From Gallaecimonas kandeliae (GTDB lineage Bacteria > Pseudomonadota > Gammaproteobacteria > Enterobacterales > Gallaecimonadaceae): DNA of 64,000 bases. Under the pieces are notes generated by a model that saw nothing but the letters and a program-made list of their open reading frames with translations, was not told the origin of the DNA and made no database searches. The stretch is from the NCBI RefSeq assembly GCF_030450055.1, contig NZ_CP118480.1, positions 833,415 through 897,414 on the forward strand. The letters are read 5' to 3'. The translations under genes were made by a program, and so were the position numbers. Shown here piece by piece: positions 1-64,000 of the stretch. The first letter of the stretch is position 1; every line of letters begins with the position of its first letter.

Positions 1-107
1 AGGCGCACCAGGCCCAGCTCGGTAAGGGGGATCAGGGCCAGGGGCGGCAGGGCCTTTGGCAGGGCCTTGCTGGGAAGAGTGCCGAGGATGGATTGCCAGG
101 ATGACAT
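1..107 (-). CDS. ygfZ: tRNA-modifying protein YgfZ, N-terminal fragment (runs off window)
   Basis: Only the first 35 codons are present; the gene continues beyond base 1. It reads leftward from an ATG with an AGGAG ribosome site seven bases upstream. The visible N-terminus (MSSWQSILGTLPSKALPK, then a segment ending LIPLTELGLV) resembles the region just before the folate-binding fold of YgfZ, a protein that helps maintain Fe-S enzymes such as MiaB. Position supports this: in many gammaproteobacteria ygfZ is divergent from sdhE, as here. The fragment is too short to prove the family from sequence alone. Confidence 0.55.
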   Translation of the reverse strand, partial: MSSWQSILGTLPSKALPKALPPLALIPLTELGLVR

Positions 108-222
108 CGATAAGCTCCTAAAATCGTTGCCTACATGATACTGCAAGGAGGCGCGGAGGCTGAATAGCGACGCGAAAGGGGGTAAACTTGCCGCCAGTTA
201 AATTCCCCGGAGTATTTGCCTG

Positions 223-486
223 ATGACAGATCGCATTCACAAGGCGCGTCTCAAATGGGCCTGCCGCCGCGGCATGCTGGAGCTGGACGTGCTGTTCGAG
301 CCCTTCGTGGACGAGGCCTATGACGATCTCAACGATCAGGACAAGGCCACCTTCGAGCGCCTGCTGACCCAGGACGACCCGGATCTCTTCGCCTGGGTCA
401 TGGGCCACCAGATCTGCCCGGATCCCGAGCTGGCCGCCATGGTCAAGTTCATCGTCGACCGTGTCCACGCCCGCATCCAGTCATAA
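223..486 (+). CDS. sdhE: FAD assembly factor SdhE
   Basis: An 87-residue protein of the SdhE/YgfY family, which promotes covalent attachment of FAD to succinate dehydrogenase and fumarate reductase flavoprotein subunits in the cytoplasm. The signature RRGMLELD near residue 18, containing the conserved RGxxE core, is intact, followed by the acidic helical body and the conserved segment DLFAWVMGHQ. Length matches the family (about 85-95 residues). It overlaps ygfX by 26 bases and is divergent from ygfZ, the usual arrangement. The ribosome site before the ATG is weak. Confidence 0.95.
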   Translation: MTDRIHKARLKWACRRGMLELDVLFEPFVDEAYDDLNDQDKATFERLLTQDDPDLFAWVMGHQICPDPELAAMVKFIVDRVHARIQS

Positions 487-808
487 CCTTCAGCCCCATC
501 CCTGGCGCTGGCGCCCCTGGTTGGAGAGGGCGCCGCTGCTGCTTTTCTTGCCCGCCATCCCCTGGCTGGGCTGGCGGGCGCTGTTGCTGCTCATTCCCCT
601 CTGGTGGGTCAGGTTACCGCCGCTCCCCAGACTTATCTGGGTCGACGAGGCGGGCTGCCTGCGCCTGGACGGCCAGGTCCTGACAGCGCAGAGGGTGATG
701 AAAAGCCCGCTGCTGGTGATGCTCAAGGCGGGCGGGCGCTGGTACTGGCTCTACCGGGCGGAGTTTGCCGAGGCGGACTGGCGCCGCCTCAAACGTTGCC
801 TGAGGTAG
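461..808 (+). CDS. ygfX: YgfX/CptA-like inner-membrane protein
   Basis: A 115-residue protein with two closely spaced hydrophobic stretches (about residues 24-50) followed by a cytoplasmic tail ending in a basic segment, the layout of YgfX (CptA). In E. coli YgfX has been described as the toxin-like partner of SdhE (YgfY) affecting MreB and FtsZ; the physiological meaning of that pairing is debated. The GTG start lies inside sdhE, giving a 26-base overlap. No later ATG or GTG keeps the first membrane segment. Sequence conservation in this family is low, so the call rests on topology, size and position next to sdhE. Confidence 0.8.
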   Translation: MSTPASSHNLQPHPWRWRPWLERAPLLLFLPAIPWLGWRALLLLIPLWWVRLPPLPRLIWVDEAGCLRLDGQVLTAQRVMKSPLLVMLKAGGRWYWLYRAEFAEADWRRLKRCLR

Positions 809-830
809 CGCCGGCCCTGGCGCTGGGGCT

Positions 831-2438
831 TCAGGGCTTGTCCGGGTTCAGCACTGTGGGGCCGGACTGGGGCAGTTGGTCCGGGTAGTCCAGGTTGTAG
901 TGCAGGCCACGGGACTCCTTCCTTTCCATGGCGCAGCGCACGATAAGCTCGGACACCAGCACCAGGTTGCGCAGTTCCAGCAGGTTGTTGGACACCCGGA
1001 AATTGGCGTAGTAATCCTGGATTTCCTGCTTGAGCAGCTCGATGCGGTGCAGGGCCCGCTCCAGGCGCTTGTTGGTGCGCACTATCCCCACGTAGTCCCA
1101 CATGAAGAGCCTGAGCTCATGCCAGTTGTGGGCTATCACCACTTCCTCGTCCGAGTCTGTGACCTTGGATTCGTCCCAGGCCGGGGCCCTTGGCAGGTCG
1201 CCGAGGCTGGCCAGCTCGCCTCGGATCTTGTCGGCGGCGGCGTTGCCGAATACCAGGCATTCCAGCAGGGAATTGGACGCCATGCGGTTGGCGCCGTGCA
1301 AGCCTGTGTAGGCCACCTCGCCTATGGCGTAGAGGCCGGGTAGGTCGGTCTGGCCGTTGAGATCGGTCACCACGCCGCCACAGGTGTAGTGGGCGGCCGG
1401 CACCACGGGTATGGGCTCTTTGGTGATGTCGATGCCGAGGCCCAGCAGCTTCTCATGGATGGTGGGGAAGTGCTTGGTGACGAAATCGGCGTCCTTGTGG
1501 GAAATGTCCAGATAGACGCAGTCGGCCCCCAGTTTTTTCATCTCATGGTCTATGGCGCGGGCCACCACGTCCCGCGGCGCCAGTTCCCCCATCTCGTGGT
1601 ACTGGTCCATGAAGCGGCTGCCGTCGGGGCGGCGCAGCACGGCGCCTTCGCCGCGCAAGGCCTCGGTGACCAGGAAGTTCCTGGCCTGGGGGTGGTAGAG
1701 ACAGGTGGGGTGGAACTGGTTGAATTCCATGTTGGCGACCCGGCAGCCGGCCCGCCAGGCCATGGCGATGCCGTCGCCCGAGGCCACGTCCGGGTTGGAG
1801 GTGTACTGGTAGACCTTGGAAGCGCCGCCAGTGGCCAGCACCACCGCCTTGGCTCGCACCGTTTCCACCCTGGCCTGGTTGCGGTTCCAGACATAGGCGC
1901 CGAAGCAGCGCTCGGTGTCCAGGCCGAACTTGCGACCGGTCAGCAAGTCCACGGCGTTATGGGCTTCCAGCAACTGGATGTTGGGGTGGCGGCGCACCTG
2001 CTCCACCAAGGTCAGCTGCACGGCCCGGCCCGTGGCGTCGGCGGCGTGGAGAATGCGGCGGTGGCTGTGGCCCCCTTCGCGGGTCAGGTGGTAGCGGGGC
2101 TCGCCGTCTTCCCCTTCTTCCTTGTCGAAGGGCACGCCCAGCGAGATCAGCCACTCCAGGGCTTCCTTGGCGTGGCTGGCGGTAAAGCGCACCGCTTCGA
2201 CGTCGCAGATGCCGCCGCCGGCTACCAGGGTGTCGTCCACATGGGATTCGATGGTGTCGGTCTCGTCGAAGACGGCCGCTATGCCACCCTGGGCATAGTA
2301 GGTGGAGCCTTCCTTGAGGGGACCCTTGGCCAGCACCATCACTTGGGCATGGTCGGCCAGTTTCAGGGCCAGGGTCAGGCCGGCAGCGCCGCTGCCGATG
2401 ACGAGGACGTCACAGAGATGGTCAGTGTCTGCGTGCAT
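831..2438 (-). CDS. nadB: L-aspartate oxidase
   Basis: Oxidises L-aspartate to iminoaspartate using FAD, the first step of de novo NAD synthesis. The N-terminal dinucleotide-binding motif [14 protein letters not shown], the substrate-loop sequence [21 protein letters not shown] and the motif [11 protein letters not shown] are all intact, with the helical C-terminal domain following. I place the start at the ATG at 2438 (535 residues; E. coli 540) rather than an in-frame TTG 24 bases upstream, because the family's conserved region begins a few residues after this methionine. It is transcribed divergently from rpoE, as in E. coli and Shewanella, and has its own promoter-like sequence. Confidence 0.97.
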
Positions 2439-2478
2439 ACAGTATGATGGCGGGCAGGGCAAGTGTCAGGTGCGGCGC

Positions 2479-2507
2479 AGTATCCCTCCAAGCTCGGGCA
2501 GAGTCAA
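2479..2507 (-). promoter_or_regulatory. nadB sigma-70 promoter candidate
   Basis: On the minus strand TTGACT (2507-2502), a 17-base spacer and GATACT (2484-2479) form a good sigma-70 promoter. Transcription would start about 34 bases before the nadB ATG. Confidence 0.6.
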
Positions 2508-2523
2508 AAACTTGGAGAGTCGT

Positions 2524-2551
2524 TGAACTTCCCTTGCATCGCTGCGTCATA
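2524..2551 (+). promoter_or_regulatory. sigma-E type promoter of rpoE (autoregulation candidate)
   Basis: TGAACTT (2524-2530), a 16-base spacer and TCATA (2547-2551) approximate the sigma-E consensus GGAACTT / TCnnA. It lies 65 bases before the rpoE ATG. E. coli rpoE is known to be transcribed from a sigma-E promoter, so the match is expected; the minus-10 match is only partial. Confidence 0.5.
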
Positions 2552-2616
2552 GAGGTGGCGCTTGTACCGAGTCACAACGCAGATTTGAGAAAAACATGTT
2601 GGGAGAACAGGCTCGG

Positions 2617-3201
2617 ATGACTGAGCAGACCGTGGATAACGACCTGGCATTGGTCGAACGCGTGCAGCGTGGCGACAAACAGGCGTTCAATCTGCTGGTT
2701 GCCAAGTATCAGCACCGGCTGGCCAATTTGGTGGGCCGTTACGTGAAAAATGCCGGGGACGTCCCCGATGTGGTCCAGGAGGCCTTTATCAAGGCCTACA
2801 GGGCGCTGCCCAACTTCCGTGGGGAGAGCGCCTTCTACACTTGGCTGTACCGCATCGCCGTCAACAGCGCCAAGAATTATTTGGTGGCCCAGGGCCGCCG
2901 GCCGCCGGCCAACGACGTGGATGCCGACGAAGCGGAATTCTACGACGGTGCCGACGCGCTGCGGGAAGTGGACAGCCCCGAGAGGATGTTGCTGTCCGAG
3001 GAAATAAAGCGGGTGGTGTTCGAAACCATTGAGTCCTTGCCGGACGATTTGCGTTCCGCCATTACACTGCGCGAGATGGAAGGGCTCAGCTACGAGGAGA
3101 TCGCCACCGTGATGGAATGTCCGGTGGGGACGGTAAGGTCCCGTATCTTCAGGGCTCGTGAGGCTATCGACAAAAGGCTGCAACCTTTGCTTAGGCGTTA
3201 A
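2617..3201 (+). CDS. rpoE: RNA polymerase sigma factor RpoE (sigma-24)
   Basis: Extracytoplasmic-function sigma factor that directs transcription of envelope-stress genes. Region 2 contains the highly conserved segments DVVQEAFIKAYRAL and SAFYTWLYRIAVN; region 4 contains LSYEEIATVMECPVGTVRSR, the minus-35-binding helix-turn-helix. I start it at the ATG at 2617 (194 residues; E. coli 191), which aligns with the usual N-terminus; an in-frame ATG 21 bases upstream is the alternative. It heads the rpoE-rseA-rseB-rseC operon, is divergent from nadB, and has a sigma-E-like promoter upstream, indicating autoregulation. Confidence 0.98.
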   Translation: MTEQTVDNDLALVERVQRGDKQAFNLLVAKYQHRLANLVGRYVKNAGDVPDVVQEAFIKAYRALPNFRGESAFYTWLYRIAVNSAKNYLVAQGRRPPANDVDADEAEFYDGADALREVDSPERMLLSEEIKRVVFETIESLPDDLRSAITLREMEGLSYEEIATVMECPVGTVRSRIFRAREAIDKRLQPLLRR

Positions 3202-3206
3202 GGGTA

Positions 3207-3794
3207 ATGACTATGGCACAGCATCGTGACGAACTCTTCTCGGCATTGGTCGACAACCAGCATGGGCTGGACGACCACCTGTTGGAAGAACTCAAGACGG
3301 ATCCCGAGGCGCAGGCGCGCTGGCACCGCTATCACCTGATCGGTGACGCCCTGCGCGGCGAGCTGCCCGGCCAGTTGTCCTTCGACATCACTGCCAAGGT
3401 GGCTGCCGCCCTGGACGAGGAGCCGGCCCTGCTGGCACCCAAGGCAGTCGAGAAGGCCAAGCCCCGAGGCCTGCAGGGCTTCTGGCGCCCAGTGGCGCAG
3501 CTGGCGGTGGCCGCCTCCGTGGCCCTGGTCGCCGTCGTCGGCGTCCAGCAGTTCAGTGGCAAGGACGACCTGCCCCAGCCGGCCAGCCCAGTGCTGTCCA
3601 CCCTGCCGGCCCTCGGCACCGCCGCCCCTGTCAGCCTGGAAGCGGCTCCCCGCGGCGGCCAGCAGCAGGGCCGTCTGGTACAGGCCGAGCAGCAGCGCAG
3701 GGTCAACGCCTACCTGCAGGATCACGCCCAGCAGCTGAGGCTGCAGGACGAAGAAGAGGCCCAACAGCAAGCCAGCGAGGCCAATCCGCAATGA
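3207..3794 (+). CDS. rseA: Anti-sigma-E factor RseA
   Basis: A 195-residue single-pass inner-membrane protein. The N-terminal cytoplasmic domain (about 1-85) carries the RseA pattern ELFSALVDN...WHRYHLIGDALRGE, which holds sigma-E inactive. One membrane segment lies near residues 94-114. The periplasmic tail, rich in Q, E and A, is the part cut by DegS and bound by RseB in E. coli. The start could be either of two ATGs six bases apart (3207 or 3213). It follows rpoE by five bases and overlaps rseB by four bases (ATGA), so it is translationally coupled within the stress operon. Confidence 0.93.
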   Translation: MTMAQHRDELFSALVDNQHGLDDHLLEELKTDPEAQARWHRYHLIGDALRGELPGQLSFDITAKVAAALDEEPALLAPKAVEKAKPRGLQGFWRPVAQLAVAASVALVAVVGVQQFSGKDDLPQPASPVLSTLPALGTAAPVSLEAAPRGGQQQGRLVQAEQQRRVNAYLQDHAQQLRLQDEEEAQQQASEANPQ

Positions 3795-4780
3795 TGTCGA
3801 CCTGGTTGGTGCTGGCGGCACTGACAGCCACCCCTGCCAGCCCAGCCGCCAGCCCGCAAGACCCCGGCGCCCAGCCTCCCGCCCAGGAGGCCAGCGCCGA
3901 CAGCCAACAGGCCATGGACTGGCTCAGTGACCTGTCCAAGGCCCTGACCCAAGGCAACTACGTCTTGTCCCTGGTCAAGGTCCAGGAAGGCCGGGTCCAA
4001 CCCTTCCGCTACGAACACGGCGTCATCGACGGCCAGGAAGTGGAACACCTGGTGTTCCTCAACGGCCCGCCCCGTGAAGTGGTGCGCAAGGGCGGCGTGG
4101 TCACCCTGCTGGACATGGAGCACAGCCCCTTTTCCTACAAGGCCGACAGCATCCGCGGCCCCATTCCCGACGCCCTCTTGTCGCCGCCGGCTGATCTTGC
4201 CCAGCACTACGACCTGGTGCTGGCCGGTATTTCCCGCATCGCCGGCCACCCTGCCCAGCTGCTGCGCATAGTGCCCAAGGACAACTACCGTCACGGCTAC
4301 TGGATCTGGATAGACAAGGACAGCCACCTGCCGCTGCGGGTGGACAGGGTCGCCCAGGACGCCGCCGTGGTGGAACAGCTGATGGTGGTGGATCTCGACG
4401 AGCTCAAGGCGCCGTCCGATCACCTGCAGCGGGTCGCCGCCGTGCAGTTCCCGGCCCCCAGCCTCAACCCCCAGGCCAGGCCCCTGACCCTCGGCAAGGT
4501 CACCTGGCTGCCCCCCGGCTTCCACCCCGTGGTGGCCAACTACCACCGCCTGGCCCAGTTGGGGGAAGGGGTGGACTACTGGCTTTATTCCGACGGCCTC
4601 GCCGAGATCGCCGTCTACATCAATCCCAGCGCCCCTTCCCAGGAGCTGACCATGCGCCAGAGCGGTTTCTACAACCTGGTGGGCATCAACCACGGCGGCG
4701 TCGAAGTGATGGCGGTAGGCACTGTGCCCACCGAAGCCCTGGAGCGGGTGGCCAGCCAGGTCACCCTGGTGCGGCCATGA
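3791..4780 (+). CDS. rseB: Sigma-E regulatory periplasmic protein RseB
   Basis: A 329-residue secreted protein of the RseB/MucB family. It shields RseA from proteolysis in the periplasm and senses mislocalised lipoprotein or LPS intermediates. After a short signal segment (about the first 20 residues) comes the lipoprotein-like fold with MDWLSDLSKALTQGNY and YVLSLV, then the C-terminal lobe containing WLPPGF, typical of the family. Its start overlaps the rseA stop and its stop overlaps the rseC start, both by four bases. Length is close to E. coli RseB (318). Confidence 0.94.
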   Translation: MMSTWLVLAALTATPASPAASPQDPGAQPPAQEASADSQQAMDWLSDLSKALTQGNYVLSLVKVQEGRVQPFRYEHGVIDGQEVEHLVFLNGPPREVVRKGGVVTLLDMEHSPFSYKADSIRGPIPDALLSPPADLAQHYDLVLAGISRIAGHPAQLLRIVPKDNYRHGYWIWIDKDSHLPLRVDRVAQDAAVVEQLMVVDLDELKAPSDHLQRVAAVQFPAPSLNPQARPLTLGKVTWLPPGFHPVVANYHRLAQLGEGVDYWLYSDGLAEIAVYINPSAPSQELTMRQSGFYNLVGINHGGVEVMAVGTVPTEALERVASQVTLVRP

Positions 4781-5247
4781 TAGAGCGGGACGTGGAAGTG
4801 GTGGCGGTGGCCAAGGAGCGCATCCAGGTGCAGTTCCGCCGCCAGTCCAGCTGTGACGGCTGCCACAACCAGGACGACTGCGGCTCAGGCCAGCTGTCCA
4901 AGGCGCTGAGCAACCGCCTGGAAAGACTGGAGCTGAGCTGCTTCGAACCTGTGGCCAAGGGCGATTTCGTGCGGGTCGGCATTTCCGAGCAGAGCCTGGT
5001 GCGGGGCACCCTGGTGCTCTACCTCTTGCCGCTGCTCTGCCTTATCGGCGCCGCCCTGCTGGCTTCCAGCCTGGTGGACGCCTGGCAGCTCTCCGAACTC
5101 TGGGTCTTGCCGGCCCTGGTTGCCGGCGGCTATGGCGGTTTCAAGTGGGCCGGCCACCTGGCCACCTCACTGGTGGAAGAGCCGAAGCTCATCAAGGTGC
5201 TGAGCCGTGAAAAGGAGCGTTTGAGCGTCGCTGTTTCCGGCGGATGA
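4777..5247 (+). CDS. rseC: SoxR-reducing system / sigma-E regulator RseC
   Basis: A 156-residue inner-membrane protein. An N-terminal cytoplasmic part contains three closely spaced cysteines (C26, C29, C35, in SSCDGCHNQDDCGSG), the RseC/RsxC-linked motif. Two hydrophobic helices follow (about 82-104 and 110-132) and then a charged tail. In E. coli RseC mildly affects sigma-E and takes part in reducing the SoxR iron-sulfur cluster. It is the last gene of the rpoE operon and overlaps rseB by four bases. Confidence 0.93.
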   Translation: MIERDVEVVAVAKERIQVQFRRQSSCDGCHNQDDCGSGQLSKALSNRLERLELSCFEPVAKGDFVRVGISEQSLVRGTLVLYLLPLLCLIGAALLASSLVDAWQLSELWVLPALVAGGYGGFKWAGHLATSLVEEPKLIKVLSREKERLSVAVSGG

Positions 5248-5317
5248 TTTGCCTTGCGCTTTAGCGTAAAATCCCCGCATTTGCGACCCAGCAGTCAATT
5301 GGATCATCCCAAGCCTC

Positions 5318-7108
5318 ATGAAGCATATTCGTAACTTCTCCATCATTGCCCACATCGACCACGGCAAATCTACCCTGTCCGACCGCCTGATCCAGGTGTG
5401 TGGTGGCCTGACCGACCGCGAAATGCAACAGCAGGTGCTGGACTCCATGGACTTGGAGCGCGAGCGCGGCATCACCATCAAGGCCCAGAGCGTCACCCTC
5501 AATTACAAAGCCCAGGACGGCGAGACCTACCAGCTCAACTTCATCGACACTCCCGGACACGTGGATTTCTCCTACGAGGTGTCCCGCTCCCTGGCCGCCT
5601 GTGAGGGTGCCCTGCTGGTGGTGGACGCCGGCCAAGGGGTGGAAGCCCAGACCCTGGCCAACTGCTACACGGCCCTGGACATGAACCTGGAAGTGGTGCC
5701 TGTCCTCAACAAGATTGACCTGCCCCAGGCCGAGCCCGAGCGCGTCGCCGAAGAGATCGAAGACATCGTCGGCATCGAGGCCATAGACGCTGTGCGCTGC
5801 TCCGCCAAGACCGGCATCGGCGTCGATGAAGTGCTGGAGCGCATAGTCCAGGCCATACCGGCTCCGGTCGGCGACCCTGACGCCCCCTTGCAGGCCCTGA
5901 TCATCGACTCCTGGTTCGACTCCTACCTCGGTGTCGTCTCCCTGGTGCGCATCAAGAACGGTTCCCTCAAGAAGGGCGACAAGATCAAGGTGATGAGCAC
6001 AGGCCAGAACTGGGACGTGGACCGCCTCGGCATCTTCACCCCCAAGCAGAAGGACACCGCCGGCCTGCAATGCGGCGAGGTGGGTTGGGTAGTGTGCGGC
6101 ATCAAGGACATCCACGGCGCCCCCGTGGGCGACACCCTGACGTTGGCCAAGCACGGCGCCGACAAGCCCCTGCCGGGCTTCAAGAAGGTCAAGCCCCAGG
6201 TCTATGCCGGCCTCTTCCCGATCAGCTCCGACGACTACGAGTCCTTCCGTGACGCCCTCGGCAAGCTGTCCTTGAACGACGCCTCCCTCTTCTACGAGCC
6301 CGAGACCTCAACGGCGCTGGGCTTCGGCTTCCGCCTCGGCTTCCTCGGCATGCTGCACATGGAGATCATCCAGGAGCGCCTGGAGCGGGAGTACGATCTG
6401 GACCTCATCACCACGGCCCCGACCGTGGTCTACGAGGTCAAGAAGACCGACGGCGAAACCATACTGGTGGACAACCCCTCGGCCCTGCCGCCGATCCAGA
6501 ACATCGAAGAGATAGGCGAGCCCATAGTCGAGGCCCACATACTGGTGCCCGCCGACTATCTCGGCAACGTCATCACCCTCTGTATCGAGAAGCGTGGCAT
6601 GCAGACCAACATGGTCTACCACGGCAAGCAGGTGGCCCTGACCTATGAGCTGCCCATGGCCGAAGTGGTGCTGGATTTCTTTGACCGCCTCAAATCCACC
6701 AGCCGCGGCTACGCCTCCCTGGACTACAACTTCAAACGCTTCCAGACCGCCGACATGGTGCGCCTGGACGTGATGATCAACGGCGACCGGGTCGACGCCC
6801 TGGCCATCATCACCCACAAGGACAACGCCCAGTACCGGGGCCGCGAACTGGTGGAGAAGATGAAAGAGCTGATCCCCCGCCAGATGTTCGATATCGCCAT
6901 CCAGGCCGCCATCGGCAACCACGTCATAGCCCGCAGCACCGTCAAGGCGCTGCGTAAGGACGTAACGGCCAAGTGCTACGGTGGTGACGTCAGCCGTAAG
7001 AAGAAACTCCTTCAGAAACAGAAGGAAGGTAAGAAGCGGATGAAGCAGCTGGGGAACGTGGAAGTGCCCCAGGAAGCCTTCCTCGCCATCTTGAAAGTAG
7101 GAAAATAA
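5318..7108 (+). CDS. lepA: Elongation factor 4 (LepA)
   Basis: A 596-residue ribosome-associated GTPase that acts on stalled or back-translocated ribosomes and aids 30S biogenesis. The GTP-binding motifs are intact: AHIDHGKST (residues 11-19), the switch region [16 protein letters not shown] and NKIDLP. Domains II, III and V follow, and the LepA-specific C-terminal domain ([18 protein letters not shown]) is complete. The start gives the canonical [13 protein letters not shown]-terminus. It is followed after nine bases by lepB, as in E. coli. A 70-base gap separates it from rseC; I saw no clear promoter there. Confidence 0.98.
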
Positions 7109-7117
7109 GGACTATTC

Positions 7118-8038
7118 ATGGCGCAGTATTTCTCCATCCTCCTGGTACTGATCACCCTGGGTACCGGCCTGGTTTGGGCCCTGGACAGGTGGCTGCTGGC
7201 CCCCAGGCGCCGGGCCGCCCTGGCCCGTGCCGAGGCCAGTGCCGGCGGTGACCTGGACCAGGCCAGCCGCAACAAGCTGCTGGCCGAACCCGGCTGGGTG
7301 GAGAGCTGCCGCGGCGCCTTCCCGGTGATAGCGGCGGTGCTGGTACTGCGCTCCTTTATTTTCGAGCCCTTCCAGATCCCGTCCGGCTCCATGATGCCGA
7401 CCCTGCTGGTAGGGGACTTCATCTTGGTGGAGAAATTCGCCTACGGCCTCAAGGATCCGGTCTTCGCCAAGAAGTTCCTGAAGACAGGTGAGCCCAAGCG
7501 CGGCGACATCTTCGTCTTCAAGTACCCCGAAGATCCCAGCGTCGACTACATCAAGCGGGTGGTGGGCCTGCCTGGCGACCGCATCATCTACCGCAACAAG
7601 CACCTCTATATCCAGCCGGCCTGTCAGGAAGGGCAAAGCCCCTGCCCGGGCCTGACCGAGGTGGGCAGCGTCGACAAGGGCCGGGGCGAGTTCAGCCTGG
7701 GCAACTTCCCCCAGGACAGGCGCACCGAGACCCTGGGCGACGTCAAGCACGACATACTGCTGGCCCCCGTTTTCCCGGACAGGGTTGGCGACTACTACAA
7801 CCAACCGGGCACCCGCCCTGACGAATGGATAGTGCCAGCCGGCCATTACTTCGCCATGGGCGACAACCGCGACAACAGCCGGGACTCTCGCTTCTGGGGC
7901 TTCGTGCCCGAGGCCAACCTGGTGGGCAAGGCGGTATTCATCTGGATGAGCTTCGACATGGATCGCAGCCCCGACAGCTGGCTGCCCAACTGGGTGCCGA
8001 CCGGGGTGCGCTTCGGCCGCCTGGGGCCCATCCACTGA
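7118..8038 (+). CDS. lepB: Signal peptidase I, first of two tandem copies
   Basis: Removes signal peptides from exported proteins at the periplasmic face of the inner membrane. It is 306 residues long with two N-terminal membrane helices (about 4-24 and 66-82). The catalytic Ser91 (IPSGSMMPTLL) and Lys146 (DYIKRVVGLPGD) sit at the same numbers as in E. coli LepB, and GDNRDNSRDSRFWGFVP is intact. It follows lepA by nine bases. A second, very similar gene starts 67 bases downstream, so this is a tandem duplication. Confidence 0.97.
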   Translation: MAQYFSILLVLITLGTGLVWALDRWLLAPRRRAALARAEASAGGDLDQASRNKLLAEPGWVESCRGAFPVIAAVLVLRSFIFEPFQIPSGSMMPTLLVGDFILVEKFAYGLKDPVFAKKFLKTGEPKRGDIFVFKYPEDPSVDYIKRVVGLPGDRIIYRNKHLYIQPACQEGQSPCPGLTEVGSVDKGRGEFSLGNFPQDRRTETLGDVKHDILLAPVFPDRVGDYYNQPGTRPDEWIVPAGHYFAMGDNRDNSRDSRFWGFVPEANLVGKAVFIWMSFDMDRSPDSWLPNWVPTGVRFGRLGPIH

Positions 8039-8057
8039 CAACAACGATGGAACATTG

Positions 8058-8078
8058 AGGGAGCGCCTGGCGCTCCCT
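8058..8078 (+). terminator. Hairpin between the two lepB genes
   Basis: AGGGAGCG and CGCTCCCT pair around a short loop. The following bases are not T-rich, so it is a weak terminator at best; it may adjust transcript levels of the second lepB. Confidence 0.3.
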
Positions 8079-8104
8079 TCGCATCACGGGATCAAGGAGG
8101 ATAG

Positions 8105-9019
8105 GTGGCGCAGTATTTTTCCATAGTGCTGGTGATGATCACCTTGGCCACGGGCCTGGTCTGGGCCCTGGACAGGTGGAAGCTGGCACCCCGGCGCAAG
8201 GAGGCCCTGGCCGAGGCCGGCGCGGCCGGCGGCCTGGACCAGGACAGCCGCGACAAGCTGCTGGCGGGGCCTGGCTGGGTGGAAAGCTGCCGCGGCGCCT
8301 TCCCGGTGATAGCGGCGGTGCTGGTACTGCGCTCCTTTATCTTCGAGCCCTTCCAGATCCCGTCCGGCTCCATGATGCCGACCCTGCTGAAGGGGGACTT
8401 CATCCTGGTGGAGAAGTTCGCCTACGGCCTCAAGGAGCCGCTCTTTCGCAAGAAGTTCCTGGCCACGGGGGAACCCAAGCGGGGCCAGGTGTTCGTGTTC
8501 AAGCACCCCCAGCACCCCGAGATCGACATGATCAAGAGGGTGGTGGGTTTGCCGGGGGACAAGATTGTCTACCGCAACAAGCACCTCTACATCCAGCCGG
8601 CCTGCAAGCAAGGGCAAAGCCCCTGCCCTGGCCTGGAAGAGGTGGCCAGCGTCAGTGAAGGCAAGAGCCCCTATTCCATGGGCCAGGTACCTTTGGAGAG
8701 GCGCAGCGAGGTGCTGGGCGGTGTCAAGCACGACATACTGCGCAGCCCCGTCTTCCTCGACCAGGTGGGGAGTTACTATCCCCACCCCGGCGGGCAGGCG
8801 GACGAATGGATAGTGCCGGCGGGGCATTATTTCGCCATGGGCGACAACCGCGACAACAGCAGCGACTCGCGCTACTGGGGCTTCGTGCCCGAACAGAGCC
8901 TGGAGGGCAGGGCCGTTTTCATCTGGATGAGTTTCAAGATGGACCGCGGCCCTGACAGCTGGTTACCCAGTTGGGTACCAACCGGGGTTAGATTTGGACG
9001 CCTGGGTCCCATAAAATAA
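8105..9019 (+). CDS. lepB: Signal peptidase I, second tandem copy
   Basis: A 304-residue paralogue of the preceding gene, starting at a GTG with an AAGGAGG ribosome site. The catalytic serine (residue 89, in IPSGSMMPTLL) and lysine (residue 144, in MIKRVVGLPGD) and the GDNRDNSSDSRYWGFVP box are intact, so both copies should be active. The two genes are almost identical in nucleotide sequence around the serine (7301-7410 compared with 8281-8390) but diverge in the loop after HLYIQPAC and near the C-terminus. That suggests either a fairly recent duplication or gene conversion, with room for different substrate preference. It lies directly upstream of rnc, the place normally held by the only lepB. 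Confidence 0.96.
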   Translation: MAQYFSIVLVMITLATGLVWALDRWKLAPRRKEALAEAGAAGGLDQDSRDKLLAGPGWVESCRGAFPVIAAVLVLRSFIFEPFQIPSGSMMPTLLKGDFILVEKFAYGLKEPLFRKKFLATGEPKRGQVFVFKHPQHPEIDMIKRVVGLPGDKIVYRNKHLYIQPACKQGQSPCPGLEEVASVSEGKSPYSMGQVPLERRSEVLGGVKHDILRSPVFLDQVGSYYPHPGGQADEWIVPAGHYFAMGDNRDNSSDSRYWGFVPEQSLEGRAVFIWMSFKMDRGPDSWLPSWVPTGVRFGRLGPIK

Positions 9020-9030
9020 GTATTCGAGCA

Positions 9031-9054
9031 GGGCGGATTGACCGCCCTCTTTAT
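9031..9054 (+). terminator. Hairpin with T-rich tail in the rnc leader
   Basis: GGGCGG (9031-9036) pairs with CCGCCC (9042-9047) and is followed by TCTTTATT, 10 bases before the rnc ATG. It could be a weak terminator. RNase III in E. coli cleaves its own leader, but the stem here is short. Confidence 0.35.
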
Positions 9055-9064
9055 TGGAAGACAG

Positions 9065-9739
9065 ATGACCTATTCCCTTGAGACCCTGTATCGCCGCCTC
9101 GGCTACAGCTTCAATGACGAAAAGCAGGTGCGCCAGGCCCTGACCCACCGCAGTGCCGGCTCCCAGCACAACGAGCGGCTGGAATACCTGGGCGACTCCA
9201 TTTTGAGCTTCGTCATTGCCGACGCCCTCTACCACCGCTTCCCCAAGGCCAACGAAGGGGACATGTCGCGGATGCGCGCCACCCTGGTCAAGGGCAAGAC
9301 GCTGGCGGAGCTGGGCGCGGAATTTGGCCTCGGCGACTTCCTGCGCCTGGGCCCGGGTGAATTGAAATCCGGGGGCTTTCGCCGCGAATCCATCCTCGCC
9401 GACGGCGTCGAGGCGCTGATCGGCGCCATCTACCTGGACTCGGACTTGGCCAGCATCCGCGACCTCATCCTCAAGTGGTATGAGAAGCGCCTGGGCGCCA
9501 TCCAGCCCGGCGTGGCCCAGAAGGATCCCAAGACCCGCCTGCAGGAACACCTGCAGGGCAAGCGCCAACCCCTGCCGCACTACCAGGTGGAAAAAGTGGA
9601 AGGGGAAGCCCACCAGCAGACCTTCACCGTTTCCTGCCTGGTGGAAGGCCTGGAAAACCCCTTTATGGGCGTAGGCTCCAGCCGCCGCAAGGCAGAGCAG
9701 GCCGCCGCCGAGCAAGCTCTGGAGCATCTCAATGACTGA
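9065..9739 (+). CDS. rnc: Ribonuclease III
   Basis: Double-strand-specific endoribonuclease that processes rRNA precursors and structured mRNAs. The catalytic signature ERLEYLGDS (residues 38-46) and the second acidic motif [13 protein letters not shown] are intact; the C-terminal part is the double-stranded-RNA-binding domain ending [17 protein letters not shown] start it at the ATG at 9065 (224 residues; E. coli 226), which has GGAAGA just upstream; a TTG 27 bases earlier lacks support. It overlaps era by eight bases. Confidence 0.98.
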
Positions 9740-10625
9740 ACAACGCTGCGGTTTCGTGGCCATAGTGGGCCGCCCTAACGTCGGCAAGTCCACGTTGCTG
9801 AACAAACTGCTGGGCCAGAAGGTGTCCATCACCTCCAAGAAGGCCCAGACCACCCGCCACCGCATCCTCGGCATCGACACCCAGGACCAGCTGCAGGTGA
9901 TCTACGTGGACACCCCCGGCCTGCACAAGGACGAGAAGCGCGCCATCAACCGCCTGATGAACCGCGCCGCCGCCAGCTCCCTGGGGGACGTGGAAGCGGT
10001 GATCTTCGTGGTCGAAGGCAGCCATTGGACCGACGACGACCAGATGGTGCTGGACAAGCTCAAGGCCGAGAAGAAGCCGGTGATCCTGGCCGTCAACAAG
10101 GTCGACAACGTCAAGGACAAGAACAGCCTCTTCCCGCACCTGGAATGGCTGTCCAAGCAGCATGACTTCGCCGCCATAGTGCCGATCAGCGCCGAGAAGG
10201 GCACCCAGGTGGAGGCCCTGCGCAGCGAGGTGGAAAAGCGCATCCCCGAATGCGAGCACATCTTCCCCGACGACCACATCACCGACAGATCCAGCCGCTT
10301 CATGGCCGCCGAGATCATCCGCGAGAAGCTGATGCGCAACCTCGGTGACGAGGTGCCTTATTCGGTGACGGTGGAAATCGAGCAGTTCAAGGAAGAAGAG
10401 GGCCGCTTCCACATCAACGGCCTCATCCTGGTCGAGCGGGAAGGCCAGAAGAAGATGGTCATAGGCCACAAGGGCGAGAAGCTCAAGCGTATCGGCACCG
10501 ACGCCCGCCAGGACATGCAGCGCCTCTTCAACTACCCGGTGCACCTGGAGCTGTGGGTCAAGGTCAAGTCCGGCTGGGCCGACGACGAACGGGCCCTGCG
10601 TTCCCTGGGTTACGGGGACGATTGA
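9732..10625 (+). CDS. era: GTPase Era
   Basis: Essential GTPase that binds the 3' end of 16S rRNA and times 30S maturation. G-domain motifs are present: GRPNVGKST (residues 13-21), DTPGL and NKVD. The C-terminal KH domain includes [14 protein letters not shown]. The 297-residue length matches the family. The start overlaps rnc by eight bases and its stop overlaps the recO start by one base, the usual rnc-era-recO coupling. Confidence 0.98.
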
Positions 10626-11302
10626 TGGCCCTGGCCTATGTGCTGCACCGCCGTCCCTACCTGGACGATGCGGCCCTTGCCGAACTGCTGCTGGACGACG
10701 ACAGCAGGGCCGGGGCCGTGGTGCGGGGCATGGCCGCCAAGAAGAGTCATAAGAGGGCTGCCATGCAGCCCTTTGTGCTGCTGGAACTGAGCCTGGCAGG
10801 CCAGGGGGATCTCAAGAACGCCCGCGCCATCGAGGTCAAGCGCCCCCATGGGCTGGCCGGCAACGCCCTCTACGCCGGCTTCTACATCAACGAGCTGCTG
10901 GTGCGGCTGGTGCCGAGAGGCGCGGACACCGACGGCCTCTTCGCCCTCTACCAACAGACCTTGCTGGCCCTGGCCACAGGGGAGGTGGAGCCGGTGCTGC
11001 GCCGTTTCGAACTCAGCCTCTGCCATCGCCTCGGCTATGGCATAGACTTGTGGCGTGACAGCGAAGGCAGGCCCCTGACCCCCGAAGGCCGCTACCAGTT
11101 GCAGCCGGAGCTGGGGCTGGTGGCCGACCTCAAGGGTCCCTATGCCGGCCAGCAGCTGCTGGCCATGGCCCAGGACCACTGGCAGGAGGAGGCCGTACGC
11201 CGCACCGCCAAACAATTCTGCCGCGCCCTGCTGGCCCCCTTGTTGGGGGACAAGCCATTGAAGAGCAGGGAGCTTTTCCGACTCGCAGGAGGAGTCCAAT
11301 GA
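10625..11302 (+). CDS. recO: DNA repair protein RecO
   Basis: Recombination mediator that, with RecR, loads RecA onto SSB-coated single-stranded DNA in the RecF pathway. The N-terminal OB-fold begins [11 protein letters not shown], matching the usual RecO opening, and the helical C-terminal domain follows. It is 225 residues long, slightly shorter than E. coli RecO (242). The ATG at 10625 overlaps the era stop codon (TGATG). The end overlaps pdxJ by four bases. RecO is poorly conserved, so position and N-terminal pattern carry much of the call. Confidence 0.92.
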
Positions 11303-12024
11303 ACCCCATCTATCTCGGCGTCAACATCGACCACATAGCGACAGTGCGTAACGCCCGCGGCAGCCAGTACCCCGACCCTGTGGAAGCGGCCTTCGTGGCC
11401 GAGCGGGCCGGCGCCGACGGCATCACGGTGCACCTGCGCGAAGACCGCCGCCACATCCGGGACCGCGACGTCTTCCTCTTGAAAGACACCATCCAGACCC
11501 GCATGAACCTGGAGATGGCCGTCACCGAGGAGATGCTGGGCATCGCCGAAAAGGTACGCCCCGCCTTCGTCTGCCTGGTGCCCGAGAAGCGCGAGGAGCT
11601 GACCACCGAAGGCGGCCTGGACGTGGCCGGCCAGCTGCCCCGCATCAAGGCCGCCTGTGAGCGCATGGCCAACCTCGGCATAGCGGTGTCGCTGTTCATC
11701 GACGCCGACCCGCGCCAGATAGAGGCGGCCGCTCAGTGCCAGGCCCCTTATATCGAGATCCACACCGGCCACTACGCCGAGAGCCACGGCCGGGCCCAGC
11801 TCAAGGAGCTGGAGCGGATCCGCGCCGGCGTCGAGCTGGCCTTTAATGCCGGCATCATCGTCAACGCCGGCCACGGCCTGCACTACCACAACGTCCAGCC
11901 CATCGCCGCCATGCCGCAGATCCACGAGCTCAACATCGGCCACGCCCTCATCGCCCGGGCCCTGTTCGACGGCCTGGACAAGGCGGTGCGCGACATGAAG
12001 GCGCTGATGGTGGCCGCCAGGTGA
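11299..12024 (+). CDS. pdxJ: Pyridoxine 5'-phosphate synthase
   Basis: Condenses 1-deoxyxylulose 5-phosphate with aminoacetone 3-phosphate to form pyridoxine 5'-phosphate, the last ring-forming step of vitamin B6 synthesis. The 241-residue TIM-barrel opens with [16 protein letters not shown] and contains [33 protein letters not shown] and [10 protein letters not shown], all family signatures. It overlaps recO and acpS by four bases each, the conserved pdxJ-acpS order. Confidence 0.98.
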
Positions 12025-12386
12025 TCCTCGGCCTCGGCAACGACCTGGTCCGCATAGAGCGCTTCGGCAAGGCCGCCGCCGGCTTTGCCAAGCGGGTGCT
12101 GACCCCGGCGGAGCTGGCCCAGTTTGAGCACAGGGGCAAGCCCCTGTCCTTCCTCGCCAAGCGCTGGGCCGCCAAGGAAGCGGCGGCCAAGGCGCTGGGC
12201 ACCGGCATAGCCGACGGCGTCACCTTCCAGGACTTCGAGATAAGCAACAACGGCGCCGGCAAGCCCTCCCTGGCCCTGTCCGGCCGGGCCCTGGAGCTGG
12301 CCAAGGCCATGGGCGTGACGCACTGCCACCTGGCGCTGTCCGACGAACGGGACTACGCCATGGCGACGGTTATCCTCGAATCCTGA
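12021..12386 (+). CDS. acpS: Holo-[acyl-carrier-protein] synthase
   Basis: Transfers the 4'-phosphopantetheine arm from CoA to acyl carrier protein. Both magnesium-binding motifs are present: [12 protein letters not shown] near the N-terminus and [19 protein letters not shown] around residues 48-66. It is 121 residues (E. coli 126) with a GTG start overlapping the pdxJ stop (GTGA). It ends the long forward run that began at lepA. Confidence 0.97.
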
Positions 12387-12445
12387 CTGGTGTCACTGCG
12401 GTTACGATCTGGGTTTTCCAGCCAGCCATGCAACCATGACCATTG

Positions 12446-12700
12446 CCTTTAAATGCCGGGTCCCGCCCCGGCAGGCGGGTTACTTTCTCTCTGTGCAAGA
12501 GAAAGGACGGGGCCACCAAGGCCAAAGAGTGCACCCCCGGTTCCGCCGCCGCTTCGCGGTACCCTCACCTCCGTTCGTTTGCCGCAGACCGCTTCGTACG
12601 CGGGTCCAACCACGTACTCAGCTCTCTCGGCATCCCTGCCTCGAGCCTGCTCCCACTCTCTGCGGCTCGGCGGCTCCAAGGGGGAAGGGGTCTTTTGCTT
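12446..12700 (+). repeat. Dispersed hairpin repeat, copy A
   Basis: The 400-base gap between acpS and uppP holds no convincing gene. It carries CCTTTAAATGCCGG (12446-12459), also found at 18527-18540, followed by a GC-rich arm and a hairpin in which CTTTCTCT pairs with AGAGAAAG. The rest, with CACGTACTCAG and CATCCCTGCCTCG, resembles copies B and C in order and motif but is diverged. The right edge is approximate. Confidence 0.6.
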
Positions 12701-12744
12701 CATCAACATCGGGCTGGAGTAAGATCCTGTGATTTCATCCAGCC

Positions 12745-12780
12745 ACTAAAAAAGGGGCCTTGCGGCCCCTTTTTTAGTGG
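12745..12780. terminator. Bidirectional terminator between acpS and uppP
   Basis: A perfect 16-base stem (CACTAAAAAAGGGGCC with its complement) around a TTGC loop. The A-run on one side and T-run on the other make it work for both strands. It serves the convergent acpS and uppP transcripts. Confidence 0.9.
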
Positions 12781-12786
12781 GATTGT

Positions 12787-13617
12787 TTAAGGCTGGGCCG
12801 TGCTCCAGTCCACCCAGTTCAGCTGCCAGCTGAGCAGGATCAGGGCGCCGAAGCCGATGCGGTACCAGGCGAAGACGGCGTAGCTGTGGTTGCCGATGAA
12901 TTTCAGCAGCGCCTTCACCGCTATCATGGCGAAGATGAAGGAGAACAGGAAACCCAGGGCGAAGACCGGCAGGTCGCTCATCTGGAAGAGGTGGCGGTAC
13001 TTGTAGGCCGAGTAGACGGCGGCGCCGGTCATGGTGGGCATGGCCAGGAAGAAGGAGAACTCGGTCGCTGCCTTGCGGGACATGCCGAACAGCAGGCCGC
13101 CGATGATGGTGGAGCCGGAGCGGGAGGTGCCGGGGATCAGCGCCAGGCACTGGGCCAGGCCGACCTTGAGGGCCTGCTGCCAGGTCATGTCGTCGACGCT
13201 GTGGGCGCTGATCTTATGGTCGCGCTTCTCGGCCCAGAGCATCACGAAGCCGCCGATCACCAGGGCGGTGGCGACGGTAATGGGGTTGAACAGGTACTTG
13301 TGGATGTCGTCGGCGAAGGCCAGGCCCAGGATCACGGCCGGGAAGAAGGCCACCAGCAGGTTGGCGGTAAAGCGCTGGGCCGGCTTGCGGGTCGGCAGGC
13401 CCGTGATGACGCTCAGCACAGTCACTCTGTATTCCCAGATCACCGCCAGTATGGCGCCAAGCTGGATGATGATGTTGAAGGCCATGGCCCTGTCGCCGGT
13501 GAAGTCGATGAGGTCGGCGACGATGATCTGGTGCCCTGTGCTGGAGATGGGCAGGAACTCCGTCACCCCTTCCACCAGACCCAGGATAAATGCCTGAAAG
13601 GCAACCCACAGTTCCAT
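12787..13617 (-). CDS. uppP: Undecaprenyl-diphosphatase UppP (BacA)
   Basis: Integral membrane phosphatase that recycles the undecaprenyl carrier for peptidoglycan and O-antigen synthesis and gives some bacitracin tolerance. Family motifs are intact: [16 protein letters not shown] (residues 17-32) and [10 protein letters not shown] in the second half, on either side of several hydrophobic helices. I start it at the ATG at 13617 (276 residues), which has AGGAG five bases upstream, rather than 21 bases earlier. A sigma-E-type promoter lies about 70 bases upstream, consistent with bacA belonging to the E. coli sigma-E regulon. Confidence 0.97.
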
Positions 13618-13684
13618 CCGTACTCCTAAGGCGGACAAGCCGCTGCTGTCATAGTTCTTGTTGCCCGCGGTTTGGGGCCCAGTG

Positions 13685-13711
13685 TTAGAGCGCAGATGCT
13701 AACAAAGTTTC
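13685..13711 (-). promoter_or_regulatory. Sigma-E type promoter upstream of uppP
   Basis: On the minus strand GAAACTT (13711-13705), a 15-base spacer and TCTAA (13689-13685) match the sigma-E consensus (GGAACTT / TCTAA) at 11 of 12 positions. Transcription would begin about 60 bases before the uppP ATG. Confidence 0.6.
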
Positions 13712-13969
13712 GGGATTTTTTTACCTTCAGGATGGCCTTATCGAGGGATTTTTTTCCCGCTGTCTTGGCTGAGGTTCAGCCAGTGGCGCCGGATCGGCTT
13801 GATACCGCTGGCCAGGCCGTCGCCAGCAGCCAAGGCGTCGCCGGGCCTGGGATGGGATCTGGATCATGGATGCAACACCCAAGCCGCTGGAGTGCCCAAC
13901 TAAGGTTCCTTTCCTGCCCAGGGGAGGTTATAGCTAGGGTCTGAAGTGCTTTACCGAGGTGTACTGGTG
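13712..13969. other. Non-coding stretch between uppP promoter and the next gene
   Basis: No supported gene. GGGATTTTTTT occurs twice in direct orientation (near 13712 and 13744). No clear promoter for the downstream forward gene could be identified. Confidence 0.4.
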
Positions 13970-14812
13970 ATGAAGGCTGTTGCCGTCCTGTTGCTGTTCC
14001 TGCTGAGCGCCGGGCCCAAGGCCTCGGCCGAGGAAACCGTGAAATGGGGCGTCTTCGACTGGCCGCCCATGCACATAGTGGCGGGGCCCGAAAAAGGGCA
14101 GGGCACCTTCGACAAGGTGATGCAGCACTTCCAGCAGCGGCTGCCCGGCTACCAGCACCAAGTGGTGGTGGCCAACACCAGGCGCTTCTGGGATTACCTC
14201 AAGAGCGGCGAGCACTTCTGCTACGTGGGCTCTGTCCAGACCCCGGCCCGTGAGCGTTTCGCCTATTTCTCCCTGCCCGACGGCCTGGTGCTGTCCAACC
14301 ATGTGGTGATGCTAAAGGACAGGGCGGCGGCCCTGGGCTTGGCCGGTCCCTTGTCCCTGGCGACCTTGCTGGACAACCCCCAGCTCAAGGGCGGCATCAT
14401 CAGCCAGCGCTCCTACGGCAAGGAGCTGGACGCCGTGCTCCGCGACCATCCCAAGGCCAATCTCTACGCCCAGAGCGGCGGCGATCTGGGCCTGTCCCTG
14501 TTCCGCATGCTCGAAGCCGGCCGCCTCGACTACATCATCGAGTACCCCCATGTGGCGGCCTATTTCGAGCGACTGCTGGGCAAGGAAGGCAGCACCCTCA
14601 GCCTGGCGGCCAGCGAAGCCCCGCCCATCCAGGTGGTGCATGTGGCCTGCCCCAAGACGGCCTGGGGGCAGCAGATGATCGCGCGTATCGACGCCATCAT
14701 CCTGGCCGACCGCGGCAGCGAGGCCTACCGGCGCATGCTGGAAACCTGGTTGACCCCGGACGAGCAGCAGGTGGTCCGCCAGGCCTACGACGAGGTCTTT
14801 ATCAAGGAGTGA
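13970..14812 (+). CDS. Periplasmic solute-binding-like protein (TIGR02285-type)
   Basis: A 280-residue protein with a clear signal peptide (hydrophobic core about 3-14, likely cleavage after ASA near residue 20). The mature part begins TVKWGVFDWPPMHI, a pattern common in stand-alone periplasmic binding proteins related to the amino-acid-binding family SBP_bac_3. It also carries YVGSVQTPARERFAYFS and ends in a helical tail (RMLETWLTP). No permease or ATPase gene is adjacent, so transport is not shown; proteins of this kind may sense rather than import. I chose the ATG at 13970 because a GTG 24 bases earlier would spoil the signal peptide. The ligand is unknown. Confidence 0.75.
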   Translation: MKAVAVLLLFLLSAGPKASAEETVKWGVFDWPPMHIVAGPEKGQGTFDKVMQHFQQRLPGYQHQVVVANTRRFWDYLKSGEHFCYVGSVQTPARERFAYFSLPDGLVLSNHVVMLKDRAAALGLAGPLSLATLLDNPQLKGGIISQRSYGKELDAVLRDHPKANLYAQSGGDLGLSLFRMLEAGRLDYIIEYPHVAAYFERLLGKEGSTLSLAASEAPPIQVVHVACPKTAWGQQMIARIDAIILADRGSEAYRRMLETWLTPDEQQVVRQAYDEVFIKE

Positions 14813-14834
14813 TATCTGAAGTGAAAATACGGAT

Positions 14835-15014
14835 TCAGTCGGGATCCTCTAGCTTAGCGCATTGGTGGCCTAGATAGGCGTTGTAGGAAAATGAAATGAT
14901 GAAAACGAGATAGAAAATTTCGCTCCTAAAGTGAGAGCCCATCCCAAACCAAAGCAACACTGCCACGAGATAAATGCCTACATAAAGTGCCGTGCCTAAA
15001 AACTTCCTACTCAT
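14835..15014 (-). CDS. Small two-helix membrane protein, last gene of low-GC operon
   Basis: A 59-residue frame starting at ATG 15014, which overlaps the stop of the preceding gene as ATGA. The predicted protein begins MSRKFLGTALYVG and consists of two hydrophobic stretches (about 6-25 and 32-48) joined by a short polar turn, then a charged tail ending KLEDPD. I do not recognise a family. The four-base overlap, the same low GC as its neighbours and the clean membrane topology argue that it is real. It may partner the secreted protein encoded just upstream. Function unknown. Confidence 0.6.
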   Translation of the reverse strand: MSRKFLGTALYVGIYLVAVLLWFGMGSHFRSEIFYLVFIISFSYNAYLGHQCAKLEDPD

Positions 15015-15565
15015 GGACTACAACTTTCGACTAATGCCTGAGTGACGGCCTTGAAATCTTGACCGTTCACTGTGATTTTTCCTGGCTTCTCTGGAATGTA
15101 GTAAGTGCGGTAGATAGTCAGCCCTTGCTTATCTTTTTTCCCCATTAGGCTGTACCCATCCTTGCCAAAGGAAGAGCCCGTAGTAAAGAAAACGACTTCC
15201 CCATCCTTGTATTTTAAGTAGTTTGGGGCGTCGACATGACTTGTTACCTTTTCCTGCAATAAAGCCCTTTTTGTATTGGTATAGAGCTTTTTGGCCAGTT
15301 GATGAATATCTTCGTTAACATGGATACCGTGAAGTAGTGGGCTTTTACTTGGTAAGTGATTGAAAATATATACCACTGCTGTCCAATACCCTCCCTTGTA
15401 GGTAAAGCTGTAGTTGAACTTGTCCACGTTATCGATACGACTGTGGCTTACATAGGCATCATCAAAGGATAGGCTATTGACAGTACAGGCTAACTCATTG
15501 GCTTCAGCCCAAGGGATATAGACCAGAGAGACTAGCGCTATCATGACAGCATTAGCCATTTTCAT
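15011..15565 (-). CDS. Secreted protein of unknown function
   Basis: A 184-residue protein with a signal peptide (MKMANAVMIALVSLVYIPWAEA, split by a likely cleavage after AEA near residue 22). The mature domain has one cysteine near its start (ELACTV) and one near its end (VESCSP), which may form a disulfide. It is rich in aromatic and beta-forming residues (YSFTYKGGYWTAVVYIF). No enzyme motif is recognised. It begins inside the preceding small membrane-protein gene (14-base overlap, ribosome site AGGAGG) and overlaps the next one by four bases. GC is visibly lower than the flanks (a sample line at 15301-15360 has 23 G/C of 60). Confidence 0.7.
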   Translation of the reverse strand: MKMANAVMIALVSLVYIPWAEANELACTVNSLSFDDAYVSHSRIDNVDKFNYSFTYKGGYWTAVVYIFNHLPSKSPLLHGIHVNEDIHQLAKKLYTNTKRALLQEKVTSHVDAPNYLKYKDGEVVFFTTGSSFGKDGYSLMGKKDKQGLTIYRTYYIPEKPGKITVNGQDFKAVTQALVESCSP

Positions 15566-15749
15566 GGTTCTTACCCTCCTTTAGCTTGGCATAGCGATGT
15601 CGAAGATATAGGCCTTGACTGAAGACGACAGGTATTAGCACGAAGAATATGTTCTCCTGCAACCTAGGACTGGCAGTTTCCCACCGCCATATGACGGCGG
15701 AAAAAATGCCAAGGTAGACAATAAGGTTGATAATTCTTGCTCGTGTCAT
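15552..15749 (-). CDS. Small two-helix membrane protein, second gene of low-GC operon
   Basis: A 65-residue protein with two hydrophobic segments (about 6-21 and 33-47) and a basic C-terminal tail (RHRYAKLKEGKNHENG). Its ATG overlaps the stop of the preceding gene by one base (TAATG), so it is almost certainly translated by coupling. Topology resembles the last gene of the operon, which suggests two related small membrane partners on either side of the secreted protein. No family recognised. Confidence 0.65.
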   Translation of the reverse strand: MTRARIINLIVYLGIFSAVIWRWETASPRLQENIFFVLIPVVFSQGLYLRHRYAKLKEGKNHENG

Positions 15750-16300
15750 TAGTAAAAGGAAGAGCCTTTAAGTTGCGAACGTCGGTCTTTCTCTTCTCTG
15801 ATCTCATTGAGGTGGCTCTTGTTAGCCGCAATAGCAACCCAAATGACCAGTGTCGCTATGCCTCCCCTTGTAACCTTTCGCTGTTTCCATAAAGTTTGAA
15901 GGAAATCTTTTGCGCCAAGTGCCGACACGCTGATACCTAGATAGGACGCATAGTCATCAATGGTGCTGTGAAAGGCCTCTTCTTCAAGTAGCTCTTTATT
16001 GGTCAAAGACCACATTCCCCATTGTGGGTTGACGAAAGTGGTATCCAAGGCCCTGGTGATAAGGATACCTGTCAATTGCCTATTGGGAAGTGCTCGGATC
16101 AATGCCATGGCTTCTTGACGTTGTGCTTGGCCGAGATGGCGATACAGTATGGTGGCGCAGATAGCATCAATGGCTTCTGGGCCACTACTTTCAATCACTG
16201 GTTGGGGAATGCTGATAATTTTAGCCAACTCACGCAGTTGTCCTTTGGCGTCAGTCGGCAGGTGATAGGGTAAGTCGGCTATTTTAGGCAGGCTCGGCAT
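15749..16300 (-). CDS. Unknown protein with C-terminal membrane helix, first gene of low-GC operon
   Basis: A 183-residue protein started at ATG 16300, which has AAGGAG six bases upstream; an ATG 21 bases earlier has no such site. The N-terminal two thirds look soluble and helical (segments such as EAIDAICATILYRHLGQAQR and DDYASYLGISVSAL). A single hydrophobic segment GGIATLVIWVAIAANKSHL lies near residues 144-162, followed by a charged tail. I recognise no domain. It leads a four-gene, tightly overlapping minus-strand operon of low GC between two high-GC genes, which points to horizontal acquisition. Confidence 0.65.
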   Translation of the reverse strand: MPSLPKIADLPYHLPTDAKGQLRELAKIISIPQPVIESSGPEAIDAICATILYRHLGQAQRQEAMALIRALPNRQLTGILITRALDTTFVNPQWGMWSLTNKELLEEEAFHSTIDDYASYLGISVSALGAKDFLQTLWKQRKVTRGGIATLVIWVAIAANKSHLNEIREEKDRRSQLKGSSFY

Positions 16301-16471
16301 GAGGATCTCCTTATCTCTCAATCATCTTTCAAGGTCAGGCTAGCATAGCTGCTTAGAAATGCTGTAGGACAAATAAATTTAAGAAGTAACTTACTAATCA
16401 AGTGGTAATGTTTTCTGGTGATGCGGACGCCATAGGGGATTGAGGTCCATTGTTAAAGTTCAGCGCGCCAT

Positions 16472-17011
16472 TCAGCTTTCCAGCAGTGCCTGGTGCGGCC
16501 CGGCCCAGCGCGCCAGCTCGGTGAAGCCGGGCAGGTCCTGCACCTTGGCCCGGCAGTAGGCCAGCAGCTGAGTGTCGTCCAGGCTGAGGTCGATGGGGAA
16601 GCGGCAGGGCTGGCTGACATGCCAGGGGGTGGGGCAGTAGATCTCCAGGCGGTTGCCTTCGGGGTCCAGGAAGTAGAGGGACCAGCTGTTGCCGTGGGAG
16701 ACGGCGCTGAAGGCCTGGCCGGCGGCCACCAGGCCGCCGTGGTACTGGCGGAGCTGGGCCAGGGAGTCGACCCTGAAGGCGATATGGTCGAGGGGGCTGT
16801 CGGCGCCCCTGGTCCCGGCCCCCGGGCTCAGCACTATCTGGTGGTGCTCGTCGGGGTGCCGGCTCAGGAACACCATGCCGTTGCCCCTGTCGGTGACCAC
16901 CAGCCCAAGCACCAGGCGGTAGAAGGCCTCCATGGCGTCGATGTCGGTGGCCAGCAGTTCGATATGGCCGAGGCGCAATGTGGGCAGGGGGGCAGTGCCG
17001 GTCTGGGTCAT
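16472..17011 (-). CDS. VOC-family (glyoxalase/extradiol dioxygenase-like) protein
   Basis: A 179-residue protein with one vicinal-oxygen-chelate module pair. Likely metal ligands are the His in LGHIELLA (about residue 16), the His in LDHIAFRV and the Glu in NRLEIYCPTPWH. The wording YFLDPEGNRLEIY is typical of the catechol-2,3-dioxygenase-like branch, so ring cleavage, glyoxalase or resistance activity are all possible. The last 45 residues are an extra helical tail. It is divergent from a LysR regulator 104 bases away, the usual sign that the regulator controls it. The substrate cannot be told from sequence. Confidence 0.8.
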   Translation of the reverse strand: MTQTGTAPLPTLRLGHIELLATDIDAMEAFYRLVLGLVVTDRGNGMVFLSRHPDEHHQIVLSPGAGTRGADSPLDHIAFRVDSLAQLRQYHGGLVAAGQAFSAVSHGNSWSLYFLDPEGNRLEIYCPTPWHVSQPCRFPIDLSLDDTQLLAYCRAKVQDLPGFTELARWAGPHQALLES

Positions 17012-17115
17012 CCCTTGGTCCTTGTTGATCTGGGAGGCCCCACTCTAGGGACCTTGAGTGGATTTGACAATAAGGTACTATTCCAACTCACTGAACCAAT
17101 AACTTTGACAAAGCC

Positions 17116-18027
17116 ATGACCCTTTCCTTCGAACAGCTGAAGAACATGATGGTCTTCTCGGCCGTGGTCAAGGCGGGCAGCTTTGCCGAGGCGGCCAGGC
17201 AGCTGGGCCTGTCCAGGGCCGTGGTCAGCTACCACGTCAAGCGCCTGGAGGCGCAGCTGGCGGTGCGGCTGCTGAACAGGACCACCCGTTCCCTGAGCCT
17301 CACCGAGGTGGGGACGCAGTTCTTCGAGAGCTGCCAGCGCATCGCCGAGGAGGCGGATCTGGCCCAGTGGCGGCTGGAGCAGCTGCGCGACGAGCCCCAG
17401 GGGCAGCTTCGCCTCTCGGCCCCCACCCACCTCGGCAGCGACTTCATAGTGCCGGCCCTCAGCGAGTTCCGCCGCCGCTACCCGAAGATCGGCATCACCT
17501 TTTCGCTGACCGACGAGGTGCTGGATCTGGTGGAGCAGGGCCTGGACCTGGCCATTCGCGGCACCCAGGGGCAGCTGCCGGACTCCAGCCTCATCGCCAC
17601 CCCCCTCACGGAGCTGCGCCCCATCATCTGCGCCTCCCCTGCCTATCTTGCCCGCCACGGCCAGCCCCGCACCCCCGACGATCTCGAAGGGCACCAGTGG
17701 GTGCTCTACAAGCGGACGTCGCCCCAGCTGCTCCTGGAGAAGGGGGGCCGCCAGTGGCGTATCAAGATGAGCGGCATGGTGGAAACCGACAACGCCGCGG
17801 CCCGCACCGCCTTCGTCCTGGCCGGCGAAGGCCTGGGCCGCCTGCCCGGTTATGTGGTCAGGGAGCAGTTGGCCAGGGGCGAGTTGGTGGAGCTGCTGCC
17901 GGACTACCGCCTGCCCGTTATCCAGATCTACGCCGTCTACCCGCCTGGGGCCACCCAGTCGCGCAAGTTGGCGGCGCTGGTGGCCTTCTTGAAAGGGTAT
18001 TTCGCGACGCGCTATCCGGCGATTTGA
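17116..18027 (+). CDS. LysR-family transcriptional regulator
   Basis: A 303-residue LysR regulator. The N-terminal winged helix-turn-helix (about 5-64) reads FSAVVKAGSFAEAARQLGLS followed by VSYHVKRLEAQLAVRLLNRTTR. The C-terminal effector-binding domain (about 92-298) is complete, with the CrgA-like phrases LDLAIRGTQGQLPDSSL and GEGLGRLPGYVV. It is divergent from the VOC gene, which it probably regulates. Two direct TTTGACAA repeats (17063-17070 and 17104-17111) lie in the shared intergenic region. No strong ribosome site precedes the ATG. Confidence 0.9.
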   Translation: MTLSFEQLKNMMVFSAVVKAGSFAEAARQLGLSRAVVSYHVKRLEAQLAVRLLNRTTRSLSLTEVGTQFFESCQRIAEEADLAQWRLEQLRDEPQGQLRLSAPTHLGSDFIVPALSEFRRRYPKIGITFSLTDEVLDLVEQGLDLAIRGTQGQLPDSSLIATPLTELRPIICASPAYLARHGQPRTPDDLEGHQWVLYKRTSPQLLLEKGGRQWRIKMSGMVETDNAAARTAFVLAGEGLGRLPGYVVREQLARGELVELLPDYRLPVIQIYAVYPPGATQSRKLAALVAFLKGYFATRYPAI

Positions 18028-18041
18028 GGGGGCGGTTGAAT

Positions 18042-18458
18042 TTAACGCTTGCCAACACCCTTGGGTCTCGTTGCCTGGAACAGCTCTCCCAGGGTCAGGC
18101 CTTCATGCCAAAGAGCAGAGAGTTGCAGGCCATGGTGCCTGGCGAGATCCGCTGCCAGGGTCTCGAACTCCATGACATCTGGCGTCATCCGGGACGGGTA
18201 GCGGGCGCGGTAGATGGCGAGCAGTGGGTCCTCCGGGCTGAGTTTCAGCCCCTGCCCGGCGCCGATGGCGAAGGCATCCGTGAACAAGCCGAGGAAGCGG
18301 CGGATGGCGTCCTTAGACGCCTGCGGGAAAGCCTGCCGCCACTGGGCACCTTGGCAGTTCCTATCCTGGTAGGCCTTGGGTAGGCCGTTGTCCCTTAATC
18401 CCAGGAAGGCCAGGATCCCCAGTACCAGAGTTGCCATTGTTATTGTCCAATCCAACAT
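18042..18458 (-). CDS. Hypothetical protein with N-terminal membrane anchor
   Basis: A 138-residue protein with one hydrophobic segment at the N-terminus (TITMATLVLGILAFLGL, about 5-21) and a soluble remainder. The remainder contains LSPEDPLLAIYRARYPSRM followed by a helical segment ending LTLGELFQATR, a layout vaguely like acyl-carrier-type folds (DUF1493-like), but I see no attachment serine in the right context and do not claim that family. The ATG has AAGGA six bases upstream. It converges with the LysR gene, with 14 bases between stops. High GC like the core genome. Confidence 0.6.
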   Translation of the reverse strand: MLDWTITMATLVLGILAFLGLRDNGLPKAYQDRNCQGAQWRQAFPQASKDAIRRFLGLFTDAFAIGAGQGLKLSPEDPLLAIYRARYPSRMTPDVMEFETLAADLARHHGLQLSALWHEGLTLGELFQATRPKGVGKR

Positions 18459-18498
18459 AACGGTTCCTTGGCTTCGCCGCCGTAGGTTAGGTCTTCAT

Positions 18499-18946
18499 CT
18501 TAACCTTGGGTGGTTAACCATTCATTCCTTTAAATGCCGGTTCCCGCACCGGCGGGCGGCCTACTTTGTTTTACTCGGACCTTCCCTGGTCCTCGCCCAA
18601 CGGGCCATCGTCGCAAGCTCCGATGTTCAAAATGGTTCCAGACCATTTTGTCGCACAAAGTAGGCAAAGGCACCGCCCACGTTTACTCGGCCCCTCCCTG
18701 GTCCTCGCCCTACGGGCCATCGTCACAGGCATCGATGTTCAAAATCGCGTCCTGCGATTTTGTCGCTTCTCCTTCGCCTCTGGTCGCGGGCATCCTGCCC
18801 TTCTTCCGCTCGCTCGGCCTCCCTGCCTCGCGCCCGCTCACCCAATCAGTTCGCGGCAAGCCGCTCTCGCTCGCCAGCTAAAATCAGTCCACTGGACTGA
18901 TTTCTTAACGCGCTCACCCCGTCGCCTCAGCGCTCCACTTAACGGG
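18499..18946 (+). repeat. Dispersed hairpin repeat, copy B
   Basis: Begins with CTTAACCTTGGGTGGTTAACC (18499-18519) and ends with CAGCGCTCCACTTAACGGG (18928-18946). Inside are CCTTTAAATGCCGG (18527-18540), two imperfect tandem modules of about 115 bases (each starting TTTACTCGG), and three stems: 18628-18650, 18740-18762 and about 18880-18904. Both end motifs recur inverted in copy C. The following 170 bases up to 19119 show nothing recognisable apart from a ribosome site for the next gene. Confidence 0.75.
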
Positions 18947-19119
18947 CTCCGGGGTCTCACCAGCAGGTCTGGGTTCCTTGTTGTGGAAGCGGATGATGGT
19001 TACAGTAGCTTTAACCTATGAATAGTTGACCTCGACCTGTTTGAAGGCCATTAGGTCAATGACTTCAGAGTATTTGGAGTCGTCAGTAGATCAATTTTTA
19101 CGCAGTGGAGGCGAATTAA

Positions 19120-19419
19120 ATGGGTAAAAGGAAGCTGATTAATTTTTTACTCTTCTTCATTGTTACAGCCTGCATGACCTTTTTAATTAAGGATAGTGGC
19201 ACTATCCCAATTAGGAAATCAGCCGACTTTCATGGGGAATACATACTTTTCATTGTTAGCATCATTTTTACCTCGGCTTACTTCCTTGATGAAAGAACAA
19301 AGATTTCCAGATTAATAATGTGGTTGTGTGTCGAATTGTCATTTCCTCATAAGAAGGAAATGGCCTTGTTCTATGCAATGCTGGCAATGTCTCTTGGATA
19401 TACCTCTATCTCAAGTTGA
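19120..19419 (+). CDS. Small AT-rich integral membrane protein
   Basis: A 99-residue protein with a strong GGAGG ribosome site eight bases before the ATG. Three hydrophobic segments are visible: INFLLFFIVTACMTFLI (about 7-23), YILFIVSIIFTSAYFL (about 41-56) and a weaker one near the C-terminus (MALFYAMLAMSLGY). Codon use is very AT-rich compared with the core genome (a sample line, 19141-19200, has about 20 G/C of 60). No family recognised. It sits inside the block bounded by inverted repeat copies B and C, so it is probably acquired DNA. Confidence 0.6.
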   Translation: MGKRKLINFLLFFIVTACMTFLIKDSGTIPIRKSADFHGEYILFIVSIIFTSAYFLDERTKISRLIMWLCVELSFPHKKEMALFYAMLAMSLGYTSISS

Positions 19420-19560
19420 AAAAATGGTCTTCCTAAATTGAGGATGGAGTTGTTGATGCCCTGAATGGCTTTTGCTTTTTCCTTCTCTTGTAGGTAGATG
19501 ATTTTTTTTGCTCCTTTTTAAATAAACCCTTCCATCTTTAGGGGCGCCCTATATCTGCCT

Positions 19561-19944
19561 CTAGCGTATCCAAGCTGAAATGAGGTTCAGACCTAAGTTG
19601 TGATGCAGGACGTTAAAGACGTAAATGAAGGTGATGAGGATGCAGGGGACGTAGAGTGCTCTGACGTATTTTGAATCTATGTACCTTGCGGTCATCACCG
19701 CCAGAGACCAGGCGGTCAGGATGATGAGGACACCACCTAGGCAATCAAACCAGTGGTAGACATAAGGGTTGGTGATCTCTGTGATCTCCCCCAAGTTGCT
19801 CAACATGATAAAGACAAACAGGGAGAGTGAGATCTTCTTGAACCGTTCTGTGTCAGTTGTCCTGTATTGCCCGATCAGCAGGACAAGTAACGAACTCAGA
19901 AAGATAACCGGAGCCACGTAGGGATAATATTCATATACAAGCAT
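19561..19944 (-). CDS. Four-helix membrane protein of unknown function
   Basis: I start this 127-residue protein at ATG 19944, which is preceded by AGGAGGA; a longer frame reaching 20013 would overlap the upstream gene and add a very basic, unsupported extension. Four hydrophobic segments are visible, for example VAPVIFLSSLLVLLIGQY and ALYVPCILITFIYVFNVL. It lies 37 bases downstream of the HNH endonuclease gene on the same strand and probably shared its transcript before the IS insertion. No family recognised; base composition is lower in GC than the core. Confidence 0.6.
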   Translation of the reverse strand: MLVYEYYPYVAPVIFLSSLLVLLIGQYRTTDTERFKKISLSLFVFIMLSNLGEITEITNPYVYHWFDCLGGVLIILTAWSLAVMTARYIDSKYVRALYVPCILITFIYVFNVLHHNLGLNLISAWIR

Positions 19945-20372
19945 TATTGATTTATTCCTCCTAAAAGCTGCGTCTCTTTTTCTAAGCCTCTGGCGCTCTC
20001 GGGTCTTCATCAACCGGCCCTAGAATGAAAGCTGGTCTTTCCTGTGTGTAATAGAATTGTTCGTTTTCCAGTCGCATGATTCTTTCAGTTAGAGCTAGGT
20101 TGTACTTTTGTCCTTTCTTTCCGAAATGCACTTCCCTATGACAGTTCGGACAAAGAGCAATGACATTTCCTGGATGGTCCGGTCCGCCATCACCTAATCG
20201 GTGCAAGTGATGAACCTCGAGAAAGGGTCCAAACTTCCCATCGAAAGGAGCGGGCTTTTCACATCCCTCACAACGACCATTGGCTCTTTTAAGGGCGTAG
20301 AGTCGAATGGCTGTAGCCCTAAGACTAGTGTTACGAAGCACTGCCGCTTTGTTACTTGTGGTGCTGGATTGC

Positions 20373-20381
20373 AGTGCGAGG
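20373..20381. repeat. Target-site duplication, left copy
   Basis: AGTGCGAGG directly abuts the left end of the insertion element and is repeated exactly at 21430-21438. Nine bases is the duplication size expected of IS903-group elements. Confidence 0.9.
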
Positions 20382-21429
20382 GGCGTTGTTTCCCAAATCC
20401 GGTGAACCAATCCGCCTGACTGTGATCCGATCCCCGACGTATCGATGGGGAACAGCAGATGGGTCAGGCTAAACGCACTATCACCAATTGGGCAGACTAC
20501 AACCGCGCCTTGGTTAACCGAGGCTCATTAACCTTCTGGATGGATGAAGCGGCTACCCGCCATTGGCATTGCCAACAGCATCACGGCGGTCGGGGTCGTG
20601 GTTTCGAATACAGCGACACCGCCATCGAGACAGCGCTGATGCTCAAGGGCCTGTTCGACCTGCCGCTGCGTGCCTTGGAAGGCTTTATCAACTCGCTATT
20701 CCAGTTGATGGAACTGCCGTTGACCTCGCCCAGTTACAGCTGCATCAGCAAGCGCGCCAAGACGGTCAACATCCGCTACCGCCTGCCCAGCAAGGGCCCA
20801 GTTGCCCACCTGGTTATCGACGCCACCGGGCTCAAGGTCTATGGCGAAGGCGAGTGGAAGCAACGCAAGTACGGCAAGGAGAAGCGCCGTGTCTGGCGCA
20901 AGCTACACCTGGCCGTCGATGCGCAGACCCATGAGGCTATCGCCGCCGAAGTCAGCCTGGAAAACGTCGGTGATAGCGAGGTACTGCCCGGCCTGCTCAA
21001 TCCTCTGCGCCGCCGTATCGACCAAGTCAGCGCCGACGGGGCTTACGACAGCAGAGCCTGCCACCGGCTACTGCAAAGAAAAGGCGCCAAAGCCAGCATC
21101 CCGCCTCGCAAGACAGCGGGGTACTGGGAGCAAGGTCACCCAAGGAACGAGGCAGTGGCGGCGCTGAAAGCCGGGCAACTGGCCGAGTGGAAAAGGGAAA
21201 GCGGCTATCACCAACGCTCAAAAGCGGAAACGGCTATGTCGCGATACAAGCAGCTCATCAGCCCGAAGCTGAGTCTGCGCGACTACAACGGCCAAGTGGC
21301 AGAGGCTTTGGCTGGGGTGAAGGTGATGAACAAAATGCTGGGCCTCGGCATGCCTGTTCGCCAGGTCAGTTAAGGGCAGCAAGCCCTTTAGGAGCAGGCT
21401 TTCCAGGCTCTGATTTGATCAACAACGCC
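20382..21429 (+). mobile_element. IS5-family, IS903-group insertion sequence (1,048 bp)
   Basis: A complete element. Left end GGCGTTGTTTCCCAAATC (20382-20399) and right end GGCGTTGTTGATCAAATC (read on the minus strand from 21429) are imperfect inverted repeats differing at three positions. It holds one intact transposase gene and is flanked by a perfect 9-bp target duplication. Length is close to IS903 (about 1,057 bp). It interrupts an HNH endonuclease gene in frame, so the insertion is recent. Confidence 0.93.
20459..21373 (+). CDS. IS903-type transposase
   Basis: A 304-residue DDE transposase of the IS5 family. Group signatures include HHGGRGRGFEYSDTAIETAL, LPLRALEGF and GEGEWKQRKYGKEKRR. 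The catalytic triad is visible as the Asp in VIDATGLKVYG, the Asp in SADGAYDSRA and the Glu in RSKAETAMSRYKQL. The frame is uninterrupted, so the element may still move. It reads opposite to the gene it disrupts. GC is intermediate between the core genome and the low-GC flanks. Confidence 0.95.
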   Translation: MGQAKRTITNWADYNRALVNRGSLTFWMDEAATRHWHCQQHHGGRGRGFEYSDTAIETALMLKGLFDLPLRALEGFINSLFQLMELPLTSPSYSCISKRAKTVNIRYRLPSKGPVAHLVIDATGLKVYGEGEWKQRKYGKEKRRVWRKLHLAVDAQTHEAIAAEVSLENVGDSEVLPGLLNPLRRRIDQVSADGAYDSRACHRLLQRKGAKASIPPRKTAGYWEQGHPRNEAVAALKAGQLAEWKRESGYHQRSKAETAMSRYKQLISPKLSLRDYNGQVAEALAGVKVMNKMLGLGMPVRQVS

Positions 21430-21438
21430 AGTGCGAGG
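21430..21438. repeat. Target-site duplication, right copy
   Basis: AGTGCGAGG directly follows the right inverted repeat and equals 20373-20381 exactly. Confidence 0.9.
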
Positions 21439-22118
21439 TGTCGAAGATCTTTTAATGATGTCTTAGAGGTTGGTTTATAGAAGCTATCCAGTGTGCCGCT
21501 GGGCTCATGAACTGAGGTATCTGAGCTCGACTGTAAAGCGAGGTGAAAGATGATGACTTCTCTCAGTTCGTTGTCTTTATCTGGGCGTTGCTCTTTGTGT
21601 GAACCAACGCAGATCGCTTGCCCTTGATAGCAGACGTGGCCTCGCCTGACGTATTCAAAGAGATGCAGTGTCTTGCCGTTTTCTTGGTGATTTTGAATAG
21701 CCAAGTTGCCTTTAACCAGCTGCATATCTCCTGATTGGCCTTCTCCTGTATACCAGAAGGTGCCATCTTCCTCATTGAACCTATCGCTGTAGCCATAGCT
21801 GGCGCCTGAGTCGCTGGTAAAGAGGAATACGCAAGGGTGGGCCTTGGGTGTGCTTATCCCGCCTTGTGTTTGGCCACCAAAACGACCGTGTATTTCTTCC
21901 TTGCGTTTGTAGATCTGCCCTACGGTAAACATCCCTTGTCTCAGTTTGTTTAGCCATCTCCTGAGTACTAATTTGAGGCATAAGGCGATGATAAGTAAAG
22001 GTTAATTTTCTTGGGGTTGATCTCCATAGAATCCCCTGACGCTCTATTCCCAGCAGCTAGCAACAACGAAGCTGGTGGGATTGGGTTACCAATAGTGCTG
22101 AGTGATGCTGCTCTTCCG

Positions 22119-22355
22119 CCCGTTAAGTGCAGCGCTGAGCTGGCGGGAGTGGAGGGGCAGCCGAGACAGGGATGTCGAGGCAGGTGAGTACGCGTCGGGA
22201 TACGCGTATGAACCGGTGCACTGGGAACGACCAGAGGCGAAGAAAAAGCGAAACGTGGGCAAGGGTTTTGCCTACTTTTGACCTCAAAAGTAGGGCGCGT
22301 GCAGGGGCGCCCCCCTGCGTATAAAGGAATTAGCGGTTAACCACCCAAGGTTAAG
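22119..22355 (-). repeat. Dispersed hairpin repeat, copy C (inverted)
   Basis: Read on the minus strand it starts with CTTAACCTTGGGTGGTTAACC (22355-22335), identical to the start of copy B, and ends with CAGCGCTGCACTTAACGGG (22137-22119), one base different from B. Inside, CTACTTTTG pairs with CAAAAGTAG across a short loop and is followed by CCCACGTTT and TTCGCCTCTGGTCG, shared with B. It is about half the length of B. The flanks 21933-22118 and 22356-22490 contain no supported gene. Confidence 0.75.
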
Positions 22356-22490
22356 AAGAAAGCCAAAGCCTGCGGCAGCAAAAGAGCTAAATGGGTCCGC
22401 AGAGTGAAGCCATCCTGGCGGCGCATTCCGGCTCGCACGTCCTGTGTGCTCGCGTTCGGCTGCGCGAAAGCCGTGCTTTCACTTCGAGCC

Positions 22491-25181
22491 TCACCCCACC
22501 AGCCCTTGCCGCCCAACCTCTTCATCCAACTTATCCATCTCGTCGATCAGCTCAAACACCTCGGGCTCGACGTCCGAGGTGGCGGCGCCTTTCTTGAGTT
22601 GGGTCTCTATCTCGTGGGCGAGGTTCTTGAGGCGGGGCGTACCGGTATAGGCCAGGGCGCCGTTGAACTTGTGCACCGCCTGGTAGAGGGCATCAAAGTC
22701 GGCCTCGGCCAGGGCCTTTTCCAGGCCCTCCCGGGTCTGGGGCAGGCTGTCGATGAGCATCTTGACCATGTCCTTGGCCAGGGCCTCGCGGCCGCCGGCC
22801 TGGCGCAGGGCCTGGTCCCAGTCCAGCACCACCGGCTTTTTCAGCCAGCGCAGCAGGGTGGCGTGCAGGGTGCGCTCGTCGATGGGCTTGGTGAGGTAGT
22901 CGTCCATGCCCTTTTCCAGCAGCTTCTCCCGCTCCCCGGCCATGGCGTGGGCGGTGACGGCGATGATGGGCGGGCAGCCCTGGCCGAGGCGCTCGCGGAT
23001 ATGGCCCATGGCCGTGACCCCGTCCATGCCCGGCATCTGGATATCCATGAAGATGGCGTCGAAGGGCCACTTCTCCACCGCTTCCAGGGCCTGGAGGCCG
23101 CTGTTGGCGCAATGGACCTCGCAGGGGCTGTCTTCCAGCAGGGCGCTCATCAGCTTGAGGTTGGGGCTGTTGTCGTCCACCACCAGGATGCGCCCCGGCG
23201 GCAGGGGGGGCAGGGCGCTGGGATGGCGCAGCGCCGGCAACTGCTGGCTGGGCTGCTCTCCCACCAGGGCCCGGTAGAGGCGCGGCGCCGTCAAGGGCTT
23301 GACCAGGCAGATGTCCAGGCCCTGGGCCAGCATCCGTTCCCGCACCTGGGGATCGGCGTGGTTGGACAGGCCGATGATCCTGGCCTCTGCGGGCTTGTCG
23401 AGGCGGGCCAGCAGGGCGGTCAGATCCTGCTGCTCAAGCTGGTCCAGCAGCACGAAGTCGGCCTCGGGCATCAGGGCCGGATCCTCGGTGGTCTGGAGGC
23501 TGAAGGGCCAGCTTTCCATCAGCAAGGTCAGCATGCGGCGGGTGCGGCGGCTGCCGCCCACCAGCGCCACCGTCTTGCCTTCCAGGGGGGCCATGGGCAA
23601 GGGGTCGTGGAAGACCATGGCGGCCTTTTTCACCGGCAGGCTGAACCAGAAGGTGGAGCCCTTGCCCACCTGGCTCTCCATGTCCATCTGGCCCTTCATC
23701 TGGTTGACCAAGGTCTTGGAGATGATGAGGCCGAGGCCGGTGCCGCCGAAGCGGCGGGTGATGGAGGCGTCGGCCTGGGCGAAGGCGCTGAAGAGGTACT
23801 GCTGCTGCTTGGGATCGATGCCGACCCCGGTGTCGGTGACGGTGACGCGGATCTCGCAGCCCTCGTCTTCCTGGCAGTCGTGGCTGACGATGATGTCGAC
23901 GCCGCCGGCCTGGGTGAACTTGACGGCGTTACCCACCAGATTGGTGAGCACCTGCTTAAGGCGCAAGGCGTCGCCCATCAGGGAGTCGGGGGTGTCGGGG
24001 GGCAGGTGCAGGCACAGCTCCAGGCCCTTGTCGCGGGCGTTGGCCCCCATCATGTCCACTACCTCGTAGAGGGCGTCGTGGAAGCTGTAGGGGGTGTTGT
24101 CCAGCTTGAGCTTGCCGGCCTCGAGCTTGGAGAAGTCCAGCACGTCGTTGATGATCGCCAGCAGGTGCTGGGCCGAGCGCTCTATGGTCTGCAGGTAGTC
24201 GGTCTGGCTGGGGGTGAGCTGGGTCTTCATCAGCTGGCGGGCAAAGCCCAGCACGCCGTTGAGCGGGGTGCGCAGCTCGTGGCTCATGTTGGCCAGGAAT
24301 TCGGATTTGACCTGGCTGGCCTCCTGGGCGCGCTTGCGGGCCTTGTCCAGTTCGATGTTCTGGATCTCCACCTGCTCCAAGGTCATGCGCAGGTCGTAGG
24401 TGGCCTGGTCGATGTTGTGCTGCATGTCGGCATGGTATTCGTCCAGGGACTTGGCCATGGCGTTGATGCCGCTCTTGAGGGTGTCGAGCTCGCCGATGAG
24501 GATGCCTTGGACCCGGGTGTCCAGCTTGCCTTCGCGGATGCGGTCCACCGCGTGCACCATGTTGGAGATGGGGTCGGTGACGTGCTTGAGCAGGCGCCAG
24601 GTGAAGAGCAGGTGCACCATGACGCCGATGAAGACGATCAGCAAGGTGCGGAACAGGGCCTCGTGCTGGGCCACTATGGTGGAATCCTGGTTGAGCTGGA
24701 TGGCCACATAGCCCAGCACCGGATCCTTGGGATCGATCTTGTCGCGGTAACTGGCGTAGAAGCTGGTGTCGGCCATGATCGGCGCCCGCAGCATCAGCCG
24801 CCCTTCGACATAGGCGAAGGTGGGGATCTGGGGTATGGGCTCGCCCGGGGGCAGCTTCATCAGCGGGAAATCGCGGTGGAAGGTGGAGGACACCATGGGG
24901 GTGCCCTGCTTGTCGTAGACGGCGATGTTGCGGATGGCTTCGGTATTACGCCTGTGCACGGCGCTGACCAGGCGCTTGAGCTGCTCGCGGTCTTCCAGCA
25001 CCAGGCCGGGCTCGGCCGCCACCGTCAGCGGCGCTATGACGGCAAGCCCCTGATCTTTGAGGTGTTGCAGTACCTCTTGGTAACGTTGCAGGGTAAAATA
25101 CCCGCCCAACAAGGTGCCGATGAGCAACGTTGGTGCCAGTGTCAGTATCAGTACCCAGGCGCGAAGGCCAAATTTGGTCAT
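22491..25181 (-). CDS. barA: Hybrid sensor histidine kinase BarA
   Basis: A tripartite membrane kinase of 896 residues that phosphorylates UvrY and so drives the CsrB/CsrC small RNAs. Order of parts: membrane helix (about 8-28), periplasmic sensor region, second helix (about 180-200), HAMP, dimerisation/phosphoacceptor domain ([15 protein letters not shown]), ATPase ([16 protein letters not shown]), a degenerate receiver-like region, a true receiver (ILVVDDN and [11 protein letters not shown]) and a C-terminal HPt domain ([13 protein letters not shown]). I start it at ATG 25181; the open frame runs far upstream but would swallow the rlmD promoter region. It is divergent from rlmD, as in E. 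coli. CsrA, its downstream target, is also in this window. Confidence 0.96.
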
Positions 25182-25268
25182 GCCGGTGACTAGCGTCCCC
25201 TGTTCAGTAGAGCGTCCTTTTCCCGCCGCTATAATGGCACAGCCTTTTGCCGATCCCCAAGGTCTCCC

Positions 25269-26588
25269 ATGGTTCAGATATACAAGCCCAAGCAACGCCA
25301 GCAACAGTCCGCCGTTCAAGACCTTAGCATCCAGGACCTGGATCTCCACGGCCAGGGGGTGGGGCGCAGCCAGGGCCTGGTCTGCTTCGTGCCCGGCGCC
25401 CTGCCCGGCGAGAAGGTGCGGGCCAAGCTGGTGGCCAAAGGCAAGCTGGCCCAGGGGCGGCTGCAGAAGGTGCTGGAAGCGAGCCCCGAGCGCATAGCGC
25501 CCCGCTGCGAATACGTGGGCCGCTGCGGCGGCTGCCAGCTCCAGCACCTGGAGCGGGAGCGCCAGCTTCATTACAAGGAAGCGGCCCTCAAGGCCGATCT
25601 CGAAAGGGCCGGCATCAGCCCTGCCCAGTGGGCGCCGGCCATCAAAGGCCCGGCCTTCGGCTACCGCCGCACCTTGCGCCTGGCCATCCATGAGGGCAAG
25701 CTCGGCTTTCGCGCCGTCGGCTCCCAGAACATCATCCCCATCAGCCATTGCGCCGTTGCCGAACCCGAGCTGTCAAAGCTGCTGCCGTCATTGCAGGCAC
25801 TGCTGCCGAGCCTCAAGGGCCAGCGGCTGCTGGGCCACCTGGAGCTCCTGCACCTGCCGCCCCATAGGGCGGCGCTGTGGCGCCTGACCGGGCCCTTGCC
25901 CAAGGGCGATCTGGCCAAGCTCATCCATTGGGCCGAGGCGCAGCAGGTGGCGCTCTTTACCCAGCAGGACGGCATCCACCAGCACTGGCCACAAGAGGCC
26001 GTGCAGTTGGGCTACGAGCTGGACGGCCTTGAATTCACCGTCGGGCCGGCCGACTTCATTCAGGTCAACGGCACCGTCAACGCCGCCATGGTGGACCAGG
26101 CCCTGGCCTGGCTGGCGCCAAAGGCCGAAGAGCTGGTGCTGGACGCCTACGCCGGCCTCGGCAACTTCAGCCTGCCGCTGGCCAAGAGGGCCAGGGCCGT
26201 GCTGGCCGCCGAAGGGGTGGCGGCCATGAGCGAGCGTAACCTCGCCAACGCCGCCGCCAACGGCATCGCCAACCTGGAGGCCCGCACCCTGGATCTCGAC
26301 GACGAGCAGGCGGTGGCGGCGCTGCTGGCCCAGAGGCCTGACGCCGTGCTGCTGGACCCGGCCCGCCCCGGCGCCGAGGCGCTCTGCCAGGCCCTGGCCG
26401 GCAAGGCGGGTCAGGGCAAGGCTGGTCCGAGCCGGGTGCTCTATGTATCCTGTAATCCTTCCACCTGGAAAAGGGACGCCGCACTGCTGGTGGCGGGCGG
26501 CTATTCCCTGGCGCGTCTGGGGCTGATGGACATGTTCAGCCAGACAGCCCACGTGGAACTGATGGCACTTTTTATCCGGGAGGGGTGA
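25269..26588 (+). CDS. rlmD: 23S rRNA (uracil-1939) C5-methyltransferase RlmD
   Basis: Methylates U1939 of 23S rRNA using SAM. An N-terminal TRAM domain is followed by four cysteines for a 4Fe-4S cluster at residues 80, 86, 89 and 161, nearly the same numbering as E. coli RumA. The methyltransferase domain contains the SAM motif LDAYAGLGNFSLPLA, LLDPARPG and the catalytic VSCNPSTWKRD. Length is 439 residues (E. coli 433). It is divergent from barA and its stop overlaps the relA start (TGATG). Confidence 0.97.
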   Translation: MVQIYKPKQRQQQSAVQDLSIQDLDLHGQGVGRSQGLVCFVPGALPGEKVRAKLVAKGKLAQGRLQKVLEASPERIAPRCEYVGRCGGCQLQHLERERQLHYKEAALKADLERAGISPAQWAPAIKGPAFGYRRTLRLAIHEGKLGFRAVGSQNIIPISHCAVAEPELSKLLPSLQALLPSLKGQRLLGHLELLHLPPHRAALWRLTGPLPKGDLAKLIHWAEAQQVALFTQQDGIHQHWPQEAVQLGYELDGLEFTVGPADFIQVNGTVNAAMVDQALAWLAPKAEELVLDAYAGLGNFSLPLAKRARAVLAAEGVAAMSERNLANAAANGIANLEARTLDLDDEQAVAALLAQRPDAVLLDPARPGAEALCQALAGKAGQGKAGPSRVLYVSCNPSTWKRDAALLVAGGYSLARLGLMDMFSQTAHVELMALFIREG

Positions 26589-28765
26589 TGGTTTCCATCC
26601 GCGGTACGCACCAGGGGCAAGGGGCCTTGGACACCCAGACATGGCTGGCGGGCCTCAAGGTCCGCGAGCAGGACATTCCGCGCCTGGCCCAGGCCTGTGA
26701 GGCGCTGGCCGGGCAGGACAGGGCCCAGGCCCAGGAGATGGTGGAGATCCTCGTCGATCTCGCCATGGACGGCGACACCCTGCTGACGGCGCTGCTGCTC
26801 CAGCCTTACCGCCGCAAGACCCTGCCCCGCGACCAGGTGGTTGACCAGTACGGCACCACCCTGGCGGCGCTGCTGGATTCTGTCGTCGACATGGACGCCA
26901 TCCGCACCCTGCACCAGGGGGCCGCTTCCAGCACCCAGGTGGACAGGGTCAGGCGCATGGTGCTGTCCATGGTCAACGACGTGCGGGCCGTGGTGATCAA
27001 ACTGGCCGAGGCCATAGTGGAGCTGCGCGCCGTCAAGGACGCCGACGAGGAAACCCGGGTGCTGGTGGCCAAGGCCGCCGCCAACCTCTATGCGCCGCTC
27101 GCCAACCGCCTCGGCATAGGCCAGCTCAAGTGGGAGCTGGAAGACCTCGCCTTCCGCTACCTGCATCCCGACACCTACAAGCGCATCGCCAAGCTGCTGG
27201 ACGAGCGCCGCATCGACCGCGAAGACTATATCCGCGACTTCGTGGCCAACCTCCGACAGGCCCTCAAGGCCGAGGGCGTGGACGCCCAGGTCTACGGCAG
27301 GCCCAAGCACATTTATTCCATCTGGAAGAAGATGAGCCGCAAGCACCTGGCCTTCGACGAGCTGTTCGACGTGCGGGCGGTGCGCATCATAGTGCCGCGC
27401 CTGCAGGACTGTTACGGGGCCCTGGGGGTGGTGCATACCCAGTATCACCACATCCCCAAGGAATTCGACGACTACGTGGCCAACCCCAAGCCCAACGGTT
27501 ACCGCTCCATCCATACGGTGGTGGTGGGGCCCAAGGGCAAGACGGTGGAGATCCAGATCCGCACCCAGGCCATGCACGACGAGGCCGAACTGGGGGTGGC
27601 GGCGCACTGGGCCTACAAGGAAGGGGGCGCCGGCGGCAAGGACGCCGGCCTCGAAGGCAAGGTGGCCTGGCTCAGGAAGATACTGCAATGGCAGGAGGAG
27701 ATGGCCGACGCCGGCGATCTCGTCGAGGAGCTCAAGCACCAGGTGGTGGAAGACCGCGTCTACGTCTTCACCCCCAAGGGCGACGTGGTGGACTTGCCCG
27801 CCGGCGCCACGCCCCTGGATTTTGCCTACAACATCCATTCCATGGTCGGCCACCGCTGCATCGGCGCCAAGATCTCCGGGCGCATAGTGCCCTTCACCTA
27901 CCAGCTGCAGACCGGCGACCAGGTGGAGATCCTCACCGGCAAGGAGCCCAATCCCAGCCGTGACTGGCTGAACCCGCACCTGGGCTATGTGCGCTCCAGC
28001 CGGGCCCGCGCCAAGGTGCAGCACTGGTTCAAGCAGCTGGACCGCGACAAGAACCTGGCCGCCGGCCGGGAGATGCTGGAGCGGGAGCTGGCCCGCCTGG
28101 ATCTGGACCTGTCCCAGGCCCAGGTGGCGGTGGACAAGTTCAACATGGGCACCCTGGACGACCTGCTGGCGGCCATCGGCGGCGGCGACATCAAGCTCAA
28201 CCAGGTGGTCAACTACCTCAACAGCCACTACTTCAAGCGGGAAGTGAGCGACGACGAGGCGGTGGCCGAGCTCATCAGCCAGAAATCAAGCACAGCCCGC
28301 AAGTCCGGCAAGAGCCCCTTCGTGGTGCAGGGGGTGGGCAACCTGCTCACCAACATCGCCGGCTGCTGCCAGCCGGTGCCGGGGGACGACATCGTCGGCT
28401 TCATCACCCAGGGCCGCGGCATCTCGGTGCACCGCACCGACTGCGAGGAACTGCTGAAGCTGGCCCGCAAGCATGGCGAGCGGGTGGTGGAAGTGGACTG
28501 GGGCGAGACCCCGGGCCAGAGCTTCGGCGCCACCTTGCGCATCCAGGCCGCCGACCGCAACGGCCTGCTGCGGGACATCACCGCCATCCTCGCCAACGAG
28601 CGGGTCAACGTGGAGGCCATGCGCAGCCACACCGACTACTCGAACAACGTGGCCACCATAGAGGTGCAGGTCAGCCTGCAAAAGCTCGATACCCTGGGCA
28701 AGGTGCTGGCCCGCATCAACCAGATAGCGGACGTCTTCGAGGCCAAGCGGATCACCCAGAAATGA
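26588..28765 (+). CDS. relA: (p)ppGpp synthetase RelA
   Basis: Ribosome-linked stringent-response enzyme that makes (p)ppGpp when uncharged tRNA enters the A site. A pseudo-hydrolase domain comes first, then the synthetase domain with GRPKHIYSIWKKM and PNGYRSIHTVVVGP. The acidic EFDD motif is the RelA type, not the RxKD of bifunctional SpoT, so it should be synthesis-only. TGS (VYVFTPKGDVVDLPAGAT), a cysteine/helical region and a C-terminal ACT domain follow. Length is 725 residues (E. coli 744). I use the ATG at 26588, overlapping the rlmD stop; a GTG three bases earlier is possible. Confidence 0.97.
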   Translation: MVSIRGTHQGQGALDTQTWLAGLKVREQDIPRLAQACEALAGQDRAQAQEMVEILVDLAMDGDTLLTALLLQPYRRKTLPRDQVVDQYGTTLAALLDSVVDMDAIRTLHQGAASSTQVDRVRRMVLSMVNDVRAVVIKLAEAIVELRAVKDADEETRVLVAKAAANLYAPLANRLGIGQLKWELEDLAFRYLHPDTYKRIAKLLDERRIDREDYIRDFVANLRQALKAEGVDAQVYGRPKHIYSIWKKMSRKHLAFDELFDVRAVRIIVPRLQDCYGALGVVHTQYHHIPKEFDDYVANPKPNGYRSIHTVVVGPKGKTVEIQIRTQAMHDEAELGVAAHWAYKEGGAGGKDAGLEGKVAWLRKILQWQEEMADAGDLVEELKHQVVEDRVYVFTPKGDVVDLPAGATPLDFAYNIHSMVGHRCIGAKISGRIVPFTYQLQTGDQVEILTGKEPNPSRDWLNPHLGYVRSSRARAKVQHWFKQLDRDKNLAAGREMLERELARLDLDLSQAQVAVDKFNMGTLDDLLAAIGGGDIKLNQVVNYLNSHYFKREVSDDEAVAELISQKSSTARKSGKSPFVVQGVGNLLTNIAGCCQPVPGDDIVGFITQGRGISVHRTDCEELLKLARKHGERVVEVDWGETPGQSFGATLRIQAADRNGLLRDITAILANERVNVEAMRSHTDYSNNVATIEVQVSLQKLDTLGKVLARINQIADVFEAKRITQK

Positions 28766-28820
28766 CGGCCCAGCGCCAGTGGACAAGGGACTTCGGTGCC
28801 GTCAAAAGGAGACTGTGGAG

Positions 28821-29600
28821 ATGAAAGAACTCGAACGCCTGGTCGGCATCATGAGCCGGCTGCGGGACCCGCAAAACGGCTGTCCCTGGGATCTGGCCCA
28901 GAACTTCCAGACCATAGTGCCCCACACCCTGGAGGAGGCCTACGAGGTGGCGGACGCCATCGAAGGGGGCGACAGGGAAGCCATCAAGAACGAGGTGGGG
29001 GATCTGCTGTTCCAGGTGGTCTTCTATGCCCAACTGGGCAAGGAGGAAGGGGCCTTCGACCTCAACGACATCGCCCGCGCCATCAGCGACAAGCTGGTGC
29101 ACCGCCATCCCCATGTCTTCGGCGAGTCAGAGGAGTCAGACCCGGAGCGGCTCAAGGCCAACTGGGAAGCCATCAAGGCCGCCGAGCGGGCCCACAAGGA
29201 TGCCGACGTTTCGGTGCTGGCCGATCTGCCCTTGGCGCTGCCGGCGCTGATCCGCGCCATCAAGCTGCAGAAGCGGGCCGCCCGGGTCGGCTTCGACTGG
29301 GACGAGCTGACCCCGGTGTTCGACAAGATCCACGAGGAGATCGACGAGGTCAAAGCCGAGGTGGCGGGGGGCGATGCGGCCCGGCTGGAAGACGAGATGG
29401 GGGATCTGCTGTTCGCCGTCAGCAACCTGGCCCGCCACCTGGACGTGGACCCGGAGGCGGCCTTGCGCCGCGCCAACCACAAGTTCGAGCGGCGTTTTCG
29501 CGCCATCGAGAAAAGGGTCAGCGATGCGGGCGAAGTGCTGGCCGAGCAAGGGCTTGACAAACTGGAGGCCCACTGGCAGGCGGTCAAAGAGGACGAATAG
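28821..29600 (+). CDS. mazG: Nucleoside triphosphate pyrophosphohydrolase MazG
   Basis: Hydrolyses NTPs and dNTPs to monophosphates and pyrophosphate; in E. coli it lowers ppGpp-driven stress and cleanses abnormal nucleotides. Two MazG domains in tandem are visible: the first with CPWDLAQ and EEAYEVADAIE, the second with EIDEVKAEV and LEDEMGDLLFAVSNLARH. I start it at ATG 28821 (259 residues; E. coli 263), which has AAGGAG upstream. It sits between relA and pyrG, the standard gammaproteobacterial order. Confidence 0.96.
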   Translation: MKELERLVGIMSRLRDPQNGCPWDLAQNFQTIVPHTLEEAYEVADAIEGGDREAIKNEVGDLLFQVVFYAQLGKEEGAFDLNDIARAISDKLVHRHPHVFGESEESDPERLKANWEAIKAAERAHKDADVSVLADLPLALPALIRAIKLQKRAARVGFDWDELTPVFDKIHEEIDEVKAEVAGGDAARLEDEMGDLLFAVSNLARHLDVDPEAALRRANHKFERRFRAIEKRVSDAGEVLAEQGLDKLEAHWQAVKEDE

Positions 29601-29604
29601 CGCG

Positions 29605-32678
<3,074 letters not shown>

Positions 32679-32696
32679 TCCCCTCAAAGGACTGAC

Positions 32697-32722
32697 AAGC
32701 CGCCCGCCAGGGCGGCTTTTTT
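32697..32722 (+). terminator. eno terminator
   Basis: AAGCCGCCC (32697-32705) pairs with GGGCGGCTT (32710-32718), with a T-run to 32722. The next gene's ATG follows immediately at 32724. Confidence 0.85.
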
Positions 32723-32723
32723 C

Positions 32724-33386
32724 ATGATGCAGGCAGCAGAACTTCCGGACAACAAGCCGAACCAACAGCACCGTTACCTCTTCTGGGGTGGCCTGGTGCT
32801 GGCGCTGCACGCCCTGCTGTTGTGGCAGCTAGGCCTGGGGGTCCATATCCCCAAGGCCATCAAGGCGCCGCCGCCTCTCAAGGCCCACCTCTTCTACGCC
32901 AGGCCCAAGCCGCAGCCCCAGAGCAGCAATGCCGGCAGCAAGGCCGAGGTGCTGCCCGACAAACCGGCAGACAAGCCCGAACCCCGGCAAGGCACCAAGA
33001 CCCAGCCCCAAGGCCAGGCCAAGCCTGCCCCCAAGGCGCCGGGCACCCTAGTGGAGAGCCCCAATCCCGCCCCGGCCCGGGATCTCGGCAGCGCCCTGCA
33101 GCAGAGCCTGGACAGGCTCAACGCCCGGCGCCAGCAGCAGTGGCTGGACAGCCGCAGCGCCGGCACCGATGCCCTGCCCAGGCCCAAGGCCCAGCCCCAC
33201 CACGAGGAGATGATCGATCTCGGTGGCGGCCAGCGGCTTTACCATGGCCCCAACGGCGAGTGCGCCTTGCTCCAGGAGGTGGACGGCCTGCAGGGCAAGG
33301 AAACCCGTTGGCTCAGTACCAGCCTCTGCCAGGAAAAAGGTCCGGATTTCCGCGACTTCATCAAGAAGCGCCAGCAGCGGGACTAG
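32724..33386 (+). CDS. Membrane-anchored proline-rich protein (TonB-like layout), unknown
   Basis: A 220-residue protein with one N-terminal membrane helix (YLFWGGLVLALHALLLWQLG, about 18-37), a long Pro/Lys/Gln-rich linker (about 48-110) and a C-terminal region with two cysteines (NGECALLQEV and STSLCQEKG) that could pair. The layout recalls TonB, but the C-terminus lacks the TonB YP motif, so I do not call it TonB. The start is uncertain: ATGs at 32724 and 32727 sit directly after the T-run of the eno terminator, with no ribosome site. Either it is expressed by read-through or the true start is elsewhere. High GC like the core. Confidence 0.55.
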   Translation: MMQAAELPDNKPNQQHRYLFWGGLVLALHALLLWQLGLGVHIPKAIKAPPPLKAHLFYARPKPQPQSSNAGSKAEVLPDKPADKPEPRQGTKTQPQGQAKPAPKAPGTLVESPNPAPARDLGSALQQSLDRLNARRQQQWLDSRSAGTDALPRPKAQPHHEEMIDLGGGQRLYHGPNGECALLQEVDGLQGKETRWLSTSLCQEKGPDFRDFIKKRQQRD

Positions 33387-33465
33387 GGTAGACGCCCTCT
33401 GGGCGGTCAGGCATTGTTGGGGAACAAAGCCTAAGATCAAGAGACTGTCCCGAAACTGCTGCCCT

Positions 33466-34494
33466 ATGGATATTTCACTGCCCCTACAGGCCTCCTGGCG
33501 CATGCGCCGCAACGTGGTACTGGCCGCCCTCCTGGTGCTGGCCATCTTCAGCCTCTGGGACATCGCCTGGCTGGGGCTGGATCATCCGCTGCTCTACCCG
33601 ATGCTGGTCACCCGCGCCCTGCTGCAATGGCTGCCGGTGCTGGTGTTGCTGGTGGAGACCATCAGGGAGGTCTCGGTGCGCCAGTTCCACCGCTGGCTCT
33701 GGTGGGCCTGGGTGATGGTGGGGCTCGGCAACGCCATCATTTCCATACTGCCGACCTTCTACAGCCTGGCGCCGCTGACCGCCAAGGGCCAGTTCATCCT
33801 GATGCTCTACGGCTTCTTCCTGACCCAGCTGCCCTGGCGCAAGAAGCTGGCCGCCGGCCTTATCGTCACCGCCACCCAATTGGGGCTGGCCGCCTGGATA
33901 GGCCACCCGGACTGGAACAGCCAGCTCATCTACCTCGGCATTCTGGTGGGGGTGGGCACCTTGTCGGCCCGCCAGCAGGACGCCATGCACCACGCCATAG
34001 TGGAGCAGACCCGGCGGCTGCGGGCCCTGTCGGAGACGGACGCCCTCACCGGCATCGACAACCGCTACGCCTTCGAGCGCCGCCTGGACCAGCTGCTGGC
34101 CGACGGCAAGCCTTTGCTGCTGGCCCTGATCGACATCGACAACTTCAAGGGCTTCAATGATTTGGCTGGCCATCTGGAAGGGGACCGCTGCCTGCAGCAG
34201 CTGGCTTATGGCCTTAGCGAGGCGATGGAGGGGCACCTGGCCCGCTACGGCGGCGAGGAGCTGGTGGCCTGGATGACGCCGAGCGGGGAGGGCAGCGCCG
34301 AGCGACTGGGGCAGCGGCTGGTGGACCAGGCCCGCGCCCTCAGGCTGCCCCACCCCGGGGGCGGCTTTGTCAGTGTCAGCGTCGGTGTTACCCTGGCCAG
34401 GACGGAGGACGATCGCCGCAGCCTGCTGCTGCGGGCCGATCAAGCCCTCTACCAGGCAAAAAATGGAGGCCGCAACGGTTTTGTGGTGGCCTAG
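33466..34494 (+). CDS. Membrane-bound diguanylate cyclase (GGDEF)
   Basis: A 342-residue protein started at ATG 33466. The N-terminal half has five or six membrane helices (about 18-165, for example LLQWLPVLVLLVETI). The C-terminal half is a GGDEF domain beginning SETDALTGIDNRYAFE, with DIDNFKGFND and an intact active-site loop RYGGEELVAW, so it should make cyclic di-GMP. The N-terminal part is probably a membrane sensor of unknown signal. It is followed after 12 bases by a GST-like gene. A second c-di-GMP protein lies at 44.3 kb. Confidence 0.9.
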   Translation: MDISLPLQASWRMRRNVVLAALLVLAIFSLWDIAWLGLDHPLLYPMLVTRALLQWLPVLVLLVETIREVSVRQFHRWLWWAWVMVGLGNAIISILPTFYSLAPLTAKGQFILMLYGFFLTQLPWRKKLAAGLIVTATQLGLAAWIGHPDWNSQLIYLGILVGVGTLSARQQDAMHHAIVEQTRRLRALSETDALTGIDNRYAFERRLDQLLADGKPLLLALIDIDNFKGFNDLAGHLEGDRCLQQLAYGLSEAMEGHLARYGGEELVAWMTPSGEGSAERLGQRLVDQARALRLPHPGGGFVSVSVGVTLARTEDDRRSLLLRADQALYQAKNGGRNGFVVA

Positions 34495-34506
34495 AAAGGA
34501 GTCGAC

Positions 34507-35178
34507 ATGGCATCACTTTGGCCCATCCAGTACCCGGAGCGCCTGCAGCTCTATACCCTCGACACCCCCAACGGCCAGAAGGTCTCTGTGGCCCTGGAGG
34601 AGCTGGGGATCCCCTACGAAGTCCACTGCGTCAGCTTCAGGGACGGCCAGCAGCATTCGCCTGAGTTCCTGGCCATCAACCCCAACAACAAGATCCCGGC
34701 CATAGTGGACCCCAATGGCCCACAAGGGGAACTCAAGCTGTTCGAGTCGGGCGCCATCCTTTGGTACCTCGCCGAGAAGACAGGCCAGCTGTTGCCCGCC
34801 GACCCGGCCAGGCGTATCGAGTGCATCCAGTGGCTCTTCTTCCAGATGGCCAATGTCGGCCCCATGTTCGGCCAGTTCGGCCATTTCCACCGCTACGCCG
34901 CCGACCAGTGCCTGGACCCCTATCCCAAGGAGCGCTACCGCAAGGAAGTGCGGCGCCTGCTGGCGGTGCTGGAGCAGCGCCTTGAGGGCAGCCTTTACCT
35001 GATGGGGGACGACTACAGCATCGCCGACATCGCCACCTTCCCCTGGATCGATTGCCTGGGCTGGCACTACGACGGTTACCAGGTGGTGGCGCTGGACGAT
35101 TTTCCCGCCGTCATGGCCTGGTTCGAACGCTGCATGGCCCGCCCGGCCAGTCAACGCGGCATGAAAGTCGGAGCCTAG
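34507..35178 (+). CDS. Glutathione S-transferase family protein (YfcG-like)
   Basis: A 223-residue cytoplasmic protein with an N-terminal thioredoxin-fold domain and a helical C-terminal domain. The opening TLDTPNGQKVSVALEELG and the segment INPNNKIPAIVDPNGP closely follow E. coli YfcG/YghU-type enzymes, which have disulfide reductase and peroxidase activity with glutathione. The ESGAILWYLAEKTG glutathione-binding region is intact. The ATG has AAGGAG upstream. gshA, which makes the first glutathione precursor, lies at 54 kb but is not linked in an operon. Confidence 0.88.
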   Translation: MASLWPIQYPERLQLYTLDTPNGQKVSVALEELGIPYEVHCVSFRDGQQHSPEFLAINPNNKIPAIVDPNGPQGELKLFESGAILWYLAEKTGQLLPADPARRIECIQWLFFQMANVGPMFGQFGHFHRYAADQCLDPYPKERYRKEVRRLLAVLEQRLEGSLYLMGDDYSIADIATFPWIDCLGWHYDGYQVVALDDFPAVMAWFERCMARPASQRGMKVGA

Positions 35179-35246
35179 GCGGCAAGGGCATTCCCAAAGG
35201 GCGCCCGCCCCACCATAATAGGACCCCAAGACAGACGGGAGACAGC

Positions 35247-35555
35247 ATGGCACGTGTGATGATAGTGCTGCTGGTGCTGCTGGGGTCGTTGCAATACCGT
35301 CTCTGGTTCGGTGACAACGCCCTCAGGGACCACTGGCAACTGCATGCCGACATAGCGCGGATCAAGGCCCAGAACGCCCAGCTCAAGAAGCGCAACGCCC
35401 TGATGTATGCCGACGTCAAGGATCTACGCAAGGGCGGCGCCGCCGTCGAAGAGCGGGCCCGCAACGAGCTGGGCCTGATCCGTGACGGCGAGACCTTCTT
35501 CAGGGTGATCGGCTCCCGCGACGACAAGAACGAACCGGCATCAAGCAATGACTGA
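35247..35555 (+). CDS. ftsB: Cell division protein FtsB
   Basis: A 102-residue bitopic protein that joins FtsL and FtsQ in the divisome and helps activate FtsWI. One N-terminal membrane helix (about 3-19), then a coiled-coil periplasmic stretch (IARIKAQNAQLKKRNALMYADVKDL, broken here only for reading) and the conserved EERARNELGLIRDGETFF. I start it at ATG 35247, preceded by GGGAGA. It overlaps ispD by eight bases, the usual ftsB-ispD-ispF order. Confidence 0.95.
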   Translation: MARVMIVLLVLLGSLQYRLWFGDNALRDHWQLHADIARIKAQNAQLKKRNALMYADVKDLRKGGAAVEERARNELGLIRDGETFFRVIGSRDDKNEPASSND

Positions 35556-36240
35556 CAAACTGGTTGCCCTGGTACCGGCGGCCGGCATTGGCCGCCGCAT
35601 GGGCGGCGACAAGCCCAAGCAATACCTGACTCTGACCGACAAGAGCATCCTCGGCGAGACCCTCAGCCGGCTGCTGGCCATGGAGACCGTCAGCGAGGTG
35701 GTGGTGGCCCTGGCCGAGGACGACCCCTATTTCTTCGCCATGGCCGAGTCCCATCACCCGCGCCTGCGCACCGTCGTCGGCGGCGAGGAGCGGGCCGATT
35801 CGGTGCTGGCCTGCCTCAATGCCGTCAATCCCGACATAGCCCCCTGGGTGCTGGTGCATGACGCCGCCCGGCCCCTCATTACCGAGGGGGACGTCCAGGC
35901 CCTGGTCAAGGCGGCCAAGGCCGGGCAGGGCGCCATATTGGCGGCGCCCCTGGTGGACACCGTCAAATGGTCCGGCGACGGCCGCAGCATCGAAGAGACG
36001 GTGCCGCGCCAGCATTTGTGGCGGGCCCTGACCCCCCAGTGCTTCCCCACGGCCCTGCTGCGCCAGGCCCTGGCCGAGGCCCTGATGGAGGGCGCCGCCA
36101 TCACCGACGAGGCCTCCGCCATGGAGCGCCTCGGCCTCAAGGTGGCGCTGGTCAAGGGCAGGGCCGACAACATCAAGATCACCGAGCCTGCGGACCTTCC
36201 CTTGGCCCGCTGGCTCCTGAGCCAACAGGAGATAAGCTGA
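35548..36240 (+). CDS. ispD: 2-C-methyl-D-erythritol 4-phosphate cytidylyltransferase
   Basis: Third enzyme of the MEP isoprenoid pathway, joining CTP to methylerythritol phosphate. The CTP-binding loop [18 protein letters not shown] opens the 230-residue sequence; [11 protein letters not shown] and KITEPADL are conserved family phrases. It overlaps ftsB by eight bases and ispF by one base. It works in sequence with the next gene. Confidence 0.97.
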
Positions 36241-36716
36241 TGCGCATCGGCCACGGCTTTGACGTACACAAGTTTGGCGCCGAGCGCGACCTTATCCTCG
36301 GCGGCGTGGTGGTACCCCACCACAGTGGCCTTATCGCCCATTCCGACGGCGACGTGGTGCTGCATGCCGTCACCGACGCCCTGCTGGGCGCCGTCGCCCT
36401 CGGTGACATAGGCCGCCATTTCCCCGACAACGATCCGGCCTTCAAGGACGCCGACAGCCGTGCCCTGCTGCGCCATGGCTTTGCCCTGGTCAAGGCCAAG
36501 GGCTACCGCCTCGGCAACCTAGACGTGACCATCATGGCCCAGGCCCCCAAGATGGCCCCCCATGTGGCGGCCATGGTGGAAAACCTGGCAGCGGATCTCG
36601 AGAGCGAACTGGAGCGCATCAACGTCAAGGCCACCACCACGGAGCGGCTCGGCTTCGTAGGCCGGGAAGAGGGCATAGCGGTGGAAGCCGTAGTACTGCT
36701 GGAGAAAAATGCATGA
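36240..36716 (+). CDS. ispF: 2-C-methyl-D-erythritol 2,4-cyclodiphosphate synthase
   Basis: Forms the cyclic diphosphate in the MEP pathway. The 158-residue trimeric enzyme opens with [12 protein letters not shown] (metal-binding Asp and His) and has [18 protein letters not shown] and [18 protein letters not shown]. The ATG at 36240 shares its A with the ispD stop. It overlaps truD by four bases. Confidence 0.97.
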
Positions 36717-37714
36717 CGGCCAAGGCCCTGTTCAAGACCCAGCCTGAGGACTTCTTCGTCGAGGAAGTGCTGGGCTTCGAACCCGAGGGCGAAGGGGAGC
36801 ACCTCTTCGTCCATATCGAAAAGCGCGGCATGAATACCCAGTGGGCCGCCAAGCTGCTGGGCGAGGCCTGTGGCGTCAAGGAGCGGGATGTCTCCCACTC
36901 CGGCCTCAAGGACCGCCACGCCGTCACCCGCCAGTGGCTGTCGGTCTGGCTGCCGGGCAAGGAGACCCCGGATCTGGCCGGCCTCGAAAGCATTGATCTG
37001 CACATCCTCAAGGCCCGCCGCCACAACCGCAAGCTGCGTATCGGCACCCACAAGGCCAACGGCTTTCGCATCCGCCTGCGCGAGGTCAGCGAGCCGGCCC
37101 TGGTGGAAGAGCGGCTGCAAAAAGTCGCCGCCGAGGGCTTTGCCAATATCTTCGGCGATCAGCGCTTCGGCCAGGGGGAACGCAACCTGGAGATCTTCGA
37201 CGCCGTGCTGGCCGGCAAGCGCATGAAGAAACCGCGCCAGGCCATGGCCATCTCGGCGGCCCGCTCCCACCTGTTCAATCGGGTGGCCGAGCATCGTCAA
37301 ACCCAGGGGCTGATGAGGCAGGTGCTGCCCGGCGACGTGCTGATGCTGGCCGGCTCCCACTCCGTTTTCGTCGCAGAAGAAGCGGAACTCGACAGCCTGC
37401 AGCAACGCCTTGCCGAAGGTGATGTCCAGCTCACAGGCCCCCTCTGGGGCAAGGGGGGGGTCGGCCCGCAAGGTGACGCACTGGCCTTGGAACTGGCGGC
37501 CGTGGCCGCTGAGGGCGAGCGCTGTGCCGGCCTCGAGAAGCTGGCCAACGGCGCCCGCCGCCCCCTCTGGCTTAAGCCGGAGATCCAGTGGCACTGGGAC
37601 GGTGGCGACCTGCTGCTCGAATTCACCCTGCCCACCGGCAGTTTCGCCACTGCCCTGCTCGGCAACCTGGCCGAGCTGGTAGAGCCGGACAGGTTCAGCG
37701 AGGCCCAGGCATGA
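36713..37714 (+). CDS. truD: tRNA pseudouridine(13) synthase TruD
   Basis: Converts U13 of tRNA-Glu to pseudouridine. The 333-residue sequence has the family signature around the catalytic aspartate, [16 protein letters not shown], plus FRIRLREV and NIFGDQRFG. An insertion domain lies in the middle, as usual. It sits between ispF and surE with four-base overlaps on both sides, matching the E. coli order. Confidence 0.97.
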
Positions 37715-38466
37715 AGATACTGGTCAGCAACGACGACGGCGTCCATGCCCCCGGCATAGCGGCCCTGGCTCAGGCCCTTTCCGGCCTCGGCGAGGTACGG
37801 GTGGTGGCGCCGGACCGTAACTGCTCCGGCGCCTCCAACAGCCTGACGCTGGAGAACCCGCTGCGGGTCCAGCAGCTGGAGAACGGCTTCTACGCCGTCA
37901 AAGGCACCCCCACCGACTGCGTGCATCTCGCCATCAATGGCCTCTGGGACGATTGGCACCCCGACCTGGTGGTGGCCGGGGTCAACGCCGGCGCCAACCT
38001 GGGGGATGACGTGCTCTATTCCGGCACAGTGGCGGCCGCCACCGAAGGGCGTCACCTGGGCCTGCCGGCCGTCGCCGTCAGCCTGGTGGGGCGCAGCCTC
38101 AAGCATTACCAGGCGGCGGCCGAAGTGGCCGCCGAGATCGTCGCCGGCCTCAAGGATCACCCGCTGCCGCCGCTGCATATCCTCAACATCAATGTGCCGG
38201 ACCTGCCGCGGGAAGCGCTCAAGGGCGTGGAAGTGACCCGCCTCGGCAACAGGCACAGGGCCGAGAGCATGGTGGCGACGACAGATCCGGCAGGCCGTCC
38301 CATCTACTGGCTGGGCCCAGTGGGCAAGGAAGCTGACGCCGGCCCCGGCACCGATTTCCATGCCGTCGGCCAGGGCCGGGTGTCGGTCACGCCGCTGCAG
38401 ATCGATCTCACCGCCCACCGCATGCTGGCCCCCCTTGCCGGCTGGTTGGAAAACCTGCAACCCTAG
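37711..38466 (+). CDS. surE: 5'/3'-nucleotidase SurE
   Basis: A divalent-metal phosphatase acting on nucleoside monophosphates and short polyphosphate, linked to stationary-phase survival. The start [13 protein letters not shown] holds the metal-binding Asp pair; [11 protein letters not shown] and [22 protein letters not shown] are intact. It has 251 residues. It overlaps truD (ATGA) and is followed after 22 bases by pcm, the conserved survival-gene cluster leading to nlpD and rpoS. Confidence 0.97.
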
Positions 38467-38488
38467 CGAAACAGAAGAAAGGGAGACT

Positions 38489-39127
38489 ATGGCCATCGAC
38501 GGCACTGGACAGCGATCCCGCCTCATCGCTCAGCTGCGGCAGGAAGGGATCAGTAACGAAAGGGTACTGGCGGCCATGGGTGCCGTGCCCAGGCACTGGT
38601 TCGTGGACGACGTCCTGGGCCATAAGGCCTATGACAACACGGCCCTGCCCATAGGGGAGGGCCAGACCATCTCCCAGCCCTACATAGTGGCACGCATGAC
38701 GGAGCTGCTGCTGCGCGGGTGCAGCCCTGCCAAGGTGCTGGAGATCGGCACAGGTTCCGGCTACCAGACGGCGGTGCTGGCGCAACTTTGTGGCCAGGTG
38801 TTCAGCGTGGAGCGGATCAAGAACCTGCAATATCAGGCGCGGCGCCGGCTGCAGCGGCTGGATCTGCACAACGTGCAGATGAAGCACGGCGACGGTTGGC
38901 AGGGCTGGGCCAGCAAGGGACCCTTCGACGCCATAGTGGTGACGGCGGCCCCGGCTGCCATCCCCGATGCCCTGCTGGGCCAGTTGGCGGACGGCGGCAT
39001 CATGGTGATCCCGGTCGGGGAAGAACAACAGGTACTGAAAGTGATAGAACGCCAAGGCATGACCTACAGGGTCGAGGATGTGGAGTGGGTACGGTTCGTA
39101 CCCCTGGTTGCAGGAAGTTTGCTGTGA
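38489..39127 (+). CDS. pcm: Protein-L-isoaspartate O-methyltransferase
   Basis: Repairs damaged proteins by methylating L-isoaspartyl residues with SAM. The start at ATG 38489 has GGGAG upstream and gives a 212-residue protein. The motif [19 protein letters not shown] and the SAM-binding [17 protein letters not shown] are characteristic; [13 protein letters not shown] is the post-I region. Its stop overlaps the next gene's GTG start (GTGA). Confidence 0.97.
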
Positions 39128-39702
39128 AGATCTTTTCCCCCTTTTACGACAAGGTGCTGCGCTGGGCCGTGCACCCCCATGCCCCCCGTTACCTGGTGGC
39201 CATGAGCTTTGCCGAGTCCATCTTCTGGCCGATCCCCACCGACGTGATGCTGGCCCCCATGGCCCTGACCCAGCCCCGCCAGGCCTGGCGTTTCGCCCTC
39301 TTCGCGACCCTGGCCTCGGTGCTGGGCGGCGCCGTGGGTTTTGCCCTGGGTTGGTTGCTGTTCGAGCCGGTGGTGATGCCCTTCGTCGACTTCATGGGCT
39401 ATCAGCACCAGATGGAGACGGCCAAGAGCTGGTTCGATCATTACGGCATCTGGGTGGTGCTGCTGGCCAGCTTCTCGCCCCTGCCCTACAAGGTGTTCAC
39501 CGTCACCGCCGGGGTGATGCAGATGCTGTTCCTGCCCTTCATGGCGGTGTCCTTGGTGGGGCGGGCCGCCCGTTTCTTCCTGGTGGCCGGCCTGATGCGC
39601 CTGGGCGGCGCCCCCATGGCGGAGAAACTGCGCAGCTCCATCGACTGGCTGGGCTGGGCGACTGTGCTGCTGGCGGTGGCGGCCTACTGGATGCTGCGCT
39701 AA
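39124..39702 (+). CDS. YqaA-type DedA-like membrane protein
   Basis: A 192-residue protein starting with a GTG that overlaps the pcm stop. It has four or five hydrophobic helices and SNARE-associated/DedA-like phrases ([32 protein letters not shown]). Family members are thought to be lipid or undecaprenyl-phosphate transporters, but the YqaA branch is not well characterised. The same gene lies between pcm and nlpD in several Shewanella and Vibrio genomes, which supports the identification. Confidence 0.88.
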
Positions 39703-39757
39703 AGGTTTGATAGATAAAGGGGTGCGCCTTCGCAAGGTGGCTGGGCGCCAAGAGAGG

Positions 39758-40555
39758 ATGATGAAGGGACGGCTGGTAACCTCGTTATTGGTACTGCTGC
39801 TGTCGGCCTGTACGGCCGACAGGCCGGCCCCGGTGATCTCCCTGTCCAGCAACAGCCCCGTTGTTCCCGTGGTGGATTACGAGCCCATCAAGGGCAGCCG
39901 TTACCGGGTGCACAAGGGCGACACCCTCTATGCCATCGCCTTCCGTGCCGGCTGGGACTACCGGGAGCTGGCCAGCCGCAACCACCTCCGACCCCCTTTC
40001 ACCATCTACCCCGGGCAAATCATCAAGTTGTCATCTGTCCCCACTAGGGTGGAATCGAAAACTGTGAGGCCTCGTCAAAAAATTGGCGAGAAAACGATTG
40101 CCAAGGCTGAGGCGTCGCAGTACAGTCAAAACAAGGGTGTATTCGTTAACAAAAATGTTACATCAACTTCTGGCAGCCAGGATTATGCCTGGCAATGGCC
40201 GACGCAGGGCCCGGTATTATTGGGCTTTTCAGCAAACCAAAATGGAAACAAAGGGCTAGACATAGGTGGCGACAGGGGGGACTCTGTTGTTGCAGCGGCT
40301 CCGGGAAAGGTGGTTTACGCGGGCAGTGCGCTGAGGGGCTACGGGAAGCTCATCATCATCAAGCATGATGACCAATACCTCAGTGCCTATGCACACAACG
40401 CGGAATTGCTGGTCAAGGAGCAGCAGTGGGTGAAGGCAGGCCAATTGATCGCCCGCAAGGGGGATTCCGGCAGTAACGGTGTGAAGCTCCATTTTGAGAT
40501 CCGCCGCCGGGGTGAGGCCATCAACCCGCTCTTGAAGCTACCCAAGCGAGGATAA
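39758..40555 (+). CDS. nlpD: Murein hydrolase activator NlpD
   Basis: An outer-membrane-type lipoprotein that activates the amidase AmiC at the septum. I start it at ATG 39758 so that the lipobox LLSAC places the lipidated Cys at residue 18. A LysM domain (about 47-92, YRVHKGDTLYAIAFRAGWDY) binds peptidoglycan; the C-terminal M23 domain has GLDIGGDRGDSVVAAAPG and HFEIRRRGEAINPL but lacks the metal-ligand His of active peptidases, as in E. coli NlpD. The linker (about 40040-40190) is noticeably AT-rich. It precedes rpoS. Confidence 0.95.
   Translation: MMKGRLVTSLLVLLLSACTADRPAPVISLSSNSPVVPVVDYEPIKGSRYRVHKGDTLYAIAFRAGWDYRELASRNHLRPPFTIYPGQIIKLSSVPTRVESKTVRPRQKIGEKTIAKAEASQYSQNKGVFVNKNVTSTSGSQDYAWQWPTQGPVLLGFSANQNGNKGLDIGGDRGDSVVAAAPGKVVYAGSALRGYGKLIIIKHDDQYLSAYAHNAELLVKEQQWVKAGQLIARKGDSGSNGVKLHFEIRRRGEAINPLLKLPKRG
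40098..40126 (+). promoter_or_regulatory. Candidate rpoS promoter inside nlpD
   Basis: TTGCCA (40098-40103), a 17-base spacer and TACAGT (40121-40126) lie in the AT-rich linker of nlpD, about 480 bases before rpoS. E. coli rpoS is mainly transcribed from inside nlpD with a long leader, so the position fits; the minus-10 match is moderate. Confidence 0.35.
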
Positions 40556-40606
40556 CAAGAATGACTGTGTAAGCGGAGTGTCTACTACAAGTTGACAGGA
40601 GGCTCT

Positions 40607-41575
40607 ATGGCCCGCAAAAAAGGTGACAACGACGACGTCCTTGACATGGAATCACAAGACATGGACAAGGAAATGCAGGCGGTCGAGGCTGAGGCTGAAA
40701 GCCAGCAGGAAGAAATCACCCTGGGGGATGATTTCCAGAAAAGCCTTGATGCCACCCAGATGTACTTGAGCGAGATTGGTTTCTCTCCTCTCTTGAGTGC
40801 CGAGGAAGAAGTCTTCTACTCCCGCAAAGCCCTCCGGGGCTGCGCCGCCTCCCGCAAGCGCATGATCGAAAGCAACCTCCGCCTTGTGGTCAAGATAGCC
40901 CGCCGCTACAACAACAGGGGCCTGGCCCTCCTCGATCTCATCGAAGAAGGCAACCTGGGCCTGATCCGCGCCGTCGAAAAATTCGATCCCGAACGGGGTT
41001 TCCGCTTCTCCACCTATGCCACCTGGTGGATCCGCCAGACCATAGAGCGGGCCATCATGAACCAGACCCGCACCATCCGCCTGCCCATCCACGTGGTCAA
41101 GGAACTCAACGTCTACCTGCGCACCGCCCGCGAGCTGGCCCACAAGCTGGACCATGAGCCGACGGTGGAAGAGATCGCCACCAAGCTGGACAAGCCGGTG
41201 GACGACGTGGCCAAGATGCTGAGGCTCAACGAACGCATCAGCTCGGTGGACACTCCCATCGGCGGCGACTCCGACAAGGCGTTGCTGGACGTCATCGCCG
41301 ATGAGAAGGAGATGGGCCCCGAGTTCGAGCTGCAGGACGACGACATCCGCTCCAGCCTGATGAAGTGGCTGGACGAACTGTCCGACAAGCAGCGGGAAGT
41401 GCTGGCCAGGCGCTTTGGCCTGCTGGGCTACGAGCCTGCCACCCTCGAAGAGGTGGGCCACGAGATTGGCCTGACCCGCGAACGGGTCAGGCAGATCCAG
41501 GTGGAAGCCCTGCGCCGCCTCAAAGAACGGCTCTTCCAGGAAGGGCTGAACGCCGAATCCCTGTTCAGCGATTAA
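40607..41575 (+). CDS. rpoS: RNA polymerase sigma factor RpoS
   Basis: Stationary-phase and general-stress sigma factor, 322 residues (E. coli 330). Region 1.2 includes [20 protein letters not shown]; region 2 includes [34 protein letters not shown] in separate conserved blocks; region 4 ends with [20 protein letters not shown]. The ATG at 40607 has a strong AGGAGG four bases upstream, which rules out an in-frame upstream start. Its stop codon overlaps that of the convergent mutS gene. Confidence 0.98.
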
Positions 41576-44124
41576 AGCCCCGCTTCCTCCTTGAGGCGAT
41601 AGAGCAGCAGCAGCGCCTCGCGGGGACTAAGGGCATCCACATCCAGTGACTTGAGCCGGCTGACCACAGCCGGCTCTTCATTGAGGCTCAGGCTCATCTG
41701 CCGTTCGGCCACCGGCGCCGGGCTCGGGGCCTGGCCTTCCAGTTCGTGCAGCTTTTGCCTTGCCGCCTTGACCACCGCCTTGGGAACACCAGCCAGCAGC
41801 GCCACCTGCAGGCCGAAGCTCTTGCTGGCCGGTCCGCTCTGCACGGCGTGCATGAAGGTGACGGTATCGCCGTGCTCCACGGCGTCCAGGTGGACGTTAT
41901 CCACACCCTCGAGCTGCTCGGCCAGGGCCGTCAGTTCGAAGTAGTGGGTGGCGAAGAGGGTCAGGCTGCGGCTTTGGCGCGCGAGGAACTCGGCCACGGC
42001 CCAGGCCAGGGACAGGCCGTCGTAGGTGGAGGTGCCGCGGCCTATCTCGTCCATCAGCACCAGGCTGCGGTCTGTGGCGTTGTTGAGTATGGTGGCCGTC
42101 TCGGTCATCTCCACCATGAAGGTGGAGCGGCCGGAGGCGAGATCGTCTGCGGCGCCGATGCGGGTGAAAATGCGGTCTACCAGGCCTATCTCGGCGCTTT
42201 CGGCCGGCACCGGGCAGCCCATGTGGGCCATCAGGGTGATGAGGGCCGTCTGGCGCATGTAGGTGGACTTACCGCCCATGTTGGGGCCCGTGACCATCAG
42301 CATCTGGTGCTGGTCGCTGAGGGCCACCGGGTTGGCGATAAAGGGGGCGTCCAGCACCACTTCCACCACAGGGTGGCGGCCGCCGTCGATGCGGATGCCG
42401 CGCTGCTCGCTAAGGGTCGGGCGGCAGTAGCCGAGGCTCTGGCTGCGCTCGCAGAGGTTGGCCAGCAGATCCAGCTCGGCGCAGGCCGCCGCCAGTTGCA
42501 GCAGGGCGTCCAGTTCCGGATGCAGGGCGTCGAAGAGGGCGTCGAAGAGCTGCTTTTCCAGGGCCAGGGCCTTGCCCTGGCTGGTCAGCACCTTGTCCTC
42601 GTACTCCTTGAGTTCGGGGATGATGTAGCGCTCTGTGTTCTTCAGGGTCTGGCGGCGCTGGTAATCGCTGGGGGCCAGGTGGGACTGGGCCCGGGTCAGC
42701 TCGATGAAGTAGCCGTGGACCCTGTTGAAGCCGACCTTGAGGGTGCTGATGCCGGTGCGCTGGCGCTCCCGCGCCTCTATGTGCTCCAGGAAGTCGGTGG
42801 CGCCCTTGGACAGGGCCCTGTATTCGTCCAGCTCGGCGTTGTAACCGGGGCGGATCACGCCGCCGTCGCGAATGAGCACCGGCGGGTTGTCGATGATGGC
42901 ATCGCAAAGCAACTGGTGCAGGGCAGGGCGGGGGGCACAGGCTGAGCGCAGTTCGGCGAGCCGGCCTTGGCGATCCGTCAGCAGGGCATCCAGCGCCGGC
43001 AGCACCGCCAGGGCGCTGCGCAGCCGCACCAGGTCCCGCGGCCTTGCCGAGCGCAGCGCCACCCGAGCCATGACCCGCTCCAGATCCCCCACTTGCTTCA
43101 TCTGCTCGCTCAGGCTGGCCTCCAGCATGGCGCCTGCCAGCTGGTCTATGGCATCGAGGCGGCCTTCCAGAACGGGGATATCCCGCAGCGGTCTGTGGAT
43201 CCAGCGGGCCAGCAGGCGCGAGCCCATGGGGGTGGCGCAGTTGTCCAGCACCGAGTAAAGGGTGTTGTCGGTGCCGCCGGCCAGGCTCTGGGTCAGCTCC
43301 AGGTTGCGGCGGGTGGCGGCGTCCAGCACCACGGCTTCGTCTTCGGCCTCCAGCTTGATGGCCTTGATGTGGGGCAGGGCGGTGCGCTGGGTGTCTTTAA
43401 GGTACTGGAGCAGGCAGCCGGCGGCGCAGAGGGCCTGCTTGGCCTGTTCTACCCCGAAGCCGATGAGGTCACGGGTGCCGAACTGCTGGGTGAGGGTGCG
43501 CCTGGCCGTGTCGAGATCGAACTCCCACAAGGGGCGGCGGCGCAGGCCCTTACGGTCCCCCAGCAGGGCCAGGTCGAAGTCCTCGGGGTAGAGCAGCTCC
43601 GCCGGGTTGGTGCGTTGCAGCTCCGCCTTCAAGGCCTCCACGCCCTGGGGCTCGGACACCAGGAAGCGGCCCGAGCCGATATCCAGGGTGGCGTAGCCGA
43701 AGCGGCCGTCCTTGCCAAAGACGGTGGCCAGCAGGTTGTCGCGCTTCTCGGCCAGCAGCGCCTCGTCGCTGATGGTGCCGGGGGTGACGATGCGCACCAC
43801 CTTGCGTTCCACAGGGCCCTTGCTGGTGGCCGGATCCCCTATCTGTTCGCAGATGGCCACGGATTCGCCGAGGGCCACCAGCTTGGCCAGGTAGCCTTCA
43901 ACGGCGTGGTAGGGCACCCCGGCCATGGGGATCTTGTCGCCGCCGCTTTGGCCGCGGGCGGTCAGGGAGATGTCCAGCAGCTGAGAAGCCTTCTTGGCAT
44001 CGTCATAGAAGAGCTCGTAAAAATCCCCCATCCGATAGAAGAGCAGCACTTCCGGGTGCTGGGCCTTGATACGCAGGTACTGCTGCATCATGGGGGTGTG
44101 TGCAGACAGGTCGAGGTTTTCCAT
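41572..44124 (-). CDS. mutS: DNA mismatch repair protein MutS
   Basis: Recognises mismatches and recruits MutL. I start it at ATG 44124 (850 residues; E. coli 853), giving the family opening [16 protein letters not shown] and the mismatch-wedge motif [15 protein letters not shown]. The ATPase has the P-loop [15 protein letters not shown], the signature region [11 protein letters not shown] and [21 protein letters not shown] small C-terminal tetramer domain is present. The open frame continues upstream to about 45.2 kb but only as antisense of the next gene. It converges with rpoS, overlapping by four bases. Confidence 0.98.
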
Positions 44125-44275
44125 GGGGGATCTCTTCTTCTCTTCGGACGACGCGGCTATTTCACCACAGCCGGGCCCGGCATTCATCAGGGGCGGGATC
44201 TTATGTGCTGCTGGGCGCCTTGGCCAGGGGCGGCGGGGGGGCTTAGTGCCTATACTGGGAAGCGGAACTCCCCGG

Positions 44276-44303
44276 AAAGAGGCGCCTGTGGGCGCCTCTC
44301 TTT
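44276..44303 (+). terminator. Hairpin in the leader of the REC-EAL gene
   Basis: AGAGGCGCC (44278-44286) pairs with GGCGCCTCT (44291-44299) and is followed by CTTTGG. It lies about 40 bases before the downstream ATG, after a TATACT-like minus-10 at 44251. It may be an attenuator or simply an mRNA-stabilising stem. Confidence 0.4.
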
Positions 44304-44343
44304 GGATACGAGTCAGGAAAGGCCACCCGCAAAGGATCAGCAT

Positions 44344-46212
44344 ATGGATATGCCGGCAGAGGAAATGAAGGCGCAACGGCTGCCCTACCAGAAGGAAGGT
44401 GCTGTCAACAGGCGTATCCTCATCGTCGACGACAACCCCGACGTCCATCAGGACTTCAGCGCCGCCTTTGCTAACGAGCAAAGCCTGTGGCCCAGCCCCC
44501 CGTTCGAGTTGGATGCGGCCTCTCATGGGCAGCAGGCGCTGGCCATGCTGCAGCGCGCCTTGGATGAGGACAGGCCTTATGCGGTGGCCTTTATCGACCT
44601 GCGCCTGCCTCCCGGCTGGGACGGCTTGGAGACCATCCGCCGCCTCTGGCAATGTGATCAGCGGTTGCAGGTGGTGCTTTGCATCACCTCCCTGGATGCC
44701 CGTTGGAGCGATATAGCAAGGTACCTGGAAAGGCCCGACCGCCTGTTGATCCTGAGGAAACCCTTCGACGCCATCGAAGCACACCAGATGGCCTGCACCC
44801 TGGCAGCCAAGTGGCAGATGACGGAAGACAGCCTCTCCCGCATTCACAGCCTGGAGCAGGCAGTGGAGGACAGGGCCAAAGAACTGGTGGAGATGTCCCA
44901 CCTGCTTCAGCACGATCCCCTGACCGATCTGCCCAACAGCTCGTTGATCCCTGACCGACTGTCCCAGGCCATAGCCACGGCCCGCCGTCACCGCAAGCAA
45001 CTGGCCGTGGTCTTCGCCGGCCTGGACCGCTTCGACCGCATCAGCCATGCCCTCGGCAGTGCCACCAGCAACGAGCTTCTCAAGCTGATCGCCCAGCAAC
45101 TGCAAGGGACTATTCGCCGATCGGATTCCCTGTTCAGGGTCGGCTCCGACGTCTTCGTGTTGCTGCTGACCGACGTCAGCCACCCCAAGCAGACCACCGT
45201 CATAGCGGAGAAGCTGCTCAAGGCCTTCAGGGAGCCCCAGGATGTGGCGGGCCACAGTCTGAGCGTCACGGCAAGCCTGGGGATCAGCATCTACCCCGAC
45301 GACGGCGAGGAGGTCGATGTACTGCTGAAAAAGTCAGAAGTGGCCATGCACAGCGCCAAGGTGCAGGGCCCTGACCTGTTCCGCTACTTCATCACCGGCA
45401 TCAACCAGCAGGCCAGGGAGATGCAGTCCATCGAATCGGCGCTGCACCACGCCCTGTTGCAGAGTGAGCTTGTCGTCTACTACCAGCCCAAGATCGAACT
45501 GGCCACAGGCGCCTTGATCGGTGCCGAGGCATTGCTGAGGTGGCGGCAGCCCGAGCGGGGGTTCATCTCGCCGGCCCAGTTTGTTCCCATAGCTGAGGAC
45601 AGCGGCCTGATAGTCCCCATCAGCCGCTGGGTGCTGCACCAGGCCTGCCAACAGGCAAGGGCCTGGCAGGACGCCGGGCTGCCCCTGCTGACGATGGCGG
45701 TCAACATCTCCGCCGTCGAGTTTCGGCACAAGCACTTCGTGGACAATATCAAGGCGGTGCTGGCCGAGACGGGGCTGGCGCCCCACAGCCTTGAGCTGGA
45801 GATCACCGAACGGGTGCTGATGCTGGACGTGGCTTCGACCCTGTCCATATTGCAGACCCTCAAGGAGATGGGAGTCCGGCTCGCCATAGACGACTTCGGC
45901 ACCGGCTATTCCAGCTTGAGCTACCTCAAGCGCTTCTCGGTCGACGCCCTGAAGATCGACCAGTCCTTTGTCCGGGATATCAGTACCGACAGCAACGACG
46001 CCGCCCTGGTGGATGCCATCATCAACATGGGGCACAGCCTCAACCTGAGGATCACGGCAGAAGGGGTGGAGACCCGGGAGCAGCTGGACTTCCTGTGCCG
46101 CCAGGGCTGCGACGAAGGTCAGGGCTTTTATTTCGCCCAGGCCATGGCCCCGGAGGACTTCGTGTCGGCCTGGCGGGAAGACGCCAGGCACTGCTGCTGC
46201 CAAAAAGGCTAA
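44344..46212 (+). CDS. Response regulator with degenerate GGDEF and EAL domains (c-di-GMP phosphodiesterase candidate)
   Basis: A 622-residue soluble protein started at ATG 44344 (AAGGAT upstream). The receiver domain (about 20-150) has RRILIVDDN, the phosphoacceptor region [13 protein letters not shown] and the lysine in LILRKPFD, so phosphorylation is plausible. The GGDEF-like domain (about 190-345) reads RVGSDVFV instead of RxGGDEF, so it should not make c-di-GMP. The EAL domain (about 365-610) has [23 protein letters not shown] and KIDQSFV, consistent with an active phosphodiesterase. No cognate kinase gene is adjacent. It is divergent from mutS. Confidence 0.9.
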
Positions 46213-46276
46213 GTGGCTCTGGCCGCTGGCCGCCTGGCTTTGCATAATGGAGAGCCATTCACAGCTGCGAGCCATC

Positions 46277-46771
46277 ATGACCAACCCGGATTGGGATGCC
46301 ATCCGCACCCTTGCCGCCGAACTCGGTGCCAAGGCCAAGGCCGCAGGGCTGCGGCTGTCCAGCGCCGAGTCCTGCACTGGCGGCCTTATTGCCGGCGCCA
46401 TCACCGAGATCGCCGGCAGTTCCAACTGGTTCGACGAGGCCTTCATCACCTACGCCAATGCCGCCAAGATGCGCCGCCTGGGGGTGAGTGAAGAGAGCCT
46501 GGCGCGCTTCGGCGCCGTCTCCGAGGCCGTGGTCCGCGAGATGGCTGAAGGGGCCAGGGTGGCCAGTGGCGCCGACCTGGCCGTTGCCAGCAGCGGCATC
46601 GCTGGCCCCGACGGCGGTAGTCCAGAGAAGCCGGTGGGCACCGTCTGGCTGGCCTGGGCCGGCCCGGACGGCACCCAGGCCCGCTGCGTCCATTTCCAGG
46701 GTGACCGCCAGGACGTCAGGCTGCAGGCCGTTTTCACCGCCCTCGAGGGTCTTTTGCAAAAAATCCCCTGA
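46277..46771 (+). CDS. pncC: Nicotinamide-nucleotide amidase PncC (CinA C-terminal family)
   Basis: Deamidates NMN to nicotinate mononucleotide, recycling the product of DNA ligase. The 164-residue protein has the family block RLSSAESCTGGLIAGAI with the catalytic serine, and SSGIAGPDGGSPEKPVGTVW. I start it at ATG 46277 to match E. coli YgaD; an ATG at 46247 is an alternative, and neither has a good ribosome site. It sits just upstream of recA, the standard position. Confidence 0.95.
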   Translation: MTNPDWDAIRTLAAELGAKAKAAGLRLSSAESCTGGLIAGAITEIAGSSNWFDEAFITYANAAKMRRLGVSEESLARFGAVSEAVVREMAEGARVASGADLAVASSGIAGPDGGSPEKPVGTVWLAWAGPDGTQARCVHFQGDRQDVRLQAVFTALEGLLQKIP

Positions 46772-46779
46772 TCCAGGGG

Positions 46780-46807
46780 TTGATACTGTACGACCATACA
46801 GTATACT
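46780..46807 (+). promoter_or_regulatory. recA promoter with LexA (SOS) box
   Basis: TTGATA (46780-46785), a 16-base spacer and TATACT (46802-46807). The spacer holds CTGT (46786-46789), eight bases, then ACAG (46798-46801), within the symmetric 20-mer TACTGTACGACCATACAGTA. This is nearly the E. coli recA operator-promoter, so LexA repression is strongly expected. Confidence 0.95.
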
Positions 46808-46846
46808 TCCAGCATCTTATTTCAGAATTCGTGGCAGGAGCCGACA

Positions 46847-47892
<1,046 letters not shown>

Positions 47893-47896
<4 letters not shown>

Positions 47897-48339
47897 GCGA
47901 TGAGTTAAAGCAAGCAGCCCTGAGGCTGCTTGCCCTTCGTGAACACAGCCCCCGCGAGTTAGCCGACAAGCTGGCCCGCCGGGGCTTTTCTTCATCTGAA
48001 ATTCAGCCCCTGATAGACAAGCTGCTTGCGCAAGGCTGGCTGGATCATTACCGTTATGCCGAAAGTGCCGTGCGGCGCTTATTGCACAAGGGCTACGGCC
48101 CTCTGCGCATCCAGGCGGAACTGGGCCAGAAAGGCATTCCCGGCCCCGTCGGCAAGGCGGCGCTCGAAGAGGCTGCCCCCGACTGGTTGGAGCAGGCGCA
48201 AAATGCCTATAATAGGCGATTCCGTGACGCCGCCATCCAGGACAAGAATGACTGGGCCAAGCGGGCAAGGTATCTGGCCAGCAGGGGCTTCGAACCTGCG
48301 CAGATCCGCGCCGTGCTGGCCAAAGCCGACCGCCCCTGA
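47893..48339 (+). CDS. recX: RecA regulator RecX with apparent CTG start
   Basis: RecX inhibits or trims RecA filaments. The RecX-like sequence begins right after recA ([29 protein letters not shown]) and continues through [20 protein letters not shown] to the end. In this frame the nearest upstream stop is at 47848, and no ATG, GTG or TTG occurs before the homology. The only NUG codon is CTG at 47893, overlapping the recA stop (CTGA) and preceded by GGGAG at a seven-base spacing. That gives 148 residues. A nearby ATG (47900) is out of frame. The alternative GTG at 48070 would lose 60 conserved residues. A sequencing error cannot be excluded. Confidence 0.8.
47910..47933 (+). promoter_or_regulatory. 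Strong hairpin at the start of recX
   Basis: GCAAGCAGCC (47910-47919) pairs perfectly with GGCTGCTTGC (47924-47933) over ten base pairs with a CTGA loop. It has no T-run. It could cap the recA transcript, as an inefficient terminator does in E. coli, or limit recX translation. Confidence 0.55.
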
Positions 48340-48375
48340 ACCGCCGCACCCAGGACGACAACCACAGGATTTTCC

Positions 48376-50997
<2,622 letters not shown>

Positions 50998-52206
50998 ATG
51001 GCCCTTGTCGTCCAGAAGTACGGCGGCACCTCTGTGGGGGATCTCCCCCGTATCGAGGCTGTCGCCGATCGCATCATCGCGACCCGCAAGGCCGGCCACG
51101 ACGTGGTGGTGGTGGTCTCCGCCATGGCTGGAGAAACCAATCGCCTTATCGCCCTGGCCAGGGCTCTGACGCCGGAGCCCGACCCCAGGGAGCTGGACGT
51201 GCTGCTGGCCACCGGCGAGCAGACCACCATAGCCCTGCTGGCCATGGCCTTGAAAAAGCGGGGCCAGCCGGCTCTGTCCCTGACCGGCGATCAGGTGCGT
51301 ATCCACACCGACCATCGCCACGGCCGGGCCCGTATCCTCAAAGTCGACACCACCATGCTGGACCAGGCCCTTGCCCGGGGCCAGGTAGTGGTGGTGGCCG
51401 GTTTCCAGGGCAGGGGGCCGGACAACGCCATCACCACCCTGGGCAGGGGCGGCTCCGACACCACGGCCGTGGCCCTGGCTGCGGCCTTGAAGGCCGCCGA
51501 GTGTCAGATCTTCACCGACGTGGACGGCATCTACACCACGGACCCGCGTATCGAGCCCAAGGCCCGCAAGCTGGGCCAGATCGGTTTCGAGTCCATGCTG
51601 GCCCTGGCCGCCCAGGGCGCCAAGGTGCTGCAGGTGCGCTCCGTGGAGTTCGCCGGCCAGTTTCGGGTGCCGCTGCGGGTGTTGTCCAGCTTCCATGAAG
51701 GGGAGGGCACCCTCATCACCTACGGCGAAGGCCAGGATCCTCTCGGTGTCTGCGGCGTGGCCTGTTGCGCCCAGTCGGCCTTCATCGAGGTGGATGGGGA
51801 GCATCTCCTGGGGGCCTCGGCCAGGCTGTTGTCTCCTCTCCAAGACGCCGGCATCGATGCCGATCTGCTGAGCGACGCCAATGAGCCGGGCAAAAAACTT
51901 TCATTTACGGTACCCTTGGGCGACCTCGGCCAGGTGTTACCCATGGTAAACGCCAGCGCCATCGACCTTGGTAACGCCAGGGTCAGGTGCGACCAGGGGC
52001 TGGCCAAGGTTTCAGTGATCGGCATGGGCTTCGACAGCCATGCCGACATAGCGTCCAAGATCTCGCAGGTACTGGGCGAAGAAGGGATTGGGATGCGGCT
52101 TTTTCACACCTCGCCGCGGCGTTTTTCGCTGCTGGTGGCGAGGGATGAGATGGAGCAAAGCGTGCGGCTTTTGCACCGCGCCCTGATACCGGAAATAACA
52201 GCCTGA
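50998..52206 (+). CDS. lysC: Aspartokinase
   Basis: Phosphorylates aspartate, the first step toward lysine, threonine and methionine. The 402-residue monofunctional enzyme opens with [12 protein letters not shown] and contains [16 protein letters not shown] and the Asp-rich [14 protein letters not shown]-like region (here [13 protein letters not shown]). Two ACT domains at the C-terminus (from about residue 265) provide feedback control. Its ATG follows the alaS stop directly. The alaS-lysC-csrA order is typical of Shewanella and relatives. Confidence 0.94.
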
Positions 52207-52237
52207 TGGCCTGCGGGCGAATATTCGGCCAATTTTC

Positions 52238-52265
52238 TTGAGCTTCAAGGGGTTGGCTTTATACT
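52238..52265 (+). promoter_or_regulatory. csrA promoter candidate
   Basis: TTGAGC (52238-52243), a 16-base spacer and TATACT (52260-52265) lie about 50 bases before the csrA ATG. A good sigma-70 match. Confidence 0.6.
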
Positions 52266-52314
52266 AAGCTGAAAATGAAGCTATTGAGCGGCTTTCATTG
52301 CAAGGAGCAAAGCG

Positions 52315-52509
52315 ATGCTGATTCTGACCCGCCGTGTCGGCGAAACCCTGATGATCGGAGATGAAGTCACCGTTACCGTCCTGGGCGTGAAAGGCAACCA
52401 GGTGCGTATAGGCGTCAACGCACCCAAGGAAGTCTCGGTCCACCGTGAAGAGATCTACCAGCGTATCCAGGCTGAGAAAGATCCCAACGATCTCGACGGC
52501 AACTACTGA
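52315..52509 (+). CDS. csrA: Carbon storage regulator CsrA
   Basis: A 64-residue dimeric RNA-binding protein that binds GGA motifs near ribosome sites and controls central metabolism, motility and biofilm. The opening [18 protein letters not shown] and the RNA-binding [12 protein letters not shown] are intact. An AAGGAG site precedes the ATG by seven bases; because it contains GGA, self-repression is possible. BarA at 22-25 kb is the likely upstream kinase of the same circuit. Confidence 0.98.
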
Positions 52510-52535
52510 TCGTTTTCCGGATAGTCGATTCCCTG

Positions 52536-52568
52536 AAGCGGCAACCTGTGACCCAGGTTGCCGCTTTT
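52536..52568 (+). terminator. csrA terminator
   Basis: GCGGCAACCTG (52538-52548) pairs with CAGGTTGCCGC (52554-52564), followed by TTTTCT. Confidence 0.85.
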
Positions 52569-52622
52569 CTATACGGTCTGTTTAAAGGCTGTGCAACTGG
52601 CCGGTCTGCCTGGAAAAAGTGT

Positions 52623-52650
52623 TTGACTTGCCAAGTCGTTCCGGTAGTAT
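52623..52650 (+). promoter_or_regulatory. Promoter of the tRNA-Ser/tRNA-Arg cluster
   Basis: TTGACT (52623-52628), a 16-base spacer and TAGTAT (52645-52650), 14 bases before the first tRNA base. Confidence 0.6.
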
Positions 52651-52663
52651 TCGCATCCGTCGA

Positions 52664-52754
52664 GGTGAGGTGGCCGAGAGGCTGAAGGCGCTCCCCTGCT
52701 AAGGGAGTATGGGTCAAAAGCCCATCGGGGGTTCGAATCCCCCCCTCACCGCCA
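52664..52754 (+). tRNA. tRNA-Ser (anticodon GCT)
   Basis: A 91-base class II tRNA with encoded CCA. The acceptor arm is GGTGAGG/CCTCACC with discriminator G; the anticodon GCT is at 52698-52700; a long variable arm (TATGGGTC...GCCCATC) and the T-arm GGGGGTTCGAATCCCCC are present. It reads AGC and AGU codons. It is the first gene of a small tRNA cluster. Confidence 0.97.
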
Positions 52755-52770
52755 TCGACACTTTCAAGAT

Positions 52771-52847
52771 GCGACCATAGCTCAACTGGATAGAGTACCT
52801 GGCTACGAACCAGGCGGTTGGAGGTTCGAGTCCTCCTGGTCGCGCCA
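52771..52847 (+). tRNA. tRNA-Arg (anticodon ACG), copy 1
   Basis: A 77-base tRNA with encoded CCA. Acceptor GCGACCA pairs with TGGTCGC; the anticodon loop is CTACGAA with anticodon ACG (A34 is normally edited to inosine to read CGN codons). The first of three nearly identical copies. Confidence 0.97.
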
Positions 52848-52867
52848 TCTTGAAATGTGTCGAATAG

Positions 52868-52892
52868 CGCTTACCATTGGTAAGCGTTTTTT
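52868..52892 (+). terminator. Intrinsic terminator between tRNA-Arg copies 1 and 2
   Basis: CGCTTACC (52868-52875) pairs with GGTAAGCG (52879-52886), followed by six T. It lies in the middle of the tRNA cluster. Confidence 0.75.
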
Positions 52893-52903
52893 GTCTGAAG
52901 ACT

Positions 52904-52980
52904 GCGACCATAGCTCAACTGGATAGAGTACCTGGCTACGAACCAGGCGGTTGGAGGTTCGAGTCCTCCTGGTCGCGCCA
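52904..52980 (+). tRNA. tRNA-Arg (anticodon ACG), copy 2
   Basis: A 77-base tRNA identical in sequence to copy 1, with encoded CCA. It follows a hairpin with a T-run, so its expression depends on read-through or an unseen promoter. Confidence 0.97.
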
Positions 52981-53004
52981 TTCAGACAACACAATCCGAC
53001 ATCT

Positions 53005-53081
53005 GCGACCGTAGCTCAACTGGATAGAGTACCTGGCTACGAACCAGGCGGTTGGAGGTTCGAGTCCTCCCGGTCGCGCCA
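53005..53081 (+). tRNA. tRNA-Arg (anticodon ACG), copy 3
   Basis: A 77-base tRNA differing from copies 1 and 2 by a compensating pair at the base of the acceptor arm (GCGACCG with CGGTCGC). Its 3' end is the version repeated in the downstream 278-bp units. Confidence 0.97.
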
Positions 53082-53359
53082 TATATCAAAGGCCCGCTTT
53101 CATAGCGGGCCTTTCTCGTTCTAGGGCCCATTGCAGATCCCTCTGGGCACTCTTCGCTTTGCTTTGATGTTGAGATCCGGTTTCCCATGGCGATTGGCCT
53201 TAGTCCGCCCCTAGCGGTCAGGCAGGCCGGTCCCATGCTCGGAGAGGATGGTGGGGAGACCTTCCCTGGTGGAACGTCCAGGCCACCCATCCAGAGGCGG
53301 CCGCTCACCGGCGTCAAGGCAGCGCCTTGACTTCGAGGTTCGCCCTCCCGGTCGCGCCA
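53082..53359 (+). repeat. 278-bp tRNA-tail repeat, unit 1
   Basis: Starts directly after the CCA of tRNA-Arg copy 3 with a terminator hairpin (AAAGGCCCGC pairs with GCGGGCCTTT, 53088-53114). It ends with a tRNA-Arg 3' remnant, GAGGTTCG then CCCTCCCGGTCGCGCCA (53335-53359). Unit 2 follows with the same length and only a few differences. An arginine-rich frame (MVGRPSLVERPGHPSRGGRS, then RSPASRQRL) begins at 53248 and crosses into the next unit; it has no ribosome site and I do not call it a gene. Confidence 0.9.
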
Positions 53360-53637
53360 TATATCAAAGGCCCGCTTTCATAGCGGGCCTTTCTCGTTCT
53401 AGGGCCCATTGCAGATCCCTCTGGGCACTCTTCGCTTTGCTTTGATGTTGAGATCCGGTTTCCCATGGCGATTGGCCTTAGTCCGCTCCTAGCGGTCAGG
53501 CAGGCCAGTCCCATGCTCGGAGAGGATGGTGGGGAGACCTTCCCTGGTGGAACGTCCAGGCCGCCCATCCAGAGGCGGCCGCTCACCGGCGTCAAGGCAG
53601 CGCCTTGACTTCGAGGTTCGCCCTCCCGGTCGCGCCA
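53360..53637 (+). repeat. 278-bp tRNA-tail repeat, unit 2
   Basis: Near-identical to unit 1, with scattered single-base changes (for example CCGCCCCTAG becomes CCGCTCCTAG). Terminator hairpin at 53366-53392 and tRNA-Arg 3' remnant at 53613-53637. The same arginine-rich frame recurs from 53526. Confidence 0.9.
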
Positions 53638-53682
53638 TATGTCAAAGGCCCGCTTTCATAGCGGGCCTTTCTCGTTTTAGGC
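53638..53682 (+). repeat. Partial third unit of the tRNA-tail repeat
   Basis: The first 45 or so bases of the unit recur, including the terminator hairpin (53644-53670), and then similarity stops at TTTTAGG. So the array has two full units and a truncated third. Confidence 0.85.
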
Positions 53683-53735
53683 TGCCTGCGACCCTTCGTG
53701 CAGGGCAAAGCCGCTTTAAGCCGCACCATCGATGG

Positions 53736-53762
53736 AAAAGCCCGCTTATCGAGCGGGCTTTT
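53736..53762. terminator. Distal terminator after the repeat array
   Basis: AAAAGCCCGCT (53736-53746) pairs with AGCGGGCTTTT (53752-53762), with further T on the plus side and A on the minus side; it also suits the small minus-strand gene next to it. Confidence 0.8.
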
Positions 53763-53795
53763 TGCGTTTGGGCCCAATTGGCCTGCCTGGGCTGG

Positions 53796-53972
53796 CTACT
53801 GTTGGTAACTCGTCACCCACAGCATCAGCGACATGAAGGCGATCAGTAAGGCGGAGAGGCCGAGGATCCAGTAGAAGCCGACCTTGCCACGGCTGAGGGG
53901 AATGCGGAAGTAGTTGATGGCCAGCCACCACAGCAGGCACAGCACCAGGGGGAGGAGAAAGAGTCTGCTCAT
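53796..53972 (-). CDS. Small two-helix membrane protein
   Basis: A 58-residue protein from ATG 53972 with AAGGA just upstream. Two hydrophobic segments are visible: FLLPLVLCLLWWLAINYF (about 4-21) and YWILGLSALLIAFMSLML (about 33-50). No family recognised; a frame extension to a TTG at 54005 is possible but unsupported. It converges with the tRNA cluster and is divergent from gshA. Confidence 0.55.
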   Translation of the reverse strand: MSRLFLLPLVLCLLWWLAINYFRIPLSRGKVGFYWILGLSALLIAFMSLMLWVTSYQQ

Positions 53973-54207
53973 TGTCCTTGGCCGCAAATAAGGTCGGTTG
54001 CACAACAGCTTACAGCCCTATTTCCGGTGTCGCCAGGGAAGTGCCGAGCTGGTGCAACAAAAGGGGTCTAGGCCCGGCTGTCCGGGGGCGCCAATGGCGG
54101 TGAAGGCGGTGGCGGTAATGAACCTCATCAGTGATCTAAATCACAAAGTTTTTGCATCCATCCCCGCTCAGCCATTACGCTTAGCTCCTTGGTCAAGGCA
54201 TGCCGGG

Positions 54208-54237
54208 TTTGCCAGGGGCTGTCGCCCTCGACTAGAT
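54208..54237 (+). promoter_or_regulatory. gshA promoter candidate
   Basis: TTGCCA (54208-54213), an 18-base spacer and TAGATT (54232-54237), 37 bases before the gshA start codon. The remaining 230 bases between here and the small minus-strand gene show nothing recognisable. Confidence 0.4.
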
Positions 54238-54274
54238 TGGTCAGGTCCCCCGGCTTGGAAGGGAAGGGTTTTCT

Positions 54275-55831
54275 TTGCTGAACCAGTTGCAACGCCGCCT
54301 CGATGCTTTGGCGGCCCAGAACGCATTGCCTTTATTGTTCCATCCGCTGCGGGGGGTCGAACGCGAAGCGCTACGCATCACAGCCGACGGCCAGATGGCG
54401 ATGACGCCTCACCCCAGGGCCCTGGGCTCGACCCTTACCCACGAATTCATCACCACGGATTTCGCCGAGAACCTGCTGGAGTTCATCACGCCAGTCACGG
54501 CCTCTGCCGAGGAGCTGATGGCCTCCTTGTCGGATATCCACGTGTTCAGCCTCAAGCACCTGGACGGGGAGAGCCTTTGGCCCCTGTCCATGCCTTGCTA
54601 TGTCGCCGATCCGGACAAGGTCCCCCTGGCCTACTACGGCACCTCCAACATAGGCCGTATGAAGCGGGTCTACCGGGAGGGGCTCAAGAACCGCTACGGC
54701 GCCATCATGCAGCTCATCGCCGGCGTCCATTACAACTTCTCCCTGCCCGAGGCTATCTGGGCCCATTGGCCGGAAGGGGACGCCTCCAGCGCCTACATGG
54801 GGTTGCTGCGCAACTATCGGCGCCTGGTCTGGGTGCTGCCCTACCTGTTCGGCGCCTCCCCGGCCCTCTGTGGCTCCTTCCTCTGTGGTAAGGAGCACCA
54901 CTTGCCCTTCGAGAGGCTGGGCAAGACCCTCTACCTGCCCCACGCCACCTCGCTGCGGCTCTCGGACCTCGGTTACACCAGCTCGGCTCAGGCCGGACTG
55001 CGCATCGACCACAACAGCATAGGGCACTATATCCGCGACCTGCGCGAGGTGATCGCCACCCCCAGCAGTGATTTCGCCAAGATAGGCGTCAAGGTGGACG
55101 GTCAATACCGCCAGCTCAACGCCAACCTCCTGCAGATCGAGAACGAGCTCTACGCTCCCATCAGGCCCAAGCGGGTCACCCTGAGCGGCGAGAAGCCCAC
55201 CGATGCCCTGGAGCGCGGTGGCGTTCAGTACGTGGAAGTCAGGGCCCTGGACGTGGACCCCTTCAGCCCCCTGGGGCTCTCGGTGGACACGGCCCGCTTC
55301 ATGGACGTCTTCCTGCTGTCCTGCCTGCTGTTGGATGCCCCTGTGCTGGACGACGTCCAGTGGAGCGAGAATCTCAAGAACTTCCAAGCCACGGTATTGG
55401 AAGGGCGCAAGCCGGGCCTGATGCTGAGCCGACAGGGCCAGGCCGTCGCCATGGTCGACTGGTTTGCCGAACTGATGCCGGTCTGGCAGCGCATCGCCGA
55501 GGGCCTGGATGCCCAGCAGGGCGGGGACAGCTACCAGCAGAGCCTGGCGGTCCAGGCCGCCAAGGTAGCGGACCCCAGTTTGACCCCTTCGGCGCGCGTT
55601 TTGGCCGCCCTTAGCGAGGACCAGGGCACAGGCAAGCTGGGCCAGCAACTGGCAGCCCGGCATCGCCAGGCCTTGCTGGAAACCCCCTACCGGCGCTGGG
55701 ACAGCCACTTCTTCGAGGCCGAAGCGGCACGCTCCCTGGCCGCCCAGGCGGCAGGGGAAGCGGCCGACGAGCAAAGCTTTGACGACTTCCTGGTGGATTA
55801 TTTCGCCCCGGCCAAGGCCGGCGCCGCCTGA
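54275..55831 (+). CDS. gshA: Glutamate-cysteine ligase
   Basis: Joins glutamate and cysteine, the first and rate-limiting step of glutathione synthesis. The 518-residue sequence (E. coli 518) has GVEREALRI near the N-terminus, TTDFAENLLEFIT, the cluster YYGTSNIGRMKRVYREGL and YVEVRALDVDPFSPLG, all typical of the gammaproteobacterial GshA. The start is a TTG with GGAAGGGAAGGG upstream. It converges with the metB-like gene across a shared terminator. Confidence 0.97.
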   Translation: MLNQLQRRLDALAAQNALPLLFHPLRGVEREALRITADGQMAMTPHPRALGSTLTHEFITTDFAENLLEFITPVTASAEELMASLSDIHVFSLKHLDGESLWPLSMPCYVADPDKVPLAYYGTSNIGRMKRVYREGLKNRYGAIMQLIAGVHYNFSLPEAIWAHWPEGDASSAYMGLLRNYRRLVWVLPYLFGASPALCGSFLCGKEHHLPFERLGKTLYLPHATSLRLSDLGYTSSAQAGLRIDHNSIGHYIRDLREVIATPSSDFAKIGVKVDGQYRQLNANLLQIENELYAPIRPKRVTLSGEKPTDALERGGVQYVEVRALDVDPFSPLGLSVDTARFMDVFLLSCLLLDAPVLDDVQWSENLKNFQATVLEGRKPGLMLSRQGQAVAMVDWFAELMPVWQRIAEGLDAQQGGDSYQQSLAVQAAKVADPSLTPSARVLAALSEDQGTGKLGQQLAARHRQALLETPYRRWDSHFFEAEAARSLAAQAAGEAADEQSFDDFLVDYFAPAKAGAA

Positions 55832-55834
55832 ATG

Positions 55835-55860
55835 ACAAACCCCGGCTTGCCGGGGTTTGT
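55835..55860. terminator. Bidirectional terminator between gshA and the metB-like gene
   Basis: ACAAACCCCGG (55835-55845) pairs with CCGGGGTTTGT (55850-55860), with T on the plus side; the metB-like stop codon lies directly next to it. Confidence 0.85.
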
Positions 55861-55861
55861 T

Positions 55862-56989
55862 TTATCCACCCAGGGCCTGGGCCAAATCCTCCCGCAGGTC
55901 TTCCACGTCCTCCAGGCCGATGGACAAGCGGACCAGGCTGTCGGTGATGCCGAGACGGGCCCTGAGTTCGGCCGGCAAGGCGCCGTGGCTCATGCTGGCC
56001 GGCAGGTTGACCAGGCTCTCCACGGCCCCCAGGCTGTCCGCCAGGGTGAAATAGCGGCAATTCCTGGCCAGGGCCTGGGCCCTGGCCGCGTCCCCCAGCT
56101 CCAGGCTGATGATGCCGCCGTAGCCGCCGCACTGGCTGTCGTGCACGGCGCGCTGGGTAGGCACCGCCAGGCCCGGGTAATAGAGGCGCTGCACGGCCGG
56201 GTGTTGGTTTAGCCAACCGGCCAGGATCTCGGTCGTTTCTTCTATGGCCTCCATTCGTACTCCCAGTGTCTTGAGGCCGCGCAGCAGCAGGAAGCTGTCC
56301 TGGGGCCCCAGCACGGCGCCGGTGCTGGCCTGAAGCCGGTGCAACCGGTGGCCAAGGCTTTCATCCCGCACCACCGCCAGGCCGGCCAATACGTCGGAAT
56401 GGCCGCCGATGTACTTGGTGGCGCTGTGCAGCACCAGGTCGGCCCCCAGGGCCAGGGGATTCTGCCAGTAGGGGGTGGCGAAGGTGTTGTCCACCACCAG
56501 CAGGGCGCCGGACGCCTGGGCCAGGCCGGCCATGGCCCGCAGGTCCGTGACGCTGAGCAGGGGGTTGGCCGGGGTTTCCACGTAGAGCATGGCGATGTCG
56601 GGCCCCAGGGCGGCGGCCACGGCCTGGCTGTCGCTGCTGTCGACGAACTGCACCGCTATCTGGAAGCGCTTCAATACCTGGCTGACCAGCCGGTAGGTGC
56701 CGCCGTAGAGATCGGCCGTCATCAGCACCTTGTCCCCTGGGCTCAGCAGCATCATCACAGTGGTGATGGCGGCCATGCCGGAGGCGAAGGCAAAGCCGCG
56801 GCAGCCGCCTTCCAGCTCGGCTATCCGCGCCTCCAGGGCGCTGCGGGTGGGGTTGGCGGCGCGGCTGTACTGGTAAGGCCGCTTTTCCCGTTGGTCGAAG
56901 GTACTGACCTGGTAGATGGGCACGGCCAGGGCGCCGCTGGCCTGATCCGTGCTGCCGGCGCCGTGGAGCAGGCGGGTTTTCTTGCGCAT
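55862..56989 (-). CDS. PLP-dependent trans-sulfuration enzyme (cystathionine gamma-synthase/beta-lyase family)
   Basis: A 375-residue Cys/Met-metabolism PLP enzyme. Conserved parts are the N-terminal YQYSRAANPTRSALE, FASGMAAIT, the Asp in VVDNTFATPYWQNP that pairs with the PLP ring, the Schiff-base lysine in HSATKYIGGHSDVL, and MEAIEETTEIL. The family includes MetB, MetC, cystathionine gamma-lyase and methionine gamma-lyase; motif reading alone does not separate them, though MetB is common in this context. The ATG has AGGAGG five bases upstream. Its leader contains a terminator-like hairpin just before the ribosome site, suggesting attenuation. Confidence 0.85.
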   Translation of the reverse strand: MRKKTRLLHGAGSTDQASGALAVPIYQVSTFDQREKRPYQYSRAANPTRSALEARIAELEGGCRGFAFASGMAAITTVMMLLSPGDKVLMTADLYGGTYRLVSQVLKRFQIAVQFVDSSDSQAVAAALGPDIAMLYVETPANPLLSVTDLRAMAGLAQASGALLVVDNTFATPYWQNPLALGADLVLHSATKYIGGHSDVLAGLAVVRDESLGHRLHRLQASTGAVLGPQDSFLLLRGLKTLGVRMEAIEETTEILAGWLNQHPAVQRLYYPGLAVPTQRAVHDSQCGGYGGIISLELGDAARAQALARNCRYFTLADSLGAVESLVNLPASMSHGALPAELRARLGITDSLVRLSIGLEDVEDLREDLAQALGG

Positions 56990-57023
56990 GATGCCCTCCT
57001 TTTTCCTGTCCCAAGCTTAGGGC

Positions 57024-57050
57024 AAAAAAAGAGGAGGCCAAGGGCCTCCT
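57024..57050 (-). terminator. Attenuator-like terminator just upstream of the metB-like gene
   Basis: On the minus strand AGGAGGCC pairs with GGCCTCCT (57050-57032) and is followed by C and seven T (57031-57024). It ends only 35 bases before the start codon, so transcription must pass it to reach the gene. Confidence 0.65.
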
Positions 57051-57148
57051 TTGGGAGTCTGACGTCTTCGGATGGGCGGCAGCCGTCGCTGCACGCTACT
57101 CTTCGAGAGCAAGGTCGATGAATAGTTCCAGGTGACTGAAAAGCGGAT

Positions 57149-57178
57149 AAAAAAAGGGGAGGCTTTGGAGGCCTCCCC
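57149..57178 (-). terminator. Second upstream terminator-like hairpin
   Basis: On the minus strand GGGGAGGC pairs with GCCTCCCC (57178-57156), followed by seven T. About 100 structured bases separate it from the attenuator. The gap 56990-57293 also has a 14-base palindrome, TGTGAAAGTTCACA (57237-57250). Confidence 0.65.
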
Positions 57179-57293
57179 ATACAGGGATGTGACATGAAAA
57201 GTCTTGCTGCTTGCGAAAGATTAGAGGGGGGCGCCTTGTGAAAGTTCACAGGCTCTGGCACTTTTGTGGCGTGGATGACGGAAGATGTTGTAA

Positions 57294-57893
57294 ATGATGC
57301 GAATTCTTTTTTTGCTTCCGGCCCTTTGGCTGGCCGGCTGTGCTACGGCGCCTCCCAAGGACCCTGATAACCTCTGCGCCATCTTCAAGGAGAAGGACGA
57401 CTGGTACCAGGCGGCCCTGGACGTGCAGAAGAAGTGGGGCGTGCCGGTGCAGGTACCTTTCGCCATCCTCTACCAGGAATCGAGCTTCCACCATGACGCC
57501 TTGCCACCCCGTGACTACCTGCTGGGTTTCATTCCCTGGGGCCGGGTCTCCAGCGCTTACGGCTACGCCCAGGCCAAGGACGATACCTGGGAAGACTATA
57601 TGCGCGAGACCGACAACTGGGGCGCCGACCGCGACGACTTCGACGACGCCCTGGACTTCATGGGCTGGTACATCGCCAAGACCCACAAGCTCAACGGCGT
57701 CTCCAAGTGGGACGCCTATGGCCTTTACCTCAACTACCACGAGGGCTGGGGCGGCTACCGCCAGAAGAGCTACGAGAGGAAGCCCTGGCTGAAGCAGGTG
57801 GCCAAGAAGGTGCAGAGCCGGGCCTGGGCCTTCTCCAAGCAGTACAAAGGCTGCAAGGACGACCTGGACAAGGGCTTCTGGGACTGGTTCTAG
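57294..57893 (+). CDS. Lipoprotein with transglycosylase (SLT-like) domain
   Basis: A 199-residue lipoprotein: signal segment with lipobox LAGC and lipidated Cys16. The mature part has AILYQESSFHHDAL, in which Glu62 is in the position of the lytic-transglycosylase catalytic acid, then SAYGYAQAKDDTWEDYM and LYLNYHEGWGGY. The pattern matches a family of putative lysozyme-like lipoproteins seen in Shewanella and Vibrio, but activity is not shown. The start is one of two adjacent ATGs. It ends at a bidirectional terminator. Confidence 0.8.
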   Translation: MMRILFLLPALWLAGCATAPPKDPDNLCAIFKEKDDWYQAALDVQKKWGVPVQVPFAILYQESSFHHDALPPRDYLLGFIPWGRVSSAYGYAQAKDDTWEDYMRETDNWGADRDDFDDALDFMGWYIAKTHKLNGVSKWDAYGLYLNYHEGWGGYRQKSYERKPWLKQVAKKVQSRAWAFSKQYKGCKDDLDKGFWDWF

Positions 57894-57898
57894 CCAAG

Positions 57899-57925
57899 AA
57901 AAAGGCCGCTTGCGCGGCCTTTTTT
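57899..57925. terminator. Bidirectional terminator
   Basis: AAAAAGGCCGC (57899-57909) pairs with GCGGCCTTTTTT (57914-57925), shared by the convergent lipoprotein and CorB-type genes. Confidence 0.88.
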
Positions 57926-59192
57926 AATCCTTCTTGTACTGCGGCAGTATCCGCGCCGTCTTCACCATGTTGTCTTTGACGTCGATGATCTCCAGCGGGT
58001 AGCCGGCCAGGCGGATGGAGATGTTGGCCTCGGGGATCTCCTCCAGGTGCTCGAGGATCAGGCCGTTGAGGGTCTTGGGCCCGTCGGTGGGGAAGTCCCA
58101 GCTCATCTCCTTGTTGAGTTCGCGCAGCGAGATGGAACCTTCCACCAGGTAGGAGCCATCCGGCTGGGGCACGATCTCCTCGTGGGGGGCCGGCGCCTGG
58201 TCTGTGGTGAAGTCACCCACTATCTCTTCGAGGATGTCTTCCAGGGTCACCAGGCCTTGGATGTCGCCGTATTCGTCCACTACCAGGCCGATACGCTCCT
58301 TGTTGCGCTGGAACTTCAGCAGCTGGACGTTGAGGGGCGTGCCTTCGGGGATGAAGTAGATCTCCCGCACCGCCCGCAGCAGCGCCGACTTGGTGAACTG
58401 GTTTTTGGACAGCAGGCGCAGGGCATCGCGGGCATGGACGAAACCGACGGCGTCGTCGATGTTGTCCCGGTACAGCAGCAGCCGGGTGTGCTGGGCATGG
58501 GTCAGCTGCTTGACGATATCGCTCCAGTCGTCGTTGATGTCGATGCCCTTGATGTCGGATCTGGGGGTCATGACGTCCTCCACCTGCACCTTTTCCAGAT
58601 CCAGGATAGAGACCAGCATGTCCTTGTGGCGGCGCGGGATCATGGCCCCGGCCTCGGCCACCACAGTGCGCAGCTCTTCGCTGGATAGGGCGTCAGCGCC
58701 GCTGCTTTCCGGCTTGATGTGCAGCAGGGCCAGCAGGCCGTTGGTGATGCCGTTCACCACCCAGACCACGGGGTAGAAGACTTTCATCAGCCCCTTGAGG
58801 AACCAGGCCGAAGGGAAGGCCACCTTCTCGGGGTAGAGGGCCGCCAGGGTCTTGGGAGTGACCTCGGCCAGCAGCAGCATGCCCAGGGTCAGCACGAAGG
58901 GAGTCAGGGCCACGCCCAGGTCGCCCAGCAGGCGCAGGCCTATGATGGAGGCGATGGTGGCGGCGGCGTTATTGGCCAGGTTGTTGCCAATAAGGATCAG
59001 GCCGATAAGGCGGTCGGTGCGGTCCAGAAGGTCACTGGCGCGTCGGGCGCCCTTGTGTCCTTCCTTGGTGAGATGTCGAAGCCGGTAACGGTTCAGCGAC
59101 ATCATGGCGGTCTCGGAACTGGAGAAGAAGGCCGAGAGGATGATGAGTACCAGCAAGGCTATCCATAAGGTACTCGTCGATATGTCGTCCAA
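57924..59192 (-). CDS. CorB/YfjD-type membrane protein (DUF21-CBS-CorC)
   Basis: A 422-residue protein of the CNNM/CorB family, linked to magnesium or cobalt efflux. Three or four N-terminal helices form the DUF21 domain (SAFFSSSETAMMSLNRYRL, GNNLANNAAATIAS), followed by two CBS domains (MTPRSDIKGID and VDEYGDIQGLVTLEDILEEIVG) and a C-terminal CorC/HlyC domain. The start is a TTG with AAGGA seven bases upstream. It lies next to ypjD and ffh, the same neighbourhood as yfjD in E. coli. Confidence 0.92.
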   Translation of the reverse strand: MDDISTSTLWIALLVLIILSAFFSSSETAMMSLNRYRLRHLTKEGHKGARRASDLLDRTDRLIGLILIGNNLANNAAATIASIIGLRLLGDLGVALTPFVLTLGMLLLAEVTPKTLAALYPEKVAFPSAWFLKGLMKVFYPVVWVVNGITNGLLALLHIKPESSGADALSSEELRTVVAEAGAMIPRRHKDMLVSILDLEKVQVEDVMTPRSDIKGIDINDDWSDIVKQLTHAQHTRLLLYRDNIDDAVGFVHARDALRLLSKNQFTKSALLRAVREIYFIPEGTPLNVQLLKFQRNKERIGLVVDEYGDIQGLVTLEDILEEIVGDFTTDQAPAPHEEIVPQPDGSYLVEGSISLRELNKEMSWDFPTDGPKTLNGLILEHLEEIPEANISIRLAGYPLEIIDVKDNMVKTARILPQYKKD

Positions 59193-59252
59193 AAGGGGCG
59201 TCCTTTATCAAAATAGGAATCCCCATTTTACTACGCGAAGGGGGGGCTGTGA

Positions 59253-60053
59253 TCAAGACCGCAGTATGACTTCCTGGACGAATCTGCTGCCGAAATAGGC
59301 CAAGGTCAGCAATACGGCCCCGCCGAGGCTGGCCCAAACGGCGCCGCGGCCCCGCCAGCCATGGCGGTAATGGGCGTAGAGGGCCAGGGCGTAGACCAGC
59401 CAGGCCAGCAGAGAAAAGACCGTTTTGTGGATCTGGGCCCGGGCGAACATGCCGTCCACGAACACGAAGCCGGAGGCCAGGGCCAGGCTCAGCACGATAA
59501 GGCCCACCAGCATCAGCTGGAACAACTGGCGCTCCACCGTCATCAGCGGCGGGAGGAAGGCGGGCAGGGCGGACAGCCGGCGGTGTTTGAGCTGGCGGTT
59601 GATGAAGGCCAGCTCCAGGGCATAGATGGCCGCTATCACCATCACGGCGTAGGCGATGAGGCTCAGGGTGATGTGGATCACCACCTCGGGCTCGGCGTTG
59701 AGGTGCAGCACCCATTTGACCGGCACCTGCCAGGCCACCAGCACCACCAGGGCGGCAAAGCCGTGGACTATGGGCATCAGCTGCAGCACCGGCAGGCGCA
59801 TGGCCGCCGTCGTCATCAGCATCACCACCACCCAGGCCGACATGGACGCCACGTTCAGCACCCCGAGGTTCTCGCCGTCCCCTGTCATCACCAGCACCAT
59901 CAGGCTGGCCAAATGGGCGCCGGCGGCGGCAAAGCCCAGGGACACCGTCTGTACCCGGTTCGGCCCCTCGTGCTTGAACAGGCGGCCGGCCGCCAGCACG
60001 GCGGACAGGGCGTAGAGCAAGGTGGCGGCGAGGGAGAAGATAGAGGTCAGCAT
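59253..60053 (-). CDS. ypjD: CcsA/YpjD-like inner-membrane protein
   Basis: A 266-residue protein with about eight hydrophobic helices and the cytochrome c assembly (CcsA/CcmC-like) fold; the phrase GFVFVDGMFARAQIHKTVFSLLAWLVYA holds the His-containing family region. E. coli YpjD (CorE-like gene next to ffh) has an unclear role; a link to membrane transport or heme handling is unproven. I start it at ATG 60053; the frame extends upstream only as antisense of ffh. It is divergent from ffh and precedes corB on the same strand. Confidence 0.9.
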   Translation of the reverse strand: MLTSIFSLAATLLYALSAVLAAGRLFKHEGPNRVQTVSLGFAAAGAHLASLMVLVMTGDGENLGVLNVASMSAWVVVMLMTTAAMRLPVLQLMPIVHGFAALVVLVAWQVPVKWVLHLNAEPEVVIHITLSLIAYAVMVIAAIYALELAFINRQLKHRRLSALPAFLPPLMTVERQLFQLMLVGLIVLSLALASGFVFVDGMFARAQIHKTVFSLLAWLVYALALYAHYRHGWRGRGAVWASLGGAVLLTLAYFGSRFVQEVILRS

Positions 60054-60183
60054 GGGTCCTGGGGCGTCCTTGGAGTTGCCCCATTCTAAGGGCAGGCTTT
60101 TGCAAAAGTGAATAGCGGTCTTTCGGGGCGCCCCCCTCTTTGGGGTATACTGCCTGCAACCCGATATCCAGAGATAAAGACAG

Positions 60184-61551
60184 ATGTTCGAAAATCTGAG
60201 CGACAGGCTGACGCGTACCCTGAAAAATATCAGCGGCCGTGGGCGCCTGACCGAAGACAACATCAAGGACACCCTGCGCGAAGTCCGCATGGCCCTGCTG
60301 GAGGCCGACGTGGCCTTGCCGGTGGTGCGCGACTTCGTGGCCAAGGTCAAGGAGCGGGCCCTGGGGGCCGAGGTCACCAAGTCCCTGACTCCGGGCCAGG
60401 TCTTTATCAAGATAGTACGCGACGAGCTGGAAGCGGCCATGGGCGAGGCCAACGAGGCCCTGAACCTGGCGGCCCAGCCGCCGGCCGTGGTGTTGATGGC
60501 GGGCCTGCAGGGCGCCGGTAAGACCACCTCCGTCGCCAAGCTGGCCCGTTTCCTCAAGGAACGCCACAAGAAAAAGGTGATGGTGGTCAGTGCCGACATC
60601 TACCGTCCGGCGGCCATCAAGCAGCTCGAGACCCTGGCCGGCGAGGTGGGGGTCAGCTTCCATCCTTCCGACATCTCCCAGGACCCGGTTGCCATAGCCC
60701 AGGGTGCCATCGACGCCGCCAAGAAAGGCTTCTATGACGTGCTGCTGCTGGACACCGCCGGCCGCCTGCACATCGACGGCGACATGATGGCCGAGATCCA
60801 GCGCCTGCACGGCGCCGTCAAGCCGGTGGAAACCCTGTTCGTGGTGGACGCCATGACCGGCCAGGACGCCGCCAACACCGCCAAGGCCTTCCACGAGGCC
60901 CTGCCGCTGACCGGCGTCATCCTCACCAAGGTCGACGGTGATGCTCGCGGCGGTGCCGCCCTGTCCATCCGCGCCATCACCGGCAAGCCCATCAAGTTCT
61001 TGGGTATGGGCGAGAAGACCGACGCCCTGGAGCCCTTCCACCCCGACCGGGTGGCGTCCCGCATCCTCGGCATGGGTGACGTGCTGTCCCTCATCGAGGA
61101 AGTGGAGCGCACCGTCGACAAGGAAAAAGCCGCCAAGCTGGCCGACAAGGTCAAGAAGGGCAAAGGCTTCGACCTCGAAGACTTCCGCGAGCAGCTTGAG
61201 CAGATGAACAACATGGGCGGCATGATGGGCCTGCTCACCAAGCTGCCAGGCATGGGCCAGATCTCCGAGCAGATCAAAGGCCAGATGGACGACAAACTCA
61301 CCAAGCGCATGGGGGCCATCATCAGCTCCATGACCCCCGGTGAGCGCCGCCAGCCCGAGGTCATCAAGGGCTCGCGCAAGCGCCGCATCGCCATGGGCGC
61401 CGGTGTCGAGGTGCATGAAGTGAACAAGCTGCTCAAGCAGTTCACCCAGATGCAGAAGATGATGAAGAAGATGTCCGGCAAGGGCGGCATGATGAAGATG
61501 ATGCGCTCCATGAAGGGCATGATGCCCCCTGGCGGCATGCCCAAGCTCTGA
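60184..61551 (+). CDS. ffh: Signal recognition particle protein Ffh
   Basis: GTPase subunit of the signal recognition particle, delivering inner-membrane proteins to FtsY. N domain (1-85), G domain with GLQGAGKTTSVAKLA, DTAGRLHID and TKVDGDARGGAAL, then the methionine-rich M domain that binds 4.5S RNA (GSRKRRIAMGAG, MQKMMKKM). The 455-residue length matches E. coli (453). A TATACT-like minus-10 lies at 60146-60151 without a clear minus-35. Confidence 0.98.
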   Translation: MFENLSDRLTRTLKNISGRGRLTEDNIKDTLREVRMALLEADVALPVVRDFVAKVKERALGAEVTKSLTPGQVFIKIVRDELEAAMGEANEALNLAAQPPAVVLMAGLQGAGKTTSVAKLARFLKERHKKKVMVVSADIYRPAAIKQLETLAGEVGVSFHPSDISQDPVAIAQGAIDAAKKGFYDVLLLDTAGRLHIDGDMMAEIQRLHGAVKPVETLFVVDAMTGQDAANTAKAFHEALPLTGVILTKVDGDARGGAALSIRAITGKPIKFLGMGEKTDALEPFHPDRVASRILGMGDVLSLIEEVERTVDKEKAAKLADKVKKGKGFDLEDFREQLEQMNNMGGMMGLLTKLPGMGQISEQIKGQMDDKLTKRMGAIISSMTPGERRQPEVIKGSRKRRIAMGAGVEVHEVNKLLKQFTQMQKMMKKMSGKGGMMKMMRSMKGMMPPGGMPKL

Positions 61552-61582
61552 GCTAATCCCTTCCTTTTCTCTGCGCGTTTTG

Positions 61583-61604
61583 AGAGGCGGCCCGGGCCGC
61601 CTCT
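61583..61604. other. Perfect 22-base palindrome between ffh and rpsP
   Basis: AGAGGCGGCCC is followed directly by its complement. It lacks a T-run, so it is not a classic terminator; it may act as one with Rho or protect the mRNA end. Confidence 0.5.
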
Positions 61605-61727
61605 ACTATTGTCTATCCCGCCGCCGCCTTTTCTTGCATTCAAGTGCAATCTGAGTAAAATTGCCGGGCTTTACAGCATGGGCCCCCTCCGGGCCCGCCA
61701 TTCACTTGTATCAACCAAGAGGACGGT

Positions 61728-61970
61728 ATGGTTACCATTCGTTTGGCACGTGGCGGCGCTAAAAAGCGTCCGTTCTATCAAGTTGTCGTTGCTGACAGCC
61801 GTAACTCCCGTGACGGGCGTTTCATCGAGCGCGTTGGCTTCTTCAACCCCGTCGCCCGTGGCCAGGAAGAGAAACTGCGCCTGGACGTGGATCGCATCAA
61901 CCACTGGGTTTCCCAGGGTGCGGCCATGACCGATCGCGTAGCTCAACTGGTCAAGAGCAACAAGGCTTAA
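61728..61970 (+). CDS. rpsP: 30S ribosomal protein S16
   Basis: An 80-residue ribosomal protein of the small subunit, needed for 30S assembly. The opening [22 protein letters not shown] is family-typical (shown here as two parts: [16 protein letters not shown] and QVVVAD). It leads the rpsP-rimM-trmD-rplS operon, with codon use like highly expressed genes. A GAGGA ribosome site precedes the ATG. Confidence 0.98.
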
Positions 61971-62004
61971 TTAGCCACCGTTTTCCCAGAGGTAAAGGCT
62001 TTTC

Positions 62005-62523
62005 ATGGAAAAGATCACTGTTGGCCGACTCGGCGCCCCTTACGGTATCCGTGGCTGGGTCAAGGTGAATTCCTTTACCGACGATCCGGAAAACATCTTC
62101 TCCTACCAACCCTGGCTCTTGGGCCGTGATGGGGACTGGCAGGAGAGAGGCATCGTCAAATGGCGACGCCACAACAAGGGCCTGGTAGTGCTCTTGGACC
62201 AAGTTACCGATCGCAACGGCGCCGAGCTGTTGAATGGCATGGACATCGCAGTCGAAGCCTCTCAACTGCCGGAGCTTGCTGATGGCGACTACTACTGGCG
62301 CGACCTGGAAGGGCTTCGCGTGGTCAACCTCCAGGGCTATGACCTGGGCCAGGTGGACCACCTGATGGAGACCGGTTCCAACGACGTGCTGGTGGTCAAG
62401 GCCAACAGCCGAGACAGTTTTGGTCAACGTGAACGATTGATCCCCTTCGTCACAGAACAGTTCATCAAGAAGGTCGACATCCCTGGTGGTGTCATCGAGG
62501 TGGACTGGGATCCCAGCTTCTGA
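62005..62523 (+). CDS. rimM: 16S rRNA processing protein RimM
   Basis: Ribosome maturation factor that binds S19 and the 30S head. The 172-residue sequence begins [18 protein letters not shown] and has the PRC-barrel C-terminal part ([40 protein letters not shown]). It overlaps trmD by one base (TGATG). Confidence 0.97.
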
Positions 62524-63269
62524 TGAAGCTGGCGGTTGTCACCCTTTTCCCCGACATGTTCCGGGCATTGACCGAACACGGGGTGATGGGGCGAGCCATA
62601 GACAAGGGTTTATTGCGGCTTGAGTGCGTGAATCCCCGTGATTTCACCACCGACAAGCATCGCACCGTGGACGACAGGCCTTACGGCGGTGGTCCCGGCA
62701 TGCTGATGAAGGTCGAGCCGCTGCAAGACGCCATTGCTGTAGCCAAGGCCGCAGCAGGTGCGCAGGCTAAGGTGGTTTACCTTTCGCCCCAGGGCCGAAG
62801 GCTGGACCAACAAGGCGTCCGAACCCTGGCCAAGGCCGAAGCCTTGGTATTGGTGTGCGGCCGTTACGAAGGCATAGACGAGCGCGTGATAACGTCGCTG
62901 GTAGACGAAGAATGGTCTATAGGTGATTACGTGCTGTCCGGCGGGGAACTCCCTGCCATGGTGCTGATTGACGCTGTCGCCCGGCTGGTGCCGGGAGTAC
63001 TGGGTCATGATCAGTCAGCCGAAGAGGACTCTTTCGCGACGGGGCTGCTCGACTGCCCCCACTATACGCGGCCTGAGGTACTCGACGGCATGACGGTACC
63101 AGAAGTCCTTCTGAGCGGTGATCACCAGGCCATCCGCCGTTGGCGCCTCAAGGCGTCACTGGGCCGGACTTGGCAAAGGCGTCCGGATCTGCTGGACAAC
63201 CTAGCTCTGACTGACGAGCAGGAACTACTTCTTGCTGAATTTATCCGCGAACAAGCGGATCACAGTTAA
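62523..63269 (+). CDS. trmD: tRNA (guanine-37-N1)-methyltransferase
   Basis: Methylates G37 next to the anticodon to prevent frameshifting. The 248-residue enzyme has a knotted SAM-binding fold: [32 protein letters not shown] and [15 protein letters not shown], all intact. It overlaps rimM by one base and precedes rplS. Confidence 0.98.
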
Positions 63270-63299
63270 GTCTCAGTTACACCTAGGGAAATTGAAATT

Positions 63300-63653
63300 A
63301 TGAGCAACATCATCAAGCAACTTGAAGACGAACAGCTGAAACAGGACGTCCCGGCCTTTGCCCCCGGTGACACCCTGGTTGTTTCCGTCCGTGTTAAAGA
63401 AGGCGATAAAGAGCGTCTGCAGGCTTTCGAAGGCGTGGTTATCGCCAAGCGTAACCGCGGCCTGCACTCCGCTTTCACCGTGCGTAAGATCTCCAACGGT
63501 GAAGGTGTTGAGCGTGTCTTCCAGACCCACAGCCCCCTGATCGCCAAGATCGAGGTCAAGCGTCGCGGTGACGTACGTCGCGCCAAGCTGTACTACCTGC
63601 GCAGCCGCACCGGTAAGGCAGCTCGCATCCGCGAGAAGCTGACCAGCAAGTAA
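63300..63653 (+). CDS. rplS: 50S ribosomal protein L19
   Basis: A 117-residue ribosomal protein at the subunit interface. [20 protein letters not shown] and [20 protein letters not shown] are conserved. It ends the rpsP operon and is followed by a strong terminator. Confidence 0.98.
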
Positions 63654-63676
63654 TGGTCGCTGTATAAAGCAAAATG

Positions 63677-63704
63677 AAACCCCGCCATCTGGCGGGGTTT
63701 TTTT
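63677..63704. terminator. rplS operon terminator
   Basis: AAACCCCGCC (63677-63686) pairs with GGCGGGGTTT (63691-63700), followed by TTTT. The A-run opposite suggests it also serves the convergent DUF1428 gene. Confidence 0.9.
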
Positions 63705-63751
63705 ATGCCTTGCCAACGGCGCCTGTCACAGCGGCTAAGCCGGGGCTGGCC

Positions 63752-64000
63752 TCAGGGCTGGTATTGCACCGACGGTGTGAAGCCGCCCCAGAACATGCGC
63801 TTGCCGTCGAAGGGCATCTTGCTGGCATCCATCATGTCGGCCAAGCGGGGATCCTTGAAGACCTTGTCGTTGATGGCGTCCCTGGCTTCCCTGGAAGGGT
63901 AGGTGATCCAGGCGAAGATCACCGTCTCGCCGGGCTGGAGCTGCACCGCCTGGGGAAAGGAGGTGAGCTTGCCCTCCTTGACGTCGTCGGCGACGCACTC
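63752..64000 (-). CDS. DUF1428 (YbaA-like) protein, C-terminal fragment (runs off window)
   Basis: The last 82 codons of a minus-strand gene whose start lies beyond 64000. The visible part contains CVADDVKEGKLTSFPQAVQL, TVIFAWITYPSREARDAIND, DPRLADMMDASKMPFDGKRM and WGGFTPSV, matching DUF1428 proteins such as E. coli YbaA, small cytoplasmic proteins of unknown role with a ferredoxin-like dimeric fold. It converges with rplS. Confidence 0.85.
   Translation of the reverse strand, partial: ECVADDVKEGKLTSFPQAVQLQPGETVIFAWITYPSREARDAINDKVFKDPRLADMMDASKMPFDGKRMFWGGFTPSVQYQP

Follow-up and report, generated by a model that had tools for sequence, protein, structure and literature searches.

The tandem array behind the third tRNA-Arg(ACG) gene in a 64,000-nucleotide stretch of the Gallaecimonas kandeliae genome (the window) probably consists of tRNA-linked repeats (TLRs) that formed when an element, R1, inserted with duplication of its target and the product was then amplified in tandem. 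R1 is dispersed and folds into a structure supported by covariation, and from its right end direct duplications extend both at tRNA genes and at sites without them. What is new here is a TLR body that holds such a structured dispersed element with flank duplications, which hints at the origin of TLRs.

Structure of the array behind tRNA-Arg(ACG)

The features, in window coordinates, are the following.

52315..52509, + strand: csrA, upstream neighbor, given for context (Pfam CsrA, 93.2 bits)
52664..52754, + strand: tRNA-Ser(GCT) (ARAGORN, Rfam)
52771..52847, + strand: tRNA-Arg(ACG) 1 (ARAGORN, Rfam)
52904..52980, + strand: tRNA-Arg(ACG) 2 (ARAGORN, Rfam)
53005..53081, + strand: tRNA-Arg(ACG) 3, whose tail is repeated downstream (ARAGORN, Rfam)
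53066..53125, + strand: direct repeat X, copy 1, made up of tRNA 3' tail, spacer and hairpin (repeat search)
53088..53114, + strand: terminator-like hairpin, copy 1, with an interrupted T-run (absent from the terminator scan list)
53126..53259, + strand: left part of the unit body, resembling by eye other mosaic modules of the genus (as read from the sequence)
53260..53345, + strand: dispersed element R1, copy 1, with its CTTCGAG..CCC end to the right (G000:C1:886674-886759, 81.8 bits)
53344..53403, + strand: direct repeat X, copy 2, with the tail at 53344-53359 (repeat search)
53538..53623, + strand: R1, copy 2 (G000:C1:886952-887037, 86.4 bits)
53622..53681, + strand: direct repeat X, copy 3 (97%), beyond which the flank is not repeated (repeat search)
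about 53736..53762, no strand given: further terminator-like hairpin (reading of the sequence)
22410..22496, + strand: another R1 copy of the window, away from tRNA genes (G000:C1:855824-855910, 97.2 bits)

A direct repeat of 278 nt dominates the region, with 53066-53343 and 53344-53621 being 99% identical and a third copy of 60 nt at 53622-53681; read as units from 53083 to 53360 and from 53361 to 53638, the copies show 3 mismatches over 278 positions. Chance falls far short of explaining 278 nt repeated at 99% identity, and the preliminary description was right that two full units and one partial unit follow the last tRNA-Arg. It was right, too, that every unit opens with the same hairpin (AAAGGCCCGC..GCGGGCCTTT), which lies at 53088-53114, 53366-53392 and 53644-53670. 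The 25-base remnant of tRNA-Arg that it assigned to each unit, in contrast, shrinks to an exact copy of 16 nt that includes the CCA (CCTCCCGGTCGCGCCA) and ends at 53359 and 53637. The nine bases ahead of this tail (GAGGTTCGC) are merely T-loop-like; they belong to the unit body, where they correspond to the conserved right end of R1 (CTTCGAGNYTCRCCC). The shared block runs on beyond tRNA-Arg 3 through the hairpin and totals 60 nt.

Judged by position and sequence, the hairpin at about 53736-53762 probably corresponds to the terminator that stands singly behind the last tRNA-Arg of three congeners (G001, G002, and G004). Because it looks like the terminator of these array-less relatives, everything from 53083 to 53735 appears to be extra sequence. 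Elsewhere in the window, at 49886-49983 on the minus strand, ARAGORN reports a tRNA-Lys(CTT) that lies inside a long alaS-like frame, is absent from the Rfam result and is probably false.

R1 is a dispersed element with a covarying fold

When the unit was searched against its own genome, six partial matches appeared outside the array, four of them with ends at positions 263-267 of the unit and the other two with ends at 243-245, and the 3-kb loci fetched for these six hold no tRNA gene. The common right end of the R1 family, the CTTCGAGNYTCRCCC named above, occurs in fetched 3-kb loci also at sites without a tRNA gene. A covariance model built from 20 copies describes an element of ∼88 nt. With this model we counted, at E up to 0.001, at least 32 copies in the window's genome (G000) and at least 14, 11, 34, and 7 in the four congeners G001 to G004, respectively, giving at least 98 in the five species; these are lower bounds because only 150 of the 1751-2916 first-look candidates per genome were scored. 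Of 59 genomes in a wider set, six gave matches; the sixth of them, G023 from another family, has a single weak one.

In the R1 fold 97.9% of 420 alignment cells are paired, compared with 29-54% in slid controls, and 12 of the 21 pairs are changed on both sides. None of 500 shuffles came as high on four of the five covariation measures, and the fifth, further pair types, did not rise above the shuffles, 319 of 500 of which reach it. The structure was derived from the alignment on which it was tested, which favors the fold; the covarying fold of R1 is well supported. Loop 2 keeps TCC, that is GGA on the other strand, in 72 of the 74 regular copies.

R1 is not a known Rfam RNA, as a scan of the window returned four tRNAs only and no family at or above its gathering score fell on R1 in seven R1 loci (E up to 1). 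An association with terminator-like hairpins on the left of R1 was likewise set aside, the counts of 15 vs 11 of 81 copies giving no convincing enrichment. Some copies lie near JUMPstart-type leaders of presumed polysaccharide operons (L010, L012, and L132 at 39.8, 34.0, and 22.4 bits, with a gathering score of 35), and others are close to 5S rRNA genes (L118 and L009).

Direct duplications begin at the right end of R1

We compared the 60 nt that follow the right end of R1 with the 400 nt on its left, at a score cut-off of 34, in 81 distinct copies (105 R1 matches less 18 low-scoring ones and 5 merged duplicates left 82, and one contig-edge copy without upstream sequence was removed). Sixteen of the 81 copies, at 13 loci, scored at least 34, and in all 16 the match begins no more than 2 nt from the R1 right end; the other 65 have no flank duplication. 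The matches are 21 to 60 nt long, 60 nt being the length compared. The upstream copy carries the last two letters of R1 or more in 15 of the 16 duplicated cases, which is partly trivial inside tandem arrays.

Markov-resampled upstream sequence reached the cut-off in 0 of 1620 trials. Within the same loci, the next 60 nt downstream match upstream in 6 of 81 cases and the segment 120-180 nt downstream in 4 of 81, four matches starting within 2 nt in each control; we put these down, tentatively, to continuing arrays. Pairing the downstream and upstream flanks of different loci (1230 pairings) gave a 95th percentile of 24, a 99th of 49 and a maximum of 120, and such matches can be high because the loci share repeats.

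Seven of the 13 duplication loci are at tRNA genes, namely those for Arg (G000 and G003), Ala (G000, G002, and G003), Ser(GGA) (G003), and Phe (G023), the repeated piece at tRNA-Phe being the 5' part of the tRNA. The other six are elsewhere. The cleanest of these is L212 in G003, at which dtd (Tyr_Deacylase, 185.4 bits) has its last codons and stop repeated in the arrangement X-R1-X-R1-X; at L211 the duplicated flank is a terminator. Only these two are clean among the six, because L170 and L198 sit inside other repeats and are less clear, and L179 and L233 lie in leaders whose JUMPstart-like sequence is below the gathering score (as judged from L132 and L012, which overlap them).

Probable recurrence at the same tRNA genes

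A comparison with relatives, which the preliminary description had proposed, found the array missing at this tRNA-Arg from three of the four congeners. In G001, G002, and G004 a single tail and a single terminator follow the last tRNA-Arg, and in G003 one R1 copy and one tail copy follow the third tRNA-Arg. Apart from its tandem partner, no copy shares more than 76% identity with the R1 at the tRNA-Arg of G000, whose six nearest copies do not include the G003 tRNA-Arg copy. Since the G003 copy is not the nearest relative of the G000 copy, recurrent insertion at tRNA-Arg is probable. At tRNA-Ala, the 91% identity between the R1 copies of G000 and G004 points to probable inheritance; the G002 and G003 copies reach no more than about 81% with these two. 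On such sequence comparisons, R1 has probably inserted repeatedly and separately at the same tRNAs.

Extra tail copies at other tRNA genes

We counted as an extra tail any further copy of the last 13 nt of the cognate tRNA with at most one mismatch. All 81 tRNA genes of the window's genome fall in 31 stretches, 9 of which carry 18 extra copies of their own tRNA tail; as a control, there were 11 non-cognate matches over all other stretch pairs. For the genus, taken as G000 plus parts of the four congeners (whose tRNA loci are a selection among the matches listed of 305), 30 of the 108 tRNA loci examined carry 79 extra tails, with 1, 1, 0, and 1 non-cognate matches in the four congeners. The numbers become 28 of 108 loci and 76 tails once three matches that are doubtful by eye are dropped (L332 position 32, a tRNA truncated where the locus ends; L339 position 1768, coding-like; and L376 position 350, a damaged tRNA-like sequence). 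Among 30 loci fetched from six genomes belonging to other families, 7 have extra tails, from just two clusters, one of degenerate tRNA-Lys copies (G009) and one with an RtT-type unit behind tRNA-Tyr (G018). A genus rich in tail repeats is not exceptional, because E. coli has ten such loci.

Of the 79 extra tails in the genus, the 7 with R1 directly before them are found at tRNA-Arg(ACG), Ala, and Ser(GGA); R1 hence accounts for the tRNA-Arg array and not for all tail repeats. The remaining tails have other bodies, many of them GC-rich hairpins, some with tRNA pieces to the left of the hairpin. Behind tRNA-Arg(CCT) in G002 there are seven tandem units, mostly of 142 nt and each with a tRNA tail end (L366, G002:C9:113280-114460), and behind tRNA-Trp in G004 six tandem units of ∼115 nt (L387, G004:C14:106650-107830), to which two units of similar body in G000 are related (L309). 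At L306 (G000:C1:2486900-2490570) the 5' part of tRNA-Lys, a 5' and not a 3' remnant, is present in three copies between intact tRNA-Lys genes. A near-identical GC-rich stretch (ACCTCGGCGGCCCC or close variants) occupies the T-loop position of degenerate tRNA-Asn (L356, L340, and L377) and tRNA-Phe (L352 and L372) units, as would result from insertion of a small hairpin.

Comparison with TLRs and other known systems

E. coli K-12 has 22 TLR genes at ten loci, which are identical over 18-19 bp at the 3' end to the upstream tRNA or rRNA (PMC8144298). According to the same source, TLRs have been described in this species since 1978 (Egan and Landy 1978 and Rudd 1999, as cited in PMC8144298), and tyrT/rtT is one TLR locus. 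From its sequence, the tRNA-Arg array is a new case of this class, the class itself being already known. As in E. coli, the units stand directly downstream of a tRNA of the same cluster, here tRNA-Arg 3, follow each other in tandem, each end in a tail copy, and adjoin terminator hairpins. The 3'-end identity within the tRNA is 16 nt in two copies, slightly under the 18-19 nt of E. coli, and unlike there it extends downstream through the hairpin. The window's array further differs in its genus and its tRNA, and in a body that holds a dispersed element found also at non-tRNA sites with flank duplication.

The preliminary description had likened the array to the E. coli tyrT distal repeats, the source of RtT RNA (RF00391). 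The likeness of architecture holds, in that both have tandem units with a tRNA tail end and the tRNA is broken at the T-loop/T-stem boundary; the tandem GA motif reported for RtT (PMC8250186) can also be seen by eye in R1. Membership in the RtT RNA family, however, fails. The unit measures 278 nt, compared with about 178 nt between successive tyrT tails, and the covariance models match in neither direction: that of RtT (gathering 45) found nothing on 52900-53800 up to E 5, with four E. coli units at 132.9-137.5 bits as the positive control, and that of R1 gave one 12.1-bit match on the E. coli tyrT locus, outside the repeats, and none that is convincing. The array unit as a member of RtT was rejected on this result.

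RtT-type units do stand behind tRNA-Tyr at L395 (G018, 45.5 bits) and behind tRNA-Glu at L369 (G002, 40.1) and L303 (G000, 24.4). In these three the left end before TGAGAA is, by eye, largely complementary to the respective tRNA tail, and it differs between Tyr and Glu. Among E. coli genomes, 4695 of 5426 have RtT-unit-like places, 1 to 14 per genome with a median of 3.

Two further systems invite comparison. RrA, RrB, and RrF of the E. coli rRNA operons are likewise TLRs between two terminators of a stable-RNA operon; they are linked to rRNA and not to tRNA, and their transcription and binding of CsrA and Hfq have been demonstrated, whereas the window's array is known from sequence. With BIME/REP interspersed repeats R1 shares the general features of being short, structured, intergenic, and present in many copies, and it differs from them in the long direct flank duplications at some of its copies and in the lack of a Y1_Tnp match in the window's genome. 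Elements similar to rtT are stated to belong to BIMEs (PMC2965389), and rttR is listed among REP-bearing sRNAs (PMC12306157). Because PMC2965389 likens rtT to BIME elements, the tie between TLR bodies and interspersed repeats had been noticed earlier in E. coli.

Transcription and function

The array was found to contain no promoter-like site, and the terminator scan does not list its first two hairpins, whose T-run is interrupted. Given the lack of such an internal site and the weakness of these hairpins, low read-through from the tRNA promoter would be the likeliest route of transcription. In E. coli, terminator read-through gives rise to RrA, RrB, and RrF, which bind CsrA and Hfq, and RNase E is suggested to recognize the RrB tail copy (PMC8144298); by analogy, it may recognize the tail copies of the window. 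By the account of the same paper, no function was known for TLRs until it studied the three rRNA-linked ones, an earlier functional claim for the tyrT repeat having been retracted. In Actinobacillus pleuropneumoniae, northern blots have revealed RtT-family RNAs that lie next to tRNA genes (PMC4986893).

The preliminary description had suggested that the products of the units carry tRNA-like ends. Single folds of several units do look like minihelices, but the tails pair no better with their own bodies than with shuffled ones (combined p = 0.82 over 16 of the 18 tails of the window's genome); the idea of the tail as a tRNA-like acceptor stem was rejected as unproven, and the suggestion is left without support. 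In the same test, two genuine E. coli tRNA-Tyr genes each gave the lowest possible value, 0.016, and four E. coli tyrT repeats gave 0.15-0.74. Binding of CsrA by a read-through product is not favored because the conserved GGA of R1 sits on the strand opposite to the tRNA transcript. With regard to cellular function beyond read-through processing, our default reading is that the array is a by-product of insertion.

Formation of the array

In the order of events that we infer, a copy of R1, together with about 130 further bases on its left, would have inserted beside the 3' strand of the tRNA-Arg T-stem and duplicated the 60 bp of tail and hairpin (X) to give X-element-X. Unequal crossing-over, that is recombination between X copies, would then have doubled the X-element unit once more, with tRNA-Arg itself left intact throughout. 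A minority of tRNA transcripts would read through the weak first hairpin and then be cut at the tail copies, perhaps by RNase E as suggested for RrB. The preliminary description had also considered that the array grows through recombination at the tail. Direct repeats of 60 nt would permit such growth, whereas the first formation looks like insertion of an element with target duplication.

Telling against insertion are the 65 of 81 R1 copies that lack a flank duplication, the upstream matches of other segments in the same loci and between different loci, the clean non-tRNA cases numbering only two, the 7 of 79 tails to which R1 is limited, the varying match lengths (21 to 60 nt), unlike those of usual transposons, and the search for a mobilizing enzyme, which identified none. 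At the Pfam level reverse transcriptase (RVT_1) has 0 matches in G000 and is matched in two of the five genomes of the genus (G001 and G002), and the RAYT-type transposase Y1_Tnp, also with 0 matches in G000, is matched in two of the five (G002 and G003). Thus neither a Y1-type transposase nor a reverse transcriptase encoded in the window's genome is supported as the mover of R1, and R1 is not assigned in G000 to the REP/RAYT-type or the retroelement-mobilized repeats.

The main rival to insertion traces the tails to tandem duplication of tRNA-Arg genes, the copies having later lost their 5' parts by decay or replacement, with no insertion and no target duplication. Tandem tRNA genes are common here, the Asn, Gly, Asp, Ala, and Met units keep, by eye, pieces of the variable loop and of the T-stem 5' strand left of a GC-rich hairpin, and the tRNA-Val units are about as long as a tRNA plus spacer and have a degenerate anticodon arm; for other tRNAs of the genus decay may well be right. 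To the left of the tRNA-Arg junction, however, nothing is tRNA-like and R1 is found instead, and the same R1 junction duplicates the 3' end of dtd and a terminator. For the array itself we therefore consider decay rather unlikely.

Less likely again is that the units are selected small-RNA genes, whose read-through products would have tRNA-like ends that bind processing enzymes or would bind CsrA or Hfq as RrA, RrB, and RrF do. The read-through and protein binding of these E. coli RNAs (PMC8144298) and the northern-blot detection in A. pleuropneumoniae (PMC4986893) are precedents for this, and the covarying fold of R1 and the TCC kept in 72 of 74 copies fit it. Against these stand the tail pairing that equals that of shuffled bodies (combined p = 0.82), the position of the conserved GGA opposite to the tRNA transcript, the missing arrays at this tRNA in three of four congeners, and the CsrA-binding prediction of PMC8144298, in which 19 tRNA-operon TLRs scored under 0.01. 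A tyrT-type member of the RtT family that moved to another tRNA would explain the shared architecture and tRNA breakpoint, and RtT-like units occur in the genus behind tRNA-Glu (40.1 bits in G002 and 24.4 in G000, gathering 45); with no RtT match up to E 5 in 52900-53800 and just 12.1 bits for R1 on the tyrT locus, outside the repeats, this origin is very improbable.

Implications for the origin of TLRs

Extending the insertion of R1 at tRNA-Arg to the whole class, we put forward tentatively, as a possibility, that TLRs are footprints of small non-coding structured mobile elements that lack evident terminal inverted repeats, have a fixed right end, join at CC, and duplicate roughly 20-60 bp, often in the tRNA T-arm. 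R1 would be one such family, and its enzyme would be neither Y1-type nor a reverse transcriptase of the window's genome, at the Pfam level. More than four decades have passed since TLRs became known, and the parts of the TLR literature that we consulted contain no account of their origin. Following one element at tRNA and non-tRNA sites, with duplications that start from one fixed end, makes a concrete origin, by insertion and a long duplication of the target, open to test. It also calls for caution, as a tRNA tail alone is no evidence of tRNA-like function; if the mobile-element reading is true, the tail of a TLR would be a target-site duplication and not a selected signal.
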